DNA of 64,000 bases from assembly GCF_020165495.1 (NCBI RefSeq), contig NZ_JAIUIE010000003.1, positions 124,001 to 188,000 on the forward strand, in the 5' to 3' direction. The stretch's first letter is position 1. The number at the start of each line of letters is the position of its first letter. The stretch is from Mesorhizobium sp. BR1-1-16. GTDB lineage: Bacteria > Pseudomonadota > Alphaproteobacteria > Rhizobiales > Kaistiaceae. The notes below the pieces were generated by a model. The model had not been told where the DNA came from. It saw only the letters and a list, made by a program, of their open reading frames with translations, and did not search any database. The translations under genes and the position numbers were made by a program. Below are positions 1 to 64,000 of this stretch, piece after piece.

Positions 1-270
1 CATCGCATCCGGTCCCTCCCGCACCGGCGAGAGGTTGAAGCGGACGAGCCTTGGCGCATCGATTTCGGTGATCCGGCCGCTCGCCTCGATTCCGCCATTC
101 GGCATGCGGTAGCAAAGCGCCGAGCCGGCGCCCCAGTCGCTTTCGATTCGCCGACCGAAGAACCAGAGCCGCGAGACGGAAGCATCCGTCAGCGCCGCCC
201 AGATGCGCTCCGGCGCCGCCGCTATGTAGATCTCGTAGTCGATCTCGGCAGTGCCGCCGTCGCTCGCCAT
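1..270 (-). CDS. SRPBCC (AHSA1-like) protein, partial at the left edge
   Basis: The first 90 residues of a minus-strand protein that continues beyond base 1. It begins MASDGGTAEIDYEIYIAAAP and continues with ERIWAALTD, a WFFGRR segment and RITEIDAPRLV, the pattern of the START-like SRPBCC/activator-of-Hsp90-ATPase fold. These proteins form a hydrophobic cavity and are often small ligand-binding or stress proteins; the ligand cannot be told. A GGAGGG-type ribosome site lies upstream of the ATG at 268-270. The C-terminal half is outside the window. Confidence 0.75.
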   Translation of the reverse strand, partial: MASDGGTAEIDYEIYIAAAPERIWAALTDASVSRLWFFGRRIESDWGAGSALCYRMPNGGIEASGRITEIDAPRLVRFNLSPVREGPDAM

Positions 271-690
271 GCGCGCCTCGCCCTCCGTTCGGCCGGATGC
301 ACCCGTGACTGTCGCCAAAGCGCAACAGCACAACCAATTCACCTGCGACATCTTGCACAGCGACGACGCCGAGCGGAAACTCCGCCGCGTCAGGAAGCGC
401 GCGACATCAGCGCGCAGCGAACGCGAACCAGGAGGGCTGGATGGATAATATCTTTTCGATCATCCGGTCCGCGATGTGTTCGAGCCAAGGTCGCAACCTG
501 ACCCTCTGACCAAGACGACCATATGACCCGGCCGGCTGGTGCCTCTTCTGAGGCCCGGCGGCGGATCGCTGCGTCTCCCCATCGCCAGGACCGGCTCGAG
601 CCGGCGCTCGACGCGCCGCATCGAGGCATCTCCCGTTGTCGCTTCTTCGGCCGTTCGCCCGTTCTGGCCGCGCCTTTCCCGGACGCCATC
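271..690. other. 420-base stretch with no supported gene
   Basis: Region between the divergent SRPBCC gene and the ABC exporter. Open frames exist here on both strands but their translations are rich in Arg, Ser and Pro and match nothing I recognise. The exporter frame stays open back to 523, but that extension lacks any exporter-like segment. The region probably holds the promoters of the two divergent genes; I see no clear -35/-10 pair, repeat or RNA gene. Confidence 0.5.
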
Positions 691-2520
691 ATGTTCCGCA
701 AATTCGAAACGCTCATCGATCCGTTCCGGCCGCATGACGATTCCATGCCGCCGCCGACGCTGCTCGCCTTCTACTGGCGCTACTGCCGGCAGATGTGGCC
801 GTACCTGCTCACATTGATGGCGATCGGCCTCATCGTCTCGCTGATCGAGATCGCGATGCTGCGCTATATCGGCTCGATCGTCGATCTCTTGAAGGCGACC
901 TCGCCGCAGCAGGTGCTGGCGGATTACGGCACGACATTCATCTGGATGGCCATCGTCATCCTGGTGGCGCGTCCGCTCGCGCAGATCGCACACGACCTCC
1001 TGAACCAGCAGGCGATCGCGCCGTCCTTCACCAACCTCATCCGCTGGCAGACGCACCACTATGTGATGCGGCAGTCCGTGACCTTCTTCGCCAACGATTT
1101 CGCGGGCCGTATCGCCTCCAAGATCGTCCAGACGGGGCCGGCGCTGCGCGAATCGGTGACGCAGGTGATCGACGCGCTCTGGTTCGTCACGATCTTCGCC
1201 GGCTCGGCGCTGGTGATCTTCTGGGATACCGACTGGCGGCTCGCCATGCCGCTGGCGCTGTGGATCCTCGCTTATGTCGCGACGCTCGCCTGGTTTGTGC
1301 CGCGCATCCGCGACCGCGCGACCATCATGTCGGAGATGCGGTCGATCGTGACCGGGCGCATCGTCGACAGCTACACCAATGTCCAGACGGTGAAGCTGTT
1401 CGCCCATCCCGATCGTGAGGATGATTATGCCCGCGAGGCGCTGGTCGACCACACGACGCATTTCCGCAACGAAACGCGTCTGATCACGGCGATGAACGCC
1501 ACGGTCTCCTGCCTCAACGGCTTTCTGGTCGTCGCCACGGGCGCGCTGGCGATCTGGCTCTGGTCTTGGGACGGCATCACGCTCGGCGCCATCGCAGTCG
1601 CCTCGGGCCTCGCGATCCGCATCACCAACATGTCCGGCTGGATCATGTGGGTCTCGATCGCGATCTTCGAGCAGATGGGCACGGTGCAGGAGGGTCTCGA
1701 GACGATCGCCCGGCCCTACACGCTGCTCGACACGCCTGGTGCGCCGGACCTCAAGGTCGACAAGGGCGAGATCCGCTTCGAGAACGTCCACTTCCACTAC
1801 GGCAAGGCGGGCGGGATCATCGAGGATCTCACGATGACGATCGCGCCCGGCGAGAAGGTCGGCCTTGTCGGCCGCTCCGGCGCGGGCAAGTCGACGTTGG
1901 TGAACCTGCTGCTGCGCTTCTACGACGTGGAGAGCGGCGCGATCCGCATCGACGGCGCTGATGTCGGCGCGGTGACGCAGGACAGCCTGCGGCGCCGGAT
2001 CGGGCTCGTGACGCAGGACACCTCGCTGCTGCACCGCTCCGTTCGCGACAATATCCGCTACGGGCAGCCGGATGCGACCGAGGCGGCGATCATTGAGGCG
2101 GCGCGCCAGGCGCATGCGCTCGACTTCATCGCCGAGCTTTCCGATCCGCACGGCCGGACCGGGCTCGACGCGCATGTCGGTGAGCGCGGCGTCAAGCTCT
2201 CCGGCGGCCAGCGCCAGCGGATCGCGATTGCCCGCGTCCTGCTCAAGGACGCGCCGATCCTGATCCTCGACGAGGCGACGTCTGCGCTCGATTCGGAGGT
2301 GGAGGCGGCGATCCAGGAGAGCTTCTTCCGCCTGATGGCCGGCAAGACGGTGATCGCGATCGCCCACCGCCTGTCGACCATCGCGGCGATGGATCGCCTC
2401 ATCGTGCTCGACAAGGGCGCGATCGTCGAGACCGGGCGCCATGACGAACTGCTGCGTCAGGGTGGCCTCTATGCCAGCCTCTGGCACCGTCAGTCGGGCG
2501 GCTTCCTCGACGCAGCCTGA
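691..2520 (+). CDS. ABC transporter, fused permease/ATPase (exporter type)
   Basis: A 609-residue half-transporter of the ABC-B exporter family (MsbA-like), expected to work as an inner-membrane homodimer. The N-terminal half carries six hydrophobic segments. The ATPase half has Walker A GRSGAGKST (about residue 394), Q-loop VTQDTSLL, signature LSGGQRQR (about 503), Walker B ILILDEATS and H-loop AHRLST. I chose the ATG at 691 (MFRKFETLID) because family homology starts there; the frame is open upstream to 523, but that stretch looks non-coding. The substrate is unknown. The gene stands alone and is followed by a hairpin. Confidence 0.9.
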   Translation: MFRKFETLIDPFRPHDDSMPPPTLLAFYWRYCRQMWPYLLTLMAIGLIVSLIEIAMLRYIGSIVDLLKATSPQQVLADYGTTFIWMAIVILVARPLAQIAHDLLNQQAIAPSFTNLIRWQTHHYVMRQSVTFFANDFAGRIASKIVQTGPALRESVTQVIDALWFVTIFAGSALVIFWDTDWRLAMPLALWILAYVATLAWFVPRIRDRATIMSEMRSIVTGRIVDSYTNVQTVKLFAHPDREDDYAREALVDHTTHFRNETRLITAMNATVSCLNGFLVVATGALAIWLWSWDGITLGAIAVASGLAIRITNMSGWIMWVSIAIFEQMGTVQEGLETIARPYTLLDTPGAPDLKVDKGEIRFENVHFHYGKAGGIIEDLTMTIAPGEKVGLVGRSGAGKSTLVNLLLRFYDVESGAIRIDGADVGAVTQDSLRRRIGLVTQDTSLLHRSVRDNIRYGQPDATEAAIIEAARQAHALDFIAELSDPHGRTGLDAHVGERGVKLSGGQRQRIAIARVLLKDAPILILDEATSALDSEVEAAIQESFFRLMAGKTVIAIAHRLSTIAAMDRLIVLDKGAIVETGRHDELLRQGGLYASLWHRQSGGFLDAA

Positions 2521-2528
2521 ACAAGAAC

Positions 2529-2553
2529 GGCTCGCCGCCCCGAGCGGCGAGCC
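2529..2553. terminator. Hairpin between convergent genes
   Basis: Perfect 10-bp stem, GGCTCGCCGC and its complement, around the 5-base loop CCCGA, 8 bases after the exporter stop and just before the stop of the convergent monooxygenase gene. There is no clear T-run on either side, so it may be a weak bidirectional terminator or an mRNA 3'-end stabiliser. Confidence 0.55.
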
Positions 2554-2558
2554 ACCCT

Positions 2559-2891
2559 TCAGATCACTGCCGGCCCGAATGTCCCGATCTCGGCCACGAT
2601 GCCGTGGGCAGCGGTGAACGCCGCCCGATCGACGCCATCAGCGGCTGCAGCGGCGGCGATTGCAAGATCGGCGGCATCGAGAGCCGTCTGGTCGGCCCAG
2701 GTCGCGATGGTGACATAGTTGAAGCGGCCCGGCCCGCTCTGCTGCTCATAGGCATGTTGCGCGATGAGGCCCGGCTGCTGCTGCACGAGCCTTTTCACGA
2801 TGGCTGCGCGTTCGACGAACGCGTCACGCGCAGCCTCGGGAACAGCGAGACTTGCGATTCGGTAGACCGGAGACGGGGATAGTTCAGACAT
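2559..2891 (-). CDS. Antibiotic-biosynthesis-monooxygenase-like (ABM) small protein
   Basis: A 110-residue protein starting MSELSPSPVYRIASLAVPEA. The segment YRIASLAVPEAARDAFVER, then QPGLIAQHAYEQ, then FNYVTIATWADQTALDAA, matches the dimeric alpha+beta barrel of ABM-domain proteins (YdhR/HmoA-like quinol or small-molecule oxygenases). The ATG at 2891 is preceded by AGGAG. An upstream in-frame ATG at 2966 would add a segment without homology and run through the operator. The gene is divergent from a MarR regulator across 121 bases, which suggests it is that regulator's target. Substrate unknown. Confidence 0.7.
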   Translation of the reverse strand: MSELSPSPVYRIASLAVPEAARDAFVERAAIVKRLVQQQPGLIAQHAYEQQSGPGRFNYVTIATWADQTALDAADLAIAAAAAADGVDRAAFTAAHGIVAEIGTFGPAVI

Positions 2892-2932
2892 CACGAAACT
2901 CCTGCATGGGAAGAAGTGGCCACGCATCTGAT

Positions 2933-2949
2933 ATGCATGCCTCATGCAT
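2933..2949. promoter_or_regulatory. Perfect inverted repeat, probable MarR operator
   Basis: ATGCATG, three bases (CCT), CATGCAT: perfect 7-bp arms in the divergent MarR/ABM intergenic region. A second overlapping symmetry (CTCAT and ATGAG, 2941-2958) extends it. MarR proteins typically bind 16-20 bp palindromes between themselves and a divergent target, so autoregulation and control of the ABM gene is inferred. Confidence 0.55.
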
Positions 2950-3012
2950 TTATATGAGTAACGCATCTATTCGTCAACCGATGGCAGGTCGCTCGCTTCG
3001 TGCTAGATCGAG

Positions 3013-3519
3013 ATGATGACCGCGCCCGAACGCCCCGACCCCGACGACGAGACGCCCGAGGCAACTCGCATCGCAGCAGTCGCCGAGATCGACGCCGCGC
3101 TCGGCAGGCTGCGCCGCTCGATGGCGCGCCGTTCGCTCGGCAGGCGCGTCCTCGACGAACTCGGCCTCGCAATCGAACCGGCCGTCGTTGAAGTTGTCGA
3201 CATCATCGCCGAATCCGACGTGACTGAACCCGCGGGGGTTGCAATCGGTACTGTGGCCGCGCGTCTCGATGTTGACCCGTCACAGGCGAGCCGCCTCGTC
3301 GCCGAATGCGTTCGCGCCGGCATGGTCGAGCGCCTCGCCTCGCAGGACGATGGGCGGCGCAGCGTCCTGAAACTCACGCCGGCCGGCCGCGACATCATTG
3401 CCTCGACGCAGCGCCAGAAGCGCGCGCTGTTGCTTGGCCATGTCGCCGACTGGAGCGATGACGAACTCGCCGGCTTCGCGCGATCCTTGTCCCGTTTCGC
3501 AACGCTGGCACGCGGCTGA
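3013..3519 (+). CDS. MarR-family transcriptional regulator
   Basis: 168 residues. The winged-helix core is at about 70-130: VAARLDVDPSQASRLVAECV is the recognition-helix region, followed by GMVERLASQDDGRRSVLKLT, the MarR wing with its conserved D-x-R-R/S motif. A second ATG at 3016 could be the start. The gene is divergent from the ABM gene, with a palindrome between them. MarR proteins usually repress and are released by small phenolic or oxidising ligands; the ligand here is unknown. Confidence 0.88.
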   Translation: MMTAPERPDPDDETPEATRIAAVAEIDAALGRLRRSMARRSLGRRVLDELGLAIEPAVVEVVDIIAESDVTEPAGVAIGTVAARLDVDPSQASRLVAECVRAGMVERLASQDDGRRSVLKLTPAGRDIIASTQRQKRALLLGHVADWSDDELAGFARSLSRFATLARG

Positions 3520-3753
3520 CCATGTCGCGGCCCTGAATGCGCCATGACGGCCGCATTGCTGCCGCGACAATGTGCGCATCGCCGCTGCCGTCTCTGGACA
3601 TTGAAGGCCGGCGATGGCTAAACAGCTTCACGTGTCATGGGCGTGCTGACCGCGCCCCGGCCGTGTCTGTTCGGCTGCGCGTGCGGCCCATGCCTGGCGC
3701 CGCAAGGCGAAGGGGAACGGGCTGCGGCCTTAGGGATCGAGAGGGGATTTATC

Positions 3754-4314
3754 TTGGCACACAGCGCTGCGGCAGAGCCGACCCGACGCGACTTTCTTTA
3801 CATCGCGACCGGCGCAGTCGGCGCGGTCGGACTTGCGGCGACCGTCTGGCCGTTCATCAACCAGATGAACCCGGATGCGTCCGCGCTCGCGCTCGCCTCA
3901 TCCGAAGTCGACATCTCCTCCCTGAAGGAAGGCGAGTCGGTCACGGTGAAGTGGCGCGGCAAGCCGGTCGTCGTGCGCAACCGCACGGCCAAGGAAATCG
4001 CCGATGCCAAGGCGGCACAGCTTTCCGACCTCAAGGATCCGGTTGCCCGCAACGCCAACCTGCCCGACGATGCCCCCGCGACCGACGCCAATCGCGCCGC
4101 GACAGGCAAGGAAAACTGGTTCGTGATGGTCAATGTCTGCACCCATCTCGGCTGCATTCCGCTCGGCCAGGAAGGTGAGTACAATGGCTGGTTCTGCCCC
4201 TGCCATGGCTCGGTCTACGACACCGCGGGACGCATCCGCAAAGGACCGGCACCCGAAAACATGGCCATTCCGGTCTATTCATTCATGACCGACACCAAGA
4301 TCAAGATCGGCTGA
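3754..4314 (+). CDS. petA: Ubiquinol-cytochrome c reductase, Rieske iron-sulfur subunit
   Basis: Rieske subunit of the cytochrome bc1 complex, which passes electrons from ubiquinol to cytochrome c1 at the periplasmic face of the inner membrane. A twin-arginine motif TRRDFLY precedes a single N-terminal anchor. The 2Fe-2S cluster ligands lie in CTHLGC (about residue 128) and CPCHGS. I chose the TTG at 3754 (186 aa), preceded by GAGAGGGGA at good spacing; the frame is open upstream to 3637, but that part is not Rieske-like. First gene of petA-petB-petC, 18 bases before petB. Confidence 0.95.
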   Translation: MAHSAAAEPTRRDFLYIATGAVGAVGLAATVWPFINQMNPDASALALASSEVDISSLKEGESVTVKWRGKPVVVRNRTAKEIADAKAAQLSDLKDPVARNANLPDDAPATDANRAATGKENWFVMVNVCTHLGCIPLGQEGEYNGWFCPCHGSVYDTAGRIRKGPAPENMAIPVYSFMTDTKIKIG

Positions 4315-4332
4315 CGGGAGCACCACGCAACC

Positions 4333-5601
4333 ATGTCCGGACCTTCGACCTATCAGCCGCAGCACCCCGCCTTGAAGTGGCTCGAGGCGCGCCTGCCCAT
4401 CCTCGGGCTGGTGCACTCGTCCTTCATCGTGTTCCCGAACCCGCGCAATCTGAACTACTTCTGGACTTTCGGCGGCATCCTTGCCTTCATGCTGGTCGCC
4501 CAGATCGCGACTGGCGTCGTGCTGGCGATGCATTACACCGCCCATGTCACGCTGGCCTTCAATTCGGTTGAAGGCATCATGCGTGACGTCAACGGCGGCT
4601 GGATGCTGCGCTATCTGCACGCCAACGGCGCGTCGATGTTCTTCATCGCGGTCTATATCCATATCTTCCGCGGACTTTATTACGGCTCCTACAAGTCGCC
4701 GCGCGAGGTTCTCTGGATCCTCGGCATGATCATCTTCCTCTTGATGATGGCGACCGGCTTCATGGGCTATGTGCTTCCCTGGGGACAGATGTCCTTCTGG
4801 GGCGCCACCGTGATCACCAACCTCTTCGGCGCCATTCCGCTGGTCGGCGGCTCGATCGTGACCTGGCTCTGGGGCGGCTTCTCGGTTGATAATCCGACGC
4901 TCAACCGCTTCTTCTCGCTGCATTACCTGCTGCCGTTCATGATCGCCGGCGTCGTGGTGCTGCATATCTGGGCGCTGCACATCCCGGGCTCGAACAACCC
5001 GACCGGCGTCTCGGTCAAAGACAAGCAGGATACGCTGCCCTTCCACCCGTATTTCACGGTGAAGGATGCGCTTGGCCTCGTCGTCTTCCTGATCTTTTAC
5101 AGCTATTTCGTCTTCTATCTGCCGAACTACATGGGCCACGCCGACAACTATATCGAGGCGAACCCGCTCGTGACGCCGGCGCATATCGTTCCGGAATGGT
5201 ACTTCCTGCCGTTCTACGCGATCCTGCGCTCGATCCCGGACAAGCTTGCGGGCGTCATCGCGATGTTCGGCGCCATTGCCGTCCTGTTCGTGGTTCCGTG
5301 GCTCGATACCTCGAAGGTTCGCTCGGCCAATTTCCGTCCGCTCTACCGCCAGTTCTTCTGGATCTGGGCAGTGGCTGCCGTTGGCCTCGGCTATATCGGC
5401 GCGATGCCTCCGGAAGGCGGCTACCTGATCGCCGGCCGTATTCTGACGGTCTATTACTTCGCCCATTTCCTGATCATCCTGCCGCTGCTTGGCCTCTTCG
5501 AGAAGCCGAAGCCGCTGCCGGTCTCGATCACGGAATCGGTTCTCGGTCATGGCGGTGCGGCCGTTACGGCTGGCGCGCCCTCCGCGCCGCAGACCAAGTG
5601 A
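4333..5601 (+). CDS. petB: Cytochrome b of the bc1 complex
   Basis: A 422-residue, eight-helix membrane subunit that holds haems bL and bH and the quinol-oxidising and quinone-reducing sites. Visible marks are [20 protein letters not shown] (haem ligands), the later pair around [20 protein letters not shown], and the Qo-site motif PEWY in [15 protein letters not shown]. Length is typical of a separate cytochrome b rather than an fbcH fusion with c1. It lies between petA and petC. Confidence 0.97.
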
Positions 5602-5623
5602 GCGTGGGACAGGAAACGGATCG

Positions 5624-6514
5624 ATGACGATGAAAACCTTGTCCACGAAGCTCGCCGGTCTCGGCATCAGCGTGATGCTCGCAGTGTCGGCGCTCGGCGC
5701 CGGCGCGGCCATCGCAGCCGAGGAAGGTGGCGAGAGCGCGCAGCCGACGCATTTCCCCATCCTGAAGCCGACGCTGGAGCCTTGGTCGTTCGCCGGCCTC
5801 TTCGGCAGCTACGATACGGCTCAAGTGCAGCGCGGCTATCAGGTCTACAAGGAAGTCTGCTCGGCGTGCCACTCGATGCACCTGCTCTCATTCCGCAACC
5901 TGGCGCAGCCGGGCGGCCCGAGCTTCACCGAAGCGCAGGCACGCACCGTCGCTGCGAGCTATCAGGTTCAGGATGGTCCGAACGATGCGGGCGACATGTT
6001 CGAGCGGCCGGGCCGGCTGTCCGATCGCTTCCCCTCCCCCTTCCCCAATCCGCAGGCTGCGGCCGCCGCCAACAATGGCAAGGCCCCGCCGGACCTGTCG
6101 TTGATGGCCAAGGCCCGCGCCGTCGAGCGCGGTTTCCCCTGGTTCGTCCTCGACCTGTTCACGCAGTATGAGGAAGGCGGCCCGGACTACATCCACAGCC
6201 TGCTGACCGGCTACAAGGAGCCGCCGGCTGGCCTGCAGATCCCGCCTGGCCTGCACTACAACCCGCATTTCATCAGCGGACCCGCGATCGCGATGCCGCC
6301 GCCGCTTTCGGACGGCCAGGTGACCTACAGCGACGGCTCTCCCCAGACGGTCGACCAGTATTCGCGCGATGTCGCGGCGTTCCTGATGTGGGCAGCCGAA
6401 CCGCATCTCGATGCCCGCAAGCGCGCCGGCTTCCAGGTCATCATCTTCCTGGTCGTCTTCGCCGGGCTGCTCTACTACACGAAGAAGAAGATCTGGTCGA
6501 AGGTCGCCCATTAA
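5624..6514 (+). CDS. petC: Cytochrome c1 of the bc1 complex
   Basis: 296 residues. A signal peptide ends near AAIAAEEGG. The single c-type haem site is CSACHS (about residue 79), and a distal Met ligand probably lies in AIAMPPPLSDG. A C-terminal anchor, FQVIIFLVVFAGLLYYTKKKIW, fixes the haem domain on the periplasmic side. The ATG at 5624 (MTMKTLSTK) gives a proper signal peptide. It follows petB by 22 bases, completing a canonical bc1 operon closed by a strong terminator. Confidence 0.96.
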   Translation: MTMKTLSTKLAGLGISVMLAVSALGAGAAIAAEEGGESAQPTHFPILKPTLEPWSFAGLFGSYDTAQVQRGYQVYKEVCSACHSMHLLSFRNLAQPGGPSFTEAQARTVAASYQVQDGPNDAGDMFERPGRLSDRFPSPFPNPQAAAAANNGKAPPDLSLMAKARAVERGFPWFVLDLFTQYEEGGPDYIHSLLTGYKEPPAGLQIPPGLHYNPHFISGPAIAMPPPLSDGQVTYSDGSPQTVDQYSRDVAAFLMWAAEPHLDARKRAGFQVIIFLVVFAGLLYYTKKKIWSKVAH

Positions 6515-6541
6515 GGCTGACTCGCCGGCTTTCCAGCAAAG

Positions 6542-6583
6542 CGCCGCGGCTCCTCCGAAAGGAACGAGCCGCGGCGTTTTTTT
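6542..6583 (+). terminator. Rho-independent terminator of petABC
   Basis: Perfect 11-bp GC-rich stem (CGCCGCGGCTC at 6542-6552 and its complement at 6566-6576), 13-base loop, followed by seven T residues. It sits 28 bases after the petC stop. Confidence 0.9.
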
Positions 6584-6682
6584 GTGCCCGAAGCCAGACC
6601 CCGATGGGCTCGCTCCGCCGCAGCCCGGACGCTGTCGTCGGCAGGCTTGCATCACGGCGCAGCGTCGGCCGACCGAAAGGCG

Positions 6683-7909
6683 CTACTGCTGCGCCGCGAT
6701 CATCGATTGCAGGCGCCGCCGCAGCGCAGTCTCGTCCGGGCGGAAATCCTCGGCCAGCCACCAGCGCTCGAGATCACGAAGGATGACCCCAACCGCCGGC
6801 CCGCGACCGACACCGAGATCGACAACATCGCGGCCGCCGAGCGGAAAGACCGGCGGCGTGAATGCCGTGACGGCGTCACGCCGCGCAGCGATCTCGGCGG
6901 CGGGCAGCCTGTTGCGCGCGGCCAAGAGGGTCAGCCCGCCAAGCACAGCCTCGCGTCCACGCCTATAGACGGCGACGCGATCGCCGATAATCGTGCCATG
7001 CACCAGTTGCTCCGCCGCGGCGAGCACATCGGTCATCCGGTCGCGCTCGCGATTGGAAAGGCGGAAGCGACGGACGGTCCGGTCGACGTCCTCCTGCACG
7101 CGAACGAGCAGCACCGCGAAGCGGAGGCTCGCGTCATCGGGCGCGGCGGCATCAGCCACGAGCCGCTCGAAGCTGCCGAGATCGCCGACGCCGGCCGCAA
7201 CCAGCGGCAGGATGCCGCCTTCCTGCATGGCGCGCAGCGTCGGTGCGGCGCCGACCGCCATCACCAGCTTGCGCATTTCCTGCCCGACGCGTTCTGCGGA
7301 AAGCCCGCCGAGATCGTGACGCGCACGGATCGCGGCCGACAGGCCTTCGGCATCCGGCGCGCCGGAACCATATGAAGCGTGGAAGCGGAAGAAGCGCAGC
7401 ACGCGCAGCCGGTCCTCCGCGATGCGCTGGTCGGCGGCGCCGATGAAGCGCACCCGCCGCGCGGCGATGTCGGTCAGACCGCCGACGGTATCGTAGAGAT
7501 GGCCCGCGGCATCGACCGAGAGAGCGTTGATGGTGAAATCACGCCGGGCCGCATCCGCCGCCCAGTCAGTCCCGAAGCGCACCACGGCATGGCGACCGTC
7601 GGTCTCGATATCCTCGCGCAGCGTCGTCACCTCGACGACGCGGTGGCGGCCGATCAGTGTGACCGTGCCGTGCTCGATGCCGGTTGGCGCCGACTGCATT
7701 CCGGCGGCGGCCGCACGGGCGAGAACCTCGTCGGGCTCCAAAGTGGTGGCGATGTCGATATCGCCGGTGACCGGCTGGCCCATCAGTTCGTTGCGCACCG
7801 CGCCGCCTATGACGCGCGCCTCGCCGCCATCGGCAGAGAGAAGGCGCAGAACGTCGACAACAAGCGGATCAGACAGGAACGAAGCGCCGGCGAGGGAGGT
7901 CGTGGTCAT
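6683..7909 (-). CDS. cca: CCA tRNA nucleotidyltransferase / poly(A) polymerase family
   Basis: 408 residues. The enzyme adds or repairs the 3'-CCA end of tRNAs using CTP and ATP without a nucleic-acid template. The class II nucleotidyltransferase head is clear: VIGGAVRNELMG, the metal-binding DIDIAT, RRDFTINALS and EDRLRVLRFFRF. The C-terminal half is helical with no evident HD domain. It is the last gene of a minus-strand operon (DUF1285, NUDIX, DUF6111, cca), 10 bases after the DUF6111 stop. Confidence 0.93.
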   Translation of the reverse strand: MTTTSLAGASFLSDPLVVDVLRLLSADGGEARVIGGAVRNELMGQPVTGDIDIATTLEPDEVLARAAAAGMQSAPTGIEHGTVTLIGRHRVVEVTTLREDIETDGRHAVVRFGTDWAADAARRDFTINALSVDAAGHLYDTVGGLTDIAARRVRFIGAADQRIAEDRLRVLRFFRFHASYGSGAPDAEGLSAAIRARHDLGGLSAERVGQEMRKLVMAVGAAPTLRAMQEGGILPLVAAGVGDLGSFERLVADAAAPDDASLRFAVLLVRVQEDVDRTVRRFRLSNRERDRMTDVLAAAEQLVHGTIIGDRVAVYRRGREAVLGGLTLLAARNRLPAAEIAARRDAVTAFTPPVFPLGGRDVVDLGVGRGPAVGVILRDLERWWLAEDFRPDETALRRRLQSMIAAQQ

Positions 7910-7919
7910 TCGGGGTCAG

Positions 7920-8183
7920 TTACTCGAAATTGCCGGGGATGAGGCGTCCGTTCTCGATCCGGGCGGGATGATAGACCCGGCCGGCATCACCGCCGGAAAA
8001 CGAAACCAGCACAGCGATCGCGACCAGCATGGCCAAGGCTCCGACGCCGGCAAGGCGCAGCAGGACGATATTCGGCCAGGTCTCGCTGCCGGGCGCCGCG
8101 CCATGGCGTACGAAGCGCCACAGCCCATAAGCGAGGAAGGGCAGCAGGAAGCAGAGAATCGTGAAGCCGAGGAAACGCAGCAT
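7920..8183 (-). CDS. DUF6111 family small membrane protein
   Basis: 87 residues with two hydrophobic segments, LRFLGFTILCFLLPFLAYG and VLLRLAGVGALAMLVAIAVL, then a short polar tail RVYHPARIENGRLIPGNFE. That tail and the gene position between a NUDIX gene and cca are typical of DUF6111 proteins of Hyphomicrobiales. Function is unknown. It starts 2 bases after the NUDIX stop, so translational coupling is likely. Confidence 0.82.
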   Translation of the reverse strand: MLRFLGFTILCFLLPFLAYGLWRFVRHGAAPGSETWPNIVLLRLAGVGALAMLVAIAVLVSFSGGDAGRVYHPARIENGRLIPGNFE

Positions 8184-8185
8184 GG

Positions 8186-8815
8186 TCAGGCGAACACTCG
8201 CTCATAGAGCCCGCGGATGATCCCGGCGGTGATGCCCCAGATATAGTGTTCGTCATAGGGCATCTCGTAGAAGAAATGACGCGCGCCATCCCACTCGCGG
8301 CTGCCGCGGCGATGATTCTCGGGCGTCATCAGGAAAGCGAGCGGCACTTCGAACGCCGCCTCGACCTCATCGGGGTTCAATCTCAGCTGCAAAGCCGGGT
8401 CGACGCGGGCGACCACGGGCGTGATGTGGTAGCCGGTCGGCGCGATATAGGGATCGAGAAGGCCGAGAGGCTCGACGAGCCTTGGATCGAGCCCCACCTC
8501 CTCCTCGGCCTCGCGCATCGCCGCCTCTGCCACCCCGGCGTCGTCAGGATCGATCTGCCCGCCGGGAAACGAGATCTGGCCGGCATGCTTGCGCAGGCGC
8601 GTCGTCCGCTGCGTCATCAACACGGTCGGCGTTTCACGCGCCACGATCGGGATCAGCACCGCCGCCGCCTTGGGGCGGAAGCCATGCGGCGGATGGAATT
8701 CGGGATTGAGGACGCGCTCCGCAACGCCGCTGCCGGAGATCGGAATCAGCAGCCGCTGCACTCGCGAAAATACGCGGTCGGGCCGGAAACGATCATCTTC
8801 CACCACGACGGTCAT
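8186..8815 (-). CDS. CoA pyrophosphatase-type NUDIX hydrolase
   Basis: 209 residues. It carries the NUDIX box GGQIDPDDAGVAEAAMREA followed by EEEVGL, immediately preceded by LRKHAGQISFPGG, the UPF0035 signature of NudL/PCD1-type CoA pyrophosphatases, which cleave CoA and its derivatives to 3',5'-ADP and 4'-phosphopantetheine. The start codon overlaps the stop of the DUF1285 gene as ATGA. Cytoplasmic. Specificity is inferred from the signature only. Confidence 0.88.
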   Translation of the reverse strand: MTVVVEDDRFRPDRVFSRVQRLLIPISGSGVAERVLNPEFHPPHGFRPKAAAVLIPIVARETPTVLMTQRTTRLRKHAGQISFPGGQIDPDDAGVAEAAMREAEEEVGLDPRLVEPLGLLDPYIAPTGYHITPVVARVDPALQLRLNPDEVEAAFEVPLAFLMTPENHRRGSREWDGARHFFYEMPYDEHYIWGITAGIIRGLYERVFA

Positions 8816-9420
8816 GCGCTCTGAGCCGTCCCGGCCTCGTCGATGACGAAGAATTGACCTGATGACATCACGCCGAGCCGGCCCTCGCGCGTGATGGCGA
8901 GGTCGGCGAGCTCGGCGGCGACGGAACGCGTCAGCCTGGCTTCAAGACCCGAGCGAACAGTCACATAGGGCACGAAGGGTGCGTCCGGCCCGCCGCCGGG
9001 AATCCGCAGCGGATGGTCACGATCGAGCCTCACCGCCTCGCCGACATTGGTCACGAAGACCAGCTCCGGCGGATCGCATGTTTTAACCTCGACGAGATCG
9101 GTCGCCAGGAACGGGGCATCCTCAACTGTGATGGTGAGCTTTTCATGAGGCGTCACCAGAACATGGCTCCCATCCGCCTCGCGTCTGAGAACCGTGGCGA
9201 AGAGGCGCACCAGCGCGGCCCGCTCGATTCGCCCGCCCTCGTGATACCAGTCGCCATGGCGATCGATCCTTATGTCGATCGTGCCGCAAAGCGCCGGATT
9301 CCAGTGCTCGACCGGGGCCGGACGGAAGTCCGTCAGGAGGGTCTCGAGACGGTCCATTGCCGTCTGTCCGTGGCTTCCTTCCGTCATGGCCTTGGTTTCG
9401 CCTTGCTTTGACCCTGCCAT
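8812..9420 (-). CDS. DUF1285 domain-containing protein
   Basis: About 202 residues from the ATG at 9420; in-frame ATGs at 9387 (191 aa) and 9357 are equally possible, and no ribosome site settles the choice. Characteristic DUF1285 segments are CGTIDIRIDRHGDWYHEGG, IERAALVRLFATVLRREADG, YVLVTP-like SHVLVTPHEKLTI and LVFVTNVGEAVRLDRDHPL. The function of this soluble, widely conserved family is unknown. First gene of the operon leading to cca, and divergent from moxR across about 117 bases, which must contain both promoters. Confidence 0.88.
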   Translation of the reverse strand: MAGSKQGETKAMTEGSHGQTAMDRLETLLTDFRPAPVEHWNPALCGTIDIRIDRHGDWYHEGGRIERAALVRLFATVLRREADGSHVLVTPHEKLTITVEDAPFLATDLVEVKTCDPPELVFVTNVGEAVRLDRDHPLRIPGGGPDAPFVPYVTVRSGLEARLTRSVAAELADLAITREGRLGVMSSGQFFVIDEAGTAQSA

Positions 9421-9537
9421 GATCCGGCATTTCCCACGCGCCGGCGCTGGCGCCGGCGAACCGATCTGCGAAGATGCGTCTGCGGTGCTTCGCGCTTGAC
9501 GCTCGCCGCAGCGACAACAGAAACTATATGGGCCGAC

Positions 9538-10554
9538 ATGAGCGCGTTCAATCAGACACACCTCGCCGACCCCGATCCTGCAGCCATCGTCGCCGAGGCG
9601 GATGCGGCGGTTGCCACCATCAAGGCGGCCCGCGCCGCGATCGGCCAGATGATCTATGGCCAGGAGCAGGTCGTCGAGCGCGTGATGGTCACGCTGCTCT
9701 CGGGCGGCCACGGCCTTCTTGTCGGCGTGCCAGGTCTCGCCAAGACCAAGCTCGTTGAAACGCTCGGAATCGTGCTCGGCCTCGACGAGCGCCGCGTCCA
9801 GTTCACGCCGGACCTGATGCCATCCGACATTCTCGGCTCCGAAGTGATGGACCAGGACGCCGAGGGTCGCCGCGCCTTCCGCTTCCTTAAGGGGCCGGTT
9901 TTCGCCCAGCTCCTGATGGCCGACGAGATCAACCGCGCCAGCCCGCGCACGCAGTCCGCTTTGCTGCAGGCGATGCAGGAATATCACGTCACCATCGCCG
10001 GCCAGCGCTACGATCTGCCGACGCCGTTTCATGTTCTCGCGACGCAGAACCCGCTCGAGCAGGAGGGCACCTATCCGCTCCCCGAGGCGCAGCTCGATCG
10101 CTTCCTGCTGCAGATCGACGTTCTCTATCCCGATATCGAGGCCGAGCGGCGCATGCTGTTCGAGACGACCGGAACCAGTGACGCCGTGGCGACACGCGTC
10201 ATGACCGCCGAAGGTCTGCGCGACATCCAGCAGCTCGTCCGCCGCCTGCCGGTCGGGACCAGCGTCGTCGAGGCGATCCTCGATCTCGTTCGCTCGGCCC
10301 GCCCTGGCGCCACGGCCGACAAGAAGCTGGCCGATTCCATCGCCTGGGGTCCTGGGCCGCGTGCCAGCCAGGCGCTGATGCTCGCCGTGCGCGCCCGTGC
10401 GCTGATCGACGGCCGCTATGCACCGTCCATCGACGATGTGCTGGCGCTCGCCGAACCCGTGCTGCAGCATCGCATGAGCCTTTCCTTCGCGGCCCGCGCC
10501 GATGGCGAGACAGTGCGCGGCGTCATCGGCCGTCTGAAGTCGCGGATTGGATGA
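9538..10554 (+). CDS. MoxR-family AAA+ ATPase
   Basis: 338 residues. AAA+ motifs are the Walker A variant GVPGLAKTK (about residue 62), Walker B LLMADEINRA, sensor 1 region FHVLATQNPLEQEGTYPLPE and the lid domain. MoxR ATPases act as chaperones that insert cofactors into, or mature, metal-dependent or VWA-domain complexes. I chose the ATG at 9538 (MSAFNQTHLAD); the upstream in-frame ATG at 9496 adds an unconserved segment. It begins a tightly packed operon with DUF58, DUF4159 and a VWA-like membrane protein. Confidence 0.93.
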   Translation: MSAFNQTHLADPDPAAIVAEADAAVATIKAARAAIGQMIYGQEQVVERVMVTLLSGGHGLLVGVPGLAKTKLVETLGIVLGLDERRVQFTPDLMPSDILGSEVMDQDAEGRRAFRFLKGPVFAQLLMADEINRASPRTQSALLQAMQEYHVTIAGQRYDLPTPFHVLATQNPLEQEGTYPLPEAQLDRFLLQIDVLYPDIEAERRMLFETTGTSDAVATRVMTAEGLRDIQQLVRRLPVGTSVVEAILDLVRSARPGATADKKLADSIAWGPGPRASQALMLAVRARALIDGRYAPSIDDVLALAEPVLQHRMSLSFAARADGETVRGVIGRLKSRIG

Positions 10555-10558
10555 ACGG

Positions 10559-11488
10559 GTGAGCGAGACCGCCGCCTCATACGACGCCGGCAAGGGACTG
10601 GGCGTCGGCGCGGGCCGATCGCTCGCCGAGGCGAAGAGCCTTGCCGACAGCCTGCCGGGCCTATTGGTCGAGGCGCGCCGTATCGCGACCACCGTGCTGG
10701 CCGGCTGGCATGGCCGCAGGCGCGCCGGGCCGGGCGAGACGTTCTGGCAGTTTCGCCCCTTCGTCGCCGGCGAGGCACCGGGCCGTATCGACTGGCGCCG
10801 CTCGGCGCGTGACGAGCATCTCTATGTGCGCGAGCGTGAATGGGAGGCGGCGCACACGATCTGGCTCTCCGCCGACCTGTCGCAATCCATGGACTTCCGC
10901 TCCAAGCTCGCCACCGTCTCGAAGCGCGATCGCGCCGTCGTGCTTCTCTTGGCGCTGGCCGAACTGCTGGCAGGCGCCGGCGAACGCATCGGGCTGCTCG
11001 GGATTGGCGATCCGGTCCTCGCGCGCAACGCCGCCGAACGCCTTGCCGAAACGCTGGCGCTTCGCGGCGGCGGCGCGACAGGCCTGCCCGATACACGCCG
11101 ACTGACACGGTTTTCCGATCTGGTGCTGATTGGCGACATGCTCGATCCGCTGGCCGAGATCGAGTCGAAATTCGCCGAGTTCTCCCGCGCCGGCGCGACG
11201 GTCCATCTGGTCGAGATCCGCGATCCGGTCGAAGAGACGTTTCCCTATGCCGGTCGCGCCGAATTTCGCGATCCAGAATCCGGCGCCGTCTATCTGGCCG
11301 GCCGCGCGGAGCAGCTCGCGGAGGACTATCGCCGCCATCTCGCGGCGCGGCGCGACCATCTCGCCGCCACCTGTCGTCGCATGGGCTGGACCTATCTCCT
11401 GCATCGAACAGACCGCCCGGCGACGGAGCCGCTGCTGGCCCTGCACGCCCGCCTTTCCGACCGGTCGCTGGCCGGAGGCGCTGTCTGA
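10559..11488 (+). CDS. DUF58 domain-containing protein (VWA-like)
   Basis: 309 residues. The DUF58 signature is FRPFVAGEAPGRIDWRRSAR, followed by the VWA-like start IWLSADLSQSMDF with a degenerate D-x-S-x-S metal-binding (MIDAS) motif. The frame also opens at a TTG (10547) overlapping moxR; the GTG at 10559, 4 bases after the moxR stop, is more plausible. DUF58 proteins are encoded beside MoxR and thought to be its partner or client. Soluble, no signal peptide. Confidence 0.88.
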   Translation: MSETAASYDAGKGLGVGAGRSLAEAKSLADSLPGLLVEARRIATTVLAGWHGRRRAGPGETFWQFRPFVAGEAPGRIDWRRSARDEHLYVREREWEAAHTIWLSADLSQSMDFRSKLATVSKRDRAVVLLLALAELLAGAGERIGLLGIGDPVLARNAAERLAETLALRGGGATGLPDTRRLTRFSDLVLIGDMLDPLAEIESKFAEFSRAGATVHLVEIRDPVEETFPYAGRAEFRDPESGAVYLAGRAEQLAEDYRRHLAARRDHLAATCRRMGWTYLLHRTDRPATEPLLALHARLSDRSLAGGAV

Positions 11489-14310
11489 TGGGCGGCCTGC
11501 CGCTCGCATTTGGCGCGCCGCTCGTTCTTGGCGCGCTCGTGCTGCTGCCGGCAATCTGGTGGCTGCTCAAGCTGACGCCGCCGCGACCGCGCATCGAGAC
11601 CTTTCCGCCGACCCGCATCCTCGCCGAAATCGTGCCGAAGGACGAACAACCGGCACGCAGCCCCTGGTGGCTGACCGCACTGCGATTGCTGCTGGCGGCT
11701 CTCGTCATTTTTGCGCTGGCCGCGCCGATCTGGCGTCCGGTCGGCGAAACCGCGCCGGGCGACGGACCGCTGCTGCTGGTGCTCGACAATGATTGGGCCG
11801 CCGCGCGCGACTGGCCGGCCCGGATCGACACCGCGAAGCGCATCGCAGCGCTCGCCGAACGCGGCGGCCGCGCCGTGACGCTGATCGCCACCGCCGAGCC
11901 GCCCAACCAGGAATTCGCCCCGACCGATGCCCGCTCGGTCGGCGCCAAGCTTGATGCGCTGCAGCCACGTCCGTTTGGCGCCAACCGCGCCGCGATTGCG
12001 GCCGCCATGGAGCCAGGCCTTTCCGAGCGGCCGTTCGGCGGCGTCGTGTGGCTGACCAGCGGCCTCGGCGGCAGCGACGCCGAGGACTTTGCCCGCTTCC
12101 TGAATGACAGCGTGAAGGCGCCGACCTCCGTCTATGAAGGCGATGGCAAGACCCTCATCGGCCTGACGCCGCCAACCGCGGGAACCGATGCGCTGACGCT
12201 GCCCGTCATCCGCAGTGACGGGCGCCTTCCAGGCGGCGGCATCGTCGAAGCGCGCGACCTGAAAGGCCGCTCCATCGGCACGGCGCCGTTCACCTTCAAG
12301 CCCGGCGAGACCAAAGCCGACGCGGCCTTCGACCTGCCGGCCGAGCTTCGCAACGAGATCGTGCGCGTCGAGATTGCCGGCAGCGCCACGGCGGGCGCGG
12401 TGCAATTGCTCGACGACCGGTTCAAGCGCCGCCGCATCGGCATCGTGTCAGGTGCCTCGAGCGACAACGCGCAGCCTCTGCTGTCGCCGCGCTACTATAT
12501 CGCGCGCGCGGTCCAGCCCTTTGCCGACGTGATCGAGCCGCGCGACGCCAATGCCGCCACCGCGATTCCGCAGCTTATCGACGCTGGTGCGGCCATCATT
12601 GTCTTGGCCGATATCGGCACGCTGACGCCCGATATCGAGCAGCGGCTGAGAAAATGGGGCGAGGATGGCGGCACATTGCTGCGCTTCGCCGGCCCACGCC
12701 TTGCCGCCGCGACGGCGGACGAGAACACACTGGTACCCGTGCGGCTGCGCGAGGGCGGCCGCGTCCTCGGCGGCAGCCTGTCCTGGTCGAGTCCGCAGCC
12801 GCTCGCCTCCTTCTCGGAAAATGGTCCCTTCGCGGGCATGCCCGTCCCGGCCGACGTCACCGTAAATCGCCAGGTGCTGGCCGAGCCCGATGCCAATCTC
12901 GCGTCGCGGACCTGGGCGGCGCTGGCCGATGGTACACCGCTCGTCACCGCCGGACGCCTCGGCAAGGGCTGGCTCGTCCTGTTCCATGTCACCGCCGATA
13001 CGAGCTGGTCCAACCTTCCGCTTTCGGGCAGCTTCGTCGACATGCTCCGCCGCATCGCCGCCTTCTCGACCGTCCCGCTGGCCGCCGCCGACGCGCAGCC
13101 CGTCGAGGGCACGGCTGGCGGCGTCATGCTGCCGCCCTGGCGCCTGCTCGATGGATTCGGCCGCAGCGCCGCGACCGACCCCTTCGCGCGGCCACTGGCG
13201 GCGACCGCCGAGAATGTGACGCCGAATCGCGATCATCCGCCCGGCCTCTATGGCACCGACGATGCGTTCCGCGCGGTGAACCTCCTGCGTGACGGTGCGG
13301 CGCTGCCCGCCTTCGACGCCTCTCTCGTCAGCGGAGCCGCGGTGCAGCCCTATCCGACCACGGCACCGACCGATCTGTCGCCCTTCCTGCTTCTCGCCGC
13401 GCTTGCCTGCCTGATCGCCGATGCGCTCGCCGTGCTGTGGCTGAATGGCGGGCTGCGTCTCCGCCGTGCCGCGCCGGCCGCGATCGTCCTGCTCGCCCTT
13501 TTGGCCGCAGCCGCGCCAAGGCCCGCCGAGGCAGATGCGGCTTCAGACCAGTTTGCGATGGATGCGGTCAATGCGACGCGCCTTGCCTATGTCATCACCG
13601 GCAATGCCGCGATCGACGAGGTCAGCAAGGCGGGCCTTTCGGGCCTGTCGCACGAGCTCGCCAATCGGACTGCGCTCGAGCCGAGCGACCCGATCGGCGT
13701 CGACATCGCCAAGGATGAACTGGCCTTCTTCCCGCTGCTCTACTGGCCGATCGATCCCAGTTCGCCGATGCCGTCCTCGGAGACGCTGGCGCGGATCGAC
13801 GCCTATATGAAGCAGGGCGGCTCGATCCTGTTCGATACCCGGGATGAACTTGCCCGTCCGCCCGGAACGGATGGCTTCGGCGGCACGCCCGAAGCGGAGC
13901 GGCTGCGCACGATGCTGGCCGGGCTGGACATTCCGCCGCTGGAGCCGGTTCCCGGCAACCACGTCCTCACAAAGGCCTTCTATCTTCTCGCCGATTTTCC
14001 GGGCCGCTATTCCGGCGGCCCGCTCTGGGTTGAGGCCTCGGCCGCCGGCGAGGATCCCGCCGACGCGGCCGACCGGCCCGTCCGGCCGGGCGACGGTGTC
14101 TCGTCGATCCTCATCACCGAGAACGACCTGGCCGGCGCCTGGGCGACCGATCCGGATGGCCGCTATCTCTACCCGACCGTGCCGCCCGATCCGCGCCAGC
14201 GCGAGATGGCCTATCGCACCGGCATCAACATCGTGATGTACACGCTGACGGGCAACTACAAGGCAGACCAGGTGCATGTCCCGGCGCTGCTTGAAAGGCT
14301 CGGCCAGTGA
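11488..14310 (+). CDS. BatA/DUF4159 domain membrane protein
   Basis: 940 residues starting MGGLPLAFGAPLVLGALVLL at an ATG that overlaps the DUF58 stop (TGATG). An N-terminal BatA-type membrane hairpin (residues 1-90, two helices) is followed by a VWA-like region. Two helices lie near 640-680 (FLLLAALACLIADALAVLWL and a second one), and a C-terminal DUF4159 domain begins near 685, with YVITGN, FFPLLYWPID and YMKQGGSILFDTRDE. DUF4159 resembles a glutamine-amidotransferase fold without a proven activity. Typical length for the alphaproteobacterial form. Confidence 0.9.
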   Translation: MGGLPLAFGAPLVLGALVLLPAIWWLLKLTPPRPRIETFPPTRILAEIVPKDEQPARSPWWLTALRLLLAALVIFALAAPIWRPVGETAPGDGPLLLVLDNDWAAARDWPARIDTAKRIAALAERGGRAVTLIATAEPPNQEFAPTDARSVGAKLDALQPRPFGANRAAIAAAMEPGLSERPFGGVVWLTSGLGGSDAEDFARFLNDSVKAPTSVYEGDGKTLIGLTPPTAGTDALTLPVIRSDGRLPGGGIVEARDLKGRSIGTAPFTFKPGETKADAAFDLPAELRNEIVRVEIAGSATAGAVQLLDDRFKRRRIGIVSGASSDNAQPLLSPRYYIARAVQPFADVIEPRDANAATAIPQLIDAGAAIIVLADIGTLTPDIEQRLRKWGEDGGTLLRFAGPRLAAATADENTLVPVRLREGGRVLGGSLSWSSPQPLASFSENGPFAGMPVPADVTVNRQVLAEPDANLASRTWAALADGTPLVTAGRLGKGWLVLFHVTADTSWSNLPLSGSFVDMLRRIAAFSTVPLAAADAQPVEGTAGGVMLPPWRLLDGFGRSAATDPFARPLAATAENVTPNRDHPPGLYGTDDAFRAVNLLRDGAALPAFDASLVSGAAVQPYPTTAPTDLSPFLLLAALACLIADALAVLWLNGGLRLRRAAPAAIVLLALLAAAAPRPAEADAASDQFAMDAVNATRLAYVITGNAAIDEVSKAGLSGLSHELANRTALEPSDPIGVDIAKDELAFFPLLYWPIDPSSPMPSSETLARIDAYMKQGGSILFDTRDELARPPGTDGFGGTPEAERLRTMLAGLDIPPLEPVPGNHVLTKAFYLLADFPGRYSGGPLWVEASAAGEDPADAADRPVRPGDGVSSILITENDLAGAWATDPDGRYLYPTVPPDPRQREMAYRTGINIVMYTLTGNYKADQVHVPALLERLGQ

Positions 14311-16385
14311 ACTGGTCCTTGACCTTCACGCCGCTAGTCCCGCTGCCTGTCCTGGCGGTGCTTGCTGCGATCGGCCTCCTCGCTATCGCGCCGCTTCTCG
14401 TGCGCCGGACGCGCGGCGCGCTGCTGCGCCTCCTCGCGCTAGCGGCGCTGGTGATGGCGCTCGCCGGCCCGATCCTGCTCGAGGAACAGCGCCAGTCGCT
14501 CCCGACCGTCGTCGCCATGGTCGTCGACAAGACCGCGAGCCAATCGCTGTCCGACCGGGCAGCCCAGACCGAAGCGATGCGTGCCGAGCTTGCGAAGCGT
14601 TTCGGAGACCTGCGCGACATCGAATTGCGCACCGTCGAGGTCGGCGGCAAGGCGGGTGGCGCGCCGGTCGACGGGACCGAGCTTTTCAAGGCGGTCCAGG
14701 CCGAGCTTGCCGATGTGGCGCCGGAACGGATCGGCGCCGTCGTGATGCTCACCGACGGTCAGGTGCATGACGTCCCCGCCAATCCGTCCGAAACGCTCGG
14801 CAGCGCGCCGCTGCACGCGCTGATTTCCGGCCGCGCCAATGAGATCGACCGCCAGCTCGCGATCCGCTCGGCGCCGCGCTTCGGCATAGTCGGCGAGAAG
14901 CAGGTCATCGATTACAGCGTCATCGACAGCGGCACGACATCGGCGGCGCCGGTCAAGGTCACCATCTCGCGCGACGGCGAGCCGATCGCGACCGAACTGG
15001 TCGTGCCCGGCGCCAGCAACCGCTTCGAGATCGAGGTCGCCCATGCCGGGCAGAACATCTACGAATTCGAGGCCGAGCCGCTCGCCGGCGAGCTGACCCC
15101 CGTCAACAACCGCGCAGCGGCGGTCGTCGACGGCATTCGCGAGAACCTCCGAGTCCTGCTCGTCTCCGGCGAACCGCATGCCGGCGAACGCATCTGGCGC
15201 AACCTCCTGAAATCGGACGCCTCGGTCGATCTCGTCCATTTCACCATCCTGAGGCCGCCGGAAAAGCAGGATGGAACGCCGATCGACGAGCTGTCGCTGA
15301 TCGCCTTCCCGACCCGCGAGCTGTTTTCGGTCAAGATCGACCAGTTCGACCTGATCATCTTCGATCGCTACGCCCAGCAGGGCGTGCTGCCGGTGCTCTA
15401 CTTCGACAACATCGCCCGCTATGTCCGCGACGGCGGCGCGCTTCTCGTCGCGTCCGGCCCGGACTATGCCTCCGACAGCAGCCTCTATACGACGCCGCTG
15501 GCCGATGTTCTGCCGGCGGCACCGACCGGACGTGTCATCGAGAAGCCGTTCACGCCCGAGGTGACGGATCTCGGCAAGCGTCATCCGGTAACGCGCGGAC
15601 TTGAGGGCGGCGACACAACGCCGCCGCATTGGAGCCGCTGGTTCCGCCAGATCGAGACCGACAAGCCGACCGGCGAGGTCATCATGAAGGGCGCCGACGG
15701 CGATCCGCTGCTGGTGCTCGACCGCGAGGACAAGGGCCGCGTCGCGCTGCTGCTCTCCGACCAGGTCTGGCTCTGGGCGCGCGGCTATGAAGGCGGCGGG
15801 CCGCATGTTGACCTGCTGCGCCGCCTGGCGCATTGGCTGATGAAGGAGCCCGACCTCGAGGAAGAGGCGCTGCGGGCCAGCGCAACGGGCGGCATGCTGC
15901 ATATCGAGCGGCAGACCATGCAGGATAGCGCAGGGCCCGTGACGACGATTTCGCCCTCCGGCAAGCGCGGCACGGTCACGCTCAACGCCGATGGGCCGGG
16001 CCTCTTCCGCGCCGATCTGGCAGCGGACGAGATCGGTCTGTGGCGGGTCGAGGACGGCCAGCACCGCGCCTTCGCGCTGGTCGGACCGGCCAATCCGCGC
16101 GAATTCCAGGATGTGCGTTCGACCCTCGACAAGCTGCAGCCGGTCGCCACGGCCTCCGGCGGCCACATCGCCCGCATGGCCGACGCGAGCGGCAAGCTGG
16201 AGGTGCCGCGCGTCGTTCCGGTTCGATCGGGACGCGCCGTCTCGGGGCGCGACTGGATCGGCGTGCGCATGACGGAGGCCTCGCTCTTGACCGGCGTCGA
16301 CCGATTGCCCCTGTTTACGGGCTTTCTTGGCCTCGCCATCCTGCTTGGGCTTGCCGCCGCGACCTGGTATCGCGAAGGCCGCTGA
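14307..16385 (+). CDS. VWA/glutamine-amidotransferase-like membrane protein of the MoxR operon
   Basis: 692 residues starting at a GTG that overlaps the DUF4159 stop by 4 bases. Two helices are N-terminal (LPVLAVLAAIGLLAIAPLLV and LLRLLALAALVMALAGPILL), followed by VVAMVVDKTASQS, which resembles a VWA core with a degenerate MIDAS motif. The large extracytoplasmic part includes IIFDRYAQQGVLPVLYFDNI and GGALLVASGPDYA, like GATase1-fold segments. One helix is C-terminal. Last gene of the operon; function unknown. The complex may be a Bat-like surface or periplasmic assembly energised by MoxR (inference). Confidence 0.82.
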   Translation: MNWSLTFTPLVPLPVLAVLAAIGLLAIAPLLVRRTRGALLRLLALAALVMALAGPILLEEQRQSLPTVVAMVVDKTASQSLSDRAAQTEAMRAELAKRFGDLRDIELRTVEVGGKAGGAPVDGTELFKAVQAELADVAPERIGAVVMLTDGQVHDVPANPSETLGSAPLHALISGRANEIDRQLAIRSAPRFGIVGEKQVIDYSVIDSGTTSAAPVKVTISRDGEPIATELVVPGASNRFEIEVAHAGQNIYEFEAEPLAGELTPVNNRAAAVVDGIRENLRVLLVSGEPHAGERIWRNLLKSDASVDLVHFTILRPPEKQDGTPIDELSLIAFPTRELFSVKIDQFDLIIFDRYAQQGVLPVLYFDNIARYVRDGGALLVASGPDYASDSSLYTTPLADVLPAAPTGRVIEKPFTPEVTDLGKRHPVTRGLEGGDTTPPHWSRWFRQIETDKPTGEVIMKGADGDPLLVLDREDKGRVALLLSDQVWLWARGYEGGGPHVDLLRRLAHWLMKEPDLEEEALRASATGGMLHIERQTMQDSAGPVTTISPSGKRGTVTLNADGPGLFRADLAADEIGLWRVEDGQHRAFALVGPANPREFQDVRSTLDKLQPVATASGGHIARMADASGKLEVPRVVPVRSGRAVSGRDWIGVRMTEASLLTGVDRLPLFTGFLGLAILLGLAAATWYREGR

Positions 16386-16446
16386 CCCCCCAATCATCAA
16401 AGAAATACCACGCGCCTCTGGTGCGGGCGTGGCGATTCCGCTATTT

Positions 16447-16470
16447 ATATCTCAATATTCATTGAGATAT
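16447..16470. promoter_or_regulatory. Perfect 10-bp inverted repeat, ArsR operator
   Basis: ATATCTCAAT, four bases (ATTC), ATTGAGATAT, ending four bases before the ATG at 16475. Its AT-rich composition stands out from the GC-rich surroundings. ArsR/SmtB repressors bind such 12-2-12-like palindromes at their own promoters. The position overlaps the ribosome-binding region, so bound repressor would block the whole arsR-MFS transcript. Confidence 0.8.
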
Positions 16471-16474
16471 TGAA

Positions 16475-16834
16475 ATGACGATGGACGAACCTCGCGCGCT
16501 GGATGCCTTTGCCGCTCTCTCGCAGGAAACGCGGCTTAAAATGGTGCGGGTTCTGGTCCAGGCGGGCACAGACGGCATGGCGGCGGGCGCCATTGGCGAC
16601 GCGGTCGAGGCCTCCTCGTCAAGTGCGTCCTTTCATCTCGCTCATCTCGAACGCGCCGGCCTCGTTCGGTCGCGCCGCGAGTCCCGCTCGATCATCTACA
16701 GCGCCGACTATGCCGCCCTTTCCGGTCTCGCCGAATTCCTGATGCGCGATTGCTGCCAGGGCCATCCGGCAATCTGCACGCCGGCGCCGCAGACGAGACA
16801 GACCGCCACGGGCTCGCCGCGCCGTGACCTCTAG
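16475..16834 (+). CDS. ArsR/SmtB-family metalloid-responsive repressor
   Basis: 119 residues. The winged helix-turn-helix is ALSQETRLKMVRVLVQAG and VEASSSSASFHLAHLERAGL, then RSRRESRSIIYS (wing). The C-terminal DCCQGHPAIC has a vicinal Cys pair plus a third Cys, the arrangement of ArsR proteins whose As(III)/Sb(III) site lies at the C-terminus. It sits directly behind a perfect palindrome and overlaps the MFS gene start by 11 bases, so it probably represses both. Confidence 0.88.
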   Translation: MTMDEPRALDAFAALSQETRLKMVRVLVQAGTDGMAAGAIGDAVEASSSSASFHLAHLERAGLVRSRRESRSIIYSADYAALSGLAEFLMRDCCQGHPAICTPAPQTRQTATGSPRRDL

Positions 16835-18116
16835 TGAGGCGCAATCCCGCGCGCGGCTGACGACCATCGCTGCGCTCGGCGTCACGCAGATCTTCGCCTG
16901 GGGCGCCACCTATTATCTGCCGGCGGTGATCGCCCGGCCGATCGCCGCGGACACCGGCTGGCCGCTGTCGCATGTCATGGCAGGCCTTTCGGTCGGGCTG
17001 TTCGCTTCCGGCATTGTGTCGCCGCGCATCGGCCGGTTCGTCCGCGACCATGGTGGCCGGCATGTCCTCCTGATCGGCGTGATGCTGCTCGCGGCGGGGC
17101 TGGCGCTGCTCGGCCTCGCCACCTCGGAGGCGATGTTCTTCCTCGCCTGGCTCGTGCTCGGCTGCGGCATGGGCGCGACGCTCTATGACGCCGCCTTCGC
17201 CACGCTGGGCCGCTATTACGGCTATGAGGCGCGCAGCGCCATCACCGCCCTGACGCTGTTCGGCGGCTTTGCGAGCACCATCTGCTGGCCGCTCAGCGCG
17301 TTCCTGCTCGAACGATGGGGCTGGCGCGCCACGTGCTTCGTTTATGCGGGGCTGCAACTCGGCCTGTCGCTGCCGCTGCTGTGGCGCTTCCTCCCTGAGG
17401 TCGCGCGCGCCTTGCCCTTGAACGGCTCGCCCGGCCCGGCCCGGCGCGATGCTCCCGACGCTCGGCCCGGCCCTGAATTCATCATCCTCGCGGTGATTTT
17501 GACGCTGGGTGGCACCATCGCGACGACGATCTCCGTCCACCTGCTCGCGATCCTCGGCGCGCACGATGTCGCCCTCGCCGCCGCGGTGGCGCTCGGTGCG
17601 TTGATCGGCCCGTCTCAGGTCGGCGCCCGCCTCTTCGATATGGTCGTCGGCAAGCATCTGCCGGCGATCGCCACCCTTGCCATCGCCACGGTACTGATCG
17701 CGATCGGCGTCCTCGCCCTCGCGTCGGGCTTTCCGATCTTCGCGCTGGCCCTGATGCTCTATGGCGCCGGCAACGGCATCTGGTCGATCGCGCGCGGCGC
17801 GCTGCCGCTCGCGCTGTTCGGGCCGAACCTCTTCCCGGTCCTGATGGGGCGCCTCGCCATGCCGACCCTTCTTGCGCAAAGCCTGGCGCCGCCGATGACT
17901 GCGCTCGTCATCGAGCGCTTCGGCGCGCTGCCCCTGGTCACGGTTCTCGCGGCGGCGGCGATCATCAATGTCGGTCTGGTCGGTCTGCTGTGGCGGGTGG
18001 CGCGGGTTCGATCACAGGCGGCGGCCCGGAGCGTTCCGGACGAGGTCAGCGTCTCCTCGCTGGAGGAAGGCCTCGGCAATAGCCTCGCATCAGAGAGCGC
18101 GCCGCGCGGCGCCTGA
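16824..18116 (+). CDS. MFS transporter in arsR operon
   Basis: 430 residues with about 12 hydrophobic helices and the MFS loop signature GRFVRDHGGRHVLLIG between helices 2 and 3. It starts at a GTG inside the end of arsR (11-base overlap), so it is translationally coupled. The arsR partner suggests efflux of arsenite, antimonite or an organoarsenical. ArsK-type MFS exporters are known in related bacteria, but I cannot assign this one to ArsK from sequence alone. No arsC or arsB is nearby. Confidence 0.85.
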   Translation: MTSSEAQSRARLTTIAALGVTQIFAWGATYYLPAVIARPIAADTGWPLSHVMAGLSVGLFASGIVSPRIGRFVRDHGGRHVLLIGVMLLAAGLALLGLATSEAMFFLAWLVLGCGMGATLYDAAFATLGRYYGYEARSAITALTLFGGFASTICWPLSAFLLERWGWRATCFVYAGLQLGLSLPLLWRFLPEVARALPLNGSPGPARRDAPDARPGPEFIILAVILTLGGTIATTISVHLLAILGAHDVALAAAVALGALIGPSQVGARLFDMVVGKHLPAIATLAIATVLIAIGVLALASGFPIFALALMLYGAGNGIWSIARGALPLALFGPNLFPVLMGRLAMPTLLAQSLAPPMTALVIERFGALPLVTVLAAAAIINVGLVGLLWRVARVRSQAAARSVPDEVSVSSLEEGLGNSLASESAPRGA

Positions 18117-18590
18117 CAATCCCTCGATAGCGCCCTCGACCAGAGGGCAGACCAGGACGCGCGCCGGATCGGCCGGCGCCGGCAGGGTGATGCTGTAGGG
18201 CGGAACGCGGACAAAGCCGAAGGGGCCGTAATAGGGCTCGTCGCCGACAAGCAGCACAACCTGGTGTCCGGCCTCCCGCGCGGCCGCGAGCGAGGTCCGC
18301 ATCAGCGATTTGCCGGCGCCCCTGCCCTTCCAGCCGTCGACCACGGCGAGCGGCCCGAGCAGGATTGCCGGCCGCGCGCCGATCACGATCGGCGTCAGAC
18401 GCACCGATCCGATGAGATCGGGCCCGGTCGTCGCGACGAAGGAAAGGGCCGGATCATGCGGCACGCCCTCGCGCAGCAGCGAGGCGGCACGTGAAAAGCG
18501 CCCCGGGCCGAATGACGCCTCATGCAAGGCTTCGATGGCGCCGTCGTCGGTCGGCCGCTCGGCCTGGACCGTGAAACTGTCGATCTTCAT
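18090..18590 (-). CDS. GNAT N-acetyltransferase, YhbS-like
   Basis: 166 residues starting MKIDSFTVQAERPTDDGAIE. YhbS/COG3153-type features are FGPGRFSRAASLLREG, LLGPLAVVDGWKGRGAGKSL (acetyl-CoA pyrophosphate loop) and VVLLVGDEPYYGPFGFVRV. It is convergent with the MFS gene and overlaps its 3' end by 27 bases. The substrate is unknown. An in-frame ATG at 18638 would add 16 residues with no homology. Confidence 0.85.
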   Translation of the reverse strand: MKIDSFTVQAERPTDDGAIEALHEASFGPGRFSRAASLLREGVPHDPALSFVATTGPDLIGSVRLTPIVIGARPAILLGPLAVVDGWKGRGAGKSLMRTSLAAAREAGHQVVLLVGDEPYYGPFGFVRVPPYSITLPAPADPARVLVCPLVEGAIEGLSGAARRAL

Positions 18591-18802
18591 GGAAAGTGGC
18601 TCTCGTCGGAGGGCGCGGTATCCGACGGAGGCCGCCAATCAGGCGTGGCAGGTCCGGCAGACGAACAGGCAAGCGGCGTCGCGCGACGGGGTGTCGCGGC
18701 CGTCGCTTCGTCGTCGCAGGGAAAGCCTCGCAGCCATCAGCGGTTCCACTCGTGAGCCGGAAACGCGCATATCACGCGCCGGCCGCGCTCGTAAAGCGCC
18801 AA

Positions 18803-19264
18803 TCACCAGAACGGGTCGACCGCTTCACCGTGCAGGATCTCGGCGAGCCGCCGCCGCGTCGCTGGCGTCGAGTCATCCGGCAGCGCGGCGGGGTCGAAGA
18901 AACCGGCCTCGGCGATCTCGCGATTGGGATAATGCGGCGGGTTCGGCCGGCCGAAATCGCGGCTGACATAGACCAGCACATGATCACGCACGCGCCGGCG
19001 ATTGTGATAGATGCCGAACAGCGCCGGCTCGCCTTCGAGCACGATGCCGCCTTCCTCGCGCAGCTCACGGCCAAGCGCCTCGATCGCCGTCTCCCGCCTC
19101 TCGATGCCGCCGCCGGGCAGATACCACCCGGGCATATAGCTGTGGCGGACCAGGAAGACGCGGCCGTCGGCATCGATGCAACAACCCCGCACGCCGAGCG
19201 TCATGCCGCGCGTCAGCGGCGCGACCGTTCCGGCGAGACGGGCCAAGGCGGAGAAAACGGGCAA
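18803..19264 (-). CDS. NUDIX hydrolase
   Basis: 153 residues with a complete NUDIX box, GGGIERRETAIEALGRELRE followed by EGGI, and the lead-in VFLVRHSYMPGWYLPGGG. The sequence TLGVRGCCIDADGRVFLVRH is typical of a small uncharacterised alphaproteobacterial NUDIX group. It hydrolyses a nucleoside diphosphate linked to an unknown moiety. Monocistronic; about 210 bases on its 3' side carry no gene. Confidence 0.87.
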   Translation of the reverse strand: MPVFSALARLAGTVAPLTRGMTLGVRGCCIDADGRVFLVRHSYMPGWYLPGGGIERRETAIEALGRELREEGGIVLEGEPALFGIYHNRRRVRDHVLVYVSRDFGRPNPPHYPNREIAEAGFFDPAALPDDSTPATRRRLAEILHGEAVDPFW

Positions 19265-19445
19265 GCGATCTGTCCTCGAAAGAAGGATGTGGTCGGCGGG
19301 AAGGATGGCGCAGTTCAGCCGTCCCTGCCAGCGGCGATCGCAGGCGTTTCAGGGAGCGCTTTCGCGGCGCATGCGTTGGGACAAGTCGGCGCGGTCGCCC
19401 CGGCGCGCTTTCGCCGATCCCGGAAAGGCTCTAATCGATACGACG

Positions 19446-20342
19446 ATGTTCGTTCTTGCCCACCTTTCCGATCCGCATCTCGGCCCCCTGCCCCGGATCC
19501 GCGCCCGTGAACTCGCCTCGAAGCGCGTGCTCGGCTACGTCAACTGGCGGCGCGGCCGCATGCATGCGCTGGCCGGGCCCGTTCTCGCGGGGCTGCTCGA
19601 CGATCTCATCGCGCACCGGCCTGATCACATCGCGGTCACCGGCGATCTCGTCAATATCGGCCTGCCCGGCGAGATCATCGCGGCGCGCGAGTGGCTCGAG
19701 GCTTTCGGTCCACCCCATCACATCTCTGTCGTGCCAGGCAATCACGACGCCTATGTGCCCGGTGTCCTGCGCAAGGCGCTTACCGCCTGGGCTCCCTATC
19801 TGACCGGCGACGGTCATTCGCATCCGGGCGCTGTGCGGTTTCCCTATTATCGCCGGCGCGGCAATGTCGCGCTGATCGGCATGTCGAGCGCCCGCGCATC
19901 GGCTCCCTTCATGGCCACAGGCCATGTCGATAGCGCCACGTTGCCGACATTGCGCGACGAACTCACGCGGGCCGGCAAGGAAGGCCTCTTCCGCGTCGTG
20001 ATGATCCATCATCCGCCAACGCCGAATGCCACCCCATGGCACAAGCGCCTCGTCGGTTCGGGCCGTGTGCGCGCCGTCATCCGCGAGGCAGGCGCTGAAC
20101 TCGTGCTGCATGGCCACACCCATCTCGACAGCCTGGTCGAGATCGAAGGTCGCGATGGGCCGGTGCCGGTGATTGGCGTTCCCTCGGCGTCAAACGCGCC
20201 CGGCGGCCCAAAGCCGGCCGGGCGTTACAACCTGTTTTCGATCGATGGGGCGCCCGGCGCCTGGCGCTGCCTGATGACGGAGCGCGGCTATACGGGCCCC
20301 GGCTCAGTGGTCGGCACGATCCGCGAGCGCAAGCTGCGCTGA
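19446..20342 (+). CDS. Metallophosphoesterase (calcineurin-like)
   Basis: 298 residues. All five motifs of the dinuclear-metal family are present in order: SDPHLG, TGDLVN, PGNHDAY, MIHHPP and LHGHTHLD. The ATG at 19446 (MFVLAHLSDPH) puts the first metal motif at the N-terminus, as usual; the frame extends upstream without homology. Likely a cytoplasmic phosphodiesterase or phosphatase; the substrate (cyclic nucleotide, lipid or nucleotide) is not evident. Confidence 0.92.
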   Translation: MFVLAHLSDPHLGPLPRIRARELASKRVLGYVNWRRGRMHALAGPVLAGLLDDLIAHRPDHIAVTGDLVNIGLPGEIIAAREWLEAFGPPHHISVVPGNHDAYVPGVLRKALTAWAPYLTGDGHSHPGAVRFPYYRRRGNVALIGMSSARASAPFMATGHVDSATLPTLRDELTRAGKEGLFRVVMIHHPPTPNATPWHKRLVGSGRVRAVIREAGAELVLHGHTHLDSLVEIEGRDGPVPVIGVPSASNAPGGPKPAGRYNLFSIDGAPGAWRCLMTERGYTGPGSVVGTIRERKLR

Positions 20343-20364
20343 CGGCAGCCAGACAGGCGCATGC

Positions 20365-20991
20365 TCAGCCGACATGCACCCAGGCATAGGCGAGCAATGC
20401 CGCCACGCCGACAAGGAGGCCGCCCAGAAAGGCCGACACGATCCAGCCGGGATGCACGCGTGAACGCGGCGCAGCCGGCTCGACGGTTTCGGGCGACTTC
20501 CGCAGCAGCGCCGACCGCTTGTCGGTCTTCACCGGCGTGTCGTCCTGGCGCTGGATGCGGTCGGCGAGCCAATCCGCCTCGAGTGCCCGCTCGCGCTCGA
20601 TGATCCGCTCGGCGACATATTGCGTGACACAATCGGCCATGTCGTCGAGATCGGCCGTCTCGAGAATCACCGTGCGGCCGAGCCGCGTATCCTTGACGAA
20701 CCGATAGGTCCGGCGGTCGCGGCCCATCAGGACCATCGACGTCATGTCGATCCAGAAGCGCGGCTGGCTGCCGCCCGAGATCTGGAACACGAACTGCTCG
20801 TCGCCTTCGGGCACTTCCGCGAAGACGGTGCGGAGTTCGTCGGCCAGCATGTCGAGGCGCGCACGCTCCGCCTCGCGCAGCTCGACGACGACGTCGGTGC
20901 GCTCGGATTCCGCGACGCGAACCTTGCGGATTGCGTCGGTCAGGTTACGCACGTTCGACGTGGTGCCGCTCCGCCCGCTCGTGTCATTCAT
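20365..20991 (-). CDS. Conserved hypothetical membrane-anchored protein
   Basis: 208 residues, not assigned to a named family. Residues 1-130 are soluble and charged, including FVFQISGGSQPRFWIDMTSM and RRTYRFVKDTRLGRTVI. Residues 130-180 are polar and probably partly helical. One C-terminal helix, WIVSAFLGGLLVGVAALLAY, ends four residues before the C-terminus, like a tail anchor with the N-terminal domain in the cytoplasm. It looks like a conserved Hyphomicrobiales protein of unknown function. Confidence 0.7.
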   Translation of the reverse strand: MNDTSGRSGTTSNVRNLTDAIRKVRVAESERTDVVVELREAERARLDMLADELRTVFAEVPEGDEQFVFQISGGSQPRFWIDMTSMVLMGRDRRTYRFVKDTRLGRTVILETADLDDMADCVTQYVAERIIERERALEADWLADRIQRQDDTPVKTDKRSALLRKSPETVEPAAPRSRVHPGWIVSAFLGGLLVGVAALLAYAWVHVG

Positions 20992-21098
20992 CGCTTGCTC
21001 CGAATTGACGCGAAGTTGTTTAGACTCCGTTTAGCAAATTTGGTCACACGACGCATCATCCATCCGCCGTTTGGCGAGCAGGAGGCTTCAATCCGACG

Positions 21099-21575
21099 AT
21101 GACCGAGATCAACGGACCCGCATCCCGCGTGAAGGGCGCCGCCGAATCCTTCGGCTTATCCGTGATTCCCCGGATTATGCCCGAGAAGACCCGCACAGCG
21201 GAAGAGGCGGCGGCCGCCTGCGGCTGTTCAGTGGATGAAATCGTGAAATCGCTGGTGTTTCGCGGTGCGCAATCCGGCAAGGGCGTGCTCCTGCTCGTTT
21301 CGGGCGCCAATCGCGTGGACGAGGAAAAGGTGGCCGGCCCGCTCGGCGAACCGATCATGCGGCCGGATGCGGCCTTCGTGCGCGCGCTCACCGGTTTTGC
21401 CATCGGCGGCATCCCGCCCTTCGGCCATGCAACGCCGCTGCCGACCTATATCGACCGCGACCTCCTGGCGCATCAGACTGTCTGGGCCGCAGCTGGCACG
21501 CCGCACGCCGTCTTCGCCATCGATCCAAAGGCGCTCGCCGATGCGATCGGCGCCATCATCATCGACGTCAGATAA
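21099..21575 (+). CDS. YbaK/EbsC-family aminoacyl-tRNA deacylase
   Basis: 158 residues. Family marks are TRTAEEAAAACGCSVDEIVKS, the conserved KSLVFR (catalytic Lys), VSGANRVDEEKVA, IGGIPPFGH and the end segment VWAAAGTPHAVFAI. These free-standing editing domains remove mischarged Cys or Ala from tRNA(Pro). The gene appears monocistronic. Confidence 0.9.
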   Translation: MTEINGPASRVKGAAESFGLSVIPRIMPEKTRTAEEAAAACGCSVDEIVKSLVFRGAQSGKGVLLLVSGANRVDEEKVAGPLGEPIMRPDAAFVRALTGFAIGGIPPFGHATPLPTYIDRDLLAHQTVWAAAGTPHAVFAIDPKALADAIGAIIIDVR

Positions 21576-21674
21576 CGCCCGCCGCGCATGGGTCCGAGGC
21601 GCCGCCGCAGCGTCTCGCGCCTCGCGGCGACGTGGGCTCCATCCAGCGGTCGCGCATCGGGAGACATTGAGGAC

Positions 21675-23285
21675 ATGCAGCATCGCTTCAAGGAGCCGGA
21701 TGGTTCGACATGGCGGATTGGCGGCGCATTCGCCGCGGCGCTGCTCTTGGGCGGAACTCTCGCTCCGCCAGCCATGGCCGCGACAGTGCTGAAACGTGGG
21801 CTTGTCGGACCTGTCACCATCCTCGACCCGCAAAAGGCGGCGACGACAAGCGAAACGGCGCTGCTGCTCGATCTCTTCGAGGGGCTCGTCACGCGCGACG
21901 CCGCGGGCAAGATCGCGCCGGGCGTCGCCAGCAGTTGGACGGTCAGCCCCGACGGCCTCGCCTATACCTTTACGCTGCGCGACGGCGCCCGCTGGTCAAA
22001 TGGCGATGTCGTCAAGGCCGCCGATTTCGTCGCTTCGTTCCGCCGTCTGTTCGATCCGGCCACCGAGGCGACCGACGATGGTCCCTTGCAGGCGATTGCC
22101 AATGCCAGCGCCGTCAAATCGGGCGCCGCCAAGCCGGATACGCTCGGCGTCACAGCGAATGACGAGAAAACGCTGACGATCCGGCTCGATCGGGTAACAC
22201 CGACCTTCCTGGAAAGACTGGCCGCGCCGGTGGCGTTGCCGGTCAATGTCACAGCCGGCAGGAAGCTCGGCACGGACTACGCTTCGGGCGCGAAACTCAT
22301 CTCGAACGGCGCCTATATGCTGGGAACCACCGGCGCCCGCACTGGCTATGTGCTGGCGCGCAACCCACGCTGGAACGGGGCGGACACACCGGCGATCGAC
22401 AGCGTCATCTATCGCCCGTTCGACGGGGCCGCGTCCTGCGTCACCGCCTTCCGGGCGGGCGAGGTCGATATCTGCCCTGACGTCCCGACCGAGAACCTTT
22501 CAGATCTGAAGGCCGAGTTTGGCGACGCGCTGCATGTCTCTCCCTATGCCGGAACCTACTTCTACGTCGTCAATCAGCGGAAAAAGCCGTTCGACGACCC
22601 CCGCATCCGCCGCGCGCTGAGCCTTGCTGTCGACCGGAATGCACTGGCCGCCAAGGCATGGTCCGGCGGCATGCTGCCGGCCGATGATCTCGTTCCAGCT
22701 GGATTGGCGCCGACCGACCCTGCTCCGGCTCCCCCGCTCGCCGCGCGGCGCGACGAGGCGCGCAGCCTCATTGCCGCTGCTGGCTTCGGACCCGGCAAAC
22801 CGCCGCTGAAGCTTGCGATCCGGGTCGGCAGCGGCATGGCTCATGAAGCGACGGCCGACCTTGTCATCGATGACTGGAAGACAATCGGCGTCGACGGCCG
22901 TGTCGTGAGCGAAACGGACGGATCGCATTTCGCAGCGCTGCGGGACGGTGCGGATTTCGACCTCGCCTGGTCCGGATGGATCGCCGACGAGCCGAATGCC
23001 CTTGCGATGCTGGACATCCTGAAAAGCGATAGCCGTTTCAACTATGGCCGCTACGCGAACCGCGAATTCGATCGGCTCATCGCCTCAGCCGACATCGAGA
23101 CCGATCCCGAGAAGCGCAAGGCCGCGCTCGCCGACGCGGACAGGCTGGTTGCGACCGACGCTCCGGTCATCCCGCTTCTGTCCTATGCGGCGCTCGGTCT
23201 CGTCTCGCCGAAGGTCAAAGGCTGGACCGACAACCTCGTCGACCAGCATCCTTCGCGGCTCCTAGGCCTCGCCGATACAGATTGA
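21675..23285 (+). CDS. Peptide ABC transporter substrate-binding protein (SBP family 5)
   Basis: 536 residues. A signal peptide covers LLLGGTLAPPAMAATV. The DppA/OppA fold is recognised by GPVTILDPQKAATTSETALL, LVTRDAAGKIAPGVASSWTV, YTFTLRDGARWSNGDVVKAA and FDDPRIRRALSLAVDRNAL. The ATG at 21675 is preceded by GAGGAC. It binds oligopeptides or a similar ligand in the periplasm. No permease or ATPase genes adjoin it, so it is an orphan binding protein and must use a transporter encoded elsewhere. Confidence 0.92.
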   Translation: MQHRFKEPDGSTWRIGGAFAAALLLGGTLAPPAMAATVLKRGLVGPVTILDPQKAATTSETALLLDLFEGLVTRDAAGKIAPGVASSWTVSPDGLAYTFTLRDGARWSNGDVVKAADFVASFRRLFDPATEATDDGPLQAIANASAVKSGAAKPDTLGVTANDEKTLTIRLDRVTPTFLERLAAPVALPVNVTAGRKLGTDYASGAKLISNGAYMLGTTGARTGYVLARNPRWNGADTPAIDSVIYRPFDGAASCVTAFRAGEVDICPDVPTENLSDLKAEFGDALHVSPYAGTYFYVVNQRKKPFDDPRIRRALSLAVDRNALAAKAWSGGMLPADDLVPAGLAPTDPAPAPPLAARRDEARSLIAAAGFGPGKPPLKLAIRVGSGMAHEATADLVIDDWKTIGVDGRVVSETDGSHFAALRDGADFDLAWSGWIADEPNALAMLDILKSDSRFNYGRYANREFDRLIASADIETDPEKRKAALADADRLVATDAPVIPLLSYAALGLVSPKVKGWTDNLVDQHPSRLLGLADTD

Positions 23286-23301
23286 TCGGCGCCAACGAAA
23301 A

Positions 23302-23326
23302 AGGCCCGGATCCGATCCGGGCCTTC
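23302..23326. terminator. Bidirectional terminator
   Basis: Perfect 11-bp stem (AAGGCCCGGAT and its complement) with a CCG loop, between the convergent SBP gene and the glycine-zipper lipoprotein gene. On the minus strand the stem runs into five T residues, so it is strongest for the lipoprotein transcript. Confidence 0.85.
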
Positions 23327-23348
23327 TCAGCTGAATGTCCGCTCTGCC

Positions 23349-23615
23349 TTAGCGGCAGGGCACGTAGTGACGCTGGCCATAGCTGTCGCGCCAATAGCAG
23401 CGCTTGCTCGCTGCATCGGCGATGACCGCACCACCGATCGCGCCGACACCGGCACCGATCGCTGCGCTCTGCACATTGCCGCCGGCGATCCCGCCAACCG
23501 CCGCGCCCGCCAATCCGCCGACGACCGCGCCGTCGCCCGCAGGGGAACCGGTCGAACAGCCGGCAAGGGCTGCGCCCGCGAGCGTCACGGCAACGATGAG
23601 AATGGATGGCTTCAT
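23349..23615 (-). CDS. Glycine-zipper lipoprotein (copy 1)
   Basis: 88 residues. A lipoprotein signal peptide ends in the lipobox LAGC. Then comes a glycine zipper, AVVGGLAGAAVGGIAGG and AIGAGVGAIGGAVIADA, and a C-terminal motif CYWRDSYGQRHYVPC with two Cys. It resembles small outer-membrane osmotically inducible lipoproteins (OsmB/17-kDa type). It is a paralogue of the next upstream gene on the same strand, and each has its own terminator. Confidence 0.85.
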   Translation of the reverse strand: MKPSILIVAVTLAGAALAGCSTGSPAGDGAVVGGLAGAAVGGIAGGNVQSAAIGAGVGAIGGAVIADAASKRCYWRDSYGQRHYVPCR

Positions 23616-23776
23616 CTCGAAATCTCCTCTCGGCACGGCACGGTCTCGGCCGCCTTCGCGGACCAAATGCCTGAGGAGGGGATTCCGTTCCGTCCTTTTT
23701 TGACCGCCCGGATCTCGACCCGTACCGCATCGAGCCCGCCCGGCCGGCGATATCGGGGGCGGCCTTGAAACAAAAA

Positions 23777-23798
23777 CGGCCGGGCATAGGCCCGGCCG
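23777..23798 (-). terminator. Rho-independent terminator of lipoprotein copy 2
   Basis: Perfect 9-bp stem (CGGCCGGGC and its complement), 4-base loop, followed on the minus strand by a run of five T (plus-strand A at 23772-23776). It lies 22 bases after the stop of the 23821-24093 gene, so the two paralogues are separate transcripts. Confidence 0.88.
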
Positions 23799-23820
23799 CT
23801 TCAAATCCAACCGCGCCTGA

Positions 23821-24093
23821 TCAGCGGCAGGCGGTGTAGTGCTTGCGACCCTGCTGGTCGACCCAGTAGCACTTGCCGGTCGCATCAGCGATGATCGCGC
23901 CGCCGATGGCGCCGACGCCAGCGCCGATCGCCGCGCCGCCCCAGGTGCCCGTGGCAAGGCCGCCAACCGCTGCACCGGCAAGACCGCCGACAACCGCGCC
24001 ATCGCCGGCGCGCGAGCCAGTGGTCGGCGTATTGCAGCCTGCGAGCAGCGCGCCGAACAGCGCAACCGAGACGAGGGTCGTGACCTTCTTCAT
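23821..24093 (-). CDS. Glycine-zipper lipoprotein (copy 2)
   Basis: 90 residues. Signal peptide with lipobox LAGC, then RAGDGAVVGGLAGAAVGG, AIGAGVGAIGGAIIADA and the ending CYWVDQQGRKHYTAC. It shares the whole architecture with copy 1, including the two-Cys C-terminal motif. AAGGAGG precedes the ATG at 24093 at good spacing. The likely location is the outer membrane. About 235 bases upstream (24094-24328) hold no gene I can support. Confidence 0.86.
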   Translation of the reverse strand: MKKVTTLVSVALFGALLAGCNTPTTGSRAGDGAVVGGLAGAAVGGLATGTWGGAAIGAGVGAIGGAIIADATGKCYWVDQQGRKHYTACR

Positions 24094-24328
24094 TCTGTGG
24101 TCCTCCTTGGACGATCGGCCAGGCCATACCCGGCTTCCGGCTTTGCAGCCATATTGAACACCCGTTGTCGGAAACAGACCCTTACGACGACGAGCGCCGC
24201 ACTGAAATCCGTCCCGCGCACGACCCCGGTGGGTCAGGCTCAAGCGCGAGCCTAGCCGTTCCGGCGCGCCCGGAGAAGAGGCAAGCGCCGCCGATTGTTG
24301 CTGAAGGTGACCAGTGTCACAGCGACAT

Positions 24329-25621
24329 TCAGACGATGCCGCTCGAACTGCCCCCTGAGGATGGCCGCTGCTCGGTGACGCGGGCGCGGTAGCCGGAAGC
24401 CCGATAGGCGCCGATCGGATCGATTGCACCGCCCTTGGCAAGCCGCGCCTTGGCGATGATCGGCCCGACATCGGTGGTGAAGGCCCGCTTCAGTGTCTGG
24501 TTGGCCATCAGCGCGTCATTGACGTCCTGATAGCCGGCAAGAACCGAACGGTCGACAAGCAGCGCCTGCGCATAGGCGCGGAGGATCTCGATGGCACTGG
24601 CCATCAGGCTCTCGATCGGATCGGTGACGTTGTGCGACTGGTCGATCATGTAGGCCGGCTTGAAACCCGCCGCCTTGCGATGATCCGCATCGACCAGTTC
24701 GTTGAAGATCAGGAACAGCTGGAACGGGTTGATCGAACCGGCATCAAGATCGTCGTCGCCATATTTCGAATCGTTGAAATGGAAGCCGGCGAGCTTCTCG
24801 AACTGGATCAGCCGCGCGACGATCATCTCGATATTGACGTTCGGCGCATGGTGGCCGAGATCCACCAGGCAGAAAGCCTTCGGACCGAGTTCCTGCGCGA
24901 TCAGATAGTTGGTGCCCCAGTCCTGCACGACGGTCGAATAGAAGGCCGGCTCATAGAGCTTGTGCTCGGTGAAGACACGCCAGTCATCCGGCAACGCCGC
25001 GTAGACCGACTTCATCGCGTCGAGATAGCGCTCGAAGGCCCGCGTGAAATTCGACTGGCCGGGAAAGTTCGATCCATCGCCGACCCAGACGGTGAGCGCC
25101 TTGGAGCCGAGTACCTTGCCGATCTCGATCGTCTCGATGTTGTGCTCGACCGCCTGCTGGCGAACGGCGGCATCGGCATGCGACAGCGAGCCGAACTTGT
25201 ACGAGAGCGCCTGGTCCTTGGCGTCCGAGAACGTGTTGGAGTTCATGGCGTCGAAGCCAAGGCCGAGCTGATCGCCCTTCGCCTTGATCTCGGAAGGATC
25301 GGCCTTGTCCCAGGGGTTGTGCAGCGAGACGGTCGGCGTCGAGCGCGTCAACTGGTGGATGACGGCGCAGTCGTCGAGCTTCTCGAAGATGCCGCGCGGC
25401 TCGCCCGGCCCGGCAAAGCGGGCGAAGCGGGTGCCGCCGGTACCGACACCCCAGGACGGGATCGCCACGGCGAACGACGCGACCTTTCGGGTGATGGCGT
25501 CGATATCGATGCCGCGCCGGTCGAGCTGTTCGCCGAGCGAGGCATAGTCGTTGGCGAGCGCCGCCTCGCTGGCCTTGTTGTTCTCGGCAAGGAGGTCGGC
25601 GGAAATCGGAAGATCGGTCAT
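24329..25621 (-). CDS. rhaI: L-rhamnose isomerase (RhaI, rhizobial catabolic type)
   Basis: 430 residues. Isomerises L-rhamnose to L-rhamnulose. TIM-barrel features are SWGVGTGGTRFARF, TVSLHNPWDK, GFDAMNSNTFSD, a long ExK region WVGDGSNFPGQSNFTRA, LVDLGHHAPNVNIEMIVARL and FHFNDSKYGDDDLDAGS, which carries the metal-binding His/Asp residues. This is the RhaI type, distinct from E. coli RhaA. GGGGAGGA precedes the ATG. It is the second gene of rhaD-rhaI, transcribed away from rhaR. Confidence 0.94.
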   Translation of the reverse strand: MTDLPISADLLAENNKASEAALANDYASLGEQLDRRGIDIDAITRKVASFAVAIPSWGVGTGGTRFARFAGPGEPRGIFEKLDDCAVIHQLTRSTPTVSLHNPWDKADPSEIKAKGDQLGLGFDAMNSNTFSDAKDQALSYKFGSLSHADAAVRQQAVEHNIETIEIGKVLGSKALTVWVGDGSNFPGQSNFTRAFERYLDAMKSVYAALPDDWRVFTEHKLYEPAFYSTVVQDWGTNYLIAQELGPKAFCLVDLGHHAPNVNIEMIVARLIQFEKLAGFHFNDSKYGDDDLDAGSINPFQLFLIFNELVDADHRKAAGFKPAYMIDQSHNVTDPIESLMASAIEILRAYAQALLVDRSVLAGYQDVNDALMANQTLKRAFTTDVGPIIAKARLAKGGAIDPIGAYRASGYRARVTEQRPSSGGSSSGIV

Positions 25622-25710
25622 GCTGCGGGTCCTCCCCGGTCTGTTGTCAGCGCTGCGCAGTCCGCCCCGTCATGGCCCAGGGCGAGGCCTGGGCACGACA
25701 GGACGAGGCG

Positions 25711-27807
25711 TCAGCGCGTGAAGCTGATCGCGTTGCCTGCGTCCACATTGATGATGTTGCCAGTCGACTTGGCGGAAAGGTCGGCGGCAAGGAAGAAGGC
25801 GGCCTCGGCGATGTCCTCCGGGAAGACCGAGCGCTTCAGCAGCGAGCGGTTCCGGTAGAATTCCTCGAGATCGTCCTCGCCGATCTTGTTGGAAGAGGCA
25901 CGCTGCTGGCGCCACTCGCCCTGCCAGATCTTCGAGCCGCGCAGCACGGCGTCAGGATTGATCGTGTTGACGCGGATGCCGAACGGCGCACCTTCGAGCG
26001 CCAGGCAGCGGGCGAGATGGATCTCGGCCGCCTTGGCGGTGCAATAGGCAGACGCGCCAGCCGAGGCGGCAAGACCGTTCTTCGAGGCGATGAAGACGAT
26101 CGACCCGCCGAGCTTCTGCGTCTTCATGATCCGATAAGCGGAGCGCGAGACGAGGAAATAGCCGGTGGCGAGGATCGCGATGTTGCGATCCCAGGTCTCG
26201 AGCGTGGTTTCTTCGAACGGCGCGGCCGAGGAAATGCCGGCGTTGGAAACAAGGATGTCGATGCCGCCGAATGCGAGCAGCGTCTCGTGGAACGCCTTCT
26301 CGACGTCGCTCTCGCTGGTGACATTCGCGATCACGCCGCGGATATTGTCCTTGCCGAACGCCTTGCCGAACGAGGCCACGGTGTCGTCGAGCGCCTTCTG
26401 GTCGATATCGGCGATCATCACGACCGCACCCTCGCGCAGATAGCGCGCGGCCGTCGCCGAGCCGATGCCGCCGGCGCCGCCGGTGATGAAGGCGATGCGG
26501 CCGGCGAGGCTCTTCGGCTTCGGCATGCGCTGGAGCTTTGCTTCCTCCAGCAGCCAATATTCAATGTCGAAGGCTTCCTGCTCGTCGAGGCCGACATAGG
26601 TCGACACCGTCGAGGCGCCGCGCATCACATTGATCGCGTTGACATAGAACTCGCCGGAAATGCGGGCCGTCGCCTTGTCGCGGGCAAAGGTGATCATGCC
26701 GACGCCGGGGATCAGGTAGACGACGGCGTTCGGATCACGCATCGCCGGGCTGTCCGGATGCTTGCAGCGCTCGTAATAGGCCGCGTAGTCGGCGCGATAG
26801 GCGTCGAGCGCGCTATCGAGGCCGGCGATCACCGCGTCAATATTGTCGGCGGCCGGATCATAATCGAGCACCAGCGGACGGATCTTGGTGCGCAGGAAAT
26901 GGTCCGGGCACGACGTGCCGAGCGCCGCAAGCGCCTTCAGATCTGCGGAATTGACGAATTCGAGCACAGCTGGCTGATCGTCGAAATGGCCGATCTTCGA
27001 TTCCGTCTTGCCGATCCGGCCGCGGATCTCGGGCATAAGGCGCGTGGCGACGGCGCGGCGTTTCTCGGCATCGGCCGAAGAGGCGACCGAGCCGCCGAAG
27101 ATCGCCTTGCCTTCGGTTTCCTTGGCGAACCAGGCGATCGCCTTGTTGATGATCTCGAGCGTCAGCTCGTAGCAATCCTTGGCGTTGTCGGCCCAGGTGA
27201 ACAGCCCGTGGCTTTCCAGCACGACGCCCTTGGCGTTCGGGTTCTCATTGGCGAATTTCGACAGCCAGAGGCCGAGTTCGAAGCCGGGGCGCTTCCAGGG
27301 CAGCCAGCCGATCTCGTCGCCATAGATCGCCTTGGTCAGCTCCTTCGAATTCTTCGAAGCAGCGATGGCGATGATCGCGTCGGGATGCATGTGGTCGACA
27401 TGCTTGTACGGCACATAGGCGTGCAGAGGCGTATCGATCGAGGCGGCGCGCGGGTTGAGATTATAGGTGCAGTGCGGCAGCAGGCCGACCATTTCGTCCT
27501 CATAGGCGAGGCCGCGATAGATGCCCTTCAGCGCTTCAAGCTTCGACTGGTAGAGCGTCGCGAAGCCGTCGAGCTTGATCGAGCCGACATCGCCGCCCGA
27601 ACCCTTGACCCAGAGCACGGTGACGTCCTCGCCGGTGAGCGGATCCTTCTCCGTCACCTTGGCCGACGTGTTGCCGCCGCCGAAATTCGTGATGCGCTTG
27701 TCGGAGCCGAGGAGATTGGAACGATACAGCAGGAGCTCGGACTCATTCATTCCGGCCGCCGTGGCATCGTCCCAGCGATTGTCGAGAAGGAGTGAAGTGC
27801 CTGTCAT
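25711..27807 (-). CDS. rhaD: Bifunctional rhamnulose-1-phosphate aldolase / short-chain dehydrogenase
   Basis: 698 residues in two domains. Residues 1-430 form a class II aldolase (FGGGNTSAKV, LPHCTYNLNPRAA, HMHPDAIIAI, LESHGLFTW) cleaving rhamnulose-1-phosphate to dihydroxyacetone phosphate and L-lactaldehyde. Residues 435-698 form a Rossmann dehydrogenase (FITGGAGGIGSA, VSNAGISSAAPF, AYCTAKAAEIHLARC), presumably oxidising lactaldehyde. I chose the ATG at 27807 (MTGTSLLLDNRWDD); the open frame continues to 27936 without homology. It is 89 bases upstream of rhaI and divergent from rhaR across 290 bases. Confidence 0.94.
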   Translation of the reverse strand: MTGTSLLLDNRWDDATAAGMNESELLLYRSNLLGSDKRITNFGGGNTSAKVTEKDPLTGEDVTVLWVKGSGGDVGSIKLDGFATLYQSKLEALKGIYRGLAYEDEMVGLLPHCTYNLNPRAASIDTPLHAYVPYKHVDHMHPDAIIAIAASKNSKELTKAIYGDEIGWLPWKRPGFELGLWLSKFANENPNAKGVVLESHGLFTWADNAKDCYELTLEIINKAIAWFAKETEGKAIFGGSVASSADAEKRRAVATRLMPEIRGRIGKTESKIGHFDDQPAVLEFVNSADLKALAALGTSCPDHFLRTKIRPLVLDYDPAADNIDAVIAGLDSALDAYRADYAAYYERCKHPDSPAMRDPNAVVYLIPGVGMITFARDKATARISGEFYVNAINVMRGASTVSTYVGLDEQEAFDIEYWLLEEAKLQRMPKPKSLAGRIAFITGGAGGIGSATAARYLREGAVVMIADIDQKALDDTVASFGKAFGKDNIRGVIANVTSESDVEKAFHETLLAFGGIDILVSNAGISSAAPFEETTLETWDRNIAILATGYFLVSRSAYRIMKTQKLGGSIVFIASKNGLAASAGASAYCTAKAAEIHLARCLALEGAPFGIRVNTINPDAVLRGSKIWQGEWRQQRASSNKIGEDDLEEFYRNRSLLKRSVFPEDIAEAAFFLAADLSAKSTGNIINVDAGNAISFTR

Positions 27808-27957
27808 GATCGGAAATGCCTGTTTTCGGAGCCAGGCCGGCTGGCGCCTCGCCCGGCCGACACGCAAAGACGCGCCGCGACGGATGCCGGGCGGGTTGAA
27901 TGCTCCAGCTTTCTCAGGCGAACGCGACCTTGTCAATCATGAGCGATCACAAACAAT

Positions 27958-27976
27958 CATATTGCGTCGCAATATG
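27958..27976. promoter_or_regulatory. 19-bp palindrome in the rhaD-rhaR divergent region
   Basis: CATATTGCG, one base (T), CGCAATATG: perfect 9-bp arms, AT-rich, midway between the divergent rhaD and rhaR genes. DeoR-type regulators bind such sites. Control of both transcripts by RhaR, with release by rhamnose or a phosphorylated intermediate, is inferred. The surrounding 290 bases (27808-28097) carry no gene. Confidence 0.7.
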
Positions 27977-28097
27977 CCTAAATATCCGGCTGCTGCGGCG
28001 CGATATCCCTGTGCTGCGACGCGGTATAAGTGGTTTTGATCGAAATTGATTGACAAGGCTTCACCTGCCTGCAAGATCAACCGGTCTGGGAGGGCAC

Positions 28098-28903
28098 ATG
28101 CACGAAATCGAGCGCCAGCGGATCATTCTGAGCGAGATCGCCGACCGCCCGGTCGTGACGGTCGGCCAGTTGGTCGAGCTGACGGGCGCCTCCGAGGCGA
28201 CCATCCGACGCGACATCAACGCACTCCACCAGGACGGCAAGCTGCACAAGGTGCGCGGCGGCGCCGAGGCGCTGCATCCGCCGCAGCTGGTTGGCATCGG
28301 CGGGCGCCACTTCGCGGTCAGCGAAGAGATGAACGTCGCCCAGAAGCGCGCCATCGCAAAGGCGGCGGTCGATCTTTGCGAGGATGGCGATTCCATCATC
28401 ATCAATGGCGGCACCACCACCTTTCAGATGGTGGATCATCTCGCCAGCCGCCGCATGCAGATCCTGACCAATTCCTTCGCCATCGCCGAAACGCTGGTCC
28501 GCACCTCGAAGAACACGATCATCCTGCCGGGCGGCGCCGTCTATCGCGAGCAGAGCCTGATCCTGTCGCCGTTCGAGAACGACGTGACGCGGAATTTCTA
28601 TGCCCGGCGGATGTTCATGAGCGCGCAGGGCGTCAGCCCGATCGGCATCATGGAAGGCGATCCGCTGCTCATTCAGGCCGAGCAGAAGCTGATCAACCAG
28701 GCCGACGAGCTGATCCTGCTGCTGGATTCGTCAAAATTCGAGCGGCGATCCTCGCTCATCCTCTGCGCGCTCGACCGCGTCGGCATGATCATCACGGACA
28801 ATGGCATCAAGAATAGCGACGCCAAGCTGATCGGCGAGGCCGGCGTGCGCCTGCTGGTCGTCGAGCCCGATCCGACCGAAGTCTCCGAGGCAATGGGAAC
28901 GCC

Positions 28904-28907
<4 letters not shown>
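28098..28907 (+). CDS. rhaR: DeoR/GlpR-family regulator of rhamnose catabolism
   Basis: 269 residues. The N-terminal DeoR helix-turn-helix is RQRIILSEIADRPVVTVGQL followed by GASEATIRRDINALHQDGKL and the KVRGGAEAL hinge. The C-terminal DeoRC sugar-phosphate sensor domain includes IINGGTTTFQMV and LLLDSSKF. The ATG at 28098 is preceded by GGGAGGGC. It is the first gene of rhaR-T-P-Q-S and overlaps rhaT by 4 bases. Confidence 0.92.
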
Positions 28908-30462
<1,555 letters not shown>

Positions 30463-30466
<4 letters not shown>

Positions 30467-31449
30467 GCCTCGATATCGCCGCGCCCCGCCGGTCGGCCTC
30501 GACGGGTATCTTCGCCCGGACGATCAGCACCTATGGCCAGGAATTCATCATCCTCGCCGCCATCGTCGCGTTGTTCGTGGTCGTGGGGCTGATCGCGCCC
30601 CGCTTCGTCAGCCAGACCAATCTCACCAGCATCTTCAGTGGCAATGCCTATATCGCCGTCGCGGCGATCGGCATGTCGATGGTGATCATCTCGGGCCATA
30701 TCGACGTTTCCGTCGGATCGCTGATCGGCGTGCTCGCCACGATCGCCGGAACGCTCGCGGTCAACGGCTATCCGATCTGGTTCGCCTGGTGCGCGCCGAT
30801 CGCGGTCGGCATGGTCATCACCTCGCTGATTGGTGTGCTCGTTGCCTATGTGCGCATCCCTTCGATCGTGGTCACGCTCGGCATGCTGTCCATTCTCAAG
30901 GGCGGCCTGATCAGCGTGACCGGCGGCGCCTGGATCACCAACCTGCCGCCGGACTTCCTGATCGCGCAGTTCCGCCTGTTCGGCGTGCCCTCGCCGGTCT
31001 GGTTCATGCTCGGCCTGACGCTCGTCGCGGCGATCTTCATGCGCTACACCGCCTTCGGCCGGTCGATCTATGCGATCGGCGGCAATGCCGAGGCGGCGCG
31101 TGTTGCGGGCATCCGCGTTGAGCGCCAGACGGTCGCGATCTTCGCCATCCACGGCTTCTTCGCGGGGATCGCGGCGATCCTGTTCGCGACGCAGCTACAG
31201 GTCATTCAGTCGACTGTACCAGCCGGCCTCGAACTCACCGTCATCACCGCCTCGGTGGTCGGCGGTGTCTCGATCCTCGGCGGAACCGGCACCGTCGTCG
31301 GCTCGACACTCGCCGCCATTCTCTTCGCCGCGATCGGCTCCTCGCTGATCTTCCTCAATGTCTCGGCCTATTGGCTGCGCTCGGTGCAGGGTCTCCTGAT
31401 CCTCGCCACCGTTCTCGCCGACATGGCCCGCCGCCGCGGGGTCAAGTGA
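30463..31449 (+). CDS. rhaP: Rhamnose ABC importer permease 1
   Basis: 328 residues with about ten hydrophobic segments. BPD_transp_2 (RbsC-like) signatures are GMSMVIISGHIDVSVGSLIG and the coupling region FGRSIYAIGGNAEAARVAGI. The ATG at 30463 overlaps the rhaT stop by 4 bases. It forms a heterodimer with the next permease. Assignment as RhaP rather than RhaQ rests on gene order in the rhizobial operon. Confidence 0.9.
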
Positions 31450-31454
31450 TCGCC

Positions 31455-32405
31455 ATGACCATGACGCTCCGTTCCTTCCTGCGCCACGAGGCGGTGCTCG
31501 GCCTGATGCTGGTCATCGTGCTGTTCCTGCTGGCCCAGCAGTCCGACAAGTTCTTCACGACGGCCAACATCCTGAATCAGGGTCGCCTGATGACGGAAGT
31601 CGGCCTGATCGCGCTGCCGATGACCTTCGTCATCATCACCGGCGGCATCGATCTGTCGGTCGGATCGATCCTCGGCCTCTGCGCCATCCTGCTCGGCGTC
31701 TTCTGGCATAATCTCGGCCTGCCGCTGCCGGTCGCCATGGTGCTGGCGATCGTCGTCGGCGGCATCGCCGGTCTCGTCAACGGGCTGATCATCACGCGCT
31801 TCAAGGTGCCGCCGCTGATCGCGACGCTCGCGACCTTGGCGCTCTATCGCGGCCTTGCGGAGGGCATCAGCCAGGCACGGTCCGTGCGCGGCTATCCGGA
31901 CTGGTTCTTCGTGCTCGGCCAGGGCGAAGTGCTCGGTGTGCCGACCCAGCTCTGGATTCTCGTGATCTTCGCGATCATCGCCGCCGCCATCCTTGGCCTC
32001 ACCACCTTCGGCCGCGCCACCTATGCCGTCGGCGCCAACGAGACCGCCGCGCGCTTCTCGGGCATCAATGTCGATCGCACCAAGCTGCTGATCTATACCG
32101 GCGCCGGCCTCATCTCGGGCCTCGCCGCGGTGATCTTCGTCTCGCGCGTCTCGACGACGCGCTCCGACATGGGCACGGGCGTGGAGCTCGACGTCATCAC
32201 GGCGGTGGTGCTCGGCGGCACGTCGATCTTCGGCGGGCGCGGCACCATCATCGGCACGGCGGTCGGCCTGATCCTCGTGCAGGCACTCAAGAACGGTCTC
32301 GCCCTTTCGGGCGTCAAGGGCGACGGCACGATCGTCGTCATCGGCCTTGTCCTGATCCTCGCCATCCTGGCGACCAACCTCTTCAGCCGCAACGGCGACG
32401 GCTGA
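31455..32405 (+). CDS. rhaQ: Rhamnose ABC importer permease 2
   Basis: 316 residues, RbsC-like permease with FVIITGGIDLSVGSILGLCA and the coupling segment FGRATYAVGANETAARFSGI. ATG codons at 31455 and 31461 and a GTG at 31446 overlapping the rhaP stop are all possible starts; I list the first ATG. It pairs with rhaP in the importer. Confidence 0.9.
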   Translation: MTMTLRSFLRHEAVLGLMLVIVLFLLAQQSDKFFTTANILNQGRLMTEVGLIALPMTFVIITGGIDLSVGSILGLCAILLGVFWHNLGLPLPVAMVLAIVVGGIAGLVNGLIITRFKVPPLIATLATLALYRGLAEGISQARSVRGYPDWFFVLGQGEVLGVPTQLWILVIFAIIAAAILGLTTFGRATYAVGANETAARFSGINVDRTKLLIYTGAGLISGLAAVIFVSRVSTTRSDMGTGVELDVITAVVLGGTSIFGGRGTIIGTAVGLILVQALKNGLALSGVKGDGTIVVIGLVLILAILATNLFSRNGDG

Positions 32406-32479
32406 TCGCATACCGACTGCGGAAGAAGGAGCCTCGCCGACAACGGCTCCACCGAAACATGTTCGAGGAGGAGATGAAC

Positions 32480-33580
32480 ATGAAGAAGACATTGTTGCTC
32501 GCAGCTGGCCTGGTCCTGGCCAGCTCGGCGTCCTACGCGGCGACCTGGACCGGCGGCGACGAGCTGCCGACCAATCCGCTCGCTTGCGACGCCACCCCCG
32601 GCACCGTCTCCGCCAAGCCATATGATGGCGGCGTCCCGACCAATCCGCCGGATCGCAAGGACAAGAAGATCACCGTCGTCGACATTCCGAAGCTGATCGG
32701 CATCGGCTATTTCAATGCCACGTCGAAGGGCATCGCCGACGCCGCCAAGGAACTTGGCAACATGGATGCCAAGACCGACGGCCCGACCAAGGCCAATATC
32801 GACGAGCAGATCACCTTCATCGACAACTACGTGACCTCGGGCGTCGATGGCATCCTGTTCGCCGCCAATGATCCCGTCGCGATCGCACCCGTGCTGAAGA
32901 AGGCACTCGCGGCCGGCATCAATGTCGTCGGCTACGACGCCAATTCTACCCCCGACGCCCGCCAGTGGTTCGTCAACCAGGCCGAGTTCAACGGCATCGG
33001 CAAGGCGATGATCGATTCGCTCGCCAAGGAAATCGGCGAGGACGGTTCGTTCGCCATCGTCACCTCGACCTTCACCACGCCGAACCAGGCGCGCTGGATC
33101 GCCGAGATGGGCGCCTATGCCGAGAAGTGCCATCCCAACCTGAAGTGGCTGGAGACGGTCGAGGCCCAGGAGGACAACGTCCTTTCGTTCAACCAGGCCA
33201 CCACGCTGATCAACAAGTATGGTGACCAGCTGAAGGGCATCGTCGGCATGACCTCAGTCGCGACCCCGGCTTCGGCCGAGGCGGTGACGCAGGCCGGCCA
33301 GTGCGGCAAGGTCGCCGTCGTCGGCCTCGCCACGCCGAACGCGATGAAGCCTTATGTCGAAAAGGACTGCGTCAAGTCGGTCGTCCTGTGGAACCCCGTC
33401 GATCTCGGCTATGCAGCGGCCTATGTGCTGCGCGCCGCGGCTGACGGCACGCTGAAGCCGGGCGACACGTCCGTGAAGGCCGGCAAGCTCGGCGAACTGC
33501 AGGTCGTCAACGGCTCCGAGATCCTGCTCGGCGCGCCGTTCGTGTTCGACAAGGCCAATATCGGCCAGTTCGACTTCTAG
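32480..33580 (+). CDS. rhaS: Rhamnose ABC importer periplasmic binding protein
   Basis: 366 residues. A signal peptide (MKKTLLLAAGLVLASSASYA) precedes a periplasmic-binding-protein type 1 sugar fold, with ITVVDIPKLIGIGYFNATSK, GVDGILFAANDPVAIAPVLK, VVGYDANSTPDARQWFVNQA and LWNPVDLGYAAAYV. The ATG at 32480 has GAGGAGGAG at ideal spacing; an upstream ATG at 32474 is too close. It captures rhamnose and delivers it to RhaPQT. A strong hairpin follows it. Confidence 0.93.
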   Translation: MKKTLLLAAGLVLASSASYAATWTGGDELPTNPLACDATPGTVSAKPYDGGVPTNPPDRKDKKITVVDIPKLIGIGYFNATSKGIADAAKELGNMDAKTDGPTKANIDEQITFIDNYVTSGVDGILFAANDPVAIAPVLKKALAAGINVVGYDANSTPDARQWFVNQAEFNGIGKAMIDSLAKEIGEDGSFAIVTSTFTTPNQARWIAEMGAYAEKCHPNLKWLETVEAQEDNVLSFNQATTLINKYGDQLKGIVGMTSVATPASAEAVTQAGQCGKVAVVGLATPNAMKPYVEKDCVKSVVLWNPVDLGYAAAYVLRAAADGTLKPGDTSVKAGKLGELQVVNGSEILLGAPFVFDKANIGQFDF

Positions 33581-33596
33581 TTCGGATCGACCACCG

Positions 33597-33628
33597 CGCG
33601 AGGCATGGCGAACCCATGCCTCGCGTTT
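33597..33628 (+). terminator. Intercistronic hairpin after rhaS
   Basis: Perfect 12-bp stem (CGCGAGGCATGG at 33597-33608 and its complement at 33614-33625) with a 5-base loop and only three T after it. It lies 16 bases after the rhaS stop and inside the operon. Such stem-loops behind binding-protein genes usually stabilise their mRNA or terminate part of the transcripts, raising binding protein over downstream enzymes. Confidence 0.75.
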
Positions 33629-33656
33629 CCATGTCAGCCAGATGCGGAGAAGGGAT

Positions 33657-34715
33657 GTGGCCGGTCCATCGCGCCTCGAAGCGCTCGTCGCCCTGTCGGC
33701 TCGCCTCGGCCGCGACCCTTTGAAGACGCAGGCCGCAGGCGGGAATACCTCGCTGAAGCAAGGTGATGCCCTCTGGATCAAGGCTTCCGGCACCTGGCTT
33801 GCCGAGGCCGAGACGCGCGACATCTTCCTGCCGGTCGCGCTTGCGCCGCTTCGAGCCGCCATCGCGGCCAATGACTCGCGCGCCGCCAAGGCGACCGATT
33901 TCGTCGTCGCGGAGGACAATCCGCTCGGGCTTCGTCCCTCGGTCGAGACATCGGTGCACGCTGTCTTCTCATTCGCCGCCGTGCTGCATGTCCACTGCAT
34001 CGAGACCGTGGCGCTCGCCGTCCGCACGGATGCGGCCGCGGTGATCGCCGACCGTCTCCGATCGCTCGACGATGTCGCCCACTGCCATATCCCCTACCTG
34101 AAGCCCGGCCTTCCGCTCGCCCGCGCCATCCAGTCCGCAGCACGACCCGGCACCAATGTCGTGACGCTCGGCAATCACGGCCTCATCGTCGCGGCGGATG
34201 ATGTCGAGGCGGCCGGCGAACTGCTCGGTCGCGTCTCGAAGGCGCTCGCCAGCCCCGCACGCGCCGCGCCCGAGGCGGACACTGCGGCGCTCGCCGCGCT
34301 TGCCGATGGCTCCGACTGGCGGCTGCCCGCCGATCCCTTGGCGCATGCCACCGCGACTGACCCGATCCGGCTCGCGATCGCGCTGACGGGTTCGCTCTAT
34401 CCAGATCACGTCGTCTTTCTCGGCAGCGCCGTCGCGGTCCTTCCCGAGGACACCAGGCCGGCCGATTTCACCAGCCTCGCAGCCGTGCCGCAGATGTTGC
34501 TGGCCGTTCCGGGCAAAGGCGTCCTGATCCATCGCGACGTCCTGCGCGGCGGCGACGATCTCGCCCGGGCGCTGGCCGAGGTGACGGGCCGGATCGCCGA
34601 GAACACGGCGCTGCGCGTTCTTACGACCGATGAGGAGCGTGAATTGTTCAACTGGGACGCCGAGATTTACCGGCGCGCGCTCGCCGCAACAGCCACAGCC
34701 TCACCGCAATCATGA
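33657..34715 (+). CDS. Class II aldolase/adducin-family protein in the rha operon
   Basis: 352 residues. Class II aldolase features are QAAGGNTSLKQGDALWIKAS, the zinc-binding HVH in AVLHVHCIETVAL and LGNHGLIVAADDVEAAGELL. It resembles the aldolase half of RhaD but lacks any dehydrogenase domain. The GTG at 33657 follows GGAGAAGGG; an ATG at 33642 in the same frame is the alternative. Its stop overlaps the first FGGY kinase start (ATGA). Role unknown: a second sugar-phosphate aldolase or an aldolase-like partner. Confidence 0.85.
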   Translation: MAGPSRLEALVALSARLGRDPLKTQAAGGNTSLKQGDALWIKASGTWLAEAETRDIFLPVALAPLRAAIAANDSRAAKATDFVVAEDNPLGLRPSVETSVHAVFSFAAVLHVHCIETVALAVRTDAAAVIADRLRSLDDVAHCHIPYLKPGLPLARAIQSAARPGTNVVTLGNHGLIVAADDVEAAGELLGRVSKALASPARAAPEADTAALAALADGSDWRLPADPLAHATATDPIRLAIALTGSLYPDHVVFLGSAVAVLPEDTRPADFTSLAAVPQMLLAVPGKGVLIHRDVLRGGDDLARALAEVTGRIAENTALRVLTTDEERELFNWDAEIYRRALAATATASPQS

Positions 34716-36091
34716 CGGCGAAACCGGCCGCTATCGCCGTCCTCGACATCGGCAAGTCGAATACCAAGCTCGCGCTCATCGATCGCGGCAGCCGCGCTAT
34801 CCTGTCGATCAGCACGATGAAGAATATCGTGCGCGCCGGGCCGCCCTACCCGCATTTCGATGTCGAGACGATCTGGGCATGGCTGATCGATGGCCTCGCC
34901 GAGGTGAGCGCGACCATCGATGTCGAGGTCATCGCCGTCACGACGCATGGCGCCGCGATCGCGGTGCTGGACGAGGACGGTCTGGCGCTTCCCGTGCTCG
35001 ACTATGAGCATCCCGGACCGGACGCCGTGGCGGAGTCCTACCGCGCGGTGCGCGGTGATTTCACCGAGATTCTGTCGCCCGACCTGCCTGGCGGTCTCAA
35101 TGCCGGACGCCAACTCTTCTGGCTCGCGCGGACCTTTCCAGACGATTTTTCCCGGGCAACAACGATCCTGCCCTATCCGCAATATTGGGTCTGGCGGCTG
35201 ACGGGCCGGCGCGTCGCCGAGCCGACCTCGTTCGGCGCCCATTCCGACCTCTGGAATGCCACCGCCGCGAGCTATTCCAGCCTTGCCATGCGCGAGGGCT
35301 GGGCGGATCTGTTTCCGCCCCGGATCGCGCCCTGGGACGACGTCGGCCCCGTCCGGCCCGAGATTGCCGCGGCCGCGCGGCTGCCGGCGCGCTGCCGCGT
35401 CGTCGCCGGCATCCATGACAGCAATGCCAGCCTACTGCCGCATATCCTTTCGCGCCCGCTGCCCTTCGCCGTCATATCGACCGGCACCTGGATGATCACG
35501 TTTGCCGCTGGCGGCCGCCTCGACCGCCTCGACCCGACCCGCGGCGGCCTCGCTTATGTCGATGCCTTCGCGAGGCCGGTGCCATCCACCATGTCGATGA
35601 CGGGTCGCGAATTCGAGATCCTGACCGGTGGGCGCGCGAGCGCTCCGAGCGACGATGAGATCGCCCGTATTCTCGACGAACGGATCATGGCGCTGCCCAG
35701 CTTCGTTCCGGGCGCCGGCCCCTATGGCCAGCGACAGGGCCGCTGGTCGCATGATCCCGAAACGCTCACGGATGGCGAGCGGACGGCCGCCGCGAGCCTC
35801 TACGCCGCCCTTGTCGCCGACACGTCGCTGCGGCTTGCCGGCGCTGAAGGTCCCGTCCTGATCGAAGGCCCGCTGGCCAAGAGCCCGCTCTTCCTTGCGG
35901 CGCTCGCGGTGCTGGTCGAGCGACCCGTGATCGGGCGTCCCGACGCCACTGGCACGACGGAAGGCGCAGCGCTCCTCGCCGACGGGCCCGAACGCGCGCG
36001 GCAGGGCGCCGCCGATCCCGCACCGGCGGCTCCGCTTGGCGGCAGCTTTGCAGCCTATGCGGCGGACTGGCGGGCCGCAGCCGGCGACTGA
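34712..36091 (+). CDS. FGGY-family carbohydrate kinase (rhamnulokinase-like), copy A
   Basis: 459 residues. FGGY features are AVLDIGKSNTKLALID (phosphate loop), TTHGAAIAVLDEDG, LPYPQYWVWRL, AGIHDSNASLLPHIL (catalytic Asp), ISTGTWMITFAAGG and DATGTTEGAALL. It phosphorylates an L-sugar ketose, probably rhamnulose. It is translationally coupled to the upstream aldolase. More than half of its residues match copy B by eye, including DNA segments of 35 and 41 identical bases, so one of the two arose by duplication. Confidence 0.88.
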   Translation: MTAKPAAIAVLDIGKSNTKLALIDRGSRAILSISTMKNIVRAGPPYPHFDVETIWAWLIDGLAEVSATIDVEVIAVTTHGAAIAVLDEDGLALPVLDYEHPGPDAVAESYRAVRGDFTEILSPDLPGGLNAGRQLFWLARTFPDDFSRATTILPYPQYWVWRLTGRRVAEPTSFGAHSDLWNATAASYSSLAMREGWADLFPPRIAPWDDVGPVRPEIAAAARLPARCRVVAGIHDSNASLLPHILSRPLPFAVISTGTWMITFAAGGRLDRLDPTRGGLAYVDAFARPVPSTMSMTGREFEILTGGRASAPSDDEIARILDERIMALPSFVPGAGPYGQRQGRWSHDPETLTDGERTAAASLYAALVADTSLRLAGAEGPVLIEGPLAKSPLFLAALAVLVERPVIGRPDATGTTEGAALLADGPERARQGAADPAPAAPLGGSFAAYAADWRAAAGD

Positions 36092-36162
36092 CGATCCGCT
36101 GCGGCGACGCCGCGTCCGAATCCGGCTATCCTGCCCCCTCGTTTCACGGCAAGCAGGTTCCA

Positions 36163-37536
36163 ATGTCGCTTCCCGAAAGCACCGTCGTCCTCGATATCGG
36201 CAAGACCAACGCCAAGCTGGCGCTGGTCGATGCCGCGACGCGCGCGATCATCGACATCCGCACGACGGCGAACGAGGTTCTCCGCGACGGGCTCTATCCA
36301 CATTTCGACACGGACCGGCTCTGGTCGTGGATCGTCGCCGGCCTGAAGGACTTTTCCGCCAAGGGCACCGTCCGCTGCATTTCGACGACAACGCATGGCG
36401 CCGCCATCGCGATCGTCGGGCCGGACGGTCTGGTGCTGCCGATCCTCGACTATGAATATGCGGGCCCCTCTTCGATCGACGAGGCCTATCGACCGCTTCG
36501 GGGCGCGTTCTGGGAAACGCTGTCGCCCGATCTGCCGGGCGGGCTCAATGCCGGCAGGCAGCTCTATTGGCTCGAGGAGACATTTCCCTCAGCCTTTGGC
36601 CGCGCCAAGGCCATCCTGCCCTATCCGCAATATTGGGTCTGGCGGCTCAGCGGCGCCCTGGTCAGCGAGCCGACCTCGCTCGGTTGCCACAGCGATCTCT
36701 GGAATCCCGAAGCCGGTACATTCTCCCGCCTCGCCGAGGATCGCGGCTGGTCCAAGCTGATTCCGCCGGTCGTGCATCCGTGGGATACCGCCGGGACCCT
36801 TCGCCCGGCGCTCGCCGAAAAGACCGGGCTGCCGGCGGATTGCCGCGTCGTCGCCGGCATCCATGACAGCAATGCCAGCCTGCTGCCGCATATCCTGCGG
36901 CGCAGAACGCCGTTCACCGTGCTCTCGACGGGCACATGGCTGATCGTGTTCGCGCTCGGCGGCTCGATGGCCCATCTCGACCCGGCGCGCGATTGCCTCG
37001 CCAATGTCGACGCCTTCGGCCGGCCGGTGCCCTCTGCGCGCTTCATGGCCGGGCGCGAGTTCGAGCGCCTGACCGAGGGCGCCAAGGCCGAATCTAGCGA
37101 AGACGACATCGCGTCTGTTGTTGCCAAGGGCGCGATGGCCCTCCCCTCCTTTGCCCCGGGCACCGGCCCCTATGCCTTCCTGGAAGGCCGCTGGACCGTC
37201 GATCCGGCGACGTTGACACCGAGCGAACGGATCGCCGCGGCAAGCCTTTATTGCGCGCTGGTCGCGAGCACATGCATGACGCTGACAAGCGCAGCCGGGC
37301 CGATCATCGTCGAGGGGCCATTGTCGCGGAACCGCCTCTTCCTGTCGGCGCTCGCCACGATCGCCGACCGCCCCGTCATCGCGCGCGCCGACGCGACCGG
37401 CACGACGGAAGGGGCGGCGCTGCTTGCCGACGGCCCTGACGGCGCCGGGCCGGGCGCCCCGGATCCCGCGCCGACGGCGCCGCTTGCGACCGACATTGCA
37501 GCCTATGTCGCCGCCTGGCGCGCAGCGCTCGACTGA
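36163..37536 (+). CDS. FGGY-family carbohydrate kinase (rhamnulokinase-like), copy B
   Basis: 457 residues. VVLDIGKTNAKLALVD, TTTHGAAIAIVGPDG, SPDLPGGLNAGRQLYWL, LPYPQYWVWRL, AGIHDSNASLLPHIL, LSTGTWLIVFALGG and DATGTTEGAALLADGP repeat the layout of copy A. Copy A or copy B should be the rhamnulokinase RhaK; I cannot tell which, so no symbol is given. It starts 71 bases after copy A and is the last rha-type gene. Confidence 0.88.
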   Translation: MSLPESTVVLDIGKTNAKLALVDAATRAIIDIRTTANEVLRDGLYPHFDTDRLWSWIVAGLKDFSAKGTVRCISTTTHGAAIAIVGPDGLVLPILDYEYAGPSSIDEAYRPLRGAFWETLSPDLPGGLNAGRQLYWLEETFPSAFGRAKAILPYPQYWVWRLSGALVSEPTSLGCHSDLWNPEAGTFSRLAEDRGWSKLIPPVVHPWDTAGTLRPALAEKTGLPADCRVVAGIHDSNASLLPHILRRRTPFTVLSTGTWLIVFALGGSMAHLDPARDCLANVDAFGRPVPSARFMAGREFERLTEGAKAESSEDDIASVVAKGAMALPSFAPGTGPYAFLEGRWTVDPATLTPSERIAAASLYCALVASTCMTLTSAAGPIIVEGPLSRNRLFLSALATIADRPVIARADATGTTEGAALLADGPDGAGPGAPDPAPTAPLATDIAAYVAAWRAALD

Positions 37537-37603
37537 GACGCCGGCGCGACAGCCCCGCGCCCTTCATGCTACTTGATGTTCAATCAACTACTGGGGGAGC
37601 CCG

Positions 37604-39160
37604 ATGATGTCGCGCAGAGGCTTGTCAATCATCGCGGGGGCGGCCACATCCGTCCTCGTCCTGCCGGGCGCCTTCGCGCAGACCGTTCACTCAGCACCGG
37701 TCACCCGCGCCGAGGTCGAGGCGGTCCTGCCGCAGTTCGAGCAACTCGTCCAGCAGGCCATTACGGACGGTCAGGTTCCCGGTCTTTCGATTGCCATCGT
37801 CGCCGAGGACCAGGTCGTCTATCTCAAGGGCTTCGGCCTCCGCGAAGTCGGCAAGCCCGAGACGGTCGACGCCGACACCGTCTTCCAGCTTGCTTCGTTC
37901 TCGAAGCCGATCTCCTCCACGGTGGTGGCCGCGGTCGTCGGCGATGGCAAGATCAGCTGGGATGCGAAGATCGCCGATCTCGATCCGTCGTTCCGCCTGT
38001 CCGAGGCGTGGCCGAGCGCAAATCTGACCGTCACCGATCTCTTTTCACATCGCAGCGGCCTGCCGGGCGATGCCGGCAACGAGCTCGAAAGCCTCGGTTT
38101 CGACCAGAAGACCATTCTGGAACGCCTCGGCCAGGTGCCGCTCAATGGCTTCCGCTCGAATTACTCCTACAGCAATTTCGGGATCACCGAGGGTGCGGTC
38201 GCCGTGGCGAAGGCGGAAGGGCAGGATTGGGCCGATCTGGCGGAAGAACGGCTCTACAAGCCGCTCGGCATGACGGCTACCTCCTCGCGCTATGCCGATT
38301 TCCTGAAGCAGCCGGACCGCGCCAGCCTGCATGTCGGCGCGATCGGCGCGTGGAAGCCGGGGCCGGCCCGTGAACCGGATGCGCAAGCGCCGGCCGGCGG
38401 CGTTTCCTCGACCGCCCGCGATCTCACAAAATGGCTGCGGCTCGAACTTTCGGGCGGCAGTTTCGATGGCAAGCCGCTGATCAATGCCGAGGCGCTCGCG
38501 GCGACGCATGTCCCGCTGATGCAGCGTGGCAAGAACCCGATCACCGGTGCGGCTTCTTTCTATGGCCGCGGCTGGAATGTCGAATTCGGCCGCTACGGCC
38601 TCTCCTGGGGCCATGCCGGCGCCTTCAGCAATGGCGCGCGCACGCTTGTCAGCATCCTGCCGGAGCGCGGGATCGGCGTCATCGTGCTCGCCAATGCCTT
38701 CCCGACCGGACTGCCCGAGGGCCTCGCCGACTCACTGTTCGACCTGATCTTCACCGGCAAGGTCCAGGAGGACTGGATCAAGAATTGGGATACGGCCTAT
38801 GCAGGGCTCTACGGCCCGATGATGGAGGCCGGCAAGGCGCGCTTCGCCCATCCGCCGGCGAATGCCGGTGCGGCCCTTCCGAACGAGGCCTATGAGGGCC
38901 GCTATGCCAATGCCTATTTCGGAACGGCGGTCGTGAGCGCCGACAAGGATGGACTGACGCTTGGCCTCGGTCCTACCGGGGAGACACGCTTTCCGCTCAC
39001 GCATTTCGACCGCGACCTGTTTCTGATGTATCCCGCGCCGGAAATGCCCGAATTCCCGTCAGCGGTGACCTTCAGCATCGGTTCCAACGGCAAAGCCGCG
39101 TCGATCCAGATCGAGAGCCTAGACGATCTCGGCTTCGGCACCTTGAAGCGCGTCGACTGA
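37604..39160 (+). CDS. Serine hydrolase of the beta-lactamase/class C family
   Basis: 518 residues. A signal peptide ends around LPGAFAQTV. The catalytic S-x-x-K is in LASFSKPISS, the Y-x-N in NYSYSNFG, and a later HAGAFSNGARTLV takes the third-motif position. The C-terminal 100 residues form a DUF3471-like beta domain. Members include D-aminopeptidases, esterases and PBP-like proteins; true beta-lactamase activity is not implied. GGGGGAG precedes the tandem ATGs (37604/37607). Periplasmic; 67 bases after kinase B, but probably functionally separate. Confidence 0.88.
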   Translation: MMSRRGLSIIAGAATSVLVLPGAFAQTVHSAPVTRAEVEAVLPQFEQLVQQAITDGQVPGLSIAIVAEDQVVYLKGFGLREVGKPETVDADTVFQLASFSKPISSTVVAAVVGDGKISWDAKIADLDPSFRLSEAWPSANLTVTDLFSHRSGLPGDAGNELESLGFDQKTILERLGQVPLNGFRSNYSYSNFGITEGAVAVAKAEGQDWADLAEERLYKPLGMTATSSRYADFLKQPDRASLHVGAIGAWKPGPAREPDAQAPAGGVSSTARDLTKWLRLELSGGSFDGKPLINAEALAATHVPLMQRGKNPITGAASFYGRGWNVEFGRYGLSWGHAGAFSNGARTLVSILPERGIGVIVLANAFPTGLPEGLADSLFDLIFTGKVQEDWIKNWDTAYAGLYGPMMEAGKARFAHPPANAGAALPNEAYEGRYANAYFGTAVVSADKDGLTLGLGPTGETRFPLTHFDRDLFLMYPAPEMPEFPSAVTFSIGSNGKAASIQIESLDDLGFGTLKRVD

Positions 39161-39264
39161 CGACAGCCATACATTAATGTTTGGATGACAGTCGGGTTTC
39201 ACGAATTCCGTTGATCGCAGCGATCGGCCAAGGTGGCTCATCGCCCACTTCAACGGAGTTCCCG

Positions 39265-39666
39265 ATGCCAACCGCCAATCCGTCCTTCAGCCCCGCCGTC
39301 GCCGGCATCCCGCGACGCCTGTTGCAGGCCGAGGGCGCCGCCTTGCTGGCGGCCGTTGTCATCGCGTATGCCTATCTCGGCGGCAACTGGATCGTCTTCG
39401 CCGCGCTGTTCCTCGCGCCCGATCTCGCAATGCTCGGCTATCTCGGCGGAAACCGGGTCGGCGCGGCACTCTACAACGCTGTCCACACGACGCTTGCCGC
39501 CTTCGCGCTCGGCGCGGCTGGCTATCTCCTCGGCGCAGGCTGGGCCATCGATGGCGCGCTGATCCTCGCCGCCCATATCGGCTTCGACCGCATGCTCGGC
39601 TACGGCCTCAAATACGGCACCGCCTTCGGCGACACCCATCTCGGTTCGAAGGGCAAAAGGCCCTAA
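39265..39666 (+). CDS. DUF4260 family small membrane protein
   Basis: 133 residues with three or four hydrophobic segments: LQAEGAALLAAVVIAYAYLG, WIVFAALFLAPDLAMLGYLG, TLAAFALGAAGYLLGAGWAI. The ending HIGFDRMLGYGLKYGTAFGD THLG is the hallmark of DUF4260. Function unknown. The ATG at 39265 follows CGGAG. It overlaps the convergent RpiR gene by four bases. Confidence 0.88.
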   Translation: MPTANPSFSPAVAGIPRRLLQAEGAALLAAVVIAYAYLGGNWIVFAALFLAPDLAMLGYLGGNRVGAALYNAVHTTLAAFALGAAGYLLGAGWAIDGALILAAHIGFDRMLGYGLKYGTAFGDTHLGSKGKRP

Positions 39667-40505
39667 TCCCCTTCGCGCCGGATCGTTTCGAGCGCTTCGA
39701 GACGTGCGCGGCCTTCGGCGCCGCGGGCGGTGGCGACGGCGGCGAGGAGGGCCTCGGTGATCAGCATCAGGCCAGCGCCGGAGTCCCAAACGGATGGCGC
39801 GGCGACGTGGGCGGGGAGCACATGGCGCGCCACCTTCGAGATCGGCGAAAGCCACTGGTCGGTTACGAGCACGACGCTGGCGCCACGTGCTGCCGCCCGC
39901 TCTGCAAAATCGGCGAGATCGGATGAATAGCGGCGAATATCGAACAGCACGACCACGGCGCGCTTCCGGACGTCGAGCAGTTGATCGAGCCAAGCCACCG
40001 GCTGACCGGTCACGCGCCGCACATCTGGCCTGAGCACGCGGAGATGCACCGCCATATAGTCGGCGATCGGATCGGTGAAGCGCCCGCCGAGAAGGTGAAC
40101 TGGACGACGCGGATCGGACAGAAGCGCCGCCACGGCCGCGAACTCGTCGCGCGGCACATTGGCAGCCGTAGCGCGCAGATTGTCGACCGAGGCCGCGGCA
40201 AAACCCGCCAGGGGGTCATCGGCATAGCGCTGAAGGCCCTTGGTCAGCGGCGTAGCCCGCCGCGCGGCCAATTCGGCCTTCAGTTCATCCTGAAAGGCGC
40301 CGTAGCTCGGAAAACCGAGCTTGGCGATCATGCGCAGCACGGTCGGCGCGCTGACCCCCGCCGCTTCGCCGAAGCGCGCCGCCGAATCCAGTCCCGCCAT
40401 CGGGAAATCGGCCAACAGGCGCTGCGCCGCCCGCTTCTCGTTCGGCGTCATCCGCCCGAGATCCCGCCGCAGCCGTTCTGCGATCGAGGCGTCGCTGTCA
40501 GTCAT
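39663..40505 (-). CDS. RpiR/MurR-family transcriptional regulator
   Basis: 280 residues. An N-terminal HTH_6 domain (MTPNEKRAAQRLLADFPMAG, FGEAAGVSAPTVLRMIAKLG) precedes a C-terminal SIS domain (residues 120-260: VHLLGGRFTDPIADYMAVHL, VVVLFDIRRYSSDLADFAER). SIS domains sense phosphosugars or other metabolites. It is divergent from the N-formylglutamate-amidohydrolase-like gene, with an 8-bp-arm palindrome in the 181-base gap, so it probably controls the following catabolic genes. Confidence 0.9.
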   Translation of the reverse strand: MTDSDASIAERLRRDLGRMTPNEKRAAQRLLADFPMAGLDSAARFGEAAGVSAPTVLRMIAKLGFPSYGAFQDELKAELAARRATPLTKGLQRYADDPLAGFAAASVDNLRATAANVPRDEFAAVAALLSDPRRPVHLLGGRFTDPIADYMAVHLRVLRPDVRRVTGQPVAWLDQLLDVRKRAVVVLFDIRRYSSDLADFAERAAARGASVVLVTDQWLSPISKVARHVLPAHVAAPSVWDSGAGLMLITEALLAAVATARGAEGRARLEALETIRREGD

Positions 40506-40611
40506 CTCGTCGCCCTGCCCTGCGCACCCATCGCTCCATCATCACCCTCTGCCAATTCCGGAGGCATTTGACGCCTTCATTTCAGAATTGACGCAATCCA
40601 ACGCTGCTGTA

Positions 40612-40637
40612 ACGTATCGTTCAGTCGCCCGATACGT
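40612..40637. promoter_or_regulatory. Inverted repeat, probable RpiR operator
   Basis: ACGTATCG, ten bases, CGATACGT: perfect 8-bp arms, centre-to-centre spacing about 18 bases, in the divergent RpiR/amidohydrolase region. The spacing places both half-sites on one face of the helix, as expected for a dimeric regulator. A repeated TTGACGC (40568 and 40588) lies nearby and could be -35 elements. Confidence 0.55.
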
Positions 40638-40686
40638 CAAAGCACGGATATCGGCCGGCAACCCTTTTTGCGGAGCCGTGGTCGGC

Positions 40687-41526
40687 ATGTCGAGCCTTTC
40701 GACCCCAGGTCTGGCGATGAAGCACGGCGCCGACGACGCGCCGCTTGTCAGCCCCGACGAGCCTGCGCCCGTCGAGGTCATCGCCGCACGCGCCGATCCC
40801 TTCGTCTTTGTCTGCGAGCATGCCAGCAACCGGGTCCCGCGCGCGCTCGGTGATCTCGGCCTCCCGCCTGAGGCGTTTGAGCGCCATATCGCCTGGGATC
40901 CCGGCGCGGCGCTGCTGACGCGCGCCCTTGCCCGCCGTTTTGGCGGCGCGGCCGTGTTGCAGGCCTATTCGCGCCTCGTCATCGATTGCAACCGCGCGCC
41001 AGAGCTTCCCGACGCCATCACGCCGATTTCGGAAGACACGGCCATCCCAGGCAATGGCGACCTCACTTCCGCTGATCGCGCGCGCCGCATCGACGCGGTC
41101 TGGACGCCGTTTCATGCGGCAATCGACGCTATGATGGCAGGGCGCCGCATGGCAGGCCGGCCTACGGTTTTCGTTACGCTGCACTCCTTCACGCCGGTTT
41201 ATCGAGGTGTTGCCCGGCCCTGGCATGTCGGCCTCATCGAGGCTGACGATCGCCGCCTCGCCGAGCCGATGCTGGCGGCGCTCGCGGCCGATCCGGCGCG
41301 CGTCGTCGGTGACAACCAGCCTTATTCGGCCAAGGACAATGTCGACTACACGATCCGTCGGCATGGCCGCGATCGCGACCTGCCGCATGTGATGATCGAA
41401 GTGCGCAATGACCTGCTGCGGACACCCTCCGACATCGAGGCCTGGACGCGGCGGCTCGGCGACGCGCTGGCCGCAGGCACGCGCGGCCTCGGCATCGATT
41501 TCAGCGAGGCCGCGGCAGACGGCTAG
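40687..41526 (+). CDS. N-formylglutamate amidohydrolase family protein
   Basis: 279 residues. Family marks are FVCEHASNRVPRALGDLGLP, LVIDCNRAPELPDAI, FVTLHSFTPVYRGVARPWHV and VMIEVRNDLLRTP, giving the zinc-dependent fold that removes formate from N-formylglutamate. Here it is the first gene of a permease/ligase/dehydrogenase cluster and not beside hut genes, so it may instead hydrolyse a gamma-glutamyl or related amide (inference). ATGs at 40687 and 40717 are both possible starts. Confidence 0.88.
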   Translation: MSSLSTPGLAMKHGADDAPLVSPDEPAPVEVIAARADPFVFVCEHASNRVPRALGDLGLPPEAFERHIAWDPGAALLTRALARRFGGAAVLQAYSRLVIDCNRAPELPDAITPISEDTAIPGNGDLTSADRARRIDAVWTPFHAAIDAMMAGRRMAGRPTVFVTLHSFTPVYRGVARPWHVGLIEADDRRLAEPMLAALAADPARVVGDNQPYSAKDNVDYTIRRHGRDRDLPHVMIEVRNDLLRTPSDIEAWTRRLGDALAAGTRGLGIDFSEAAADG

Positions 41527-41698
41527 AGATTGGCCGGGCCTCGGCCCGTGCCGGACGCGGCGGTACCCTTGGCGCGAAGACCAGGGACCACCGGGACGAC
41601 GGTGCCGACGACAGCACCGGGAACAGTTGATGTGGGGCATCGCCTGGCGGCGATCCGGGCAGGGCCGGATCAGGCCGGGTCAGCGACGGGAGCATGGC

Positions 41699-43252
41699 AT
41701 GAGCGTGCGCGACAGCTACAGCGATCAGGACAAGAAGGCGGACATCCACGTCCTCCATTCCATGGGATATGCGCAGGAACTGGAGCGGCGGATGAGCCGC
41801 TTTTCCAACTTCGCGATCTCGTTCTCGATCATCTGCATTCTCTCGGGCGGCATCAATTCGCTCGCCCAGGCAACCTCCGGCGCCGGCGGCGCCGCGATCG
41901 GCATCGGCTGGCCGCTCGGCTGCCTGATCTCGGGCGTCTTCGCGCTGGCGATGGCGCAGATCTCCTCCGCCTATCCAACGGCCGGCGGGCTCTATCATTG
42001 GGGCTCGATCCTCGGCAACCGCTTCACCGGCTGGCTCACCGCCTGGTTCAACCTGCTCGGTCTCGTGACCGTGCTCGGCGCGATCAATGTCGGCACCTAT
42101 TACTTCTTCGTCGGCGCCTTCGGGCCGACCTTCGGCTGGGTCGACAACACCACGGATCGCGTGCTGTTCCTCGTCGTCCTGACCGGCCTGCAGGCCCTGA
42201 TCAACCACATGGGCATCGGCCTGACCGCGAAGCTGACCGACTTCTCCGGCTACCTCATCTTCGTCACGGCGCTGGTGCTGGCGATCGTCTGTCTGGTCGC
42301 GGCGCCAAGCTATGACTTCGCCCGTCTGTTCACCTTCGCCAACTATTCGGGCGAGGCGGGCGGCAATGTCTGGCCGTCAGTCTCGGGCTGGTGGGTGTTC
42401 CTGCTCGGCCTGCTGCTGCCGATCTATACCATCACCGGCTATGACGCCTCGGCCCACACCTCCGAGGAGACGGTGAAGGCCGCCCATTCCGTGCCGCGCG
42501 GCATGGTCATGTCGGTGGTTTGGGCGGCCGTGTTCGGCTACATCATGCTCTGCTCGTTCGTGCTGATGATCCCGAACATGGATGACGCGGCCAAGCAGGG
42601 CTGGAACGTCTTCTTCTGGGCCATGGACTCCCAGGTGAACCCGGTCGTGAAGACGATCCTCTACCTCGCCATCTTCGTCTCGCAGTTCCTGTGCGGCCTG
42701 GCGACGGTGACATCCGTCTCGCGCATGATCTTTGCCTTCTCGCGCGACGGCGGCCTGCCGGCGTCCAAGGCGCTATCGAAGGTCAGCCCGAAATTCCGCA
42801 CGCCGGTTGCAGCGATCTGGACCGGCTCGATCCTCGCGGTGCTGTTCGTTTGGGGATCCTCTTTGGTCTCGATCGGCGACACCCCTGTTTATACGATCGT
42901 CGTCTCGTGCACTGTCATCTTCCTGTTCTTCTCGTTCGCCATTCCGATCGCCCTTGGCCTCTTCGCCTATGGCACCAGCAAGTGGCCTGCGATGGGGCCA
43001 TGGAATCTCGGGCGAGGCTTGTTCACTCTGTTCGGACTGCTCTCCATCGTCGCGATGGTCCTGATCTTCGTCATCGGCATCCAGCCGCCGAACGAATGGG
43101 CGCTCTACATCACGATCGGCTTCCTGGTATTGGCCGCCATCGTCTGGTTCGTCTTCGAGAACCGTCGCTTCCAGGGCCCGCCGATCGGCGACATGATCGC
43201 CAAGCGCAAGGCCGCCATCGCCGCTGCTGAAAAGGCCGTCGGCGAAGCCTGA
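41699..43252 (+). CDS. APC-superfamily amino acid/amine permease
   Basis: 517 residues with about 12 helices. The N-terminus ELERRMSRFSNFAISFSIIC and the segments SSAYPTAGGLYHWGSILGNR and TITGYDASAHTSEETVKAAH are those of the amino acid/choline/GABA permease (ACT) branch, related to GABA and choline permeases. Substrate expected: an amino acid, polyamine or amino alcohol. The ATG at 41699 is the first sensible start. It lies 172 bases after the amidohydrolase and 67 before the ligase, with a hairpin between. Confidence 0.9.
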   Translation: MSVRDSYSDQDKKADIHVLHSMGYAQELERRMSRFSNFAISFSIICILSGGINSLAQATSGAGGAAIGIGWPLGCLISGVFALAMAQISSAYPTAGGLYHWGSILGNRFTGWLTAWFNLLGLVTVLGAINVGTYYFFVGAFGPTFGWVDNTTDRVLFLVVLTGLQALINHMGIGLTAKLTDFSGYLIFVTALVLAIVCLVAAPSYDFARLFTFANYSGEAGGNVWPSVSGWWVFLLGLLLPIYTITGYDASAHTSEETVKAAHSVPRGMVMSVVWAAVFGYIMLCSFVLMIPNMDDAAKQGWNVFFWAMDSQVNPVVKTILYLAIFVSQFLCGLATVTSVSRMIFAFSRDGGLPASKALSKVSPKFRTPVAAIWTGSILAVLFVWGSSLVSIGDTPVYTIVVSCTVIFLFFSFAIPIALGLFAYGTSKWPAMGPWNLGRGLFTLFGLLSIVAMVLIFVIGIQPPNEWALYITIGFLVLAAIVWFVFENRRFQGPPIGDMIAKRKAAIAAAEKAVGEA

Positions 43253-43271
43253 TCGCGAACCCCGAAAACGC

Positions 43272-43293
43272 GGGAGGGGCCGATGCCCCTCCC
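43272..43293 (+). terminator. Intercistronic hairpin after the permease
   Basis: Perfect 9-bp stem (GGGAGGGGC and its complement) with a CGAT loop in the permease-ligase gap and no T-run. It is more likely an mRNA-processing or stability element than a full terminator, since the downstream genes keep the same direction and theme. Confidence 0.55.
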
Positions 43294-43319
43294 CTCCACC
43301 GCTTCTGACAAGATGGAAC

Positions 43320-44690
43320 ATGCCGATGGCCGGAAACATGACGCTGAAGGAACTGGAGGCGGCGATCGCCAACGGCACGATCGACACGGTGATCGTGGCC
43401 TTCCCCGACATGCAGGGCCGGCTGATTGGCAAGCGTTTCACCGGCGCCTTCTTCCTCGACAGCGCGTTGCATGAAACCCATGCCTGCAACTATCTCCTCA
43501 CCGTCGACATCGACATGGAGCCTGTGCCGGGATACCAGGCGGCGAGTTGGGAGAAGGGCTATGGCGACTTCGTTCTGAAGCCAGTCGTCTCATCACTGCG
43601 CCGCATTCCCTGGCTCGAAGGCACGGCTCTGATGCTCGCCGATGTCTGCGACCATCACGGCGACGATCTCGCGCACAGCCCGCGCGCCATGCTGAAGGCG
43701 CAGCTGAAGCGGCTTTCCGAGCGCGGCATGTCGGCCTTCTTCGCCTCAGAGCTCGAATTCTACGTCTTCGACGAGACCTTCGAGGGCGCGAGCGACAAGC
43801 GCTGGCGCGATTTGAAGACGATGGGCAATTACATCGAGGACTACAACATCCTCCAGACGACCAAGAACGAACCGCTGCTCCGGGCGATCCGCAACGGACT
43901 GATGGGTGCAGGCATTCCGGTCGAAAACTCCAAGGGCGAATGGGGTCCCGGCCAGGAAGAGGTGAATGTCCGTTATGCCGAGGCGCTGGAAATGGCGGAC
44001 CAGCACGTCATCATGAAGAATGGCATCAAGGAGATCGCCCATCTCCAGAACCGCGCCGTCACCTTCATGGCGAAGTGGCGCTACGACCTTGCGGGCTCCT
44101 CTTCGCATATCCACTCCTCGCTCTGGGATGCCAAGGCGAAGAAGCCCCTGTTCATGGACGCGAAGGACCCGCTCGGCATGTCAGCGACCATGAAGTCGTG
44201 GCTGGCGGGTCATCTGAGGCATGCGAGCGAGATGACCTATTTCCTCGCGCCCTATATCAATTCCTACAAGCGCTTCCAGGTCGGCACCTTCGCGCCGACC
44301 AAGGCGGTGTGGTCGGTCGACAACCGGACGGCAGGCTATCGCGTCGTCGGCGAGGGCAAGTCGATCCGCACCGAATGCCGCATTGGTGGCGCCGACCTCA
44401 ATCCTTACCTCGCCTTTGCCGCGCTGATCGCCGCCGGCCTCGCCGGCATGGACGAGAAGCTGCCGCTGGAAGCAGAATTCGCGGGCGATGCCTATGGCGC
44501 AGCCGGCATCCGCGAAGTGCCGAAGACCTTGCGCGACGCGCTGGCAGCGCTCGACGGCTCCGCGATGCTGCGTTCGGTGCTCGGCGACGCCGTGGTGGAG
44601 CACTATCTCCATACCGGCCGCTGGGAGCAGTTCGAATATGACCGCCGTATCACGGACTGGGAGTTGCAGCGCGGCTTCGAGAGGTATTGA
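43320..44690 (+). CDS. Glutamine-synthetase-family ligase (gamma-glutamyl amine ligase type)
   Basis: 456 residues. Glutamine synthetase catalytic domain: FFASELEFYVF (metal-binding Glu residues), GPGQEEVNVRYAEALEMADQ, GSSSHIHSSLWD, NRTAGYRVVGEGKSIRTECR and DLNPYLAFAALIAAGLAGM. The N-terminal beta-grasp part is DTVIVAFPDMQGRLIGKRFT. It lacks the adenylylation loop region of GlnA and matches the PuuA/GlnT-like group that ligates glutamate to amines using ATP. The permease and dehydrogenase neighbours support an amine-catabolic role. The start could be the ATG at 43326. Confidence 0.88.
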   Translation: MPMAGNMTLKELEAAIANGTIDTVIVAFPDMQGRLIGKRFTGAFFLDSALHETHACNYLLTVDIDMEPVPGYQAASWEKGYGDFVLKPVVSSLRRIPWLEGTALMLADVCDHHGDDLAHSPRAMLKAQLKRLSERGMSAFFASELEFYVFDETFEGASDKRWRDLKTMGNYIEDYNILQTTKNEPLLRAIRNGLMGAGIPVENSKGEWGPGQEEVNVRYAEALEMADQHVIMKNGIKEIAHLQNRAVTFMAKWRYDLAGSSSHIHSSLWDAKAKKPLFMDAKDPLGMSATMKSWLAGHLRHASEMTYFLAPYINSYKRFQVGTFAPTKAVWSVDNRTAGYRVVGEGKSIRTECRIGGADLNPYLAFAALIAAGLAGMDEKLPLEAEFAGDAYGAAGIREVPKTLRDALAALDGSAMLRSVLGDAVVEHYLHTGRWEQFEYDRRITDWELQRGFERY

Positions 44691-44746
44691 TTGCCGCCAT
44701 CCGCGCCGACACATGCTTGGCGACACGACCTGATCGAGGCTCATCC

Positions 44747-46150
44747 ATGAACGCCCCCGTCCTGAAGATCGTCACGCCGGTCGACGGCTCCATCTATGCC
44801 GAGCGCCCGCTCGCCAGCGAAGCTGATGTGCTCGCCGCGCTGGAACGCGCCAAGGCGGCGCAGCGCGCCTGGCGCAGCGCCAGCATGTCTGAGCGGCAGA
44901 AGATCGCCACCGCCTTTGTCGACGCCATGGTCGCCGAGAAGGACAAGGTGGCCGAACTGCTCGCCTGGCAGATGGGCCGGCCGATCCGCTACGGCCATGG
45001 CGAGATGCGCGGCTTCGAGGAGCGCGCGCGATACATGATCGAGATCGCGCCGGCGACGCTGGCCGATATCGATGTCGGCCCGAAGGAAGGTTTCAAGCGC
45101 TTCATCCGCCGCGAGCCGCTCGGTGTCTGCCTTAACCTGCCGGCCTGGAACTTCCCTTATATGACGGCGCTCAACGCGGTGCTGCCCGCCATCCTCGCCG
45201 GCAACACCGTCGTCATGAAGCATTCGAGCCAGACGGCGCTGGTTGCCGAGCATTTCGCCTCGGCCTTCGCCATGGGCGGGCTTTGGCCGGATGTTTTCCA
45301 GTATGTGAACATGTCGCATGAGGTGACCGACAAGGTCATCCGCTCCGGCCTCGTCGACCAGGTCGGCTTCACCGGTTCGACGGCGGGCGGCCGCCACATC
45401 ATGGCATCGGTCGCCGGTGCCTCAAACTTCCCGGCGACGACGCTGGAACTCGGCGGCAAGGATCCGGCCTATGTCCGGCCGGATGTGAACCTTCCCTTCG
45501 CGATCGAGAACATCGTGGATGGCGGCTTCTTCAATTCCGGCCAGTCCTGCTGCGCCATGGAACGCGTCTATGTGCATGAAAGCGTCTATGACGCCTTCGT
45601 CGAGGGCGTGGTCGCAACCGTCAACGCCTACAAGCTTGGGAGCCCGACCGATCCGGCAACCACGCTCGGCCCGGTTGTGCGTGCGGAAGCCGCGCGGTTC
45701 ATCAAGGCGCAGATCGACGAAGCCGTTCATGCCGGCGCGAAGCCGCTGATCGACGCTGCCCGGTTCCCGGAGGCATCGGAAGGCACCGCCTATCTGGCGC
45801 CGCAGGTTCTTGTCGGCGTCGACCATTCGATGCGCTTCATGACCGAGGAAACCTTCGGACCGGCCTTCGGCATCATGAAGGTCACCTCGGACGAGGAAGC
45901 GATCGGTCTTATGAACGACTCGCCCTTCGGCCTCACCGCCGCCATCTGGACCGAGGACGTCGAGGCCGCCGAGAGTATCGGCGACCGCATCGAGACCGGC
46001 ACCGTCTATATGAACCGCTGCGACTTCCTCGATCCGGCCCTGCCCTGGGTCGGCGTCAAGCAGACCGGCCGCGGCGCGACCCTGTCGCGTGTCGGCTACG
46101 AGCATCTCACGCGGCCGAAGGCATTCCATCTGAGGACGAAAACAGACTGA
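44747..46150 (+). CDS. NAD(P)-dependent aldehyde dehydrogenase
   Basis: 467 residues. ALDH motifs are PAWNFPYMTALNAVLPAILA, GFTGSTAGGRHIMA (cofactor), the catalytic Glu in LELGGKDPAYV, the nucleophile in NSGQSCCAMERVYVHE and EETFGPAFGIMKV. It oxidises an aldehyde to an acid; in this cluster probably the aldehyde made by the adjacent alcohol dehydrogenase or an amine oxidation product. It follows the ligase by 56 bases. Confidence 0.92.
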   Translation: MNAPVLKIVTPVDGSIYAERPLASEADVLAALERAKAAQRAWRSASMSERQKIATAFVDAMVAEKDKVAELLAWQMGRPIRYGHGEMRGFEERARYMIEIAPATLADIDVGPKEGFKRFIRREPLGVCLNLPAWNFPYMTALNAVLPAILAGNTVVMKHSSQTALVAEHFASAFAMGGLWPDVFQYVNMSHEVTDKVIRSGLVDQVGFTGSTAGGRHIMASVAGASNFPATTLELGGKDPAYVRPDVNLPFAIENIVDGGFFNSGQSCCAMERVYVHESVYDAFVEGVVATVNAYKLGSPTDPATTLGPVVRAEAARFIKAQIDEAVHAGAKPLIDAARFPEASEGTAYLAPQVLVGVDHSMRFMTEETFGPAFGIMKVTSDEEAIGLMNDSPFGLTAAIWTEDVEAAESIGDRIETGTVYMNRCDFLDPALPWVGVKQTGRGATLSRVGYEHLTRPKAFHLRTKTD

Positions 46151-46155
46151 CCCCC

Positions 46156-46196
46156 TCCGCCGTCATGCCCGGGCTTGTCCCTGACATGACGGCGGA
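46156..46196. repeat. Palindromic extragenic element
   Basis: TCCGCCGTCATG and its perfect complement (12-bp arms) around the 17-base centre CCCGGGCTTGTCCCTGA, in the 67-base gap between the aldehyde and alcohol dehydrogenase genes. The core CGTCATGCCCGGGCTTGTCC is, from memory, a form that recurs in intergenic regions of many Hyphomicrobiales genomes, so this looks like a single copy of a dispersed REP-like family. Confidence 0.65.
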
Positions 46197-46217
46197 TATC
46201 CCGATTCCACGGAGACC

Positions 46218-47396
46218 ATGATGCTCGACCAATACGCCTCGCTGACCGCCAACTGGTCCTATCCGACAGCGATCCGCTTTGGCGCGGGGCGGATCAGCGA
46301 ACTGGCTGACGCTGTGAAGGCGGCCGGCATCACCAGCCCGCTATTCGTCACCGATCCTGGCCTCGTTACGCTGCCGGTCGTTGCCAAGGCCCTCGGCGTG
46401 CTCGATGCCGCCGGTCTGGCCTACACCGTGTTCTCGAAGGTCGACGGCAACCCGACCCTCGCCAATCTCGATGACGGCCTTGCCGCCTATCGCGCTGGCG
46501 GCCATGACGGCGTCATTGCCTTCGGCGGCGGTTCCGGCATGGATATCGGCAAGACCATCGCCTTCATGGCCCGCCAGACGCGCCCCGTATGGGATTTCGA
46601 GGATCGCGAAGACTGGTGGACGCGCGCCGATCCGAACGGGATCGCCCCGATCGTCGCCGTACCGACCACGTCAGGGACCGGCTCGGAAGTCGGCCGTGCA
46701 GCGGTGATCACCGATCCCGCCGACCACACGAAAAAGATCATCTTCCATCCGAAGATGCAGCCGAAGATCGTGATCGAAGACCCCGAGCTGACCCTTGGAC
46801 TGCCGCCGAAGATCACGGCCTGGACGGGCATGGATGCGCTCAGCCATTCGCTCGAGGCATGGTCGAGCCCGTTCTTCCATCCGCAGTCCGCCGGCATCGC
46901 GCTGGAAGGCATGCGCCTCGTCAAGGATTGGCTGCCGATCGCCGTCAAGGATGGCAGCCGGCTCGACGCGCGCTCCTATATGCTGATCGCCTCGTCGATG
47001 GGCGCTGTCGCCTTCCAGAAAGGCCTTGGTGCGATGCACGCGATGAGCCATCCCTGCTCCAGCTTGCGCGGCACGCATCATGGCCTGACCAATGCCGTCG
47101 TGATGCCCTATGTCCTTGCCCACAACGCGCCTGTGATCACCGACAAGCTGGCGGCGCTGGCGCGCTATCTCGACCTGCCGGGCCAGTCGGCGGCGAGCGT
47201 TATCGACTGGGTGCTGGCGCTCCGCGTGGAACTCGGCATTCCGCACACGCTGAAGGAGATCGGTGTCGACGAAAGCGTCCTCCCGGACGCTGCCAGGATG
47301 GCCGAGCACGACCCGTCGAATGGCGGCAATCCCATCGCGATCGGCGAAAAGGAATATGAAACGCTGTTCCGGCGCGCGATCGAAGGCACCGTCTGA
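46218..47396 (+). CDS. Iron-containing (type III) alcohol dehydrogenase
   Basis: 392 residues. Family features are GVIAFGGGSGMDIGKTIAFM (NAD-binding), TTSGTGSEVGRAAVITD, and the metal ligands in WTGMDALSHSLEAW, GAMHAMSHPCS and GTHHGLTNAVVMPYVL. It interconverts an alcohol and an aldehyde. Tandem ATGs lie at 46218 and 46221, with GGAG just upstream. It is the last gene of the amine/alcohol cluster and convergent with a LysR gene. Confidence 0.92.
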   Translation: MMLDQYASLTANWSYPTAIRFGAGRISELADAVKAAGITSPLFVTDPGLVTLPVVAKALGVLDAAGLAYTVFSKVDGNPTLANLDDGLAAYRAGGHDGVIAFGGGSGMDIGKTIAFMARQTRPVWDFEDREDWWTRADPNGIAPIVAVPTTSGTGSEVGRAAVITDPADHTKKIIFHPKMQPKIVIEDPELTLGLPPKITAWTGMDALSHSLEAWSSPFFHPQSAGIALEGMRLVKDWLPIAVKDGSRLDARSYMLIASSMGAVAFQKGLGAMHAMSHPCSSLRGTHHGLTNAVVMPYVLAHNAPVITDKLAALARYLDLPGQSAASVIDWVLALRVELGIPHTLKEIGVDESVLPDAARMAEHDPSNGGNPIAIGEKEYETLFRRAIEGTV

Positions 47397-47411
47397 GGAT
47401 CCAGCCTCCGG

Positions 47412-48314
47412 CTACGCCGGACGGCTCTTTATATAATCGACGAAGGCCCGGAGCGGCGGCGGCACCAGCCGGCGCCCCGGAAAATACAGGAAGGGGCCGG
47501 TGAAGCTCAGCCACCAGTCCTCGAGTACGGGCTCAAGCGTACCGGCGTCGAGATGCGGGCGCAGCCAGGTTTCGAAAGCCGCGACGATGCCGACCCCGCC
47601 GAGCGCGATATCAATGGCAAGGCCGATCTCGCCCGCCGGCCGGATTTCGAACGGCCCCGGCGGATCGACATGCACGACCTCATCGCCACGCTGGAATTCC
47701 CACGGATGGCGCGCTCCGCTGGAAAAGCGGAAGCGCAGGCAGTCGTGGCCGAGAAGGTCGCGCGGATGGCTCGGCCTGCCCCGGCGATCGAGATAGGACG
47801 GCGCGGCGGCGACGGCAAAACGCTGCACGCGTGGACCGATCGGAACCGCGATCATGTCCTGCTCCAGCCGCTCGTCATAGCGGATGCCGGCGTCGCAGCC
47901 GGCGGCGATCAGATCGACGAAACTGTCCTCGGCCGTGATCTCCAACCGGATCTCGGGATAGGTGGCGAGAAAACCGGGCACGATCGCCGGCAGCACCAGC
48001 CGCACCGCCGCGACGGGGACATTGAGGCGGAGCGTGCCGGCGGGCCGGTCGCGATAGCCGTCGACGATGTCGAGCGCGGCCCGCACCTCGCCCAGCGCGG
48101 GCTCCAGCCGATCGAGCAGACCCTGTCCTGCCTCGGTGGCGCGCACGCTGCGCGTCGTGCGGTTGAGGAGGCGGAGGCCGAGTTGCTGTTCGAGTCGACG
48201 CACGGCCTCGCTGAGGCTCGATGCGCTCACGCCCTCGACGCGTGCGGCTTCACGGAAGCCGCCAGCCCGTGCGACAGCCACGAACGCATCGAGATCGCCG
48301 AGATCGGTCTTCAT
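47412..48314 (-). CDS. LysR-family transcriptional regulator
   Basis: 300 residues. The LysR helix-turn-helix is FVAVARAGGFREAARVEGVS, ASSLSEAVRRLEQQLGLRLL and NRTTRSVRATEAGQGLLDRL. The effector domain begins near 90 with AGTLRLNVPVAAVRLVLPAI, in the style of the CrgA/AaeR branch. It is divergent from the aldo/keto reductase gene across 94 bases and likely controls it. Confidence 0.92.
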   Translation of the reverse strand: MKTDLGDLDAFVAVARAGGFREAARVEGVSASSLSEAVRRLEQQLGLRLLNRTTRSVRATEAGQGLLDRLEPALGEVRAALDIVDGYRDRPAGTLRLNVPVAAVRLVLPAIVPGFLATYPEIRLEITAEDSFVDLIAAGCDAGIRYDERLEQDMIAVPIGPRVQRFAVAAAPSYLDRRGRPSHPRDLLGHDCLRFRFSSGARHPWEFQRGDEVVHVDPPGPFEIRPAGEIGLAIDIALGGVGIVAAFETWLRPHLDAGTLEPVLEDWWLSFTGPFLYFPGRRLVPPPLRAFVDYIKSRPA

Positions 48315-48408
48315 TGTTCGCCTTTCCGTACAGCCCGTGCGGACCGTGCATGATTATCGCGCAGCGGAGCAAGGCCTATCTCCGGGACGTCCTCACCGGA
48401 GATTGAGC

Positions 48409-49290
48409 ATGAACCGAACCGACACCTCGACCACCTTCCGCCTCGGCGACCGCACCGTGAAGCGCATCGGCTACGGTGCGATGCAGCTGGCCGGGCCCGG
48501 TGTCTTCGGGCCGCCGCGCGATCATGCCGCCGCCTTGGCGGTCCTGCGCGCAGCCGTGGAAAGCGGCGTCGACCATATCGACACGGCCGATATCTACGGC
48601 CCGCACGTCACCAATCGTCTCATCCGCGAAGCGCTGCATCCTTATCCCGACAACCTCACCATCGTGACCAAGATTGGCGCACGGCGCGGCGAGGATGCGT
48701 CATGGAACGTGGCAGCCTCGCCGGCCGAGCTGGAAGAGCAGGTTCAGGAAAACCTCGCGAATCTCGGTCTTGACGTCCTCGAGGTCGTCAATCTGCGCCT
48801 GATGTTCTCGACGCACGGACCGGCCGAGGGCCCAATCGAGACTGCGGTCGAGACGCTTGCCGACATGAAGCGGCGCGGGTTGATCCGTCATATCGGCATC
48901 AGCAATGCGACCGCGGCGCAGGTCAAAACAGCACGAGCAATCACCGAAATCGTCTGCGTCCAGAATCTCTACAACATCGCTCATCGCGACGACGACGCAC
49001 TGATCGACGCGCTCGCCAGCGATGGCATCGCCTATGTGCCGTTCTTCCCGCTCGGCGGCTTTTCGCCTCTGCAATCCTCGGCACTCTCCAATGTCGCGGC
49101 ACAGCTCGGCGCCACGCCGATGCAGGTGGCACTGGCCTGGCTGCTTCAGCGCTCGCCGAACATCCTGCTGATCCCGGGCACCTCATCAACGGCGCATCTT
49201 TCGGAAAATCTCGCCGCCGGCGACCTCGTGCTGTCCGCTGATGTTCTCGCTGTGCTCGACGATATCGGTCTCGCCGCCACCGCACACTGA
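48409..49290 (+). CDS. Aldo/keto reductase, PdxI (YdbC)-like pyridoxal reductase
   Basis: 293 residues. GYGAMQLAGPGVFGPPRDH, ADIYGPHVTNRLIREALHPY, TKIGARRGEDASWN, VCVQNLYNIAHRDDDALIDA and GIAYVPFFPLGGFSPLQSS follow the E. coli YdbC/PdxI sequence closely. The Asp, Tyr and Lys of the catalytic tetrad are present, but the usual His is replaced (EVVNLRLMF), as in that family. It probably reduces pyridoxal to pyridoxine with NADPH. ATG at 48409; target of the divergent LysR gene. Confidence 0.88.
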   Translation: MNRTDTSTTFRLGDRTVKRIGYGAMQLAGPGVFGPPRDHAAALAVLRAAVESGVDHIDTADIYGPHVTNRLIREALHPYPDNLTIVTKIGARRGEDASWNVAASPAELEEQVQENLANLGLDVLEVVNLRLMFSTHGPAEGPIETAVETLADMKRRGLIRHIGISNATAAQVKTARAITEIVCVQNLYNIAHRDDDALIDALASDGIAYVPFFPLGGFSPLQSSALSNVAAQLGATPMQVALAWLLQRSPNILLIPGTSSTAHLSENLAAGDLVLSADVLAVLDDIGLAATAH

Positions 49291-49329
49291 TCGATCGCAT
49301 CCGCTCGCTCTCCAGCGCTTGCATGAAAA

Positions 49330-49363
49330 CGCTCAAGGCTTCAGAAATGCGCGGCCTTGAGCG
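49330..49363 (+). promoter_or_regulatory. Hairpin overlapping the KdgK-like ribosome site
   Basis: CGCTCAAGGC (49330-49339) pairs perfectly with 49354-49363 around a 14-base loop. The 3' arm runs into the GAGGAG ribosome site (49362-49367) of the following GTG start. It could modulate translation or merely act as a weak terminator of the reductase transcript; no T-run follows. Confidence 0.4.
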
Positions 49364-49374
49364 AGGAGAAGCAC

Positions 49375-50292
49375 GTGAGCCCCGACATCATCTGCATCGG
49401 CGAGCCGATGTTCGAGCTGAACCAGCCGAAGGGCGAGACCGTGTTTCATCCCGGCCATGGCGGCGATGCGTCCAACGCCGCCATCGCCGCCGCACGGCAG
49501 GAAGCCTCGGTTGGGATGCTGACGGCCATCGGCACCGACAGCTTCGGGCAGTCCTTCCTCGATCTCTGGATGATGGAAGGCGTCGATGCGAGTGCGGTGA
49601 AACGCGATGCCCACGCGCCGACCGGCCTCTATTTCGTGACGCATGGGCCTGACGGCCATGAGTTCACCTACCGGCGGGCAGGCTCGGCCGCGAGCCTTCT
49701 CGAGCCCGCCGAACTGCCCCTCGACTATATCCGCGGCGCGCGCATCCTGCATGCTTCCGGCATCAGCCAGGCGATCTCCGCGGCGGCAGCCGACGCGGTT
49801 TTCCTCGCGATGCACACGATCCGTGCGGCCGGAGGGCTTGTTTCCTACGATACCAATCTGCGGAGCCGGCTCTGGCCGATCGACCGCGCCCGCGCCGTCA
49901 TCCATGCGGCGGCCAGCCTTGCCCATATCGTCAAGACAAGCATCGAGGATGCGACAGCGCTGACCGGGCTCACGGATCCCGGCAAGGTCGCCGATTTCTA
50001 TCTCGGACACGGCGCCCGGATCGCCATCGTCACGCAGGGCGGCGCCGGAGCCCTGGTCGCGACGACCGAGCGGCGGCAGCAGATCGAGCCGATCCCCGTC
50101 CGGCCGCTCGACGCGACAGGCGCCGGCGATACGTTCGACGGCGCCTTTCTCGCGGAATATCTCGCCCATGGCGAGCCGTTCGCGGCCGCGGTTTATGCCA
50201 ATGCGGCGGCTGGCCTTGCAACCGAGGGCTATGGCGCAGTGGCGCCGATGCCTCGGCGCGCCGCCGTCGAGGCGGCGCTCGCGGCGCGCTGA
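49375..50292 (+). CDS. PfkB-family carbohydrate kinase, KDG-kinase-like
   Basis: 305 residues. Ribokinase-fold features are IICIGEPMFELNQPKGE, FHPGHGGDASNAAIAAARQ (sugar site), YDTNLRSRLWP and the PfkB second signature DATGAGDTFDGAF with the catalytic Asp. The match is best to 2-keto-3-deoxygluconate kinases, which make KDPG; other sugar acids are possible. The GTG at 49375 follows GAGGAG; a TTG at 49357 also opens the frame. Confidence 0.86.
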   Translation: MSPDIICIGEPMFELNQPKGETVFHPGHGGDASNAAIAAARQEASVGMLTAIGTDSFGQSFLDLWMMEGVDASAVKRDAHAPTGLYFVTHGPDGHEFTYRRAGSAASLLEPAELPLDYIRGARILHASGISQAISAAAADAVFLAMHTIRAAGGLVSYDTNLRSRLWPIDRARAVIHAAASLAHIVKTSIEDATALTGLTDPGKVADFYLGHGARIAIVTQGGAGALVATTERRQQIEPIPVRPLDATGAGDTFDGAFLAEYLAHGEPFAAAVYANAAAGLATEGYGAVAPMPRRAAVEAALAAR

Positions 50293-50317
50293 CAACCCAG
50301 CGCGCCGACGCCTTGAA

Positions 50318-51241
50318 CTAGCTGCCGCTCATGGCTGCGAGCAGTTGGCTCTCATTGTTCTGGAACATCTTCACATAGGTCGGGGCAGGCCCGTCCTTCG
50401 GCGAGAGAGCGTCGGAGAACAGCTCCCCGCCGACCTTGACGCTGCTTTCGCGGGCGATCTGGTCGATCAGGCGCGGATCGGTGATGTTCTCGACGAAGAT
50501 CGCCTGGATATGCTCGTCCTTCACCTGCCGCACGATCTTGGCGACATCAGCCGCCGAGACGTCGGCTTCGGTCGAAAGCCCTTCCGGCGCGATGAACTGG
50601 ATGTCATAGGCAGCGCCGAAATAGCCGAAGGCGTCATGGCTGGTCACGATGCGGCGCTTGGCCTCGGGCAGCTTCCCAAACTCGGCGGCCAGACGGTCAT
50701 GGATGGTGGTGAGCTGTTCGTTGAGCGCATCGCCATTGCGCCTGTAGTCGCTTGCGTGAGCCGGATCGGCAGCCGAGAACCCGGCGACGATGTTGTTCAC
50801 ATAGAGAATGCCGTTGCGCGGATCCTGCCATGCATGCGGATCGATCGCCTTGCCGTCGGCGTTCTTCTCCAGTTCCTCGGCCTCATCGGCATCGCCCTGC
50901 CAGAGGCGCGGCTCGACGCCCTTTGAGGCGATCACGGTTTCGCCCTTGAAATTGGAAGCGGCGACCAGGCGCTGCATCCAATGCTCGAGGCCGAGCCCGT
51001 TCTCGACCAGCACTGCGGCCTCGCCGAGCGCCTTGGCATTTTGAGGGCTCGGCTCGAAGGTGTGCGCATCGCCATTCGGCCCGACCAGCGTCGTAACGTC
51101 GACAAGGTCGCCGCCGACTTCGGAGGCGAGATCGCCGAGAACCGAGAAGCTCGCGACGACCTTCAGCTTTTCAGCCGCGAAGGCAGGACTGGAGAGCCCT
51201 GCCGCAAGCGCTGCGGCGAGGAGGACTTTGGTAATCCGCAT
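50318..51241 (-). CDS. Zinc/manganese ABC transporter periplasmic binding protein
   Basis: 307 residues. A signal peptide (VLLAAALAAGLSSPAFAAEK) precedes a ZnuA/cluster A-I fold. Probable metal ligands are the His residues in GDAHTFEPSP, IDPHAWQDP and VTSHDAFGYF, and an Asp near the end (GGELFSDAL). Instead of a His-rich loop it has an acidic loop, GDADEAEELEKNADG, so it resembles AztC-type zinc proteins more than ZnuA. Last gene of the importer operon. GGAG precedes the ATG. Confidence 0.88.
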   Translation of the reverse strand: MRITKVLLAAALAAGLSSPAFAAEKLKVVASFSVLGDLASEVGGDLVDVTTLVGPNGDAHTFEPSPQNAKALGEAAVLVENGLGLEHWMQRLVAASNFKGETVIASKGVEPRLWQGDADEAEELEKNADGKAIDPHAWQDPRNGILYVNNIVAGFSAADPAHASDYRRNGDALNEQLTTIHDRLAAEFGKLPEAKRRIVTSHDAFGYFGAAYDIQFIAPEGLSTEADVSAADVAKIVRQVKDEHIQAIFVENITDPRLIDQIARESSVKVGGELFSDALSPKDGPAPTYVKMFQNNESQLLAAMSGS

Positions 51242-51268
51242 GGATAGCTCCGTTGCAGGAAGAAGAAA

Positions 51269-52141
51269 CTAGCCCCTCAAATGCTGCGCTCGCAGCATCT
51301 GTCTCAGGAAACTGCCGTGCCGCCCCACCAGCAGCGACAGCGCATGGATGGCGCCGGCCGTCAGGATGATGGCGGGCGAGGTCGGCACGGCGACATGGTA
51401 GGAGACGACGAGACCGACATAGGACGAGACCACGGCGATCAGCGCGGATGCGATGATCTGACCGCCGATCGACTCGCTCCAGAAACGGCTGGATGCGGCC
51501 GGCAGGATGATCAGGCCAACCACCATCAGCGTCCCGAGCGCATTGAATCCGCCGACGAGATTGAGCACCACCAGCACCAGAAAGAGGAAATGCACGGCCC
51601 CGCCCGCGCCACCGACACTGCGCAGGAAGCCCGGATCGAAGCATTCCGCCACCAGCAGGCGGTAAACGAAAGCAAAGGCCAGGAACGTGACCGTCGCGAT
51701 CGAGGCGATCAGGTAGATCGCCGCATCGTCGAGCGCGAGCACATTGCCGAACAGCACATGCAGCAGGTCGACATTCGAGCCTTTCAGCGAGACGATCAGC
51801 ACACCGAGGCCGAGCGAGACCAGATAGAAGGACGCGAAACTCGCATCCTCCTTCAGCGGCGTGGTACGCGAGATGAACCCCGCCGCCAGCGCCACCGCAA
51901 GTCCGGCGACGACCCCGCCGAGCGTCATCGCGAACAGCGAGAAGCCCGAGAGCAGGAAGCCGATCGCCGCCCCGGGCAGGATGGCATGCGACATGACATC
52001 GCCCATCAGACTCATGCGCCGCAGCACCAGGAACACGCCGATCGGCGCTCCGGAAAGCGACAGCGCCAGGCAGCCGATCAGGGCACGCCGCATGAAGCCG
52101 AATTCGAGAAACGGCGCCACGAGCAGATTGAAGGTGGTCAT
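51269..52141 (-). CDS. Zinc/manganese ABC transporter permease
   Basis: 290 residues, about eight helices. ABC-3 family: FMRRALIGCLALSLSGAPIG, VLRRMSLMGDVMSHAILPGA, AIGFLLSGFSLFAMTLGGVV and ILPAASSRFWSESIGGQIIA. The ATG at 52141 overlaps the ATPase stop (ATGA). It forms the inner-membrane channel for the binding protein at 50318. Confidence 0.92.
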   Translation of the reverse strand: MTTFNLLVAPFLEFGFMRRALIGCLALSLSGAPIGVFLVLRRMSLMGDVMSHAILPGAAIGFLLSGFSLFAMTLGGVVAGLAVALAAGFISRTTPLKEDASFASFYLVSLGLGVLIVSLKGSNVDLLHVLFGNVLALDDAAIYLIASIATVTFLAFAFVYRLLVAECFDPGFLRSVGGAGGAVHFLFLVLVVLNLVGGFNALGTLMVVGLIILPAASSRFWSESIGGQIIASALIAVVSSYVGLVVSYHVAVPTSPAIILTAGAIHALSLLVGRHGSFLRQMLRAQHLRG

Positions 52142-52887
52142 GCTGCCGGACGCTCGCAAAGCTCGGCATCGCTATCGAACGCCTCGTCCAGCCCGCGCGA
52201 GCGGGCGATATTCGCCTCGGTCAGCACCTCGGAAGTCGGCCCCCACGCGATGGGGTCGCGGGCGATCAGCAGCGTCTTGGGAATGTGCTGCCGCACGGCA
52301 TTGAAATCGTGCAGGACGGCGATGATGGTCCGGCCTTCCCTGTGCCAGCGGCCGACCAGCCCCAAAAGTGCATCGGCCGTTCGCCCGTCGATCGCGGCGA
52401 AGGGTTCGTCGAGCAGGATCAACCGGGCATCCTGAAGCAGAAGCCGCGCAAACAGCGCGCGCTGGAACTGGCCGCCGGAAAGGCTGCCGACCATGCGCTC
52501 CTCAAAACCCGAAAGACCGACCGCGTCGAGCGCCGCCTCGACCTCCCGAAGCAGCGCGGCGCCGATGCGCCGAAACGGACCGGTCCGCCGCCAGAGGCCC
52601 ATCGCGGCAAGATCGAGGACCCGCATCGGAAAGCCGCGATCGAGCGCGGCCTGCTGCGGCAGATACGCGATATCGCTGCGGCGCGCGCCTGTCACCTCGA
52701 TCGATCCGCCATCCGGCCGGACCAATCCGACAATGCCCTTGAGCAGGGTCGACTTGCCAGCGCCATTGGGGCCGACGACAGCGGTGAAGGAGCCGGGCGC
52801 AAAGGTGCCGGTGAGATGGTGCACGGCCGGGTGACGCCGATAGGACAGCGTCAGGTCGCGGCAATGGATGGCGGGGGACGAAGCCAT
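52138..52887 (-). CDS. Zinc/manganese ABC transporter ATP-binding protein
   Basis: 249 residues. Walker A VVGPNGAGKSTLLKG, Q-loop IAYLPQQAALD, signature LSGGQFQRALFARLLLQ, Walker B LILLDEPFAAID and H-loop AVLHDFNAV. The ATG at 52887 (MASSPAIHCRD) is chosen; the open frame upstream to 53049 lies antisense to nothing recognisable and overlaps the small His-rich gene. It starts 4 bases after that gene's stop. Confidence 0.92.
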   Translation of the reverse strand: MASSPAIHCRDLTLSYRRHPAVHHLTGTFAPGSFTAVVGPNGAGKSTLLKGIVGLVRPDGGSIEVTGARRSDIAYLPQQAALDRGFPMRVLDLAAMGLWRRTGPFRRIGAALLREVEAALDAVGLSGFEERMVGSLSGGQFQRALFARLLLQDARLILLDEPFAAIDGRTADALLGLVGRWHREGRTIIAVLHDFNAVRQHIPKTLLIARDPIAWGPTSEVLTEANIARSRGLDEAFDSDAELCERPAA

Positions 52888-52891
52888 GATC

Positions 52892-53128
52892 TCAGCGCAC
52901 GGCCCAGAAGACGCCGATCCATACGAGACCGGCAAAGACGACGGCGAGACCGAGCCGATCGAGCACCGAGGCGAGGAACGGCGAAAACGTCTTGGCAGCC
53001 GCGTCGCTGTCATGCGCCTGAGAATGATTATGGGCATGATCGTGGTCACGATCCCCGCCAGCCTTCATCGCCGAACCAGCGGCAAAGCCGGTATTGCTTT
53101 CAATGGACAAGGCCTGCGGGCTCCGCAT
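52892..53128 (-). CDS. Small histidine-rich single-helix membrane protein in the zinc importer operon
   Basis: 78 residues from the ATG at 53128, or 58 from the ATG at 53068 (MKAGGDRDHDHAH). A histidine/aspartate-rich segment DRDHDHAHNHSQAHDSD is followed by one helix, LDRLGLAVVFAGLVWIGVFW, at the C-terminus. I do not recognise a named family. Its stop lies 4 bases before the ATPase start, so it is part of the importer operon. The His cluster suggests zinc binding near the membrane, on which side is unclear. Confidence 0.65.
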   Translation of the reverse strand: MRSPQALSIESNTGFAAGSAMKAGGDRDHDHAHNHSQAHDSDAAAKTFSPFLASVLDRLGLAVVFAGLVWIGVFWAVR

Positions 53129-53142
53129 CTCGCATCTGTTGC

Positions 53143-53160
53143 GATACGTTATGTTATATC
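53143..53160 (-). promoter_or_regulatory. Possible Zur-type metal box
   Basis: An AT-rich stretch (GATACGTTATGTTATATC) just upstream of the zinc operon in a GC-rich background, containing repeated TTAT steps and a partial dyad. Zinc importers of this type are usually controlled by Zur at such sites. The symmetry is poor, so this is only a candidate. Confidence 0.3.
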
Positions 53161-53209
53161 ATTTCACTTCGTGCAAGGCCCAATTCGCCGCACGGCGCTC
53201 AAGTCTAGA

Positions 53210-53226
53210 ATTGGAATAATTTCAAT
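53210..53226 (+). promoter_or_regulatory. Imperfect inverted repeat upstream of the imelysin operon
   Basis: ATTGGAA, three bases (TAA), TTTCAAT: 7-bp arms with one mismatch, AT-rich, about 85 bases before the imelysin start. The preceding TCTAGAATTGG recalls half of an iron-control (ICE/Irr) element. It could be the site through which iron status controls the operon; unproven. Confidence 0.35.
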
Positions 53227-53311
53227 CAGTTGGATATTCTTGACTCAGGCCTTCAACAAGGCCAAACGTGCCTCCGAGCCGTGTGCCGGCCAATCGATGG
53301 AGACGGGACTG

Positions 53312-54589
53312 ATGATCGGAAAGCTTCTTCTCGCCGCCTGCGCGGCTGCGGCCATCGCCGCGGCGACGCCGGCTTTCGCAGCCGACGGACCGACGCCTGA
53401 GGCCGTGCTGAAGACCTATGCCGACATTGCCGAGGCCAAGTATCAGGACTCGCTCGACGGCGCCGAGGCGCTCCGTGCCGCGGTCGGCGTCCTGATCGCC
53501 AATCCGTCTCCGGCGACACTGGCGCTTGCCCGCGATGCCTGGAAGGCCTCGCGCCCGGCCTATATGCAGGCCGAGGGCTATCGCTTCGCCAATACGGCGT
53601 CGGATGACCTCGACGGCGCAGTGAACGCCTGGCCGCTCGACGAAGGACTGATCGACTATGTCGACGCCAAGACCTATGGCGAAACGTCCGATTCCAATCC
53701 GCTCTATGCCGCCGACGTGATCGCCAACAAGCAGATCCAGATCGGTCCGGACAAGGTCGATGCCTCCACGATCACTCCCGAATTGCTGGCCAAGCTGCAG
53801 AGCGCGGGCGATGTCGAGGCGAATGTCGCGACCGGCTATCACGCCATCGAGTTCCTGCTCTGGGGCCAGGATCTCAACGGGACCGGACCGGGTGCCGGCA
53901 ATCGGCCCGCAACCGACTATGACGTCAAGAACTGCACGCATGGCAATTGCGATCGCCGCGCCGATTATCTCCGCGTCGCGACGGACATGCTGATCGCTGA
54001 CCTGCAGAAGGCAGTCGACGCCTGGCAGGTCGATGGTTCCGCCCGCAAGGAACTGGAAGCCAAGGGCGTCAATGGCGGTCTCGCGACGATCCTGACCGGC
54101 ATCGGCTCGCTCTCCTATGGCGAGCTTGCCGGCGAGCGCATGAAGCTCGGCCTGTTGCTGCATGATCCGGAGGAAGAGCACGATTGCTTCTCCGACAACA
54201 CGCATAACAGCCACTTCTTCGATGAGGTTGGCATCGTCTCGATCTGGAATGCCCGCTACACGCGTCCGGACGGCTCGCTCGTCGATGGCGCCAGCCTGCG
54301 CGATCTCGTCGCCGCGAAGAGCCCCGAAGCGGCAAAGCGCGTCGACGATGCCATGGCCGATGCGATGGCGAAGATGGGCGTCCTCAAGGCGACCGCGGAT
54401 TCGGGCGAGATGGCCTATGACCAGATGATCGGTGCCGGCAACGACAAGGGCAACAAGATCGTGCAGGACGCGATCGACGGCCTGGTCGCCCAGACACGGG
54501 CGCTGGAATCGGTCGTCGCGCTCCTCGGAGTCGAGGTCAAGGTCGAGGGGTCCGACAGCCTGGATAATCCCGACGCCGTCGAGAAGTAA
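53312..54589 (+). CDS. Imelysin family (peptidase M75-like) iron-regulated protein
   Basis: 425 residues. A signal peptide ends around ATPAFAADG. The GxHxxE motif is in TGYHAIEFLLWGQDL (about residue 176), with GPGAGNRPATDY, NTHNSHFFDEVGIVSIWNAR and a helical-bundle remainder. Imelysins (IrpA, ICMP, EfeO/Algp7 relatives) are periplasmic or outer-membrane proteins of iron uptake; peptidase activity is doubtful. The ATG at 53312 is chosen over 53297. First gene of a five-gene cluster and divergent from the zinc importer. Confidence 0.9.
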   Translation: MIGKLLLAACAAAAIAAATPAFAADGPTPEAVLKTYADIAEAKYQDSLDGAEALRAAVGVLIANPSPATLALARDAWKASRPAYMQAEGYRFANTASDDLDGAVNAWPLDEGLIDYVDAKTYGETSDSNPLYAADVIANKQIQIGPDKVDASTITPELLAKLQSAGDVEANVATGYHAIEFLLWGQDLNGTGPGAGNRPATDYDVKNCTHGNCDRRADYLRVATDMLIADLQKAVDAWQVDGSARKELEAKGVNGGLATILTGIGSLSYGELAGERMKLGLLLHDPEEEHDCFSDNTHNSHFFDEVGIVSIWNARYTRPDGSLVDGASLRDLVAAKSPEAAKRVDDAMADAMAKMGVLKATADSGEMAYDQMIGAGNDKGNKIVQDAIDGLVAQTRALESVVALLGVEVKVEGSDSLDNPDAVEK

Positions 54590-54710
54590 GCGGCAAGGAC
54601 GGCTCGCGACTGCCATGGCGACACGCCACATGGACGGGCTCCATCGCCGAGCCTAGAGACAGTTCCGGCCGCCGAACCCGGCGGCCGGACCTAGAAAGCG
54701 GACACAAGCG

Positions 54711-56168
54711 ATGCTCTCCCGCCGCTCCGTTCTCGTCGGTGCCGCCGCGCTCGCCGGCGCCGGGCTGTTCGGCCGCCCTGACGCGGCGCCCGCTTTCTCC
54801 CGCGCTTTGCCGCCGCCGCTGCCGCCTGGTCCCGAGACGACCGTTCGTCTCGATCTCACGGCGGCCGAGCGTCAGCTGGCCCTGCCCTGTTCGAACGGCC
54901 ACGCGCTCCCGCTCTGGACCTTCACCGATCAGGCCACGCCGCCGATCGTCCGCCTGAAGCTCGGCCAGCGGCTCGACACGCATTTGATCAATGGCCTCAC
55001 ACGGCCGGGCGAGCATGTCTCGATCCACTGGCATGGCATTCGCCTGCCGAACGACCAGGACGGCGTGCCCTATCTGGTGCAGCAGCCCGTCGAACCCGGC
55101 GAAAGCTACGACTATTCCTTCGTGCCGCCCGATCCCGGCACTTTCTTCTTCCACACCCATTGCAACACCGTCGAGCAGCTCGGCCGCGGCCTGATGGGCC
55201 TCTTGATCATCGAGGGCGACGAAACCGAGCCCTATGACGCCGAGCGCATTCTCGCGGTGCGCGACTGGCGGCTGAACCCCGATCGATCCGGCTTCCTGCC
55301 ATTCCTGACTTTGGAAGGCGCAGGCAAAGCCGGAACGTTCGGTACGGTGCGCAGCGTCAACGGCGCCAGCAATCCCGATATCGAAGTTCCCGCATCTGCC
55401 GATGTGCGGCTCCGCGTCCTCAATGTCGATCCGACCCGCGTGTCCGAGATCGGCTTTGACGGCGCAGATGCAGTGGTGGTTGCCATTGACGGCCTCGCCT
55501 GCCCGCCCTTCCCGCTGCGCTCCTGGAAAATGGGCCCGGCGATGCGGATCGATGTCGTGCTGCGCACGCCGGCCGATGGCGGCAGCGTGACGATGTTCGA
55601 CTATTTCGCGGCGTCGCCAGTGCCTCTGGCGAGGCTCGTCGCGCGCGGCCCCGCGATCCGAACCCAGCGCTTCGATCCCGCGCCTCTGGCCGCCGCCCGC
55701 ATCGCGCCACCAGACCTCGGCAAGGCCGAGCAGCAGCTTTTCACCTTTTCGGCGACCGCGACGGGTGCGGCGGTGGCGGACGCAGCGGGCGAAGATGGCG
55801 GCCCGCTTGGGCCGCTCTGCCTTTCGGCAGGCAGTCTCTGGGCGATCAACAAGCAGTCCTGGCCGGGTTCCGGCATGGACCGCCTGCCGCCGCCGATCGC
55901 GAGGTTCACACGCGGCACGACGTATCGCTGCACGCTCAAGAATGTGACGCCCCGCATGCACCCGATCCATGTGCATGGCCACAGCTTCACGGTGCTTCGC
56001 TCCAGCAAGCGGACGCTGCCGCCGCATTTTGCCGATACCGTGCTGCTGCTTCCGGAAGAGACGATCGAGGTCGCCTTCGTCGCCGACAATCCAGGGCGCT
56101 GGATGATGCATTGCCACATCATCGAGCATCAGGAGACCGGGATGATGGCCTGGTTCGAGGTTGCTTGA
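54711..56168 (+). CDS. Multicopper oxidase
   Basis: 485 residues. A twin-arginine-like start LSRRSVLVGAAALAGAGLFG suggests Tat export of a folded enzyme. The four copper-site motifs are present: VSIHWHGIRL (about residue 106), FFFHTHCNT (about 148), HPIHVHGHSF (about 417) and MMHCHIIEHQETGMM (about 466), with the axial Met. It resembles a laccase/CueO-like enzyme; a ferroxidase or cuprous oxidase role is possible. It lies between the first imelysin and the di-haem gene. Confidence 0.93.
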   Translation: MLSRRSVLVGAAALAGAGLFGRPDAAPAFSRALPPPLPPGPETTVRLDLTAAERQLALPCSNGHALPLWTFTDQATPPIVRLKLGQRLDTHLINGLTRPGEHVSIHWHGIRLPNDQDGVPYLVQQPVEPGESYDYSFVPPDPGTFFFHTHCNTVEQLGRGLMGLLIIEGDETEPYDAERILAVRDWRLNPDRSGFLPFLTLEGAGKAGTFGTVRSVNGASNPDIEVPASADVRLRVLNVDPTRVSEIGFDGADAVVVAIDGLACPPFPLRSWKMGPAMRIDVVLRTPADGGSVTMFDYFAASPVPLARLVARGPAIRTQRFDPAPLAAARIAPPDLGKAEQQLFTFSATATGAAVADAAGEDGGPLGPLCLSAGSLWAINKQSWPGSGMDRLPPPIARFTRGTTYRCTLKNVTPRMHPIHVHGHSFTVLRSSKRTLPPHFADTVLLLPEETIEVAFVADNPGRWMMHCHIIEHQETGMMAWFEVA

Positions 56169-56170
56169 AC

Positions 56171-57364
56171 ATGCGCCGGGGCCGCCTGCTGCTGGCAGCG
56201 CTTCTCGTGCTGCCCGGCTTCGCGCTGGCCGATGGGCTCGAGCGCGCGATGGGCAAGGCGCTGTTCGATCGCCAGTGGGTCGCCGCCCCGTCCTCGACCC
56301 TGGCCAATGACGGGCTCGGGCCACTCTTCACCGAGAAGGGCTGCATCACCTGCCACACCGGCAAGGCGTTCTCGGCTCGATTGCAGGCTGCACCTGATGG
56401 CACCGTCACGGCGCACGGTCTCACAACCCGGCTCGGCAATGCGGATGGCCGGCCCGATCCCGTCTATGGTCGGCAGATCCAGCCACGCTCCGTGCCCGGC
56501 CTCGAAAGCGAAGGCACGGTGACCTACCGCGCGCATGAAGGCCTCCCGATGGCGGTCTCCTTCGCGCCGGCTTTCGGAGCGCTCGCGCCGGGCACCCGGC
56601 TTGGTCCGCGTCTCGCGCCGCCGCTCGCCGGCATCGGGCGCATCGCCTTGGTGGACGAGACCGCGATCCTTGCGCGCGAGGACCCGGACGATCGGAATGG
56701 AGACGGCATTTCCGGCCATGCCCGCCGCCTCGCGGATGGCTCGATCGGACGCTATGGCTGGAAGGCATCGGCGGCGACGCTCGATCAGCAGGTTGCCGAT
56801 GCGTTCATGCTCGATATCGGCATGTCGAGCCCGCTCAGTCCCCATCCCTCAGGCGATTGCACGGCCGCCGAGGCGGCTTGCCGCGCGGCGCCGGATGGGC
56901 GCGATGCCAGCTTCGATGGCGAAGAGGTTTCGCAGCAAATGGTCGGCCTGATAACGGCCTATCTCGACGGGCTCGCCGCGCCGACCCCGCCGGCGACGGA
57001 CGATCCTGCATTGGCGCTGTTCGCCGCGACCGGCTGCGCGGCGTGCCATGTCCCCTCGCTGCCGCGAACCGGCGGCGGCACCGTCGCGCTCTATAGCGAC
57101 CTGCTGTTGCACGACATGGGACCGGACCTCGATGACGGCGTCGGCGAGCCTGGCGTGCGCTCGTCCGAATGGCGCACGGCGCCGCTGATCGCGCTTGCCC
57201 TTCGCCGCGATACCGAGACGCGCTATCTTCACGACGGCCGCGCCGCGACGGTGGACGCAGCGATCCGGGCGCATGGTGGCGAGGCGTCACGCGCCCGTGC
57301 CAATTACGGCGCATTATCGGCCGACGACCGCATGCGGCTGCTCTCTTTTCTGGACAGGCTATGA
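56171..57364 (+). CDS. Di-haem oxidoreductase (DUF1111) family protein
   Basis: 397 residues. Signal peptide LLLAALLVLPGFALADG. Two c-type haem motifs, CITCHT (about residue 58) and CAACHV (about 290), frame DUF1111 segments VYGRQIQPRSVPG, RLAPPLAGIGRIALVDE, DGISGHARRLADG and RYGWKASAATLDQQ, and the ending WRTAPLIALALRR, YLHDGRAATVDAAIRAHGGE. Periplasmic electron-transfer protein. The start is 2 bases after the oxidase stop; the next imelysin overlaps its stop. Its standard partners are imelysins, as here. Confidence 0.93.
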   Translation: MRRGRLLLAALLVLPGFALADGLERAMGKALFDRQWVAAPSSTLANDGLGPLFTEKGCITCHTGKAFSARLQAAPDGTVTAHGLTTRLGNADGRPDPVYGRQIQPRSVPGLESEGTVTYRAHEGLPMAVSFAPAFGALAPGTRLGPRLAPPLAGIGRIALVDETAILAREDPDDRNGDGISGHARRLADGSIGRYGWKASAATLDQQVADAFMLDIGMSSPLSPHPSGDCTAAEAACRAAPDGRDASFDGEEVSQQMVGLITAYLDGLAAPTPPATDDPALALFAATGCAACHVPSLPRTGGGTVALYSDLLLHDMGPDLDDGVGEPGVRSSEWRTAPLIALALRRDTETRYLHDGRAATVDAAIRAHGGEASRARANYGALSADDRMRLLSFLDRL

Positions 57365-58500
57365 TCGCGATTACCAAGAGGTTCCTGCTGCTTTCCCCAT
57401 TGGCGCTTATGGCGCGCAAGGCGTTCGCCGCCGCAACCGGGGAACCTCAGGACCTTGGGCCCGAACCGCCGGTGGTGACCGTTGCGCCGACGCCGCTGAC
57501 ACCGGACGCGCTCAATGCCGTCACCAGGCGGGCCGTCGAGGACTTCATCATACCGGCCTACAAGGATCTTGCCGCCGCGACCGCAAAGCTAGTCGCCGCA
57601 ATCGACGCGGCGGCACCTCAAGCCCCCGCCGCGCCGGACGACGCGACCCGCGCGGCGTTCTCGGCCGTCATTGCCGCCTTCGCCAAGGTCGATTTCCTGC
57701 GCTTCGGCCCTATGGCCGAGCAGGGCCGGCTCGAGAAGTTTTCCTATTATCCGGACCGGCACGGCACGGGTGCGCGCCAGCTCCGCCGCATGCTTGCGAC
57801 CCCCGATCCGACCCAGCTGGAACCGGGGGCAGTGGCAAAGCTATCCGCCGCCGTGCAGGGCCTGCCCGCGCTGGAGAGCCTCATCTTCACGGCCGATAGC
57901 GACGCCGAGACCCGTGACTATCGATGGCGCCTCGCGGCTGCCATCGCAGGCAATCTCGACCAGATCGCGCGCGACACGCTCGACGGCTGGACGAAGCCGG
58001 GCGGCTGGCAGGCGCTGATGGAACAGCCAGGCGGCAGCAATATCGTCTATCGCGACGCCGAGGAGCCGGTGATCGAAATCCTGAAAGCGATCACCACCGG
58101 CCTGCTGCAGATCCGCGACCAGCGCATGCTGCCGGCACTCGGCGAAGACTTCGCCGCCGCCAAGCCGAACCGCGCCGCCTTCGTCGCCTCCGGCAATGCG
58201 CTCGCCTATCTGGCAGCTTCGGGCGCCGCGATCGAGGAAATCGCCCGCGCGGCTGATCTCTTCAGCCTGACGCCGACAGAGGCGCCAAAGCTCGGCGCCG
58301 CGAGCAGCGCCGGTTTCGCGGCTTATCGCGCCGGCATCACCGCGAGTCCCTCCTGGCAGGCGGCCTTTGCGAATGCCGCCAGCTACAAGCACCTGCGGGA
58401 CGCCTTCGACGCCCTGAAGGCGCTGGAGGACCTCTACAGTTTCCGCTTCCCCGCCGAGGCCGGCATCTCGCCCGGCTTCAATGCCCTTGACGGCGACTGA
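57361..58500 (+). CDS. Second imelysin family protein
   Basis: 379 residues. Signal peptide LLLSPLALMARKAFAAATG. Imelysin features are DFIIPAYKDLAAATAKLVAA, VDFLRFGPMAEQGRLEKFSY and YPDRHGTGARQLRRML, but the GxHxxE motif of the first imelysin is not present; this is normal for the second copy in such operons. The ATG overlaps the di-haem gene stop. It is probably exported and works with the other products. Confidence 0.87.
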   Translation: MIAITKRFLLLSPLALMARKAFAAATGEPQDLGPEPPVVTVAPTPLTPDALNAVTRRAVEDFIIPAYKDLAAATAKLVAAIDAAAPQAPAAPDDATRAAFSAVIAAFAKVDFLRFGPMAEQGRLEKFSYYPDRHGTGARQLRRMLATPDPTQLEPGAVAKLSAAVQGLPALESLIFTADSDAETRDYRWRLAAAIAGNLDQIARDTLDGWTKPGGWQALMEQPGGSNIVYRDAEEPVIEILKAITTGLLQIRDQRMLPALGEDFAAAKPNRAAFVASGNALAYLAASGAAIEEIARAADLFSLTPTEAPKLGAASSAGFAAYRAGITASPSWQAAFANAASYKHLRDAFDALKALEDLYSFRFPAEAGISPGFNALDGD

Positions 58501-58501
58501 G

Positions 58502-59602
58502 ATGGCACAGCTGTTCCGCCGGATGCGCGAAGGTCTTGCCGCGGTGCTCGGCTTCGAGACGGAGTCCGGCGTCGCGGAACACGCTGTCTTCCTGAGTTCC
58601 GTCCGCGTCGGCCCGCGCCAGCATGCCTTGCTTCTCATCGACGAGCACGGCCGCGAGATCGGCCGCATGCCGCTCGCTGGTCGCGGCCATGACATTGCGG
58701 TCGACGCCGCCCATCATCGCGTCGCCGTCTTCGCGAGGCGCCCTGGTTATTTCGCCGTCGTCGTCGATGGGCGCAACCTGACCCCGCTCGCCACCATCCG
58801 CCCGCCCGAGGGTCATCATTTTTTCGGCCACGGCGCATTTTCGGCCGACGGACGTCTGCTCTACACGACAGAGAATGTCTTCACCGGTGAGCAGCCGCGC
58901 GGCGTGATCGGTGTCTATGACGCATCCGGCGGCTATGGCCGGATCGGCGAATTCGAAACGCACGGCATGGATTCGCATGAAATCCTGCTGGCGCCCGATG
59001 GCCGCACGCTGGTTGTCGCCAATGGCGGCATCGAGACCCATCCGGAGTTCGGCCGTCAGAAGCTCAATGTTGCGGATATGCGGCCCTCGATCGTGCGCAT
59101 CGACAGCGCGTCCGGCGAACTCCAGGGCGAGACGCGGCTCGAGGCGGGGCTCAACCAGCTTTCGACGCGGCACATGGCCTTCGACGGCAGCGGCGCGCTC
59201 TGGTTCGGCTGCCAATGGGAGGGCGAGAAGGGCCGTCGCCCGCCGCTGGTCGGACGGATCGATGCCGACGGCGAGGCGCTGCTCCTGCCCTTCCCGGACG
59301 CCGTCGCACCGCTCGCCCGCAACTATATCGGATCGGTGGTGGCGAGCCGCGACGGAACGGCGATCGCGGCCTCCTCGCCGATCGGCGGAACGGTCTTCGT
59401 GTTCGACGCCGCTCGAAAGGCGCTGCACGCCGCGCATACCCTTCGCGACGGCTGCGGCCTTGCCGGAGCCACGGATGCAGGTTTTCTGGCGAGCGCCGGC
59501 GATGGCCGCCTGATGCGGGTTGCTGGCGAGACGATCGAGCCGATCACGCGAGTCGGCGCTGTCGAATTCGACAATCACATGCGACGCATCGATCTCGCCT
59601 GA
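58502..59602 (+). CDS. DUF1513 domain-containing protein
   Basis: 366 residues. A beta-propeller-like protein: GRGHDIAVDAAHHRVAVFAR, GHHFFGHGAFSADGRLLYTT, FETHGMDSHEILLAPDGRTL, VVANGGIETHPEFGRQKLN and FDNHMRRIDLA are DUF1513 features. The ATG at 58502, one base after the imelysin stop, is chosen; an ATG at 58481 overlaps the upstream gene. I see no clear signal peptide from either start. Function unknown; always seen with imelysin/DUF1111 genes. Confidence 0.9.
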   Translation: MAQLFRRMREGLAAVLGFETESGVAEHAVFLSSVRVGPRQHALLLIDEHGREIGRMPLAGRGHDIAVDAAHHRVAVFARRPGYFAVVVDGRNLTPLATIRPPEGHHFFGHGAFSADGRLLYTTENVFTGEQPRGVIGVYDASGGYGRIGEFETHGMDSHEILLAPDGRTLVVANGGIETHPEFGRQKLNVADMRPSIVRIDSASGELQGETRLEAGLNQLSTRHMAFDGSGALWFGCQWEGEKGRRPPLVGRIDADGEALLLPFPDAVAPLARNYIGSVVASRDGTAIAASSPIGGTVFVFDAARKALHAAHTLRDGCGLAGATDAGFLASAGDGRLMRVAGETIEPITRVGAVEFDNHMRRIDLA

Positions 59603-59658
59603 AAATGATTCAGCGCCAAGGACTTGCGTCGCCGGGCGGAATCAATCCGCGAACGACT

Positions 59659-60888
59659 TCACGCAGCGCTTGAAGAAGCGAGCCGCCTTTCCTCGTCGAC
59701 AATGTAATCGCGGATGACCGGAACCGCGTCGCGCTCATTGGCGAGCAGGAGCTGGAACACGAAATTGGAGCCGTTGAGAAAGCCGAGCTCCACTGAAGCG
59801 AGATAGAAATCCCACATGCGGCAGAAGCGCTCGCCCATCATGGCGACTGCTTCGGTCCGCTTCGCCTCATAGCCGCGCCGCCAATCCCGGATCGTCCAGT
59901 AGTAATGCAGGCGGAGATTCTCACAGTCGGCGCACCAGATCCCCGTGCGCTCCAGCGACGCGAAGACCTCGCTGAGCGCCGGCACATAGCCACCGGGGAA
60001 GATATATTTGCGGATGAACGGCGCGGTCGATCCGGGCGGCGACATCCGGCCGATCGCGTGAATGAGCGCGAAGCCACCCGGCTTCAGCAAGCCGCGGATC
60101 TTGTCGAAATACGTGTCGAAATGTCCGACGCCGACATGCTCCATCATGCCGATCGAGACGACGCGATCGAACTGGCCTTCCAGCTCGCGGTAGTCGACCT
60201 CCCGAAAATCGATCCGATCGGCGACGCCGGCGGCTTCGGCGAGGCGGCGCGATTCGGCGAGCTGCTCGGGCGAGACATTGATCGCGGTGACACGCACATC
60301 GGCAACCGAGGCCAGATAGATCGCGAGCGCCCCCCAGCCTGAGCCGATCTCGGCGACGCTCATGCCCGGCTCGAGCTTCAGCTTGGCCGCGATATGGCGC
60401 AGCTTGTCCTTCTGTGCTTGCGAAAGGCCGATCTCGGGCTCCGTATAATAGGCGCAGGAATAGATCATCGCCTCGTCGAGCCACAGGCGGTAGAACGCAG
60501 TCGGAATGTCGTAGTGGTGGCTGGCGTTCTTGGCCGCACGACCGAGAGCGTTGTTCTGATGACGCCGCTTCAGCGCGCGCCACGCCCGGCGCAGCGCCTT
60601 CTGCACCGGGTGGGCCGCAAGGCCGGTGCGATTGACCGAGAACAGCGAAAGCAGGTCGAAGACGGTGCCGCCATCCTCGATGACCATCCGGCCGTCCATG
60701 TAAGCCTCGGCCGACTTCAACTCGGGATTGAGAAAGATCTCGCGATCGACCTTGGCATCGGTCAGCCGAATGGTGACGTCGGGTCCGTTGGCGCCGCTGC
60801 CGAAGCTCTGTCTGTGACCGTCATGAAATATGACTGTCAAGCGCCCGTTTCGGACGAAACGCGACAGAAGATTCGGCAACCAACGCAT
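59659..60888 (-). CDS. cfa: Cyclopropane-fatty-acyl-phospholipid synthase family methyltransferase
   Basis: 409 residues. SAM-binding motif VAEIGSGWGALAIYLAS, then VSIGMMEHVGVGHFDTYFDK, the conserved KYIFPGGYVPALSEV and the N-terminal AEAYMDGRMVIEDG. The enzyme transfers a methylene group from S-adenosylmethionine to double bonds of membrane phospholipid acyl chains. Length is close to the classical enzyme. It is convergent with the DUF1513 gene. Confidence 0.9.
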   Translation of the reverse strand: MRWLPNLLSRFVRNGRLTVIFHDGHRQSFGSGANGPDVTIRLTDAKVDREIFLNPELKSAEAYMDGRMVIEDGGTVFDLLSLFSVNRTGLAAHPVQKALRRAWRALKRRHQNNALGRAAKNASHHYDIPTAFYRLWLDEAMIYSCAYYTEPEIGLSQAQKDKLRHIAAKLKLEPGMSVAEIGSGWGALAIYLASVADVRVTAINVSPEQLAESRRLAEAAGVADRIDFREVDYRELEGQFDRVVSIGMMEHVGVGHFDTYFDKIRGLLKPGGFALIHAIGRMSPPGSTAPFIRKYIFPGGYVPALSEVFASLERTGIWCADCENLRLHYYWTIRDWRRGYEAKRTEAVAMMGERFCRMWDFYLASVELGFLNGSNFVFQLLLANERDAVPVIRDYIVDEERRLASSSAA

Positions 60889-60964
60889 CCTGGACGTCCC
60901 CCGTGACCTCGGCTGGCATCATCGCAAGCCAGGCCGCTGGTCGCAATCCCGGGTGGCGCCCTGT

Positions 60965-61804
60965 TCAGCCAAGCTCGAAGCTGGTGATGCCGAAGATGCG
61001 GTCGAGCGGCAGGCCGGGCGCTGGCCCCCGATACATCCGCGCCGTCTCGAAAGCCGGCTCGAGGCCGTAGCGCGCGGCGAGCGCGAGCGCCGCCCCGTTC
61101 GGCTCCGGCGGATCGAAATAGACCGTGGCGCCCTTAGCCCTCGCAGCAAGCGCCCGGAACAACAGGTCGGCATCCTCGGCGCTCTCGGCGAAGAGCGGCC
61201 CGATCTTGGCGCCGGAGATCGCCGGCCGGATCACGCCGTAACCACGCGCGCTGCCATCCTCCACCAACGCAATCGCGACCCGGCCGCCGCGGCCATCGAG
61301 AAAGACATCGAGAAAGGCGGCACGATCGGCCGGAAAGAGAGCTGCATCATAGGCGATGACGGCAGGCTTCAGCGCTTCTGAAACCACCATCAGCCGGGGA
61401 TCCTGCGGCGTTTCACAGTCGACGATGCCGCCGAAGCGGATGTTGCGGTGCGCCAGCGTAAAGCCGGAACGGCGATAGTTCTCCTGCTGCGCGACGACGC
61501 CATCGAGCCCGATGACCCGCTTGCCGAGCCGCGCCATTCCGGCCTGCCAGGTCTGCCAGCCAAAGCCGCGACCACGATGCTCCGGCCGGCAGATATAAAG
61601 GCCGAGAAAGCCGAATGCCGCGCCGTAAGCAACGACGGAGATCGCGGTCACTGGCTCGTCACCGAGAAATCCCATCAGGAAGCCGGCCGGATCGGCCGCA
61701 TGGAACGCCGAGGCATCGTCAAGGCCCGGATTCCAGCCTTCCGCGGCGGCCCAATCCATGGCCCGGTCGAGATCGTCACGCGTCATCTCACGGATCGAAA
61801 GCAT
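60965..61804 (-). CDS. GNAT N-acetyltransferase, YitH/HolE-like
   Basis: 279 residues. The N-terminal GNAT domain is MTRDDLDRAMDWAAAEGWNP, PVTAISVVAYGAAFGFLGLY and RPEHRGRGFGWQTWQAGMAR (acetyl-CoA loop), then GLDGVVAQQENYRRSGFTLA. The C-terminal half, from about 145, is a degenerate GNAT-like domain ending in FGITSFELG. This two-domain arrangement is typical of YitH-type proteins. Substrate unknown. It lies 76 bases upstream of cfa on the same strand. Confidence 0.85.
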   Translation of the reverse strand: MLSIREMTRDDLDRAMDWAAAEGWNPGLDDASAFHAADPAGFLMGFLGDEPVTAISVVAYGAAFGFLGLYICRPEHRGRGFGWQTWQAGMARLGKRVIGLDGVVAQQENYRRSGFTLAHRNIRFGGIVDCETPQDPRLMVVSEALKPAVIAYDAALFPADRAAFLDVFLDGRGGRVAIALVEDGSARGYGVIRPAISGAKIGPLFAESAEDADLLFRALAARAKGATVYFDPPEPNGAALALAARYGLEPAFETARMYRGPAPGLPLDRIFGITSFELG

Positions 61805-62016
61805 GGTCCCCTCTCCGGCGAACGGTTCGCGCTTCCAGTCTATCCAACCTTGGGGACGGCGAGCCAGAGTACACTTGCCTTGCTCGCAAGCGGACAGCTA
61901 ACGTCGCCGCAGCCGGGCTCGGCGCGGCGCATTGCCGGTCGGCAAAGCCGGCCGGAAAGCCCCAGGACGTCACAAGAAAATCGGAGGCCGCATAAGGCCG
62001 CCGCGGGAGGAATGCC

Positions 62017-63018
62017 ATGCTGATCGAGACCCGTGCCGCCGGTCGCACATCACTTCAGCTTTCGACGCTTGGCCTCGGCACAGCGACGCTCGGCGGCAAT
62101 GTCAGTCCGCCGATTTCCGATGTCGAAGGCCGCGCGATCGTCGAGCGGGCTGTCGAGCTTGGCATTCGCTATGTCGATACGGCGCCCTATTACGGCTATG
62201 GCCGCTCGGAGCACCTCGTCGGCGATGTTCTGCGCCACCATCCAGACGTCATGATCTCGACCAAGGTCGGACGGATGCTGAAGCCACGCGTCGCGCCGCA
62301 GCCGGCCGGCGACCAGTGGGTCAACCCGCTGCCCTTCGAGCATCGCTACGACTATTCCTATGACGGCGTGATGCGGTCCTTCGAGGACAGTTTCCAGCGG
62401 CTTGGCGTCGACCATATCGAATTGCTGTTGATCCACGACATCGGCGTCGACCAGCATGGCGAGGCCCTCAATGCGGAGTTCTTCCCGGTCGCCATGGCGG
62501 GCGGCTACCGCGCGCTCGACGAGCTGCGTTCCGCCGGCGCGGTGAAGGCGATCGGCCTCGGCGTCAATGAATGGCAGGTGCTGGCGGAGGCGACGAAATA
62601 CGGCCAGTGGGACGCGTTTCTTCTGGCTGGACGCTACACATTGCTGGAGCAGGAGCCGCTTCACACGCTGTTTCCACTTTGCGAGCAGGCGGGCACCAGC
62701 ATCATCGTGGGAGGGCCGTTCAATTCCGGCATCCTTGCCGGCCGCGACACCTGGAATTATGCCCGCGCGCCCGAGGCGATCATGACGCGCGCCCGCAAGA
62801 TCGCTGCGGTCTGCGATGCGCATGATGTCGCGCTGCCCGCCGCCGCGCTGCGCTTCCCCCTTGGCAGCCCGCTGGTGACAAGCGTCATCCCCGGCCCGCG
62901 CTCGGCGGCCGAAGTCGGCGAAATTGCCGCCTGGTTTGCGGCCGATATTCCACCTTCGCTCTGGACCGATCTTCGCACCGAAGGCCTGATCGATCCCGCT
63001 GCGCCGATCCCCGCCTAA
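62017..63018 (+). CDS. Aldo/keto reductase, aldose (fucose) 1-dehydrogenase-like
   Basis: 333 residues. Catalytic Asp and Tyr lie in RYVDTAPYYGYGRSEHLVGD, Lys in MISTKVGRM and His in IELLLIHDIG. The family includes D-threo-aldose 1-dehydrogenase, L-fucose dehydrogenase and pyridoxal 4-dehydrogenase. GGGAGGAA precedes the ATG. Likely NAD(P)-dependent sugar oxidation in the cytoplasm; a link to the rhamnose genes 24 kb away is possible but not shown. Monocistronic. Confidence 0.87.
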   Translation: MLIETRAAGRTSLQLSTLGLGTATLGGNVSPPISDVEGRAIVERAVELGIRYVDTAPYYGYGRSEHLVGDVLRHHPDVMISTKVGRMLKPRVAPQPAGDQWVNPLPFEHRYDYSYDGVMRSFEDSFQRLGVDHIELLLIHDIGVDQHGEALNAEFFPVAMAGGYRALDELRSAGAVKAIGLGVNEWQVLAEATKYGQWDAFLLAGRYTLLEQEPLHTLFPLCEQAGTSIIVGGPFNSGILAGRDTWNYARAPEAIMTRARKIAAVCDAHDVALPAAALRFPLGSPLVTSVIPGPRSAAEVGEIAAWFAADIPPSLWTDLRTEGLIDPAAPIPA

Positions 63019-63128
63019 AGGACGACGCAGGCAATTTCGGTTCTGGCTGGACAACCCGCGCTGCCAACCCCAGATAGGGAAGACAGCCCCGCCGCAGCCT
63101 CGCCTGACTGACAAGGACACGTTTGTTG

Positions 63129-63767
63129 ATGGATTTCGTGACCGCTGAACTGGTTGCGCTCGCAACCGTTGTCCTGATCGACCTCGTACTCGCCGGCGAC
63201 AATGCGATCGTGGTCGGAATGGCGGCGGCCGGACTGCCGAAGGATCTGCGGCGCAAGGCGATCGTCATCGGCATCGGCGCCGCGGCCGTGCTCCGCATCA
63301 TGTTCGCGCTGTTCGCGACCAAATTGCTCGGCGTGATCGGCCTGACGCTGGCCGGCGGCATCCTGCTGCTGTGGGTCTGCTGGAAGCTCTGGCGCGAAAT
63401 CCGCAATGGCCATGGCGCCGAAGAAGCCGAGGGACACGCCGCGCTTGAGGATCAGCCCGCCGCCACCGGCGGCAAGACCCTCGGCCAGGCGCTCAGCCAG
63501 ATCGTCATCGCCGACGTCTCGATGTCTCTCGATAATGTTCTCGCCGTCGCCGGGACGGCGCGGGATCACACCTGGGTCCTCGTCGTCGGCCTCGTGCTTT
63601 CCGTCGCGCTGATGGGCGTTGCCGCCAACTTCGTGGCGCGCATCCTGAAACGCGCGCCCTGGATCGCTTATGTCGGCTTGCTCGTCATCGCCTGGGTCGC
63701 CTTCCGCATGATCTGGGATGGCGGCCTGGAGATGTTCCACTTCGCCGACAAGGCCGGTGTCATCTGA
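63129..63767 (+). CDS. TerC family integral membrane protein
   Basis: 212 residues, about seven helices. TerC/YjbE signatures are IDLVLAGDNAIVVGMAAAGL and IADVSMSLDNVLAVAGTARD, the paired acidic membrane motifs thought to handle divalent metal ions (manganese export for several members). A TTG at 63123, with AAGGA at better spacing, is an alternative start adding two residues. No riboswitch is apparent upstream. Confidence 0.92.
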   Translation: MDFVTAELVALATVVLIDLVLAGDNAIVVGMAAAGLPKDLRRKAIVIGIGAAAVLRIMFALFATKLLGVIGLTLAGGILLLWVCWKLWREIRNGHGAEEAEGHAALEDQPAATGGKTLGQALSQIVIADVSMSLDNVLAVAGTARDHTWVLVVGLVLSVALMGVAANFVARILKRAPWIAYVGLLVIAWVAFRMIWDGGLEMFHFADKAGVI

Positions 63768-63781
63768 CAGGCCGGTCGGCC

Positions 63782-64000
63782 TCAGCCTTTCAGCATTCCG
63801 TCAATTGCATGCGCGTCGATCGCTGCAATCTCCTCCGCCGTAAAGGCGAGATTGTCGAGCGCGTTGACGGCATCCTCGATCTGCGAAATGCGGCTCGCGC
63901 CGATCAGCGCCGATGTCATGCGCGGATCGCGCAGCACCCACGCCAGCGCCATCTGCGCCAGCGTCTGCCCGCGCGCCTTGGCAATGCCATCGAGCGCCGC
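63782..64000 (-). CDS. Aldo/keto reductase C-terminus, partial at the right edge
   Basis: The last 72 codons plus stop of a minus-strand protein continuing past base 64000. The reading GQTLAQMALAWVLRDPR, TSALIGASRISQIEDAVNAL and FTAEEIAAIDAHA is the C-terminus of the YghZ/MgrA branch, L-glyceraldehyde-3-phosphate reductase and potassium-channel beta-subunit relatives. It is convergent with the TerC gene. The catalytic part is outside the window. Confidence 0.88.
   Translation of the reverse strand, partial: AALDGIAKARGQTLAQMALAWVLRDPRMTSALIGASRISQIEDAVNALDNLAFTAEEIAAIDAHAIDGMLKG

Follow-up and report, generated by a model that had tools for sequence, protein, structure and literature searches.

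A Kaistia-type gene cluster probably dedicated to ethanolamine gamma-glutamylation, with an APC-superfamily permease in place of a TRAP importer

The window analysed here is a stretch of 64,000 nucleotides from Mesorhizobium sp. BR1-1-16 (contig NZ_JAIUIE010000003.1, positions 124,001 to 188,000), a member of the Kaistiaceae in the GTDB lineage. Between positions 39663 and 47396 it holds six intact open reading frames, in which an RpiR-family regulator diverges from five genes for an amidohydrolase of the N-formylglutamate amidohydrolase (FGase) family, a permease, a glutamine-synthetase-like ligase, an aldehyde dehydrogenase and an iron-type alcohol dehydrogenase (Table 1). Domain profiles and reading frames recovered all six genes on the strands given in the initial annotation. 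Upstream, at 34712-37536, lie two tandem FGGY-type carbohydrate kinase paralogues, the second of which has an FGGY_C_2 domain.

Table 1. Features of the cluster, with positions in the window and predicted roles.
Feature	Position	Strand	Domains and remarks
RpiR-family regulator	39663..40505	-	HTH_6 PF01418 + SIS PF01380
Candidate RpiR operator TTTCAGAATTGACG	40580..40593	+	Conserved element, function inferred
FGase-family amidohydrolase, predicted gamma-glutamylglycine amidohydrolase	40687..41526, start codon uncertain	+	PF05013
APC-superfamily permease, predicted ethanolamine (amino alcohol) importer	41699..43252	+	PF13520; sits where related clusters have TRAP genes
Glutamine-synthetase-like ligase, predicted gamma-glutamylethanolamide synthetase	43320..44690	+	PF00120
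Aldehyde dehydrogenase, predicted gamma-glutamyl-aminoacetaldehyde dehydrogenase	44747..46150	+	PF00171
Iron-type alcohol dehydrogenase, predicted gamma-glutamylethanolamide dehydrogenase	46218..47396	+	PF00465/PF25137

The ligase shares 97% identity with its Kaistia soli counterpart, which places the genome in or very near Kaistia. It is 65% identical to 11zs and 53% identical to PDB 5dm3, which we take to be a Chromohalobacter salexigens protein. Motifs at the sites for glutamate, metal and nucleotide, for example ELEF, KGE...GQ.E, S.H.H.SL, NSYKRF, DNRTAG and ECR.GG, are kept in at least 95% of 106 ligase orthologues. The DGSS segment binds ammonium in true glutamine synthetases, and in an alignment with the GlnA of the same genome, which is encoded elsewhere and outside the cluster, this segment is replaced in the ligase by ETHACNYL. 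The replacement is consistent with an acceptor that is an amine instead of ammonia, without specifying which amine. All of the families in the cluster have many members in other roles and no assignment at equivalog level was obtained, which would also suit an ordinary glutamine synthetase surrounded by genes that share no joint pathway. That reading was rejected, and is scarcely credible, because the ligase falls below the cut-offs for both type I (TIGR00653, 221 bits against 429) and type III (TIGR03105, 224 bits against 470) glutamine synthetases and has its ammonium-site segment replaced, the genome has its own GlnA, and the synteny recurs across the Hyphomicrobiales.

The description of this enzyme in the initial annotation as a PuuA-like member of the glutamine synthetase family stands as to the family and is loose as to PuuA, since the ligase is 28.6% identical to Escherichia coli PuuA (27-29% to PuuA and the genome's own GlnA) and scores 187 bits against the NCBIfam PuuA equivalog NF045547, for which the cut-off is 650. 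A Puu-type gamma-glutamylation of a polyamine or other amine would have a ligase, an aldehyde dehydrogenase, an amide hydrolase and an APC permease in common with the cluster, and the E. coli Puu pathway follows the same logic of glutamylation, oxidation and hydrolysis. However, the PuuB oxidase and PuuD hydrolase belong to other families than the window enzymes, neither a PuuB-like oxidase nor PuuD is among the cluster genes, and an alcohol dehydrogenase implies a hydroxyl group on the substrate. The polyamine route was rejected on the ligase comparison, and a Puu-type role in general is very unlikely.

Both dehydrogenases are well conserved in their motifs. ELGGKDP and GQ.CC are kept in at least 95% of 88 orthologues of the aldehyde dehydrogenase, and in the iron-type alcohol dehydrogenase MDA..H, LG..H and HHG stand at the expected metal-ligand places and are kept in at least 95% of 89 orthologues. 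The amidohydrolase matches PF05013 with 160 bits (cut-off 28.9), has 2odf as its nearest solved structure, and is the least conserved enzyme of the cluster. The genome holds two further PF05013 genes, so that the cluster's amidohydrolase may not be alone in carrying out the last step of the pathway proposed below. In K. soli, the closest relative, the regulator, ligase and both dehydrogenases are 96-98% identical to their window counterparts, and the amidohydrolase gene (locus L004, 6245-7151, and also L118) is frameshifted into two frames with an in-frame stop. The split may mean that the gene is a pseudogene, or it may stem from an error in sequencing; if the frameshift is real, another hydrolase would be needed in K. 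soli.

Synteny was compared over 80 loci from named genomes, together with additional loci from the Hyphomicrobiales. The order of a minus-strand RpiR gene followed by FGase, transporter, ligase, aldehyde dehydrogenase and alcohol dehydrogenase recurs in Kaistia loci with an APC permease, in the Hyphomicrobiales and in some gammaproteobacterial relatives, and the compared loci have their RpiR orthologue and amidohydrolase gene in divergent orientation. The ligase is present in 60 of the 121 Hyphomicrobiales genomes drawn (E < 1e-120), and by hand count at least 39 of these 60 also have the amidohydrolase no more than about 5 kb from the ligase, on one contig and in the same orientation. The grouping of the genes is not due to chance. 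The initial annotation had named a failure of the genes to co-occur in other genomes as a refutation of its proposal; the ligase and amidohydrolase stay together across the order, and this objection does not apply.

The same chemistry is known from other bacteria. A pathway of C. salexigens and Agrobacterium C58 goes back to Vetting 2015, San Francisco 2015 and Gerlt 2016, as these are cited in passages of PMC10132767 and PMC6529630. For C. salexigens its enzymes are listed as a PF00120 ligase, a PF00465 iron-dependent dehydrogenase, a PF00171 aldehyde dehydrogenase and a PF05013 “formylglutamate amidohydrolase” that acts on gamma-glutamylglycine (PMC9397018, Table 2). In the window these four families all lie in one operon-like run and would act in the same order, with an APC permease where C. 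salexigens and Agrobacterium C58 have a TRAP importer. The operon MED193_10021-10056 of Phaeobacter sp. MED193 comprises RpiR, GGAH (gamma-glutamylglycine amidohydrolase), EtoV, EtoW, EtoX, an ethanolamine gamma-glutamylase, an aldehyde dehydrogenase and a gamma-glutamylethanolamide dehydrogenase; several of its proteins, enzymes as well as the binding protein, show induction on phosphoethanolamine, and EtoX has a Kd of 7.9 uM for ethanolamine (PMC10132767). Its likeness to the window is one of gene order, which is identical from RpiR through amidohydrolase, transporter, ligase and aldehyde dehydrogenase to alcohol dehydrogenase, the EtoVWX TRAP genes there standing against one APC gene here. 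The GlnA4 cluster of Streptomyces coelicolor, SCO1610-1615, has a gamma-glutamylethanolamide synthetase, as predicted for the window, but a short-chain dehydrogenase and the EpuRI regulator in contrast to the iron-type alcohol dehydrogenase and RpiR protein found here (PMC6529630). An FGase-family last step (SCO1615) has been proposed for Streptomyces with reference to Gerlt 2016 and San Francisco 2015, orf5 of the cluster being labelled a glutamine amidotransferase in the cluster figure and assigned to the formylglutamate amidohydrolase family in the discussion (PMC6529630).

Two features put forward as novel in the initial annotation therefore have precedents. A cluster with an FGase-family enzyme in the last step, of which none was thought to be known, is published for C. 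salexigens (PMC9397018) and proposed for Streptomyces (PMC6529630), and a gamma-glutamylglycine amidohydrolase also belongs to the Phaeobacter operon, which is headed by an RpiR gene of the type that had been considered unusual (PMC10132767). The pathway, its last enzyme and its regulator type are already described in other bacteria, and only the importer differs here.

Ethanolamine is a headgroup of membrane lipids. We consider the cluster very probably to be an operon for ethanolamine catabolism by the known type of gamma-glutamylation route, with APC import and RpiR control. Gene content, orthology, synteny and the conserved element are seen directly in the sequences, whereas enzyme activities, substrate, transport and regulation are extrapolated from characterised relatives. 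The APC permease would import ethanolamine, which the ligase would join to glutamate at the expense of ATP to give gamma-glutamylethanolamide. The iron-type alcohol dehydrogenase would oxidise this amide to the aldehyde, the aldehyde dehydrogenase would convert the aldehyde to gamma-glutamylglycine, and the FGase-family amidohydrolase would release glutamate and glycine. Control of the operon would lie with the divergent RpiR protein, which probably acts through the conserved element upstream of the amidohydrolase gene. The chemistry and the ethanolamine substrate suggested at the outset are thus very probably right, judged by homology to the studied pathway. An EutBC route was rejected, as a search of the genome found no EutB ethanolamine ammonia-lyase (the E. 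coli control was positive). The cluster is almost certainly an ordinary Kaistia member of the known pathway with a predicted APC importer, and a generically annotated Kaistia cluster is now tied to the EutBC-independent ethanolamine route.

The particular feature here is the replacement of the TRAP importer genes by a single APC permease, a replacement seen repeatedly in the family. In Prosthecomicrobium pneumaticum (L011) the order is RpiR-FGase-DctQ-DctM-EtoX-ligase-ALDH-ADH, with enzyme and regulator genes 66-80% identical to those of the window. In a ligase tree (n=108) this TRAP cluster is sister to the Kaistia group with a support of 99, and 5dm3 falls inside a TRAP clade. The P. pneumaticum binding protein scores 503 bits against 4uab, presumably the ethanolamine-bound C. 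salexigens protein Csal_0678, and 61 bits against the next solved relative. Csal_0678 has been used as an EtoX reference (PMC10132767). A literature search found no paper that ties to 4uab. With transporters sorted into five classes, the ligase tree requires 29 changes of transporter type, although some labels of “none” only reflect short contigs, so importers are often exchanged within the family. A search of the window's genome, which had no positive control of its own, found no EtoX-type binding protein, so that the most direct sequence indicator of the substrate is missing; EtoVWX, which the cluster lacks, was treated as variable rather than defining for membership of the pathway type. A second, TRAP-type copy of the cluster in the same genome was also considered and rejected, as the genome search gave no match. 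The EutBC-independent route appears to be common in the Hyphomicrobiales, with interchangeable importers.

The presence of an APC permease in place of the TRAP importer could instead mean that the same pathway logic serves mainly another amino alcohol, such as 2-amino-1-propanol or 1-amino-2-propanol, entering through the permease. The sequence of 4uab is identical to that of 4xf5, an entry that contains 2-amino-1-propanol, which raises the possibility that alaninol is accepted in the family. Yet the enzymes and the candidate operator are common to the TRAP/EtoX clusters, including the sister lineage in P. pneumaticum, and another main substrate is unlikely. It is similarly doubtful that the APC clusters of Kaistia, Mesorhizobium and Phyllobacterium use a different amino alcohol from the TRAP ethanolamine clusters, with the permease swap marking the switch.

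The element TTTCAGAATTGACG, between the regulator and amidohydrolase genes, is a candidate RpiR operator. Even with one mismatch allowed, the 5.2 Mb genome contains no second copy, and 0.02 occurrences of its 13-base core are expected in the window. Of 50 intergenic regions between divergent RpiR and FGase genes, 11 contain the motif TTTCANAATT, compared with two occurrences in 815 kb of locus sequence from elsewhere. The remaining 39 regions, most of which belong to other families, lack it, so the element is not universal. An exact TTTCAGAATTGA stands at the same intergenic place in Kaistia APC loci, in the TRAP-type loci of P. pneumaticum and L093, in Bauldia (L054) and in Chelatococcus (L023). 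Its presence in both APC-type and TRAP-type clusters suggests the same regulator and inducer. The element overlaps a promoter-like TTGACG (40588-40593) and TAACGT (40610-40615) with a spacing of 16, as read from the sequence. No description of regulation through such an RpiR operator was found in the cited pathway literature, and the element offers a testable handle on regulation.

Variants of the gene arrangement were seen in several lineages. Seven Pseudomonas loci (L026, L028, L035, L037, L080, L082 and L083) have ligase, aldehyde dehydrogenase and alcohol dehydrogenase genes, followed downstream by a highly similar APC gene (about 80%), and lack an amidohydrolase gene nearby. Another branch of the ligase (L013, 2782-8863; L016, L033, L038, L051 and L075) lies beside an ABC transporter, with no amidohydrolase, APC or TRAP genes, and a class-III aminotransferase also adjoins in some of these loci. 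In Kaistia granuli (L010) and K. adipata (L012) the ligase and both dehydrogenases are present, while the site lacks the regulator, amidohydrolase and permease; the gene just upstream falls in the same ORF cluster as a gene that precedes the operon in other Kaistia. A small insertion with a PIN-domain protein, possibly a toxin-antitoxin pair, separates ligase and aldehyde dehydrogenase in L005 (10367-11274) and similarly in L009, L020, L063, L068, L070 and L076, in clusters that are otherwise intact.

Follow-up and report, generated by a model that had tools for sequence, protein, structure and literature searches.

Genes and flanking signals of the locus

The window, that is, the whole stretch of 64,000 nucleotides that was analysed, contains five genes on the plus strand in the order imelysin 1, multicopper oxidase, DUF1111 di-haem protein, imelysin 2 and DUF1513. 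An earlier note made from the letters alone had described this set with a Tat-type oxidase between imelysin 1 and the di-haem gene, and coordinates, Pfam domains and the oxidase N-terminus confirmed it, all five genes lying where it had placed them. Imelysin 1 (IrpA/ICMP type; positions 53312 to 54589) has a Sec-type signal and a GxHxxE motif in the form GYHAIE; it matched Pfam PF09375 with 8e-76, and its nearest solved chain was the insulin-cleaving metalloproteinase 7xrx (4.5e-111). The three-domain multicopper oxidase (54711 to 56168, plus strand) starts with the Tat-type sequence MLSRRSVL, matched three Pfam Cu-oxidase domains and has 6vow and 6vox as its nearest solved chains. It carries the complete set of four copper-binding histidine motifs (HWHG, HTH, HPIHVHGH and HCHIIEHQETGMM), and the same four, with minor variants, were found in the 35 in-cluster oxidase relatives compared. 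The DUF1111/DHOR di-haem protein (56171 to 57364, plus strand; Pfam DHOR 3.8e-36) is of a shortened form, with its two CXXCH motifs 231 residues apart. Imelysin 2 (IPPA type; 57361 to 58500, plus strand) carries GLPALE, a variant of GxxxxE, and matched Pfam Peptidase_M75 with 5.8e-29 and the solved chain 3pf0 with 2.6e-9. The DUF1513 gene (58481 to 59602, plus strand; Pfam DUF1513 5.1e-101) encodes no evident signal peptide, unlike most of its relatives, and its true start may lie downstream of 58481.

From the oxidase onward the genes are closely packed, as the earlier note had it. Oxidase and di-haem gene are separated by 2 bp, the di-haem gene overlaps imelysin 2 by 4 bp, and imelysin 2 overlaps DUF1513 by 20 bp; a shared transcript from the oxidase through DUF1513 is likely. 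That imelysin 1 belongs to the same transcript is less certain, as 121 bp separate it from the oxidase and this gap contains a GC-rich hairpin without a U tract (54664 to 54689, plus strand). The terminator scan found no terminator in the gap, and the hairpin is possibly a processing or stabilising element.

On the minus strand, an AztABC-like zinc ABC transporter (50318 to 52887), scoring under the AztA, AztB and AztC cut-offs, is the divergent neighbour. A zinc role for the cluster was rejected; the transporter was found beside Kaistia-type loci only and is therefore read as a mere neighbour. The same applies to positions 53143 to 53161 (no strand assigned), which we take to be a Zur-like box near this transporter and not a part of the system.

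Distribution of the oxidase and form of the di-haem protein

The set of imelysin, DUF1111, imelysin and DUF1513, called recurring in the earlier note, was found again in samples of the class, the phylum and the order, and the two imelysins were near-constant neighbours in the cluster surveys. Clusters with and without the oxidase were compared. The oxidase is not absent from related clusters: it occupied the same slot in the same order in 31/47 named loci retrieved with the oxidase, in 26/147 DUF1513-bearing genomes of the window's order (tallied by hand, with G637, which is on two contigs, excluded) and in 3/64 clusters of the class and phylum samples. From the oxidase comparisons in the 47-locus set, L042 and L044 (cut at a contig end) and L049 (a Treponema outlier) were removed, and L046 and L047, whose divergent oxidase lies next to the cluster, did not enter the in-cluster count. 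The genus count covered 14 genomes, the fragmented G444 being the sole one not on one contig. As the gene order and a distance of about 2.4 to 2.8 kb between oxidase and DUF1513 were kept in the 26 genomes, which span nine family codes, a chance arrangement is ruled out.

In the imelysin-1 tree the oxidase label required 2 changes over 117 rows, essentially one origin. The tree excludes L096, for which no imelysin 1 turned up, the cut locus L119, the loci L124, L144 and L148 (identical with L009, L010 and L027) and L132 (treated as a near-copy of L017). The oxidase is an old trait common to one clade, and the description of it as locally inserted was given up.

In oxidase-bearing clusters the di-haem protein is, judged by haem spacing and alignment columns, a trimmed form, which is new here; a noisy regular expression for the N-terminal segment (4 and 15 exceptions) was dropped as a measure. 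A spacing of at most 243 residues between the haem motifs was found in 38/44 oxidase-bearing clusters versus 0/73 without oxidase. W449 of the WHGGEA motif, present in 61/61 core clusters, was retained in 11/35 oxidase clusters, and R108, likewise in 61/61 core clusters, in only 4/35. The 61 core relatives compared had a full-length di-haem protein, in contrast to the window. Even within the window's own family code, the oxidase-less clusters measured were full-length (7/7, spacing 250 to 265), while Kaistia-type in-cluster loci had a spacing of 230 to 236 in 10/10. Exceptions occurred on both sides: L079 has a partly trimmed protein and no oxidase, L145 has an oxidase and a spacing of 268, and in the early-branching L036, L039, L040, L041 and L080 the spacing is still 249 to 251. 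The co-change of oxidase and trimming goes back to essentially one origin and comprised just 2 independent pairs, which puts significance out of reach.

The AlphaFold model of the window's di-haem protein (pLDDT 88) weakly resembled MauG and bCcP, with MauG as the top fold match (E 7e-5, TM 0.41) and the MauG-like copper-homeostasis protein 6e1c lower down (TM at most 0.41). Two c-type haems are common to this protein and the MauG/bCcP/MbnH family; sequence similarity is, however, negligible and TM scores are low. A first sequence search against solved structures returned nothing and a second only cytochrome-level matches. The model of a full-length protein (L047; pLDDT 73) was too weak to locate the lost residues with respect to the haems, and they are assigned no role. 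We know of no substrate protein for a window-type DUF1111 protein, in which it differs from the MauG/bCcP/MbnH family.

Oxidases outside the clusters lie next to another di-haem cytochrome c in 10/15 distinct loci, which is also new; the two-CXXCH cytochrome gene adjoins the oxidase either upstream or downstream. Seven of these ten oxidases form one clade, and 5/15 have no such neighbour. For this count L125, L126, L127, L129, L130, L134, L135 and L136 were repeats counted once, and L133, which is G447's second oxidase (38% identity), was excluded.

Iron-type regulatory sites and related systems

Fur boxes matching at 15 to 17 of 19 positions were found at L036, L039, L040 and L041, all of them oxidase clusters, and L040 also adjoins HmuQ and a FecCD permease. 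In most oxidase loci no Fur box was found, a shuffle p below 0.02 being reached in only 6/37 loci (L046 and L047 among them). For the window, the best match to a canonical Fur box (13/19 at -277) was judged unconvincing despite a shuffle p of 0.02 and was discarded. A perfect ICE (Irr box) was present in 7/7 g208 loci, in which the slot between imelysin 1 and DHOR holds Bfd (7/7) and Bfr, the bacterioferritin (5/7). Compared with these, the degenerate Irr/ICE-like box ATTGGAATAATTTCAAT of the window (53210 to 53226, plus strand) has 5/17 mismatches and was equalled by 8/300 shuffles. Its position is conserved in Kaistia-type promoters; such a box occurred in 11/11 Kaistia-type promoter regions, each equalled by at most 8/300 shuffles. 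Irr is encoded in the window's genome. A possible promoter, TTGGAA-18-TATTCT (53211 to 53240, plus strand; 8/12 consensus matches), was drawn by hand and is absent from the promoter scan list.

The Fur boxes, the Irr boxes and the Bfd/Bfr slot of relatives lend good support to iron control of this cluster type, and the window's own copy may be under Irr control. Of the metal roles proposed in the earlier note, one in iron is supported by these features of relatives and by the induction under iron limitation published for Rhodobacter.

The four-gene core itself is already known from PA4370-4373 and from Rhodobacter hemP-irpA-bfd-bfr-RSP_1545-1543, and the oxidase variant adds to it. PA4370-PA4373 of Pseudomonas aeruginosa and VC1264-VC1266 are described as Fur-regulated imelysin operons in the text available to us of Xu et al. 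2011 (PMC3143127). The same text gives PA4370-PA4373 GxHxxE and GxxxxE imelysins and a DUF1111 di-haem protein, like the window. Unlike the window, no multicopper oxidase is mentioned there; the name DUF1513 is not used either, and its place as fourth core member comes from the present cluster survey. The window shows the features of the PA4370-4373 type, a GxHxxE imelysin and a DUF1111 gene followed by a GxxxxE imelysin and DUF1513.

According to the available parts of PMC3413700 and PMC4618611, the Rhodobacter sphaeroides operon has an imelysin-type irpA, a di-haem 'thiol oxidoreductase' and two more genes downstream, and likewise additional genes between imelysin 1 and DHOR, namely bacterioferritin and its ferredoxin where the window has the oxidase. 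Control is described there as exerted by IscR at an Iron-Rhodo-box. Iron limitation induces irpA, bfd and bfr (PMC3413700), and RSP_1545-1543 lie on one transcript with hemP-irpA-bfd-bfr (PMC4618611), again as far as the accessible text goes.

The ferrous iron systems EfeUOB/EfeM likewise bring together a periplasmic protein of the M75 imelysin type and a redox enzyme, and yeast Fet3p-Ftr1p ties a multicopper oxidase to iron (both from the available part of PMC9174327). Unlike EfeUOB, the window's imelysin 1 consists of M75 only, without the EfeO cupredoxin domain, and the cluster has no DyP peroxidase. No match to an EfeU/FTR1 permease was found in the whole genome, and membership in EfeUOB or Fet3-Ftr1 was therefore ruled out; electrons may come through the di-haem protein instead. 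The earlier suggestion of membrane uptake was not borne out either, as the cluster contains no permease.

Proposed redox role of the oxidase

We are fairly confident that the operon is iron-responsive with the oxidase as an integral redox member. As the gene order is conserved and the di-haem protein has changed shape alongside, the oxidase is probably its redox partner and not a stray insertion. The cluster would then be an O2-linked variant of an iron-starvation imelysin operon, a reading that we put slightly short of an even chance. Iron shortage would derepress the operon, in this lineage probably via Irr, and, outside the cytoplasm, the two imelysins would retain iron or a ligand that bears it. 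The di-haem protein would take electrons from the imelysin-held substrate, in the simplest case oxidising Fe(II) to Fe(III), and hand them to the oxidase, which would reduce O2 to water. This full path from substrate through di-haem protein and oxidase to O2 is proposed tentatively.

A plain ferroxidase, which would oxidise periplasmic Fe(II) like Fet3p and supply the imelysins with Fe(III) for import while the di-haem protein just clears peroxide, is somewhat unlikely. The iron-type regulation of relatives and the complete copper-ligand motifs would suit it, as would the bacterioferritin in the same slot of the g208 loci, since bacterioferritin is itself a ferroxidase. However, an FTR1 permease was not found in the genome, the cluster has no transporter, and both the altered di-haem protein and the cytochrome c neighbours of outside-cluster oxidases would be left unexplained. 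A periplasmic cuprous oxidase that serves the cell as a CueO substitute for copper tolerance and only rides in an iron operon is unlikely. Tat-exported oxidases of the multicopper oxidase superfamily often detoxify copper, and no other PF07732 protein turned up in the genome, for which reason the copper detoxification of the earlier note was kept as an alternative. It was dropped as the main reading because of the iron-type context, in which the oxidase's position is conserved, and NCBIfam scores far under the cut-offs (109.6 against 525 for CueO, 142.7 against 478.95 for CopA); methionine, in which CueO is rich, makes up about 1% of the window oxidase by a crude count.

We consider it quite improbable that the di-haem protein matures a cofactor or residue of an imelysin in the manner of MauG or MbnH, with the oxidase supplying or draining oxidising equivalents. 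The fold matches to MauG and 6e1c and the near-constant presence of both imelysins point that way, but the matches are weak, we know of no modified imelysin residue, and a conserved, precise chemistry is hard to reconcile with the clade's trimming and its loss of residues that are invariant elsewhere. Hardly credible is a neutral passenger, captured once and carried without a functional tie to its neighbours. Its essentially single origin and the oxidases residing outside clusters would fit, but the slot and the intact ligand motifs were maintained across nine family codes, the oxidase and DHOR genes are only 2 bp apart in the window, and most outside-cluster oxidases again have a di-haem neighbour.

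If the oxidase does act as partner of the di-haem protein, the ancestral four-gene operon would have used that protein with another oxidant, for example H2O2. That one alphaproteobacterial clade swapped the terminal oxidant, turning a di-haem peroxidase into a bare electron carrier that feeds an O2-reducing oxidase, and that oxidases leaving the cluster later recruited a different di-haem cytochrome c, is a rather doubtful extension; if true, the oxidase would be a copper enzyme of the periplasm that acts on iron and is driven by a c-type cytochrome. In Pseudomonadota the imelysin/DUF1111/DUF1513 set is widespread and under iron control, and the oxidase variant with its altered di-haem protein narrows the question of its mechanism to redox chemistry, predicting electron disposal as the role of the di-haem protein. 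Both operon types co-occur within one bacterial family, which makes a direct comparison possible.

Distribution of the oxidase-bearing operon

The core imelysin operon, without an oxidase, is already known (PMC3143127). No account of its oxidase-bearing variant, and no match for an imelysin paired with DUF1513, was found in the literature searched, which covers few subscription journals; passages of PMC9174327 and PMC3827258 contain nothing on such an oxidase-bearing cluster. In the window, the five genes proposed in the earlier note were all present and Pfam-supported: imelysin 1 (53312-54589), the multicopper oxidase (54711-56168), the DUF1111 (DHOR) di-haem protein (56171-57364), imelysin 2 (57361-58500) and DUF1513 (58481-59602). 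The tight packing claimed from the oxidase onward was confirmed, with 2-bp gaps or overlaps between genes. The 121-bp gap between imelysin 1 and the oxidase contains a GC-rich hairpin without a U tract, which could leave imelysin 1 partly uncoupled from the rest of the operon. As read from its sequence, the oxidase has a Tat-type N-terminus and complete copper-ligand motifs; the closest named organism in the oxidase scan was Kaistia soli (94% oxidase identity). Most clusters encode a DUF1513 protein with a Tat-type N-terminus. In locus L079 and the majority of Kaistia loci a signal is not evident, and the protein may therefore act in the cytoplasm there.

Among related clusters the oxidase is not a one-off but recurs in a conserved slot. 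The oxidase scan yielded 47 named loci. In 31 of these the gene order matched that of the window, with the oxidase following imelysin 1 and preceding the di-haem gene, and in two the oxidase was divergent beside the cluster. A complete cluster was not found around the other 14, including L044, where the contig ends behind imelysin 1. DUF1513-seeded samples of the class (37/240 genomes with a match) and the phylum (40/200) gave 66 neighbourhoods; 64 held the core set in the order imelysin 1, DHOR, imelysin 2, DUF1513, three of them with an oxidase in the slot, and in L096 imelysin 1 was absent from the stretch examined. Within the window's order, DUF1513 was matched in 147 of 297 genomes. In 26 of the 147, from nine family codes, the two genes share a contig with the oxidase 2.4-2.8 kb upstream of DUF1513, as obtained by joining the oxidase and DUF1513 tables by hand. 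Both genes occurred in all 14 genomes of the genus, on one contig in 13 and fragmented in one.

Most out-of-cluster oxidases nest among the cluster oxidases on the oxidase tree. Fifteen distinct ones were readable, and ten adjoin a protein whose two CXXCH motifs are separated by about 142 residues (L012-L016, L019, L045, L128, L131, L138), a cytochrome c in all six cases tested with Pfam. No such neighbour was found at L011, L030, L035, L137 and L037. Where present, this neighbour stands upstream of the oxidase in some loci and downstream in others; the order has thus been rearranged and the link kept. Seven of the ten oxidases form one fully supported clade, and the ten cases are therefore not independent.

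Oxidase history and the trimmed di-haem protein

Oxidase presence required two changes on an imelysin-1 tree of 117 proteins, and these can be read as a single gain followed by a loss at L079. Five changes were required on an earlier 97-row tree, in which L046 and L047 were included among the oxidase loci. These two Novispirillum loci combine a core cluster, whose di-haem protein is full-length, with a more distant oxidase in divergent orientation next to it; this may be an intermediate, or the association may have arisen independently.

In oxidase clusters the di-haem protein is shorter but retains both CXXCH motifs. Their spacing was 206-251 residues in 44 oxidase clusters (one outlier, 268), compared with 246-273 in 73 other clusters. 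Spacings of at most 243 residues occurred in 38/44 versus 0/73, an association beyond statistical test because the oxidase entered essentially once (only two independent pairs on the 117-row tree). Among clusters with the window's family code, seven that lack the oxidase had spacings of 250-265 and a WHGG motif, but ten of Kaistia type that carry it had 230-236 and lacked the motif. The alignment showed that a 14-column loop after haem 1 is absent from most oxidase-cluster proteins. Residues that do not vary across 61 core proteins have been widely replaced there, R108, W449, W420 and P387 (alignment columns) being retained in 4, 11, 10 and 8 of 35 oxidase-cluster proteins, respectively. The loss is graded, Kaistia and Hyphomicrobium retaining fewer than the early-branching Dongia group, Azospirillum, L067 and L080. 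The L079 protein is partly trimmed, in a cluster that lacks the oxidase. A second DUF1111 gene adjoins the cluster divergently in L118 (2229-3740, minus strand) and in tandem in L108 (4232-7438).

Predicted iron-type regulation

In relatives, promoter motifs predict that the operon is under iron-type control. Fur-box-like sites matching 15-17 of 19 positions were located upstream of imelysin 1 in oxidase clusters L036, L039, L040 and L041, and also in several core clusters; p was below 0.02 against shuffles in 6/37 oxidase and 10/59 core loci. The L040 cluster adjoins HmuQ and a FecCD permease. All seven loci of genome group g208 carry a perfect ICE (Irr box) upstream of imelysin 1. Their slot, the same as that of the Kaistia oxidase, holds bacterioferritin in five (NCBIfam match in L097) and, in all seven, what we take to be a protein like bacterioferritin-associated ferredoxin, which had no Pfam or NCBIfam match in L097. 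A third kind of slot gene occurs in BAL199, where imelysin 1 and the oxidase are separated by one that encodes a DUF2325 protein (L028, 8737-9963).

Iron control of the window's own copy is less strongly suggested than in relatives. A predicted ICE-like box (53210-53226) has five mismatches to the perfect ICE. In each of the 11 Kaistia-type promoter regions examined, the best match had a comparable position and was equalled in no more than 8 of 300 shuffles. The genome encodes an Irr protein above both NCBIfam Irr cut-offs, and Fur/Mur-like and Zur-like proteins below cut-off. In most Kaistia-type loci the ICE-like promoter is followed, ahead of imelysin 1, by a gene for a Cys-rich protein of about 166 residues (L004, 8058-8558, without a Pfam or NCBIfam family; counterparts in L005-L009 and L027), which the window, L003 and L017 lack.

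Redox reading and neighbouring metal genes

EfeM is an M75 protein with metal sites, according to PMC9174327. The di-haem protein model (pLDDT 88) weakly resembled MauG and bacterial cytochrome c peroxidases in a structure search. A redox reading of the oxidase-bearing operon is therefore favoured, along a putative electron path: electrons would leave an iron-bearing substrate and be carried by the di-haem protein, and in this clade the oxidase would then deliver them to O2. The oxidase may have a second role in copper handling, since no other PF07732 protein was found in the genome, but it scores far below the CueO and CopA cut-offs, which makes copper an unlikely main theme. A search of the genome for FTR1 gave no hit. 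An AztABC-like zinc transporter and a small ORF (50318-53068, minus strand) are oriented divergently to the imelysin operon in Kaistia-type loci. The ORF, which precedes the transporter, encodes a His-rich one-helix protein of 58 residues (52892-53068), and a presumed Zur-like box precedes the transporter as well.
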